Below, in pieces: positions 1 to 21,645 of a stretch of DNA of 21,645 nt. Position 1 is the stretch's first letter; each line of letters begins with the position of its first letter. The translations under genes and the position numbers were made by a program. The notes under the pieces are model-generated. The model saw nothing but the letters and a program-made list of their open reading frames with translations, was not told the DNA's origin and made no database searches. Origin of the DNA: a virus. Where the stretch lies: positions 1 to 21,645 of the IMG/VR virus record IMGVR_UViG_3300010883_008427, one strand, 5' to 3'.

Positions 1-666
1 GGTGCTGTTTTGATTATTGATTCTATATCCTCATTACTACCAAAAAAGGAGCTCGACGGTGACTTCAGTATCGGGAGAGCTGGCTTACCTAAAATCCTTT
101 CTATCTTTACCAAGAAGGTGGGACAGCTTTTACCTAGCCAACATGGGTTGATCATTGCTATAACCCACTATATTGCGAATACTGGCGGGTTCGGTAAAGC
201 TAAAATGTCCGACGGTGGAAATAAAATACAGTATCAGGCTGACACAAGGATGGAAATTAGTGGTGGAGGAGAAAAGGTTTCTGCCGTAGCTCCTTGGACC
301 AGCACTTCCGGAGATAGAATTGGTCAAGTCGTTAACTGGAAAATTATCTGTTCCTCGATGGGGCCGCCGGGAAGATCTGTACAAAGCTACCTCCGCTACG
401 GTCATGGAATAGATAAGACGCAAGAGATATTAATGCTATCCTGCGACCTAGGCTTAATAGACAAGGCGGGTGCTTGGTTCAATTGTACCTTCATGAGCCT
501 TTTTAAAGATTTGGCTAAAGAGATCAAGCCTGATTTAGATGTGGAGAACGAAGAAGATCTCAATAAAGCTTTTAAATTTCAAGGACAAGATAATCTGTAC
601 ACTTTTCTATCAGAAAATCCAAAGACCGTTGACATCCTTGAATCGTCAATAAGAGGTATGTTATAA
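1..666 (+). CDS. recA: RecA-family recombinase, C-terminal part (5' end outside window)
   Basis: Strand-exchange ATPase for homologous recombination and recombination-dependent replication. The frame is open from base 1, so the gene begins upstream; the TTG at 10 is not a true start. The first residues, GAVLIIDSISSLLPK, match the RecA Walker B strand (hydrophobic run, then D, S). Next comes IIAITHYIANTGGFGKAKM, where RecA carries its N-Q-I/loop L2 segment, then GGNKIQYQAD, equivalent to the GGNALKFYAS strand. KAGAWF near residue 156 equals the KAGAWY landmark at the end of the RecA core. A roughly 60-residue acidic C-terminal extension ends in ENPKTVDILES, as in RecA tails. The Walker A region lies outside the window. 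It is closer to bacterial RecA than to T4 UvsX by the KAGAWF block. It is followed after 13 bases by a small membrane protein gene. Confidence 0.85.
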   Translation, partial: GAVLIIDSISSLLPKKELDGDFSIGRAGLPKILSIFTKKVGQLLPSQHGLIIAITHYIANTGGFGKAKMSDGGNKIQYQADTRMEISGGGEKVSAVAPWTSTSGDRIGQVVNWKIICSSMGPPGRSVQSYLRYGHGIDKTQEILMLSCDLGLIDKAGAWFNCTFMSLFKDLAKEIKPDLDVENEEDLNKAFKFQGQDNLYTFLSENPKTVDILESSIRGML

Positions 667-679
667 AGGACAATATGAA

Positions 680-919
680 ATGCCATTTTTCAAAAGAAAA
701 ACAGAAGAAGAAGATAGTAAACCAAACGATAAAAAGGAAAGTAGGAGAAGCTTCAAACTAGAGAAGATTGAACTTCTTACCGCTAAGGCCTATGCTGTAG
801 CAGCAAAAAGAAAATGGCTGGTACTGTTAATAGGAATTGCCTTAGTCGCTTATTTTGTGATATCGAGTGGTGGTGCTGGATTAGGTGGAATATTAGATAA
901 AGTAAAAGGTTTCTTTTAG
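680..919 (+). CDS. small single-span membrane protein, unknown function
   Basis: A 79-residue protein I do not recognise. The first 45 residues are highly charged (many K, R, E, D). One hydrophobic helix follows at about residues 46-63 (WLVLLIGIALVAYFVISS), preceded by K-R-K, so the N-terminus is probably cytoplasmic. The tail is glycine-rich and then amphipathic (GGAGLGGILDKVKGFF). There is no signal-peptidase site or lipobox. An AAGGA at 666-670 lies 9 bases upstream of the ATG. The gene sits between recA and a dipeptidase gene in one apparent transcript. Size and topology would suit a phage inner-membrane or holin-like protein, but there is no specific evidence for that. Confidence 0.7.
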   Translation: MPFFKRKTEEEDSKPNDKKESRRSFKLEKIELLTAKAYAVAAKRKWLVLLIGIALVAYFVISSGGAGLGGILDKVKGFF

Positions 920-929
920 GAGTGTTACG

Positions 930-2159
930 ATGGGTTGGAAAAAATTACATGAAGAGTCTATAGTCGTTGATCTACATAACCATGCGGTGCTAAAAAACTT
1001 CCTACTCGACAGAGATATGTCGGGAAGTAAAACTAAATTTTTGGCAGGGCTTTTTAAACGGGACTTTTGGCCACTTAGCCAGAGAAGCAACTTCCCTCTT
1101 ATTGAAAAGGGTGGTGTAGATGTTGTTCTTTCTACCTGCTATGTGCCAGAAGTGGAATGGCTTGATGATCAGCCACTGGCTAAATTATTACTTGCATTGT
1201 CTCCTAGTGTAAAGAAAAGGGTGTTCGACCCCACGTATTTTGACGCCACTATATCTATGATGGATTCTATCGAAAAAGAAGCCACAGAGTATAATGATAA
1301 ATATAAGCCGGGGAAATTAATCAAGTTTGCTAAAAACAGAAATGAATTAATTGATGTACTGGCTGCTGAAGATATAGCTATGATACACTCCGTAGAGGGT
1401 GCACACAGTCTTCATGGGGAAGCATGCGGTAAAAGGATAGAAGACTGTCTCAGCGGCCCGATAGAGATAGAGGAAGAGATATTACAGAACCTAGAGACTC
1501 TTGCCGCTAGAGGGATTGCTTACCTAACGCTTGCTCATTTTTATCCAAACCAATTAGTTCACCCTGTGTTTCCTTATCCTACTTACGGAATTAAAAGAAG
1601 CAATTGGAAAAAACTACTAGCCGGATGGGATATGAATAAGGGGCTTACTGCAATAGGTGCTAAGGTTGTGCGAAGGATGATGGACTTAGGAGTACTGATA
1701 GATATTGCACACTGTACTCCACAGGCCAGAAGAGAAATTTACGAGATAGTGGGAGACAAAAAGAACTGTGTTTTGTCTAGTCATACGGGATGTTTTGAGG
1801 TCAATCGTGACCCGTACAACCTAGAGGACTGGGAGCTTAAATGGATTGCAGATTCTGGCGGTGTGGTTGGTGTCATATTCATGAACTACTGGTTAAGCCC
1901 TATAGACACTCCTCTCGGACTAAGGTATATCGAGCAAACAATCAGCCACGTAAGGGATGTTGCCGGAGCTAATACCATCGGATTGGGCACGGACTATGAT
2001 GGATTTACAGACCCTCCTGATGAAATGGTAGACATCTCAGAATTGCCAAGGCTTACAAGATATTTATCCGCACTAGAAAGATATACCGACGATGAAATAA
2101 GGGGTTTCCTCGGAGGTAATTCGCTAAGGCTATTGATGCACGGATGGGGAAAAGAATGA
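930..2159 (+). CDS. peptidase family M19 (renal/membrane dipeptidase-like) metallo-hydrolase
   Basis: Zinc-dependent dipeptidase of the amidohydrolase fold; family members cleave dipeptides, some with a D-residue. The 409 residues cover a complete family-length protein. Visible ligand motifs in order are VVDLHNHAV (H16, H18), HSVEGAH (E156, the bridging glutamate), DIAHCT (H261), SSHTG (H285), NRDPYN (R293, substrate arginine) and GTDYDG (D355). The end FLGGNSLRLL matches the conserved G-G-N-x-L-R-L tail of the family. The first motif is H-x-H rather than the H-x-D of the mammalian enzyme. No signal peptide is seen, so it should act in the cytoplasm. AGGAG at 918-922 is a good ribosome site 7 bases before the ATG. 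It is an unusual gene for a phage; a role in peptidoglycan-peptide breakdown or defence against a host peptide is speculation. Confidence 0.88.
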   Translation: MGWKKLHEESIVVDLHNHAVLKNFLLDRDMSGSKTKFLAGLFKRDFWPLSQRSNFPLIEKGGVDVVLSTCYVPEVEWLDDQPLAKLLLALSPSVKKRVFDPTYFDATISMMDSIEKEATEYNDKYKPGKLIKFAKNRNELIDVLAAEDIAMIHSVEGAHSLHGEACGKRIEDCLSGPIEIEEEILQNLETLAARGIAYLTLAHFYPNQLVHPVFPYPTYGIKRSNWKKLLAGWDMNKGLTAIGAKVVRRMMDLGVLIDIAHCTPQARREIYEIVGDKKNCVLSSHTGCFEVNRDPYNLEDWELKWIADSGGVVGVIFMNYWLSPIDTPLGLRYIEQTISHVRDVAGANTIGLGTDYDGFTDPPDEMVDISELPRLTRYLSALERYTDDEIRGFLGGNSLRLLMHGWGKE

Positions 2160-2986
2160 CCCATTATCTATGGAAGGGGAGTTTCGGCAGGAGGTGGGTG
2201 CAGGTTCGTAAAGGAGCTCCCTTGGCCGTAAGAGTAACTACCGACTGCGGGAGAGAAATCCTTTTAAAGTTGGCTCCAAAAAGAGTTCATTGCGATAGTG
2301 ATGGCCGTAAGTACTTTACAGGTATGTTTCATCGTAAAAGTTATCTACATGGGGTTGACGAGTCTGAGTTTTATTGTGTTAGATGTAATAAAATATATGA
2401 TAGATCTTTCGCTAGGCAGTCTGGTATTAGCGGTGGCAATAAGTGCAAGGGGTGCTATAATAATGGCAGAGTAGAGGAAAGAAATAGAAACATACAGGCA
2501 CAACTTAGAAACCGTCTCCATACCTGTCTATCTATGTATCTCTTAACTACCAGAGAGCTAAATAGAACAGACTTAGCGAGAGAGTCTTTTTTAAAATTGG
2601 GAAACAAGCCAACAGCACGGGTCTTGCTAGATGGCAGTCTCGGTAAAGGACTAACATGGAAAAATCACATTGATTATGTCTGGCTGATACACAGAGTAAA
2701 GATCATAGGTAGTGATTGCAATAACGCCAATAGAAGAAAATCACAAACCAATAAGACTAGAAAGATGATAGGATGTTCTGCTCCAGATCTTCGTAAATGG
2801 ATAGAGGGTCAATTTGAAACAGGGTGGAGCTGGGATAATCGTGGGTCCTTATGGGAGCTTGATCACATAGTGCCATATGTAAAATTCGACCTAACTAACG
2901 ATAAGCACGTCTTAAAGGTCATGAACTACACTAACATTAGACCTCTCTCCGTTTCTGCAAACAGGTCAAAAGGGGGCTCGCATTAA
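2156..2986 (+). CDS. free-standing HNH endonuclease, probable homing endonuclease
   Basis: A 276-residue DNA nuclease. A zinc ribbon is visible as CVRC (C74, C77) and CKGC (C97, C100). The C-terminal nuclease core reads WELDHIVPYVKFDL, with D236 and H237, then NYTNIRPLSV with N260, then ANRSKGG with N269 in the third position (HNN variant). The block IGCSAPDLRKWIEGQF...GWSWDN just before it is the usual lead-in of phage HNH endonucleases. I chose ATG 2156, which overlaps the dipeptidase stop (ATGA); ATG 2144 in the same frame would add four residues. Its last bases overlap the predicted start of the following glycosyltransferase. Placement between two unrelated metabolic genes and tight overlaps suit a selfish mobile nuclease. 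The recognition site is not known. Confidence 0.85.
   Translation: MTHYLWKGSFGRRWVQVRKGAPLAVRVTTDCGREILLKLAPKRVHCDSDGRKYFTGMFHRKSYLHGVDESEFYCVRCNKIYDRSFARQSGISGGNKCKGCYNNGRVEERNRNIQAQLRNRLHTCLSMYLLTTRELNRTDLARESFLKLGNKPTARVLLDGSLGKGLTWKNHIDYVWLIHRVKIIGSDCNNANRRKSQTNKTRKMIGCSAPDLRKWIEGQFETGWSWDNRGSLWELDHIVPYVKFDLTNDKHVLKVMNYTNIRPLSVSANRSKGGSH
2971..2984 (+). promoter_or_regulatory. Shine-Dalgarno AGGGGG followed by ATT, candidate non-standard start
   Basis: AGGGGG at 2971-2976 lies five bases before ATT at 2982-2984, in frame with the glycosyltransferase. No ATG, GTG or TTG exists in this frame between the upstream stop at 2922 and ATG 3084, yet the translation from 2982 looks protein-like. 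The site lies inside the last codons of the HNH gene, which would couple the two genes translationally. ATT starts are rare but known (for example infC in Escherichia coli). Confidence 0.45.
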
Positions 2987-3977
2987 CTACACTGATCTCT
3001 ACACAACCTTCCCTAGAGACATAGAGGAAAGTACTAAAGACCTTGGTGTTTTCTTTTGTGATCTATATGCCTGTCTAACGGACATGTATTCACGTAATTC
3101 CAAAAAGGATAGAGTTGTATTTTTTACAGAGCACGCCTCTAAGTCCGCTATGGAAAAAGCTACCGGACCTAATCCTAAAATGATGGACGCCGTATCAAGA
3201 ATGTATGGAGATGTAGGTGGTACAAATATCGTCACCATATCTGGCGACTGGGGTATCTATAGAGATGGCTCTGGGTACATTGGTCAAAATGCTAGTAAGA
3301 ATTTTCGCATGACTATACCAGAATTAGATTCTATACTGGATCGTTTTGATAATTGGTTCTATCCTCATCTTGAAGAAGACGTGCATGAAAAAATATACCC
3401 AATACCTATCAGTATAGATACTTCAGACTGGCAAAAACACGTAAGTAAAAATATAGAAGAGTTAAGGGAGATAAAAAAAGACCACCTTTGTTATGCTAAC
3501 TTCAGTATGACTTCCCGTTATAGGGTGGCTTTAGCGACGTGGATTTCAAAGCAAGACTATATCGACTACCTCTTTCCTAAGAGATTCGAGAAGATAGACA
3601 GCCATGTGAAAATAGACATATTGTCAGACACGGGTCTTTCGTTGGATGAATTTGCAACAGTCCTGTCTTCATATAAGTTTGCGATAGTTCCTACTGGTAA
3701 TGGCATAGACACACACAGGTTATGGGAATGTGTCTTAACAAACACGGTTCCTGTAGTCCAGAACACATTTTGTAACAGGGTTTTTTCAAAGATCTGGCCT
3801 ATGATTATAGTAGATAGGTATGAATTATCAAATATTAAACAAAAGATGTGTGAATTTTCTGAAGAACATGGTGATTATATAGAGTATGACCACTCTCTGT
3901 TACTAAAGTCAAACTTTGATACACTTCTTGAGAGATTAAAATATGAAAGTAATAGGGTTAGACGGGAGAGAACATAA
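2982..3977 (+). CDS. exostosin-like glycosyltransferase
   Basis: Probable sugar transferase. The C-terminal third carries the exostosin/GT47-type signature: SYKFAIVPTGNGIDTHRLWE followed by CVLTNTVPVV, a nucleotide-sugar binding block with the terminal glutamate. The N-terminal half contains GDVGGTNIVTISGDWG and is otherwise unfamiliar. The first standard start is ATG 3084 (297 residues), but the frame stays open upstream and reads NYTDLYTTFPRDIEESTKD before it, which resembles real protein. I therefore place the start at ATT 2982 (331 residues), preceded by AGGGGG; this choice is uncertain. Alternatives are a start at 3084, a +1 shift from the HNH frame, or an indel in the AAAAGGGGG run. The last 35 bases overlap the next gene. 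The substrate is unknown. The HNH gene directly upstream may have altered its original start. Confidence 0.65.
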   Translation: MNYTDLYTTFPRDIEESTKDLGVFFCDLYACLTDMYSRNSKKDRVVFFTEHASKSAMEKATGPNPKMMDAVSRMYGDVGGTNIVTISGDWGIYRDGSGYIGQNASKNFRMTIPELDSILDRFDNWFYPHLEEDVHEKIYPIPISIDTSDWQKHVSKNIEELREIKKDHLCYANFSMTSRYRVALATWISKQDYIDYLFPKRFEKIDSHVKIDILSDTGLSLDEFATVLSSYKFAIVPTGNGIDTHRLWECVLTNTVPVVQNTFCNRVFSKIWPMIIVDRYELSNIKQKMCEFSEEHGDYIEYDHSLLLKSNFDTLLERLKYESNRVRRERT

Positions 3978-4350
3978 ATGGGACCCGTCGAGAAAATCAT
4001 CACCAAGTTCTAAAACGTCAAATTTACATAAAAAAGCAAAAAAACTACTTGACATTTGCTTTCCGTATGATAGAATACTAGAAGAAGTATCTCTCACGGG
4101 TACGAACAACGGTATTCGCAGAGGGACATTGAGGGCGGACTTTTTTATACCAAACAGAAACTTGATTGTAGAAGTTCATGGTGAGCAGCATTTTAAGTTT
4201 AATAAGTTTTTCTTTAAAGATAAACTAGCGTTCTTTAAGGCTCAGGCTAGAGACAGAGATAAAAAAGAGTGGTGCAGAATAAACGACATAGAAATAGCAG
4301 AATTAAACTACGACGAGGACATAGATGACTGGCGAAGAAAAATTAGCTGA
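3943..4350 (+). CDS. Vsr/PD-(D/E)XK-like nuclease
   Basis: A 135-residue protein with the look of a small restriction-fold endonuclease. The core is LRADFFIPNRNLIVEVHGEQHF: D66, then E77-x-H79 and H83, the spacing of a beta-hairpin nuclease centre in which His takes the place of the usual Lys, as in Vsr-type and EDxHD homing enzymes. A basic helix follows, with ARDRDKKEWC and a final strand IEIAELNY. The N-terminus LDGREHKWDPS followed by a Ser/Lys-rich stretch and KAKKLLDICFPYD probably forms a DNA-binding arm. It overlaps the glycosyltransferase by 35 bases and the next gene by 26. A role in DNA repair, recombination or homing is possible; the sequence alone does not decide. Confidence 0.55.
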   Translation: MKVIGLDGREHKWDPSRKSSPSSKTSNLHKKAKKLLDICFPYDRILEEVSLTGTNNGIRRGTLRADFFIPNRNLIVEVHGEQHFKFNKFFFKDKLAFFKAQARDRDKKEWCRINDIEIAELNYDEDIDDWRRKIS

Positions 4351-4786
4351 ATTCCTAGAGGCTATTGACTCGTGGACAAAATCCAAATATCTTCATGATG
4401 TTGGACTAAAAAAAGAAGCTCCAAGAGCCTTATGTTTTGATAAAGGGACACTCCATATGCTGACAAGAGATGAGTGTGCTTTTTACGCGTATGAACTATA
4501 CGCCTATTCAGAATACGTGGAAACAATACGAACAAAAGAAAATGCAGTTTTAGATTGGGCAGATTCCAGTATTTGGTATATAATATCTACAGTGATGCAA
4601 AACTATGGAACACAGTATACTAAATGGCAGGAGAAATACTACTCGGCTATAAAAGAAAACCCGCTAGCTTCGGAAATATTGAAAGTTAAAAATCATGCAG
4701 AGGCTAGGGTAAAGATTCTAAGCGGAAAAGCCGATAGAATACAAAGCATGGCACAAATACTTAATAACCTATCTAAAAGGAGGTAA
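4325..4786 (+). CDS. helical protein, possible UvsY-like recombination mediator
   Basis: A 153-residue, mainly alpha-helical, charged protein. I do not recognise it with certainty. The middle reads YSEYVETIRTKENAVLDWAD and then TKWQEKYYSAIKENPLASEI, and the C-terminus KVKILSGKAD-like region runs into RIQSMAQILNNLSKRR. T4-type UvsY mediators have a similar order: helix with Y-S-K-W, a K/E-rich segment, a tyrosine-rich turn, then a last helix with basic end that oligomerises. The size fits (UvsY is about 140 residues). The context of RecA, nuclease, helicase and primase also fits a loader of recombinase onto SSB-coated DNA. GAGGA at 4315-4319 lies just before the ATG. The assignment is an inference from size, pattern and context only. 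Confidence 0.35.
   Translation: MTGEEKLAEFLEAIDSWTKSKYLHDVGLKKEAPRALCFDKGTLHMLTRDECAFYAYELYAYSEYVETIRTKENAVLDWADSSIWYIISTVMQNYGTQYTKWQEKYYSAIKENPLASEILKVKNHAEARVKILSGKADRIQSMAQILNNLSKRR
4777..4784 (+). promoter_or_regulatory. strong ribosome binding site AAGGAGGT
   Basis: A perfect AAGGAGGT lies eight bases upstream of ATG 4793 and overlaps the last codons and stop of the previous gene. It is the strongest Shine-Dalgarno match I noticed in the window, implying high translation of the zinc-ribbon protein and a host with the standard anti-Shine-Dalgarno sequence. Confidence 0.7.
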
Positions 4787-4792
4787 CAAACA

Positions 4793-5194
4793 ATGTCAGA
4801 AGACCTACAAGATATTCTAGGCTCTCTTTCGGACGACCAAAAAAACGAACTCATTAAAGCGTTAACGGCAGAAGCAAAACCAAAAAAGGTAGAGCCAAAA
4901 CGAGAAGCTAGGAAGCCAGAAGAAACGTTCACGACTAACATCAAGAGCGGTGATGAGAAAGGCCGAGTGGCCGGAGTTCCAGTCAACGAGATGCCTAGGC
5001 ACAATAGCTTTACAGACAGCGGTACCGAACATCAAGATAAAAAGAACACGACGCCCGACGTATCACACTCTGAGAGAAAAAGACCTGCCTTTAAAAGGGT
5101 TGATCAGACTTGCACGAGATGTAATAAGTCTTACGAAATACATCCACAATTTGCCAGAGATTTTTATATTTGCGACTCATGCCTAAAAAAATAA
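4793..5194 (+). CDS. disordered protein with C-terminal zinc ribbon, unknown function
   Basis: A 133-residue protein. Residues 1-25 form a short acidic helix (LQDILGSLSDDQKNELIKAL). Residues 26-100 are Lys/Glu/Pro-rich and probably disordered. The C-terminus holds a four-cysteine zinc ribbon: TCTRC (C107, C110) and ICDSC (C127, C130), with KSYEIHPQFARDFY between. Small zinc-ribbon proteins of this kind occur next to phage replication genes and can bind nucleic acid or a partner protein, but the role here is unknown. It is translated from a perfect Shine-Dalgarno site and overlaps the helicase gene by 16 bases, so the two are probably made in a coupled way. A helicase loader or accessory role is a guess from position. 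Confidence 0.7.
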   Translation: MSEDLQDILGSLSDDQKNELIKALTAEAKPKKVEPKREARKPEETFTTNIKSGDEKGRVAGVPVNEMPRHNSFTDSGTEHQDKKNTTPDVSHSERKRPAFKRVDQTCTRCNKSYEIHPQFARDFYICDSCLKK

Positions 5195-6651
5195 CAAACA
5201 AACTGGAAGACTTGGCAGCAGAAAGAGCTGTATTAGCAGCACTATGTCAGCATGGTCTAGATGCGTACTTAGATATCGACTTCATCGATTCTAGGAGCTT
5301 CACGGACCCCATGAACCAACTGATATTCGATTGTATATACACTTCGATCTCTGAAAACACTCAGGTAGAGCTGTCCTCAATTCTATCCGCTGCAACTCAA
5401 TTGGGAGTCCATGAACAAATAAACAGCAGGGAAGAGATTAGTTTTATTCGCTCCTTGTTTAATTTTCCAGTACATAAGGAAAACATTGGTTCTTATGCCG
5501 CTAAAATAGCAAAGCTTAAATTAGCTAGAGATCTCAAGCAAACGTTAAGAGCATGCGAAAGAGAACTCGACTCAGTGACCGGTGAAGAAGATGTGATGGA
5601 TCTGGTCGCTAAGATAGAAGAGCCTCTCTTAGAAGCTACTGGAGACATATATCAGTCCTCTAGTAAAAAGACAGAAGTGCTGGGCGACGGTGTTAATGAT
5701 TATGTCGAGCACTTAACAGAAAACGTTTCTGACTTTTCAGGAATACCCAGCGGGTTTAGCAGGTTTGATGTAGCAATAGGGGGTGGCCTTCGTCGGAAGT
5801 GTGTGGACTTGGTGGCCGCAAGACCCAAGGTCGGTAAGTCTATGTTCGGGGACGCAGTAGCTATGCATGTTGCGGGAAACTTAGATATCCCAGTACTTAT
5901 GCTAGATACAGAAATGTCTAAGGAAGATCATTATAATCGAATTCTGGCTAATCTATCCGGCGTTGAGATTAATAAAATTTCCACTGGACGGTTTTCAGAA
6001 AACGAGATAGAGAAAGAAAAAGTATTCGCGGCAGCAGAAAAACTAAAAAGTATACCGTATCATTATATTAGTATTGCTGGAGAGACTTTTGAAAACATTT
6101 TAAGTCAAATGAGAAAATGGATATATCAGCATGTTGGTTTTGATGAAGACGGTAAAACTAAAGATTGTCTCATAGTGTATGACTACTTAAAGCTCATGGG
6201 TTCCGAGGGAATTAGCTCCTCTATGCAAGAATACCAAGTCTTAGGTTTTCAGATAACTAAGCTACATAACTTTATGGTGAAATATGATGCTCCGTGCCTC
6301 TCCTTTGTTCAGTTGAATAGGGACGGTATCACAAAAGAGTCCACAGACGTGGTCTCTGGGTCTGATAGGCTTATTTGGCTATGCACTAGCTTTTCTATAT
6401 TCAAGATGAAGTCCAACGAAGAAATAGCGGCGGATAGTGTTGATAATGGTAATAGAAAATTAGTTCCCGTTGTAGCTAGGCATGGAGAAGGTTTAGACGA
6501 CGGTGACTATGTCAGTATGACAATGCATGGAAAATTTGGTAGAATAGAAGAAGGTTTGACTAGAAACGAAATTCATGAAAATACAAGAAGTAGAGAAGAA
6601 GGATTTGAAACAGACGAGATTGAGTCAACAGAAGATATCATCACTGTGTGA
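5179..6651 (+). CDS. dnaB: replicative DNA helicase, DnaB family
   Basis: Hexameric 5'-3' helicase that unwinds the fork. The N-terminal domain starts with LEDLAAERAVLAALC, typical of DnaB, and has the helical DPMNQLIFDCIY segment. The RecA-like C-terminal domain has the entry SGIPSGFSRFDVAIGGGLRR, Walker A ARPKVGKS (K220, S221), VLMLDTEMS (H1a), Walker B CLIVYDYLKL (D335), SFVQLNRDG and VVARHGEG with the arginine-finger region. The length of 490 residues is close to the family norm of about 450-470. I chose ATG 5179 (MPKKITN); a TTG at 5170 would add three residues. The 16-base overlap with the zinc-ribbon gene and the 77-base overlap with the primase gene suggest coupled synthesis of a helicase-primase pair. 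The last 40 residues are acidic and look like an added tail. Confidence 0.95.
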   Translation: MPKKITNKLEDLAAERAVLAALCQHGLDAYLDIDFIDSRSFTDPMNQLIFDCIYTSISENTQVELSSILSAATQLGVHEQINSREEISFIRSLFNFPVHKENIGSYAAKIAKLKLARDLKQTLRACERELDSVTGEEDVMDLVAKIEEPLLEATGDIYQSSSKKTEVLGDGVNDYVEHLTENVSDFSGIPSGFSRFDVAIGGGLRRKCVDLVAARPKVGKSMFGDAVAMHVAGNLDIPVLMLDTEMSKEDHYNRILANLSGVEINKISTGRFSENEIEKEKVFAAAEKLKSIPYHYISIAGETFENILSQMRKWIYQHVGFDEDGKTKDCLIVYDYLKLMGSEGISSSMQEYQVLGFQITKLHNFMVKYDAPCLSFVQLNRDGITKESTDVVSGSDRLIWLCTSFSIFKMKSNEEIAADSVDNGNRKLVPVVARHGEGLDDGDYVSMTMHGKFGRIEEGLTRNEIHENTRSREEGFETDEIESTEDIITV

Positions 6652-7657
6652 TGAGCTTGTCAATATGTTACCGGCTGTTTTAGAAAACTTTGATATAGAG
6701 TATGTGGAGTACCCCAATCGGTTAGCTTTTCCGTGTCCTGTGCATGGTGGAGATAATCCAGAGGCGTGCTGTATATTCACCGATGGTATGACACACACAG
6801 GCAATTGGTCATGCTGGACACACCACTGCGAAGAGGAATTTACAAACAATATGTTTGGGTTCGTGAGAGGATGTCTATCCCATAATAGAAACAGAAGTAT
6901 TTCAATGAATGAAACAGCGTCCTTTTGTTTGAACTTTTTAGATAAGGGCATTGATGATCTCAATGAACCAAGCTCTAATAGTCATCGTAATAGTTTCAAG
7001 ATACTCGACATATTCAATAAAAAAGTAGAGAGAAACGAACCGTTTATTAGTAGAGAAGAGATAAGAGCCAAAATCAATATACCCTCAGAATATTATATTG
7101 GAAGAGGTTATACGTCAGAAACCCTAGATCTGTTTGATGTTGGGGAATGTTTGGCAAAAAATCAGCCAATGTCAGGAAGAGTGGTTGTCCCCGTGTACGA
7201 TGAAGGCTATAACTATGTAGGATGTGTGGGGAGATCCGCTAACGAACAATTCAAACCAAAATGGCTCCACAGTAAGGGATTCAAAAAGTCCGTACTGTAC
7301 GGGCTGAACATTGCTAAAGACGAAATATTGAAAACTCAAACTGCTATACTAGTCGAAGGACAAGGCGATGTCTGGAGGATGCACGAGGCCGGATTTATTA
7401 ACACCGTGGGTATTTTTGGATCTAGTATAAATGAAGATCAGTTAATTCTGCTTGAAGCTAGCGGGGCACTCAATATAGTTATACTTACAGACGAAGACGA
7501 CGCTGGCAATAAGGCCTTCCAGCAAATTGTTAAAAAATGTGGTAGACGCTTTAACTACCTAAGACCCGAGATATCCCACAAGGATGTCGGGGACATGACC
7601 GTAGATCAAATTAATCAAGAACTCAATCATCAAATAAAGGGAATACTTTATGACTAA
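6575..7657 (+). CDS. dnaG: DnaG-type DNA primase (zinc finger + TOPRIM)
   Basis: Synthesises RNA primers. The zinc-binding domain shows FPCPVHGGD (C54, H57) and SCWTHHCEE (C80, C85, with H83/H84 alternative ligands). The middle has PSEYYIGRGYTSETLDLFDVGEC and a strand GRVVVPVYDEGYNYVGCVGRS, as in DnaG/T7-type primase cores. The TOPRIM fold has LVEGQGDVWR (E261), LTDEDDAG (D306, D308) and HKDVGDM. At 360 residues it lacks the C-terminal helicase-interaction domain of bacterial DnaG (about 580 residues). It overlaps the helicase gene by 77 bases. The ATG at 6575 has no strong ribosome site; TTG 6620 and ATG 6665 are in-frame alternatives upstream of the zinc motif, so the exact start is uncertain. 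Confidence 0.93.
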   Translation: MKIQEVEKKDLKQTRLSQQKISSLCDELVNMLPAVLENFDIEYVEYPNRLAFPCPVHGGDNPEACCIFTDGMTHTGNWSCWTHHCEEEFTNNMFGFVRGCLSHNRNRSISMNETASFCLNFLDKGIDDLNEPSSNSHRNSFKILDIFNKKVERNEPFISREEIRAKINIPSEYYIGRGYTSETLDLFDVGECLAKNQPMSGRVVVPVYDEGYNYVGCVGRSANEQFKPKWLHSKGFKKSVLYGLNIAKDEILKTQTAILVEGQGDVWRMHEAGFINTVGIFGSSINEDQLILLEASGALNIVILTDEDDAGNKAFQQIVKKCGRRFNYLRPEISHKDVGDMTVDQINQELNHQIKGILYD

Positions 7658-8567
7658 GATAATAGCATTTGCCGGAACCAAACAATCTGGCAAAAGTACA
7701 TGTTGCAATTTTTTACATGGATATCAAATGAAGTGTTATGGTATTGTTGATGATTTTGGACTAACAAAGCAAGGGCAGTTAGTGGTCCAGACTGATGTTA
7801 TCGACGAAGAAGGGGTGACAGAAAAAGCAGATGCCACAATTGATATCAACCGTATGGATATGGACTTTGCTGAGTGGGCAATGTACAGTATGTGGCCCTT
7901 TGTGAAAAAGTACTCTTTTGCCGGATCATTGAAGTCAATAGCAATGAGTTTCTTTGGACTCAAATACAATCAAGTATACGGAACAGAAGCAGAAAAAACA
8001 CAGATAATCCCTCATTTACGATGGGAAAATATGCCCGGAATTATCACAGACAGGAAATTAGCGTCCTCTAGAGATGTAAAAAAATTAATTTCCGAAGGTC
8101 ACTTGATGTATCACAAAAAAGGACCAATGTCCTCTAGAGCATTTTTACAGTTCTTTGGTACAGATATTATGCGAAAAATATACGAGCCCATTTGGGTTGA
8201 AGTGTGTATTGCCGACATAAAGAGAGAAGAGCCGTTGTTGGCCATTATAGACGACTGTAGATTTGGAAACGAGATAGAAGCCATACAGGCAGAAGGAGGA
8301 AAGGTGATAGGTCTTACTAGACATACTGATTCAGACTCTCATGAGAGTGAGCAAAGCATTAAGAAAAACTGGGACTCCTTGGATACTGTTATCGATAACG
8401 TAGAAAAAGATATTTCTGATACCAATGTGGAAATTTTTAAGCTATTGGATTCATGGGGATGGTTAGGAAGCCCTCTAGATTCAGAGGAAATGCCCTTCCC
8501 TAAGGAAGAGAAGACGGAAGACGATAAAGTAGGCTTACATACCATAAGAAAGGTGGCCACTAAATGA
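7650..8567 (+). CDS. deoxynucleoside monophosphate kinase (T4 gp1-like)
   Basis: Phosphorylates dNMPs to dNDPs to feed phage DNA synthesis. Walker A is GTKQSGKST (residues 9-17) directly after a hydrophobic first strand. SFAGSLKSIAMSFFGL with VYGTEAEKT, RAFLQFFGTDIMR and LLAIIDDCRFGNEIEAIQAEGGKVIGLTR are the ordered blocks of the phage dNMP kinase family. The D-x-R in DDCRFGNE is the usual lid/substrate region. At 305 residues it is longer than T4 gp1 (about 240). Two extra parts are visible: an insertion near residues 27-75 and an acidic C-terminal tail after SWGWLGSP. It overlaps the primase gene by 8 bases; AAGGGA precedes the start. In phages with modified bases this kinase often has relaxed substrate range, but no base-modifying synthase is seen here. 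Confidence 0.85.
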   Translation: MTKIIAFAGTKQSGKSTCCNFLHGYQMKCYGIVDDFGLTKQGQLVVQTDVIDEEGVTEKADATIDINRMDMDFAEWAMYSMWPFVKKYSFAGSLKSIAMSFFGLKYNQVYGTEAEKTQIIPHLRWENMPGIITDRKLASSRDVKKLISEGHLMYHKKGPMSSRAFLQFFGTDIMRKIYEPIWVEVCIADIKREEPLLAIIDDCRFGNEIEAIQAEGGKVIGLTRHTDSDSHESEQSIKKNWDSLDTVIDNVEKDISDTNVEIFKLLDSWGWLGSPLDSEEMPFPKEEKTEDDKVGLHTIRKVATK

Positions 8568-9586
8568 TAGTAACATACATTAGAAGTTCCTCATACAATA
8601 ACTACGACTACTGCCAAATGCAGTATTTTATAACCTACGCCCTAGGACACAGATCGGGATCTGGTAAAAAGGCTCAACTAGGTACTGTCGTCCATAAGGT
8701 TATGGAGTGTTTAGCGTCTTGTAAAAAGAAGCTACAAGACAATCCTGATAAAAAAAGCCTATACATAAATGATGATGCGATAGGCAAGGTTAACTTTACA
8801 CCTAAGAGCCTGTTTACAAAAACGTTCGTAAACAAAGTATTAGATAGAAGTTACGCACATTATACAGAAAGCTGCACACATAAATATACTGGTGCAGATA
8901 TTAAGTTCTGTAGGAAGTCAACAGAAGACGGACTAGACTATAATGACGGACAATTTGATCCTCGTAAGAGGAATGTAGTAGACACGGAGCCTCAATTTGA
9001 CATTACTATAGATGAACCGTGGGCGAAGTTTAAATACAAGATGCCCGATGGAAAAGAAGTCGAAGGACAACTAGCCATCAAGGGAACAATAGATCTCGTT
9101 ACTGAGGTTGATGAAAAGATTATAGAAGTTATAGACTGGAAGACGGGAAGAAGACTGAACTGGGCAACAGGAGAAGAAAAAACCTACGAAAAACTACTAG
9201 AAGATCCGCAGTTGCTGTTATATAACTATGCTATATCTAAGCTGTATCCTAATTACGATCAGTCAATCATGACTATTTTCTACACTAGGGATGGCGGCCC
9301 ATTCAGTATGTGCTTCGATGAGCTGGATCGAGAAAAATTTCTAGAGATGTTAAAAAAGAGAGTCAAGCAAATACAAAGGAATGACTTTCCTCAGTTATGC
9401 TCTAGGAACAGAACTCATTTTAAGTGTACGAAACTCTGTCACTTCTACAAGAACAACTGGCCCGGAACAAACACGTCTATGTGTGAGCATGTAGAGGAAC
9501 ATTTAAAAGCCTTTGGACATGATGAAACCGTAGCCATGTGCACTAAAGAGGGATTCAATGTCGGCTACTACGAGGCACCGGGATGA
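8564..9586 (+). CDS. Cas4/RecB-like PD-(D/E)XK exonuclease with Fe-S cluster cysteines
   Basis: Predicted single-strand DNA exonuclease of the RecB/Cas4 nuclease group (340 residues). Motifs in order: N-terminal Cys in NYDYCQMQY (C17), GTVVHKVME (H44), GTIDLV (D177), EVIDWKTG (D191, K193) and DPQLLLYNYAI (the Q-x-x-x-Y helix). The C-terminus has Cys at 279, 288, 292 and 307 (HFKCTKLCHFY...SMCEH). One N-terminal plus three C-terminal Cys is the 4Fe-4S pattern of Cas4 and AddB. No cas gene or repeat array is nearby, so a role in phage recombination or host DNA breakdown is more likely than adaptation. It starts with an ATGA overlap with the kinase gene and overlaps the next gene by 4 bases. Confidence 0.87.
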   Translation: MIVTYIRSSSYNNYDYCQMQYFITYALGHRSGSGKKAQLGTVVHKVMECLASCKKKLQDNPDKKSLYINDDAIGKVNFTPKSLFTKTFVNKVLDRSYAHYTESCTHKYTGADIKFCRKSTEDGLDYNDGQFDPRKRNVVDTEPQFDITIDEPWAKFKYKMPDGKEVEGQLAIKGTIDLVTEVDEKIIEVIDWKTGRRLNWATGEEKTYEKLLEDPQLLLYNYAISKLYPNYDQSIMTIFYTRDGGPFSMCFDELDREKFLEMLKKRVKQIQRNDFPQLCSRNRTHFKCTKLCHFYKNNWPGTNTSMCEHVEEHLKAFGHDETVAMCTKEGFNVGYYEAPG

Positions 9587-10071
9587 TTGAAGTTGAAATT
9601 ACAGAGGATATGAAAAAGAGAGCTTGGCGTAAAGCTAGGACAATGGGCGAGTTAAATAATTCGATTACAGAGGGTGATGGAAATATTGCAGGTTTTTTAG
9701 GAGAAGAGGTTGCAAATCAGATTATATGTGGTATAATAAATAACACATACGATTACGACATCATCAGTAAAAAACAAAAACCTATAACTTGGGACGTTAA
9801 AACCAAGCGTTGCACTAGTCCTCCTAGAGGTTATTATGACTGCTCCGTAGCCGCTTATAACACTAAGCAAAAATGTGATCGATATGTTTTTGTCAGGGTT
9901 GAATATAAAAATAAGCGATGGGGAAAAGCTTGGGTACTTGGGTATTACGACAAAGATAAGTACTTCAAAGATGCTAGGTTTTTGAAAAAGGGTAGTCTTG
10001 ATGGTGATAATCGTTTTAAAGTAAAGGCAGATTGTTATAACATTGCTATAAAAGATTTAAAAAGAATATGA
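9583..10071 (+). CDS. PD-(D/E)XK nuclease-like protein, hypothetical
   Basis: A 162-residue protein conserved-looking but without a firm name. A nuclease-like arrangement is visible: NIAGFLGEEVANQII (E41), YDYDII (D59) and ITWDVKTKR (D71-x-K73), followed by CSVAAYNTKQKCDRYVFVRVEY, a helix-strand pair with Gln and Lys as in PD-(D/E)XK enzymes. The C-terminal part, GKAWVLGYYDKDKYFKDARFL, is a beta-rich tail. It overlaps the Cas4-like gene by 4 bases and the methyltransferase by 4 bases, in an ATGA-type chain. The position next to another PD-(D/E)XK enzyme and before the polymerase suggests DNA processing. An alternative is a non-catalytic restriction-fold protein; no experiment or search supports either. 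Confidence 0.6.
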   Translation: MIEVEITEDMKKRAWRKARTMGELNNSITEGDGNIAGFLGEEVANQIICGIINNTYDYDIISKKQKPITWDVKTKRCTSPPRGYYDCSVAAYNTKQKCDRYVFVRVEYKNKRWGKAWVLGYYDKDKYFKDARFLKKGSLDGDNRFKVKADCYNIAIKDLKRI

Positions 10072-10709
10072 TAAAAAGAACCCATAAAGAATATATCCGC
10101 AATCTACTAAAAGAAAATCCCCAGTGGAATGTATTAGATTTAGGTTGCGGAAGATTTGCTTGGGAAGAGGCACAAACCCTTTCTGATCTTGTAGACCACT
10201 CGGAGCTGTATCCGCAAAAGAGGTTTGTTAAGTGTGACGCCTCTAAGACCCCTTTCAAAGATAAAGAGTTTGATTTTGTGATTGCTAGTCATATCACAGA
10301 GCATGTCCGAAGTCTTGATGTGTTTTTAAACGAACTGTCAAGAATTTCAAAATGTGGATATATAGAGGTTCCCCTTCCGCTATTCGATAACCTGACTTAC
10401 GGAAACAAATATGACCACATTTGGTGGGTAGGCTTTGACGATGTTGCAAACGAAATGACTTTCATTCCCAAGGTGCAGCTTATCCAAGAGAGGATTATGC
10501 CCGAAGAGCTTCCTCCTATTGAAAAGTTTTTTAGAAGCAGTATGGCATTGGAAGTGTATTGGAAAGACAGTGTTGCATGGAGAATAGGAAGTCTTCCGGC
10601 TACCCTTGATCCCGATCTAACATACGATGTTTGGCCTGAGCCGCATTCTAGTTATTACAAGACTCAAGATAAAACAGGGCAACAAAACGTTATTAGGAAA
10701 AAAAGATGA
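10068..10709 (+). CDS. SAM-dependent class I methyltransferase
   Basis: A 213-residue methyltransferase with a Rossmann fold. Motif I is NVLDLGCGR (residues 21-29). The later block FDFVIASHITEHV is the motif IV/post-IV strand and helix of the methyltransferase type-11 group, and ISKCGYIEVPLP is strand 5. The C-terminal half (DHIWWVGFDDV onward) is not recognised and probably shapes the substrate site. There is no DPPY or PC motif, so it does not look like an adenine or cytosine DNA methylase; members of this group methylate small molecules, lipids or sugars. It sits between nuclease genes and the polymerase, overlapping both neighbours by 4 bases. It could work with the downstream sugar transferases, but that is inference. 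Confidence 0.8.
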   Translation: MIKRTHKEYIRNLLKENPQWNVLDLGCGRFAWEEAQTLSDLVDHSELYPQKRFVKCDASKTPFKDKEFDFVIASHITEHVRSLDVFLNELSRISKCGYIEVPLPLFDNLTYGNKYDHIWWVGFDDVANEMTFIPKVQLIQERIMPEELPPIEKFFRSSMALEVYWKDSVAWRIGSLPATLDPDLTYDVWPEPHSSYYKTQDKTGQQNVIRKKR

Positions 10710-12298
10710 AGTTAAATTGGATACCATTAAATTGTAAAACACATTATAGCTTGCAGAAAGCTTTTTGTAGAAATAACCTACTGGCCAAAAAATGTACAGA
10801 ATATGGTTACACCTCTTGTGGAATAGCGGATCTCGGAACATTGTCTGGCACTGTTGATTTTCACCAGCAATGTAGAGCAAACGGTGTAAAGCCAATTATC
10901 GGATGTGATTTTGACGGCTACATACTCTATGCTAAAAATAAAGCTGGCTGGATTGACTTGATTAGATATGTTTCAAATCAAAGCCTAGACATACTAAAAG
11001 ATGTTGCCCAAAAGGGGAATCTAATTTGTGTCACTCCGGACGCTAATGGTTTTGCGAAGCTTTTTAAATCAAACCATTTTCAATACGATTATGAGGCAGA
11101 TAAGGTTTTATACGTTTCACAAGATGAGGCAGACTGTCATCGTATTATGCTATGTGCCGGAATGAAGACGACCTTGAAAAAGGTATATGCTATGCTCAAG
11201 GGAAATAAAGAAGTTGACAATCAAGAGTATTTTGAAAAAGATAGCTTCTATCTACCAGAGCCACAAGATAAAGATAACTCAGAGATAGTCAACAAGATTG
11301 CGGACTTATGCGAAGAGTATGAGGTGGCAGAAAAGCCCATGCTCCCAGCCTTTAAGTGTCCCCAAGGAATAGATGAAGATGAATATGTTACTAGCCTCTG
11401 TAGAGAAGGGTGGCGTGCCAAGCTAATACCCGCAAATAAAGTAGAATCAGAAGAAGATAAAAAGAAATATGCAGATAGAATCAGACGTGAATTACAGGTT
11501 ATATTTAAAGCTGGGTTATCTGGTTACTTTTTGATTGTTCAGGATATTATCAGCCACGTTAAAGAACAAGGCTGGCTCGCTGGGCCCGGAAGAGGATCAG
11601 CCGCTGGCTGTCTAGTGTCTTATCTCTTAGATATAACAGGAGTAGACCCTATTGAATATGACTTAATTTTTGAGAGATTTTATAATGAAGGTAGAAATAC
11701 TGACGACTATGTGTCACTACCTGATATCGACATGGATATTCCGTCAGAACATAGGGATGAAGTAATAGATTACATTAAGGAAAAGTACGGCCATGAAAAT
11801 GTCGCACAAATGATTACATTTGGTAGGCTACAAGGACGTGCCGCGTTAAAAGAGGTACTTAGAATCAATGACGCTGTGCCATTTTCCGAAATGAACACTA
11901 TAACTGATAGTATTCCCGACGAGGCAAGAATTTCTGACCAACTTGAACTAATGGAAGATAAGTCTATTATCAAATGGACTCTAGAAAATGAGCCTGACGA
12001 TTTAAAGAACTGGTGCATCATGGATGATGACGGTGTTTTAGTTGGTCCTCTGGCACATCTGTTCGAGCAGGCAATCAAAATCGAGGGAACAAACAAATCA
12101 CAAGGAAAACATCCCGCAGGAGTTATCATATCTAAACATAGATTGGCAGAAGTATGTCCCATGACTAAGGATAAGTCCGGAGATACTGTAGCTGCTTTTG
12201 ATATGGGAGATATGGAAACGCAAGGCCACGTAAAGTTCGATGTATTAGGTATTGACCTACTGTCTAAAATAATGGAGATATCAAGTAATGATAATTAA
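10706..12298 (+). CDS. dnaE: DNA polymerase III alpha-type polymerase, N-terminal piece (PHP + palm + thumb)
   Basis: First half of a split C-family replicative polymerase (530 residues). Residues 1-200 match the PHP domain, with YSLQKAF, ADLGTLSGTVDFH and GVKPIIGCDF, but the metal-binding HxH is replaced by NCKTH, so the PHP site is probably inactive. The palm starts with the FKAGLSGYFLIVQDI block, then GPGRGSAAGCLVSY and FERFYN. LPDIDMDI holds catalytic D340 and D342. GKHPAGVIIS and AAFDMGDME lie in the thumb and return to the palm. VKFDVLGI supplies the third aspartate, D512. The protein stops 18 residues later, where Escherichia coli DnaE enters the fingers domain. The remaining domains are encoded at 13193-14770. 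No intein sequence is visible at the end. The last 11 bases overlap the next gene. Confidence 0.93.
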   Translation: MKLNWIPLNCKTHYSLQKAFCRNNLLAKKCTEYGYTSCGIADLGTLSGTVDFHQQCRANGVKPIIGCDFDGYILYAKNKAGWIDLIRYVSNQSLDILKDVAQKGNLICVTPDANGFAKLFKSNHFQYDYEADKVLYVSQDEADCHRIMLCAGMKTTLKKVYAMLKGNKEVDNQEYFEKDSFYLPEPQDKDNSEIVNKIADLCEEYEVAEKPMLPAFKCPQGIDEDEYVTSLCREGWRAKLIPANKVESEEDKKKYADRIRRELQVIFKAGLSGYFLIVQDIISHVKEQGWLAGPGRGSAAGCLVSYLLDITGVDPIEYDLIFERFYNEGRNTDDYVSLPDIDMDIPSEHRDEVIDYIKEKYGHENVAQMITFGRLQGRAALKEVLRINDAVPFSEMNTITDSIPDEARISDQLELMEDKSIIKWTLENEPDDLKNWCIMDDDGVLVGPLAHLFEQAIKIEGTNKSQGKHPAGVIISKHRLAEVCPMTKDKSGDTVAAFDMGDMETQGHVKFDVLGIDLLSKIMEISSNDN

Positions 12299-12515
12299 GG
12301 CGACGAAACAAGAATACAAGTCAGTAATCTTCTCTGGCTGCATGATAGAAACCAGTGGTGTATCTATCTGTAATTTAGAAGATGTCCTCAATACAAGGGT
12401 AGGAGTTCCAAGGGCTAAATATCAGGTGTGGTCAGACGGACATAGGTTTCACCAGCTTTATTTTAGTATAGACGAGGCAATTGAAAAATTTATAGAATTA
12501 AAAAATAGGAGATAG
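12288..12515 (+). CDS. 75-residue unknown protein between the two dnaE halves
   Basis: I do not recognise this protein. It is 75 residues, starts at ATG 12288 inside the last codons of the N-terminal polymerase gene (11-base overlap) and stops one base before the exonuclease ATG. It appears to be a small beta-rich fold ending in an amphipathic helix: the last third, YQVWSDGHRFHQLYFSI followed by DEAIEKFIELKNRR, is strand-strand-helix. There is no intein block, HNH or LAGLIDADG motif, so it is not a remnant of the common elements that split polymerase genes. Base composition and codon use resemble its neighbours. Its place in the operon makes it a candidate polymerase accessory protein, which is a guess from position. 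Confidence 0.65.
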   Translation: MIIKATKQEYKSVIFSGCMIETSGVSICNLEDVLNTRVGVPRAKYQVWSDGHRFHQLYFSIDEAIEKFIELKNRR

Positions 12516-12516
12516 T

Positions 12517-13203
12517 ATGAATTATCGTGATATTATTGTTTTTGACTTTGAAACAGGTGGTAGAAACCCACACAAGTGCCAGCCTACGCAAATTGCAGCA
12601 GTAGCAATTCACGCTAGAAAACTGACACTTCAGCCCGGAGGGACATTTAACAGTGAAATGCGTCCCATTCTGAACGACGACAAGGCTATAGCCGCTGGAT
12701 TTGATCCGGTTGAAGACGAAGCGTTAGATATAACCAGAAAAACAAGAGCAGCATTAGCAAAAGCACCGCTCCCAAAAACAGTCTGGAAAAAGTTTGCACA
12801 GTTCTGTGACAAATACAACTTCAAGAAGACTGGCTGGACTGCCCCTATTGCAGCTGGATATAATATCAATGGCTACGATATGCCTATCGTTGAGAGAATG
12901 TGTCAAATGTACGGGCCTATTGACGAAAAAAGAGGCAGACAAAAGCTGTTCAATCCTATATTCACAATGGACTTGATGCAACATATCTACTGTTGGTTTG
13001 AAGACAACGCCGACGTTAAAGGATATAGTATGGACTACATGCGGGATTATTTTGGTATGCCAAAAGACAACGCTCATGACGCCCTACAAGACGTAAAAGA
13101 TACTGCCAATATCCTAATCAAATTTCTAAAAATGCAAAGAAACCTTTCTAAAAAAATCAAATTTGAAAAGACCTTTTCTAGTGGTGATTTGTATGTCGTT
13201 TGA
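12517..13203 (+). CDS. DEDDh 3'-5' proofreading exonuclease (DnaQ-like)
   Basis: A 228-residue exonuclease of the DnaQ superfamily. Exo I is IIVFDFETGG (D10, E12). Exo II is NINGYDMPIVERM (D121). Exo III is NAHDALQDVKDTANI (H187, D192), the HxxxxD of the DEDDh type. This is a complete catalytic set. AGGAG about seven bases before the ATG is a good ribosome site. The gene lies exactly between the two halves of the polymerase and overlaps the second half by 11 bases. The phage polymerase has a degenerate PHP domain, so this enzyme is the obvious proofreader. The C-terminus (FLKMQRNLSKKIKFEKTF) is basic and could contact the polymerase, but no clamp-binding motif is visible. A repair role is possible but less likely given the location. 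Confidence 0.92.
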   Translation: MNYRDIIVFDFETGGRNPHKCQPTQIAAVAIHARKLTLQPGGTFNSEMRPILNDDKAIAAGFDPVEDEALDITRKTRAALAKAPLPKTVWKKFAQFCDKYNFKKTGWTAPIAAGYNINGYDMPIVERMCQMYGPIDEKRGRQKLFNPIFTMDLMQHIYCWFEDNADVKGYSMDYMRDYFGMPKDNAHDALQDVKDTANILIKFLKMQRNLSKKIKFEKTFSSGDLYVV

Positions 13204-14770
13204 TATTAATAACTTTGATGACTCTAAGGTGTGGGACCTCATCTGCAACGGTGAAACTAAGGGTGTGTTTCAGCTAGAGTCAAGCTTGGGAAAACATTGG
13301 TCCAAGGAAGTTAGACCAAGGAATATTAAAGAACTAGCGGCCCTTATTAGTCTTATTCGTCCCGGTTGCCTAAAAGCTAAAGACGCGAATGGCAATAGCA
13401 TGACACAGGTTTATGCTGACCGGAAGGCGGGTAAGCCGAACAGTCCTGTTGAATATCTTCATGAATCGTTAAAGCCTATCCTTCGGGAAACCTATGGTGT
13501 TCTTGTATACCAAGAGCAGTCCATGATGATAGCACAAAAGCTTGCTGGCTTTGACCTAAAGGAGGCTGACGGCCTGCGTAAGGCCATCGGTAAAAAGAAG
13601 GCAGACTTAATGGAAGAAGTTAAAAAGGCCTTCCTGATAGGAACCAAGAGGATGAGCATTGTAACACAAGAAGTTGCAGAAGAGCTCTTCTCTTGGATCG
13701 AAAAGTCAAACAGGTATGCTTTCAATAAGTCTCACGCCGTATCATACGCGATTAATGCTTACTGGTCTGCTTATTGCAAAACGTATCGAACTATAAAGTT
13801 TTACGAAAAATATCTAGGGCGATCAGATAAAAAACCCAAGCCAGATATTGAGAAAAAACAACTCATCGTAGATGCTAAAAGGTTTGATATAGATGTGCTA
13901 CCTCCGAGATTGAGGCATCTATATACTGAATTCACTCGTTGCACAGAGACAAATACAATACACTTTGGTCTGAGACATATAAAGAATGTGGGGGCAAAAG
14001 AGTGTGACAAAATTATAGACCTAATATCAAGAGAAGATATCTCTGGCTATTGCTGGATGGATTGTCTTGTAAAGATCATTTATGGATTAAATCTTAACAA
14101 GAGAAGTGTAATATCTTTAATTTCAGTCGGTGCGTTTAGCGGTGTAAATAACTCAGTCAGTAGACAAAAGATGCTCTACGAGTTCGATAGCTGGAAACAA
14201 CTTTCACCAAGAGAGCAAAAGGGCATCGCAGATAATCATAACAGTGAGGAACCTTCTCTTTATGCAGAGGAGTTGGCAGATTCTATAGACCATCTCGTTG
14301 GTACGATTAAAATCAACTCTAGAAGACTACCTATCGTAGAGGACATACGCGGCTCACTAAGGAATCCGTTTTATGATCTGGAAGACAGAACCCTATCGAT
14401 AGCCTCTGATGAAGAGAAATATATGAGCTGTTCATTAACTTGTAGTAAAATAGATGGAATTGACCTAAATGTAGCTACTTATATGTGCAAAGAGATAGGT
14501 AATGGGGCTATAACAGGTAAAGCAAACTTGGCGGCAGAAATTGTCTCAGTTAGAACCTATAAAACTAAACGTGGTAAAAATCCGGGCCAGACAATGGCCT
14601 TCTTGTGTGTTGAAGATGGCAGTGGCTCTTTAGATTCAGTCACCGTCTTTCCCGAGTGTTACGAAAAGCATAAAAATCTGCTAGTTGAGAGTAACACGGT
14701 TTTAATGATTGGCGAGATTTCCAAGAAAGATAGTGCTTCCCTGATAGTTAACCAACTATCTCAAATTTGA
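13193..14770 (+). CDS. dnaE: DNA polymerase III alpha-type polymerase, C-terminal piece (fingers + HhH + OB)
   Basis: Second half of the split C-family polymerase (525 residues). It opens with FDDSKVWDLICNGETKGVFQLESS (key block KGVFQLES, residues 23-30), the first conserved part of the fingers. Then come LAALISLIRPGCL, TYGVLVYQEQSMMIAQKLAGF, ADGLRKAIGKKK and RYAFNKSHAVSYAINAYW. FGLRHIKNVG and the LNKRSVISLISVGAF block form the helix-hairpin-helix region. An OB domain ends the protein (VRTYKTKRGKNPGQTMAFLCVED). There is no tau-binding C-terminal domain and no obvious clamp motif. I chose ATG 13193 (MSFDINNF); a TTG at 13163 is in frame but would add ten residues inside the exonuclease gene. 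The two halves together, 1055 residues, cover the family up to the OB fold. Confidence 0.93.
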   Translation: MSFDINNFDDSKVWDLICNGETKGVFQLESSLGKHWSKEVRPRNIKELAALISLIRPGCLKAKDANGNSMTQVYADRKAGKPNSPVEYLHESLKPILRETYGVLVYQEQSMMIAQKLAGFDLKEADGLRKAIGKKKADLMEEVKKAFLIGTKRMSIVTQEVAEELFSWIEKSNRYAFNKSHAVSYAINAYWSAYCKTYRTIKFYEKYLGRSDKKPKPDIEKKQLIVDAKRFDIDVLPPRLRHLYTEFTRCTETNTIHFGLRHIKNVGAKECDKIIDLISREDISGYCWMDCLVKIIYGLNLNKRSVISLISVGAFSGVNNSVSRQKMLYEFDSWKQLSPREQKGIADNHNSEEPSLYAEELADSIDHLVGTIKINSRRLPIVEDIRGSLRNPFYDLEDRTLSIASDEEKYMSCSLTCSKIDGIDLNVATYMCKEIGNGAITGKANLAAEIVSVRTYKTKRGKNPGQTMAFLCVEDGSGSLDSVTVFPECYEKHKNLLVESNTVLMIGEISKKDSASLIVNQLSQI

Positions 14771-14786
14771 TTTTAAGGATATACAT

Positions 14787-15098
14787 GTGAATAAATGTCA
14801 TTTCGTAGGTAAGCTAACTTCAGAACCAGAAGTTGAAAAAGAAGGCGGAACTCCGGTTATACGGTTTGAACTAGAAGTAGAGGAGTTTAGAAAAGATAAA
14901 GGCGGAGATAAAAAAAGATCTGTTGTCTATCTAGATTTTGAAGCTTGGGACAGTGCAGCAACCGCTATAGAAAGATACGCTCAACAAGATTCCATTATGG
15001 TCGTCGAGGCTATAGCTCGGGTTGATAACGATGTGACCGACGATGATGATTGTCCATACGTTTATTTCAGGGTAACGAGCTTTAAGATAATAACATAA
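14787..15098 (+). CDS. ssb: single-stranded DNA-binding protein, short, no acidic tail
   Basis: Covers single-stranded DNA at the fork. The 103 residues form one OB fold with the SSB signature: NKCHFVGKLTSEPEV, VIRFELEVEEF, RSVVYLDFEAWDSAATAIERYAQQDSIMVVEAIARV and PYVYFRVTSFKII. The conserved W and the G-K-L-T-x-E/D-P start are present. The usual SSB tail of about 60 flexible residues ending in D-D-I-P-F is absent, so it may not recruit host repair proteins as bacterial SSB does. The start is GTG 14787; an ATG at 14785 runs into a stop at once. AAGGA about eight bases upstream supports the GTG. It directly follows the second polymerase half (16-base gap), in keeping with a replisome operon. 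Confidence 0.88.
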   Translation: MNKCHFVGKLTSEPEVEKEGGTPVIRFELEVEEFRKDKGGDKKRSVVYLDFEAWDSAATAIERYAQQDSIMVVEAIARVDNDVTDDDDCPYVYFRVTSFKIIT

Positions 15099-15099
15099 T

Positions 15100-16749
15100 A
15101 TGAGAAAAAAAAGAATACTATTTGTATCTGAGGCATCTTGGAAAAACACAGGATACTCTGTTTATACGAAAGAGGTACTCACAAGACTGAACCAAGTGGA
15201 CAACTTAGAGGTTGCTGAATTAGCTTGCTATGCACCGCCGGAAGCGTCTGAGATCCAATCTTCACCTTGGAAGGTTTTCCCGAATAGACCCGCTACGGAT
15301 TCTCCTGATTTTGATCGGTATAAAGGTCGCCCAACTTCAATTTTTGGGGAGTGGAGCTTTAATAGAGTATGTCTAGAGTTCTTGCCGGACGTAGTTATGG
15401 ATATTAGGGACTGGTGGATGATGGAGTTTGAGCAAAGATCCCCCTTCAGGGACTTATTCCATTGGGCTATAATGCCCACGGTGGACGCTACTCCGCAAAA
15501 CTCACAATGGATGAATACCTATAGGTCTGCTGACGCTGTTCTTGCTTACTCTGAATTTGGCAGAGATACTATGCTACAACAGTGTGACAATTTGAATTTT
15601 GTAGATATAGCTTCGCCAGCTGCTAGTGACCGCTTTTTTCCTATAGACGACAAGAAGGCTCACCGGGATTCAATGGGGATAAGTGAAGATTCCTTTATAA
15701 TTGGAACGGTTATGCGTAACCAGAGAAGGAAGCTTTATCCAGATTTATTTAAGTCCTTTAGAGACCTTTTAGATAAAACAAAAGACGGCAATCTGTTTTT
15801 ACTTTGCCACACTTATTATCCGGACATTGGTTGGGATATTCCTACTCTATTGAATCATTTTGGCTTAAATAACAGGGTCTTATTCTCTTATAGATGTAAG
15901 TCTTGTGGTCATATAGACGTTGACTTTTTTAAGGACTCCGTGAGCTTCTGCGATAAATGTAATACCTTTCAACGACAGTTGGTTGGTATAGACAATGCTA
16001 TTGATGAAACAGAACTTAATAAAATATATAATCTATTCGACATATATGTACAGTACGCAAATAGCGAAGGGTTTGGTATGCCTCAACTAGAGGCCGCTTA
16101 TGCCGGACTACCAGTGGTCGCAACGGACTATTCCGCTATGGAGTCGGTCATTAAAAACATAGATGGTTATCCGATTAAGCCCATAGAGATGACACTAGAA
16201 GCAGAAACAGGATGTTATAGGGCCGTGCCGGATAATGGTCGTTTTGTAGAGCTGATGGCGGAACTCATACAAGACAAAGAAATGCTGAGAAAGAAAGGCC
16301 TAGAAACTGCCGAGATAGCGAGAGAAAAATATAACTGGGATAATACCGCTAATGTCTGGCTCAAACATATTCAGTCAGTTCCATTAAAAGATATGAGTGA
16401 AACTTGGCTTTCCCCCGTTAATATACTAGAGCCCGCCACTAGTATACCGCCAGAAAAAGAAGACCTGATAGACAAAATCGACTTTCTATTTACTCACATT
16501 TTACATAAGCCACAATGGATAGGAAGTTATTTATGGTCTAAGGTATTAAAAGACTGCACCTATAATTACAGGCTTCATAATTCCGATCAGGATTTCTATT
16601 TTAACGAATCGCATATTCAGGGCATGGATAGATATGAGTCCTTTAACATAGATAAGGCCGTAGAAGAACTGTCTAGATTTAGACATCAAATGAATGACTG
16701 GGAAAAGATGAGACTCCAGTGTATTCAATCAGGAGAGATAACAGAATGA
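15100..16749 (+). CDS. GT4-type glycosyltransferase with embedded zinc ribbon
   Basis: Retaining glycosyltransferase of the GT-B, GT4-like group (549 residues). The N-terminal domain begins RILFVSEASWKNTGYSVYTKEV. The C-terminal domain contains GTVMRNQRRKLYPDL and the E-x7-E donor motif ANSEGFGMPQLEAAYAGLPVV (E323, E331). An unusual insertion between them is a four-cysteine ribbon: YRCKSCGH (C266, C269) and FCDKCN (C284, C287), inside the second domain just before LVGIDNAID. After residue 430 a tail of about 110 residues (from KDMSETWLSPVNI to the end) matches nothing I know. No signal peptide or membrane span is seen. It starts two bases after the SSB gene and overlaps the next by 4 bases. 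Donor and acceptor are unknown. Confidence 0.85.
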   Translation: MRKKRILFVSEASWKNTGYSVYTKEVLTRLNQVDNLEVAELACYAPPEASEIQSSPWKVFPNRPATDSPDFDRYKGRPTSIFGEWSFNRVCLEFLPDVVMDIRDWWMMEFEQRSPFRDLFHWAIMPTVDATPQNSQWMNTYRSADAVLAYSEFGRDTMLQQCDNLNFVDIASPAASDRFFPIDDKKAHRDSMGISEDSFIIGTVMRNQRRKLYPDLFKSFRDLLDKTKDGNLFLLCHTYYPDIGWDIPTLLNHFGLNNRVLFSYRCKSCGHIDVDFFKDSVSFCDKCNTFQRQLVGIDNAIDETELNKIYNLFDIYVQYANSEGFGMPQLEAAYAGLPVVATDYSAMESVIKNIDGYPIKPIEMTLEAETGCYRAVPDNGRFVELMAELIQDKEMLRKKGLETAEIAREKYNWDNTANVWLKHIQSVPLKDMSETWLSPVNILEPATSIPPEKEDLIDKIDFLFTHILHKPQWIGSYLWSKVLKDCTYNYRLHNSDQDFYFNESHIQGMDRYESFNIDKAVEELSRFRHQMNDWEKMRLQCIQSGEITE

Positions 16750-17624
16750 TATCTTTTATAATTCAAGGTCCAACAAACCACAAAATGGGTTTTCCTACCT
16801 TCAGTAATGGTGAATGGCAAGATCATTACTTCACCACTCAGGAATGTATAGATTCTCTGAAGAAATGGTACCCAGACTCAGAGATTATCGTTTCCTGCAC
16901 GACTGGCGACGCTGATGATCTGGTGGATGTTGATCAACTATTTTATATTACTGACGACATGCTGGAATTTCCGGATAATGTTAACAGACAAATATTGTCA
17001 AGTCAGGTTGTAAAGCATGCAAGCCATGATATAGTATGTAAAATACGAAGTGATATGATTGCTGGTACCGGGTGGCTTATAACATACGTAACCAACGAGC
17101 TACTGGGAAAAAGACCATACGCCAGAATCGAAACTCATAAGATGTTTGAAAGATTCGTATTTACGTCTAACTGGAGTAGTGAATCCGGATTCCTTTATCA
17201 CCCGTCTGACTGGTTATTTTTAGGCTTAAAGACAGACATTGAAAGTATCTTCGATATACCGCAAAGACTACATACCGACTGGCCCATTGGTCCCGAGCAA
17301 TATATAACCGTTAGATGTATGGAGAACCACGGACTCCAAAAATACATAGATTACAACTGGATTGAAAATCACGGAAATAGAGATAGCCATATAGGCAAGA
17401 TGGTTCCGCCAGAAGACCACTATAGTGCCGATTGGTGGCGTGTGTTTTTTAATAATTTTTGCGTCTTGGATAACGGATGGACTACAAACGATCTTCAAAC
17501 CGCACCAGAGACGGAGGGGCAAAGTGGGCTAATGTCTCAAAAATATCTAGAAAGAGTCGGCCCCTACAGAACACTAGTCAATCACAGGCAGTGGCTCGCT
17601 GGACATAAAAAGGTAACTTCATGA
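16746..17624 (+). CDS. WavE-like lipopolysaccharide synthesis protein
   Basis: Putative sugar transferase of the WavE type, named from a Vibrio lipopolysaccharide-core gene. The opening MISFIIQGPTNHKMG is the family's first strand; then TTQECIDSLKKWYPDSEIIVS, FPDNVNRQILSSQVVKHA and HDIVCKIRSDMI (the aspartate block equivalent to a DxD) follow in the usual order. Later parts include SSESGFLYHPSDWLFLGLKTDIE and a PEQYITVRCMENH helix. I use ATG 16746 (ATGA overlap with the previous stop), giving 292 residues. A start at 16719 would add nine residues inside the previous gene and is less likely. GGAGAG precedes the ATG. It sits between two GT4 genes with 4-base overlaps on both sides, so it is probably part of one glycan-building set. 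Confidence 0.78.
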   Translation: MISFIIQGPTNHKMGFPTFSNGEWQDHYFTTQECIDSLKKWYPDSEIIVSCTTGDADDLVDVDQLFYITDDMLEFPDNVNRQILSSQVVKHASHDIVCKIRSDMIAGTGWLITYVTNELLGKRPYARIETHKMFERFVFTSNWSSESGFLYHPSDWLFLGLKTDIESIFDIPQRLHTDWPIGPEQYITVRCMENHGLQKYIDYNWIENHGNRDSHIGKMVPPEDHYSADWWRVFFNNFCVLDNGWTTNDLQTAPETEGQSGLMSQKYLERVGPYRTLVNHRQWLAGHKKVTS

Positions 17625-18715
17625 AAGTACTATATATAGGTAACTATAGAGACGGCACAGGGTGGTCTAACGCTGGTATCAATAACATATTGGCTATGGA
17701 TGCTGCCGGTATAGACGTGGTGCCTAGAGCTATCAGTTTTGAGACTCAGGATAAAAACTATTCAGATAAAGTCAAGTCATTAGAAATTAAACATAGGTCA
17801 CGCAGTAGTAATCTTGACTGCGATGTTGTTGTGCAGCACACGCTACCTCATCTGTATTGTTACGATTCAAATTATAAAAACATAGGATTTTTAGCAGTTG
17901 AGTCTTATGACTTCATTAGCACTAATTGGCAAAAATCGATAAACCTAATGGACGAACTATGGGTTCCGAATCCGCAGTCAAAAGAGTCCGCGATTAGAAG
18001 TGGCGTGAATGTTCCCATCAAGGTTGTTCCTCACTCTTTAGACATGGATGCATATAAAAACACAGAAGGACAAAAGGTGCAGGAGCTTCAGAATACTTTT
18101 ACTTTTGGTTTTGTTGGGGAATTTGTAGAGAGAAAAAATCTGAAAGCCTTAATCAAAGCGTTTCACATGGAGTTTGACCCCAAGGAGCCGGTGACACTTC
18201 TGATAAAGACATCTAAAGTAGAAATGCCAGAACTAGAGGCTTACTGTAGCACCATAAAGCGTGGGCTTAAGATGAGGAGTCAGTATAGTACTGAGGTAGT
18301 AATTTCTGGCATCATGGATAAACAAGATTACATATCTATATTGAGCCAAGTAAACTGTTTTGCAATGCCTAGCCGTGGAGAGGCGTTTTGTATTCCTGCA
18401 CTAGAAGCTATGGCGTTAGGTATACCTTCTATATACACAGACGGTATAGGTATGGATTACTGCATAGGGACGCCTGTAGAATCTAGATTAGAGCCGTGCT
18501 TCGGAACCGTAGACACGCTTCCTGATTTAGACACATCCGATACGATGTGGAGAGAAATAAATGTCATGAAATTACGCGAAGCAATGCGTGATATGTATAA
18601 CAACTTTAAGTCGGGAGACATCCAAGAGATTGGAACGTCTTGCCTATCGAGATCAAAAGACTACAACCATAAGACCGTAGGGGAAAAAATTAAGGAGATA
18701 TTGAATGACGGCTAA
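17621..18715 (+). CDS. GT4-family glycosyltransferase
   Basis: A 364-residue GT-B fold sugar transferase. The N-terminal domain starts KVLYIGNYRDGTGWSNAGI and has VVQHTLPHLY and GFLAVESYD. The second domain has FTFGFVGEFVERKNLKALI, the standard GT4 linker entry, and the donor motif SRGEAFCIPALEAMALGIPSI with E254 and E262 in the E-x7-E spacing. The C-terminus is short and closes over the N-domain, as in the family. AAAGG lies before the ATG. It overlaps the WavE-like gene by 4 bases and the next transferase by 11. No transmembrane segment is seen, so it should act in the cytoplasm on nucleotide-sugar donors. Acceptor could be DNA, protein or lipid-linked sugar. Confidence 0.88.
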   Translation: MKVLYIGNYRDGTGWSNAGINNILAMDAAGIDVVPRAISFETQDKNYSDKVKSLEIKHRSRSSNLDCDVVVQHTLPHLYCYDSNYKNIGFLAVESYDFISTNWQKSINLMDELWVPNPQSKESAIRSGVNVPIKVVPHSLDMDAYKNTEGQKVQELQNTFTFGFVGEFVERKNLKALIKAFHMEFDPKEPVTLLIKTSKVEMPELEAYCSTIKRGLKMRSQYSTEVVISGIMDKQDYISILSQVNCFAMPSRGEAFCIPALEAMALGIPSIYTDGIGMDYCIGTPVESRLEPCFGTVDTLPDLDTSDTMWREINVMKLREAMRDMYNNFKSGDIQEIGTSCLSRSKDYNHKTVGEKIKEILNDG

Positions 18716-19748
18716 CGCATCTAAAAGATCAATCAGATCCTTAATGAGAAAAGTAAACGATAAAGATAAGTTAAATATCTTGACGTTTGCCACTCACGAG
18801 AGATATGAGCACAACCTCTGTAGAACGGGGCATAATTTTTACTCACTTAGAATCGGCAAGGAATGGGATACTGACTATGCACCCGTTCCAAGCAACTACC
18901 ATATTATCGACTCCCTGCCAGAATTTGTGGATTTTGATTTAGTCCTTAGTCACACTAGTTGTTCTCGGCTTCAAATAGCACATGATATGCTATCCAGAAC
19001 GGTAGAGTCTCCCGTTAATAAAATAAGCGTTCCGATAATTAGACACTGTCACGTACTTCCTGATATAAGGTTTGACATTAATGCAGAAGTTTCTAATTTT
19101 AAATCTATATTGACAGACTGCAATTCCTTTATATCTGATTTCAATAGGGACGCATGGGGATGCAAAGAGGATGAAAGTGCAGAGGTTATAAAGCATGGTG
19201 TCGATACGGATTTCTGGAAACCAGACGATACCGTTGAACGAGATAATGTTTGTTTATCTGTGGTCAACGATTGGCCAAATAGAGATTGGTGCTGCGGATT
19301 TAACTTATGGAAGCAGACAGCACACGATCTACCCTTGAGGGTTTTTGGTAAAAGTCCCGGTCTTTCAAAAGCCGCTAAAGATACAGAAGAATTAAGACAA
19401 ATATATCAACAGTCGAGAATTTTTTATAATACATCACTCCATTCCCCCGTGCCAACAGTGATGCTAGAGGCTATGGCTTGCGGATGTGCCATCGTGTCAA
19501 CTAACACATGTATGATACCGGAAATCATTAAACATGGCCATAACGGGCTTATCTCAGATAATCCTAGTGAGCTAAGGTCATATTTAGAGATGTTACTTAA
19601 TAATCCGCATATGGCAAAAACACTCGGGCAAAACGCTAGAAAAACCATAGAAGATGAATACAACTTAAACAAGTTTACCACCGGCTGGAATAAGCTTTTT
19701 TATGATACGATTGAAAATTATACAGATGTAATAATAGAGGGACAATAA
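18705..19748 (+). CDS. GT4-like glycosyltransferase lacking first donor glutamate
   Basis: A 347-residue GT-B type transferase. The N-terminus is basic (KRSIRSLMRKV), then KLNILTFATHERYEHNLC starts the first domain. VPIIRHCHVLPDIRFD and DCNSFISDFN follow. AEVIKHGVDTDFWKP is the linker region. The donor block reads NTSLHSPVPTVMLEAMACGCAIV: the second glutamate of E-x7-E is present but the first is a serine. GHNGLISDNPSELRSYLEMLL and ARKTIEDEYNLNKFTTGW are ordinary GT4 tail blocks. Variants of this kind are known in other glycan clusters, so activity is still possible. AAGGAGA at 18692-18698 is the ribosome site. It overlaps the previous gene by 11 bases and the next by one base (TAATG). Confidence 0.85.
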   Translation: MTANASKRSIRSLMRKVNDKDKLNILTFATHERYEHNLCRTGHNFYSLRIGKEWDTDYAPVPSNYHIIDSLPEFVDFDLVLSHTSCSRLQIAHDMLSRTVESPVNKISVPIIRHCHVLPDIRFDINAEVSNFKSILTDCNSFISDFNRDAWGCKEDESAEVIKHGVDTDFWKPDDTVERDNVCLSVVNDWPNRDWCCGFNLWKQTAHDLPLRVFGKSPGLSKAAKDTEELRQIYQQSRIFYNTSLHSPVPTVMLEAMACGCAIVSTNTCMIPEIIKHGHNGLISDNPSELRSYLEMLLNNPHMAKTLGQNARKTIEDEYNLNKFTTGWNKLFYDTIENYTDVIIEGQ

Positions 19749-20170
19749 TGAGAGTACATTTAGGGTACGTCGAGATAGACGATCAGAACTATAGACAGTT
19801 TCAAAATATTGCGTTATTTTCTAGAGAGATACTGGACACGGAAGCGAATGAAATCGTGTGTGATGGTTTCTTAGGAGGGTTTAACGCCACAGAATTACAG
19901 CAGGTTCTAGGCATTATCTGCAAAAAGATTAGACTGAACGGAGAGTTAGTGATAAAAGATATAGACATCGATCTCGTGGCGAAGAATCTAAATAGACAAG
20001 AGATGTCAGTAGCGGATATGAACAGCCATGTATTCAAATCAAGATCCTTAAAATCCTTTCTGACGCTAGAAGATGTTGAGCGGATTATCCCCGATGATTT
20101 TCAGGTCAGTAGTAAAGGGTTTGATGAGAATATGTGTGAATTTATTATCAAGGCAAGGAGATTCAAATGA
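19748..20170 (+). CDS. truncated methyltransferase-like protein
   Basis: A 140-residue protein. The segment NEIVCDGFLGGFNATELQQVLGIICKKIRLNGELVIKDID has the pattern of the late half of a class I methyltransferase: strand 4 with a post-strand helix, then the turn L-N-G-E-L and strand 5. The glycine-rich SAM motif I is absent, and the first 30 residues (VHLGYVEIDDQNYRQF) are too short to supply it. The end RIIPDDFQVSSKGFDENMCEFIIKARR matches strands 6-7. It may be a non-catalytic partner of another enzyme or a decayed gene, but the frame is intact. Good coupling (TAATG) to the preceding transferase and AAGGAG before the next gene suggest it is expressed. Confidence 0.55.
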   Translation: MRVHLGYVEIDDQNYRQFQNIALFSREILDTEANEIVCDGFLGGFNATELQQVLGIICKKIRLNGELVIKDIDIDLVAKNLNRQEMSVADMNSHVFKSRSLKSFLTLEDVERIIPDDFQVSSKGFDENMCEFIIKARRFK

Positions 20171-20964
20171 GCCAAGTCAAAACAGAATGTAGTAACTGCG
20201 TATTCGCACTAATGAGTAAAGACCACCAAAGCGGATGTTCTCTTAATAGGGATGAAGTATTTAAGATCACAGACACCACGGAAGACAATTTCTATATATT
20301 GGATAGATTCTGCAATACATATAGGCCAGAAGAATGGATTCAGAATCTAGATCTAGAAGAGCAAATGGATATAGAGACGGCTGCACTTAATGAGGTTCGT
20401 CCTCGAATGGGGGTTTTTATACGACTAGACACCGCCGTTCCGAACGCTATAGAAAGACTCGACGAGACGATGGAGAGTCTGACTAAAATTAATGGAGACG
20501 TACCTTATGTGGCCGTTATTACAGATAAGGTTGAATACAACGAGGAAATATGGGGAATTTTTATCAAATATCTCGGAGAGGATAGCGATACACTATACCA
20601 TATTGTGCAATTAGAACGAGAGATTGTTGATTTTTCAAGAGTCATAGACGAAGCCTTCACACATGCACAGAACGGCTGGATTTATGTTACAACCTCTGGA
20701 GAGACCGTGCATAAAGACACCTTGGATATTTTACACAAACGTCTCAATATAGAGCTTGCACAGTTGATGATGGTGGAACCTTATGACGGATTTAATGGAC
20801 TAATGTTTCCCGCGTTTGTCTTTAAGTTTCTAAACGGGAACAAAACAAAGATGTTTCAAAATGAGGAAACCTCTTCACTATCCTTCATAGATAAGTTGAG
20901 GGAAGCAGATAAAAGAACCGATAAGAAGTCAATACTTACATGGGAGGAATTTTATGCTTCCTAA
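20167..20964 (+). CDS. Cys-cluster protein with possible degenerate GT-A domain
   Basis: A 265-residue protein I cannot name. The first 55 residues hold four cysteines: ECSNCVF (C8, C11), SGCSLNR (C24) and DRFCNTYRPEEW (C49), a plausible zinc or Fe-S site. From residue 80 the pattern resembles the start of a GT-A transferase: MGVFIRLDTAVPNAIERLDETMESL (strand then helix), DVPYVAVITDKVEYNEE (strand) and NGWIYVTTSGETVHKDTLD in the place of the DxD strand, but no DxD is present. AAGGAG at 20155-20160 is a good ribosome site. It overlaps the methyltransferase-like gene by 4 bases and the GT2 gene by 11. The location suggests a partner or scaffold for the adjacent GT2 enzyme, which is inference. 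Confidence 0.55.
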   Translation: MSQVKTECSNCVFALMSKDHQSGCSLNRDEVFKITDTTEDNFYILDRFCNTYRPEEWIQNLDLEEQMDIETAALNEVRPRMGVFIRLDTAVPNAIERLDETMESLTKINGDVPYVAVITDKVEYNEEIWGIFIKYLGEDSDTLYHIVQLEREIVDFSRVIDEAFTHAQNGWIYVTTSGETVHKDTLDILHKRLNIELAQLMMVEPYDGFNGLMFPAFVFKFLNGNKTKMFQNEETSSLSFIDKLREADKRTDKKSILTWEEFYAS

Positions 20965-21645
20965 AGTAGCAATTATATGTGCTAACTATAACTATAGTAA
21001 TTACGTCATTGAAGCTATAAAGAGTATAGAGGAACAGACATACAAAGGAGAGATCCGTATCTATGTTGTAGACGATGGGTCAACAGATGACTCTTGGTCC
21101 AAGCTAACAGGACATAATGATGGTACCGATAGACATCAGTTTCAAAGAATAGAAAACTCTGGGGCTAGTGTGGCTAGAAATACAGCCATAGCAGCAGCTT
21201 GGGATTGGGCAGATGTTTTTGGGATACTTGACTCTGACGATTCTTATTATCCGGAAAAAGTCGAGAAGCTCGTGAACAAGCTTGTCGTACACGAAGAAGT
21301 CGGAGCAGCATACGCAGACTATAAAAATGTGTTTCCCGACCATCAGAAAAGAGAGTTCAAGTACTCGTACAGTTTTCATGGATTAAAAAATAGATGTATG
21401 GTTCATAGTAACTCCCTAATCAAAAAGCAATATCTAGACGAAGTAAAACTACCTAACGGAGAGTTCTTTGATAGTAGACTACATGGCCCCGCAAGCCAAG
21501 GGTTCATAGGATGTACGGAAGATTATGACTTGTGGCTTAGGTTATCAAAAGTGTGTGTAATCACACACGTTCCTGAGTGTCTAGGTATAGCGAACCAACA
21601 TGGAAATAATCAATCCATGAAAATGACGACAGAAATATTCAATGA
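20954..21645 (+). CDS. GT2-family glycosyltransferase, N-terminal part (3' end outside window)
   Basis: The frame from ATG 20954 is open to the last base (230 codons), so the gene continues beyond the window. It is a GT-A fold enzyme: VAIICANYNYSNYVIEAIKSI (first strand and helix), YVVDDGSTDDSW (D40, D41), ENSGASVARNTAIAAA, GILDSDDSYYPEKV with DxD at D93-D95 and CTEDYDLWLRLS with E189-D190, the catalytic base block. These are all motifs expected of an inverting GT2 transferase. GGAGGA at 20942-20947 lies six bases before the ATG. It overlaps the Cys-cluster gene by 11 bases. The ending NQHGNNQSMK is the usual start of the last GT2 helix. Donor and acceptor are unknown. Confidence 0.9.
   Translation, partial: MLPKVAIICANYNYSNYVIEAIKSIEEQTYKGEIRIYVVDDGSTDDSWSKLTGHNDGTDRHQFQRIENSGASVARNTAIAAAWDWADVFGILDSDDSYYPEKVEKLVNKLVVHEEVGAAYADYKNVFPDHQKREFKYSYSFHGLKNRCMVHSNSLIKKQYLDEVKLPNGEFFDSRLHGPASQGFIGCTEDYDLWLRLSKVCVITHVPECLGIANQHGNNQSMKMTTEIFN

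Follow-up and report, generated by a model that had tools for sequence, protein, structure and literature searches.

The replicative polymerase of the virus studied here is probably an obligate two-subunit DnaE, in which a chain carrying the palm and a chain carrying the fingers assemble non-covalently and a DEDDh exonuclease encoded between them provides the proofreading. Bacteria replicate mainly with Pol III alpha (DnaE), normally a single chain of ~120 kDa whose active site spans the palm and the fingers; in the window (the whole of an IMG/VR virus record, 21,645 bases) DnaE is encoded by two genes that part where these two domains meet. An earlier note on this DNA, made from the letters alone, had listed both genes together with the two open reading frames in the gap, and all four lie at the coordinates that it gave, on the + strand (Table 1).

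Table 1. Replication genes of the window, with the two pieces of DnaE and the genes nested between them
Feature	Position	Strand	Basis or remark
RecA end	1-666		same strand as replication run
DnaB helicase	start 5179		same-strand replication run
Primase	start 6575		same-strand replication run
dNMP kinase	start 7650		same-strand replication run
PD-(D/E)XK nuclease	start 8564		same-strand replication run
DnaE piece 1, 530 aa: shortened PHP, thumb, palm	10706..12298	+	Pfam, phmmer
75-aa gene	12288..12515	+	no Pfam/PHROG match
DEDDh 3'-5' exonuclease, 228 aa, likely proofreader	12517..13203	+	Pfam, motifs
DnaE piece 2, 525 aa: fingers, tandem HhH, OB	13193..14770	+	Pfam, Foldseek
SSB	14787..15098	+	after piece 2

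Piece 1 matches PHP (PF02811, 3.2e-14) and DNA_pol3_alpha (PF07733, E=1.7e-72) in Pfam, and piece 2 matches DNA_pol3_finger (PF17657, 1.7e-42) and HHH_6 (PF14579, 6e-9), with an OB match (PF01336, 3.5e-5) that falls slightly below the Pfam cut-off. In phmmer alignments to E. coli alpha, piece 1 runs to residue 563 and piece 2 begins at residue 591; essentially no sequence is therefore lost at the break, which lies at about E. coli residues 564-590, at the palm/fingers junction as the earlier note had proposed. Piece 1 stops ~8 residues beyond VKFDVLGIDLLSKIM; its last residues (VKFDVLGIDLLSKIMEISSNDN), taken with the first of piece 2 (MSFDINNFDDSKVWDLICNGETKGVFQLES), span the joint of single-chain enzymes. 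The equivalents of all three catalytic aspartates (D401, D403 and D555; codons 11723-11725, 11729-11731 and 12239-12241) are in piece 1, and the fingers, HhH and OB are all in piece 2, both as claimed. By its palm, catalytic Asp triad, fingers, HhH, OB and PHP, the enzyme belongs to the C family, and it is encoded as two polypeptides where the family definition expects one.

Some details of the original description needed adjustment. Piece 2 does open with an ATG at 13193, but the KGVFQLES block that was said to start there lies ~23 codons further on; and the PHP domain, recognizable by its Pfam match, is ~60 residues shorter than that of E. coli, with NCKTH in place of HxH in its first motif. 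So degenerate a PHP makes a PHP nuclease activity unlikely, and a separate proofreader would make sense beside it. Piece 2 terminates past the OB fold and has no counterpart of the end by which E. coli alpha binds tau. Modelled alone with AlphaFold2 it folds confidently (mean pLDDT 88, pTM 0.80), and in Foldseek the model matches Pol III alpha (E=9.6e-21), with matches in M. tuberculosis, Thermus and E. coli.

The exonuclease in the gap matches PF00929 (4.6e-15), and its Exo I DxE (D10/E12), Exo II D (D121) and Exo III HxAxxD (H187/D192) residues are invariant in an alignment of 14 diverse relatives, in agreement with its original assignment. The 75-aa protein is predicted to adopt an alpha-beta-beta-beta-beta-alpha fold; it matches no Pfam or PHROG family, and its best PDB fold match has only E=0.25. 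Most members of the window's clade have its gene in this same place, after piece 1 and ahead of the exonuclease; outside that clade it was found only in L063/L157, and deeper lineages carry the exonuclease by itself or with different small genes in the gap. Two overlaps of 11 nt occur, one between piece 1 and the 75-aa gene and one where piece 2 starts ahead of the exonuclease stop; with starts and stops overlapping or nearly touching, translation of these genes is probably coupled. From gene order and overlap, the exonuclease is a plausible member of the polymerase complex, and by gene order the 75-aa protein is perhaps another. The SSB gene follows piece 2 in most relatives also.

The earlier note had suggested looking for the same break and gene order in other phage genomes. 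Relatives were gathered by scanning viral contigs with piece 2, the exonuclease, the palm of locus L063 and the fingers of locus L058, and by one genome scan; the loci were profiled with HMMs and duplicates removed, which left, with the window, 100 distinct members of the family. The two-gene form is present in 99 of these (window included) and a fused form in one. Besides the window, 98 distinct loci have this break with the exonuclease inside it; they come from metagenomic viral contigs and, in one case, from a contig of a SAR202 MAG. The arrangement is found wherever both sides of the joint are present, except in L063/L064 and the distant L203. Identity among the relatives ranges from ~34 to 93%; the break persists down to about 34-41%, and in most lineages the chain ends are fixed within a few residues even there. 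The contig binned with the SAR202 (Chloroflexota) MAG is 152.7 kb long, and a separate dnaE palm belonging to this MAG itself is encoded on a different contig, in an open frame of 1071 aa. Viral contigs are often mis-binned, and SAR202 Chloroflexota as the host of this relative is a lead only.

One branch has the polymerase in a single chain. In L063/L064 (the L064 contig is 158 kb) the 75-aa gene and the exonuclease lie upstream of the polymerase gene rather than in a gap, and palm and fingers are joined in one ORF across the same joint (QVKFDILGVDILSKIDKIAKYANIDLDNWEDVETWRLLCEGDTRGVFQLES); the PHP of L063 is full-length and canonical. L157 has the same upstream order, and its record ends before the joint. 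This single-chain form is natural evidence that the split chains would share one job. On a 96-taxon tree L063 is placed within the split clade, a nesting that suggests re-fusion, but topology tests are mixed: the AU test rejects monophyly of the split forms on fingers+CTD (p=0.009-0.038, four models) and does not reject it on the palm (0.36-0.50) or on the concatenated alignment (0.21-0.44). With these mixed tests and the full canonical PHP, the fused form may instead be the ancestral state.

As to how the gene came to be broken, a homing-endonuclease gene could have invaded the palm/fingers joint and been replaced by the exonuclease cassette, after which the two-gene state became fixed. We hold this account tentatively, at somewhat less than an even chance. 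Endonuclease or endonuclease-like genes occupy the gap in some relatives (Endonuclease_7 in L213, an HTH/NUMOD-type gene in L058 and an HTH-bearing ORF in L118), making such an invasion a reasonable, though not proven, origin, and the polymerase gene is itself an intein target, at RPG|C and at NK|SH. Precedents exist in T4-like phages, for whose split genes homing-endonuclease invasion has been argued as the origin (PMC2988022). The window's own gap, however, holds no endonuclease gene; the exonuclease is in the gap of every split locus, and that cassette may itself be the original insertion; nor do the mixed tree tests settle whether the ancestor was split or fused. A homing-endonuclease origin is compatible with a two-subunit DnaE.

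Both pieces are strongly conserved at the active site. The equivalents of R362, R390, R396, D401, D403, K553 and D555 are invariant in 100/100 distinct loci, and those of fingers residues Q610, E612, Y686, Q687, R709, K714 and K715 are invariant or almost so. For both pieces, comparison of the window with L002 gives a pN of ~0.08 and a pS of ~0.8, with synonymous sites saturated, and distances over 83 loci are correlated between palm and fingers (r=0.89) and between palm and CTD (0.91). Each of 18 related virus records (65-173 kb) has one palm and one fingers region, the fingers region of L145 being in two fragments interrupted by an intein. A full-length dnaE elsewhere in the genome would count against the two-chain reading, and these 18 records contain no second intact dnaE; nor was PolA, PolB or a sliding (beta) clamp detected in them, the records being classed as linear and perhaps incomplete, so that a further polymerase may conceivably lie beyond these contigs. 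A terminase profile is matched in 17 of the 18, over a long frame in eight and a short one in some. The two-piece DnaE is the only detectable replicative polymerase in these records, which may not be whole genomes, and in the window its pieces lie beside helicase, primase, SSB and nuclease genes. A rival view is that the split genes are in decay, or play an accessory part, while the host replicase does the copying; their products would then have lost or altered their role, one being, say, a PHP/palm protein and the other an HhH/OB protein that binds DNA on its own. The shortened PHP of the window, its HxH motif missing, would suit that; but invariant active-site residues, strong purifying selection on both pieces and a sole replicative polymerase set among replication genes make it unlikely. 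The evidence is best read as two chains that would make up one polymerase: the break is family-wide, both chains have invariant active-site residues, there is a single copy per genome, the pieces are co-inherited and a natural single-chain homologue exists.

A mature enzyme of one chain, its pieces covalently rejoined by an intron or by split-intein trans-splicing, is very improbable. No intron family of Rfam was matched in the window, where the gap is entirely coding and made of conserved, complete genes rather than non-coding RNA. Intein sequence is absent from the chain ends of the window and of the 24 split relatives inspected; in nearly all loci inspected the chains stop ~8 residues past the palm block and start ~8-12 before GVFQLES, so near the conserved blocks that there is no space for intein halves. 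The observation that the RYAFNKSH site is intact, with no intein, holds for the window (13712-13735, in piece 2), but some relatives do have inteins in the fingers, and trans-splicing elements are thus present in the family, away from the palm/fingers break. A split intein occurs at NK|SH in six distinct loci (L050, L051, L063, L065, L118 and L145), made up of an N-intein ORF and an ORF that opens with the C-intein, ending ...SN|SH; the N-intein ORF of L050 matches Hint and Intein_splicing. A separate ORF of ~300 aa accompanies it in L050, L063, L065 and L118; for L050 and L063, Pfam marks this ORF as a DUF559-like endonuclease. Inteins in cis are found at RPG|C in L145 and L153, that of L153 with an HNH match. 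The NK|SH site lies 4 residues from the cyanobacterial Y|CFNKSH. In split members with the NK|SH intein, a three-gene DnaE would become two chains by trans-splicing. We infer, with good support, that the two chains assemble non-covalently.

Every record is a metagenomic assembly, yet an assembly or binning artefact uniting distant gene fragments has a negligible chance of being the explanation, chance and assembly error being excluded by recurrence of the break in the 98 other distinct loci, with identical junctions and overlapping start/stop codons in ~100 distinct sequences that come from many samples and are 34-93% identical.

In the two-subunit DnaE that we propose, chain 1 (degenerate PHP, thumb and palm) would hold the aspartates that bind metal and form most of the site for dNTP and primer, and chain 2 (fingers, HhH and OB) would supply the nucleotide-closing fingers and the binding of template and ssDNA. 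Both would be co-transcribed, and probably translationally coupled, with the DEDDh exonuclease; the chains, folded separately, would meet non-covalently across the palm-fingers interface, and proofreading would come from the exonuclease. We infer that the chains physically assemble into an active enzyme and that the exonuclease, perhaps with the 75-aa protein, is part of the complex. On a wider scale we lean, with less assurance, towards the view that tailed phages of a widespread, uncultured lineage, one host of which is perhaps SAR202 Chloroflexota, have as their standard polymerase an old, obligate-heterodimer C-family enzyme, with palm and fingers on separate chains, a DEDDh exonuclease as nested subunit and the 75-aa protein perhaps included; at least one branch would have preserved or re-created the single chain, and some branches would need three genes and trans-splicing. 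If the two-chain reading is true, the palm-fingers interface of Pol III alpha can be non-covalent, and polymerases encoded in pieces can become fixed across a family rather than arising as sporadic accidents. The split and single-chain forms would be a natural pair with which to test what the covalent link contributes, and their separable modules could serve in engineering a proofreading C-family polymerase.

Among annotated phages, no palm/fingers break was found in the best 60 of ~1,300 DnaE records per query, all of these matches being below 60% identity, and none of the PHROG families that piece 2 hits has its start at the fingers. Two annotated phages, Bacillus phage Jayan and Tenacibaculum phage Larrie, have dnaE in two ORFs, broken just before PDID inside the palm and with no exonuclease between, and were rejected as cases of the same split. 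Nor was a close relative of the exonuclease found in annotated phages, where six matches stand at 25% identity; Bacteroides phages SJC03/DAC, alone among annotated phages in matching the exonuclease (at 25% identity), were set aside, the SJC03 region having no adjacent DnaE palm/fingers. A palm/fingers break in phage dnaE is not described in the literature searched, which left out most subscription papers. Phage enzymes in pieces are already known; a palm/fingers break with a nested exonuclease appears to be new among the literature and phages compared.

With bacterial DnaE the phage enzyme shares the PHP-thumb-palm-fingers-HhH-OB order and the invariant catalytic and dNTP-contacting residues; it differs in being two chains instead of one, with a short PHP that lacks HxH and no tau-binding end. 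The split dnaE of cyanobacteria is likewise encoded by two genes, but there a split intein sits at Y|CFNKSH in the fingers, whereas the break in the window lies well upstream, at the palm/fingers joint, with no intein there. In group 2.2 jumbo phages a minimal Pol III alpha is split in two proteins and accompanied by PolB (Iyer et al. 2021, PMC7824862); that enzyme is a minimal catalytic core from distant genes, while the one described here is near full-length, with PHP, HhH and OB present, comes from adjacent genes and has no PolB beside it in 18 relatives. Closest in kind are the T4-like enzymes in pieces: gp43A/43B (PolB), from Aeromonas phage 25, purify together and show activity, gp43 is also in two pieces in Aeromonas phage 44RR, and the split NrdA of phage Aeh1 is active (PMC2988022). 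In these, too, an essential phage replication enzyme is made as two chains without splicing. The gp43A/43B pair, however, belongs to another polymerase family and has a homing endonuclease in its gap, whereas here the break is family-wide and the gap holds an exonuclease of the proofreading type.

The fingers part of DnaE carries inteins at two sites in related loci (metagenomic contigs of the same phage family, designated by L-numbers). At NK|SH a split intein is present in L050, L051, L063, L065, L118 and L145, and in L050 and L063 the two intein-bearing reading frames are separated by a free-standing DUF559/Vsr-like endonuclease gene. The second site, RPG|C, holds cis inteins in L153 and L145, the latter thus having inteins at both sites.

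Coordinates of features in the window and in related loci
Feature	Locus	Positions	Remark
Peptidase M19, membrane-dipeptidase-like	window	930-2159	Pfam 5.7e-50
162-aa gene	window	9583-10071	GFLGEE...TWDVKTKR pattern
Glycosyltransferase gene run	window	15100-21645	at least 4, plus one WavE-like
Split intein, DnaE fingers NK|SH	L050	8170-11026	
Cis intein, DnaE fingers RPG|C	L153	10322-12676	HNH match
Cis intein, DnaE fingers RPG|C	L145	10473-12059	
Further break in palm piece	L156	4274-6264	insert separates the parts

In the window, the replication genes are adjoined by a phage-borne peptidase M19 gene, and the glycosyltransferase run starts immediately 3' of the replication block. Two distinct contigs of the family, L007 and L140, come from one IMG genome record (2825974508), which could serve as a pointer to the host.

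The product of the 162-aa gene had no match in Pfam or PHROG; judged by its sequence pattern, it looks like a PD-(D/E)XK nuclease. Relatives of this gene adjoin the DnaE genes in L063, where palm and fingers form a single chain, and in L156, where such a gene follows the palm piece in place of the exonuclease. The palm piece of L156 is itself broken immediately upstream of the PDID motif, the same break site as in Bacillus phage Jayan and Tenacibaculum phage Larrie.
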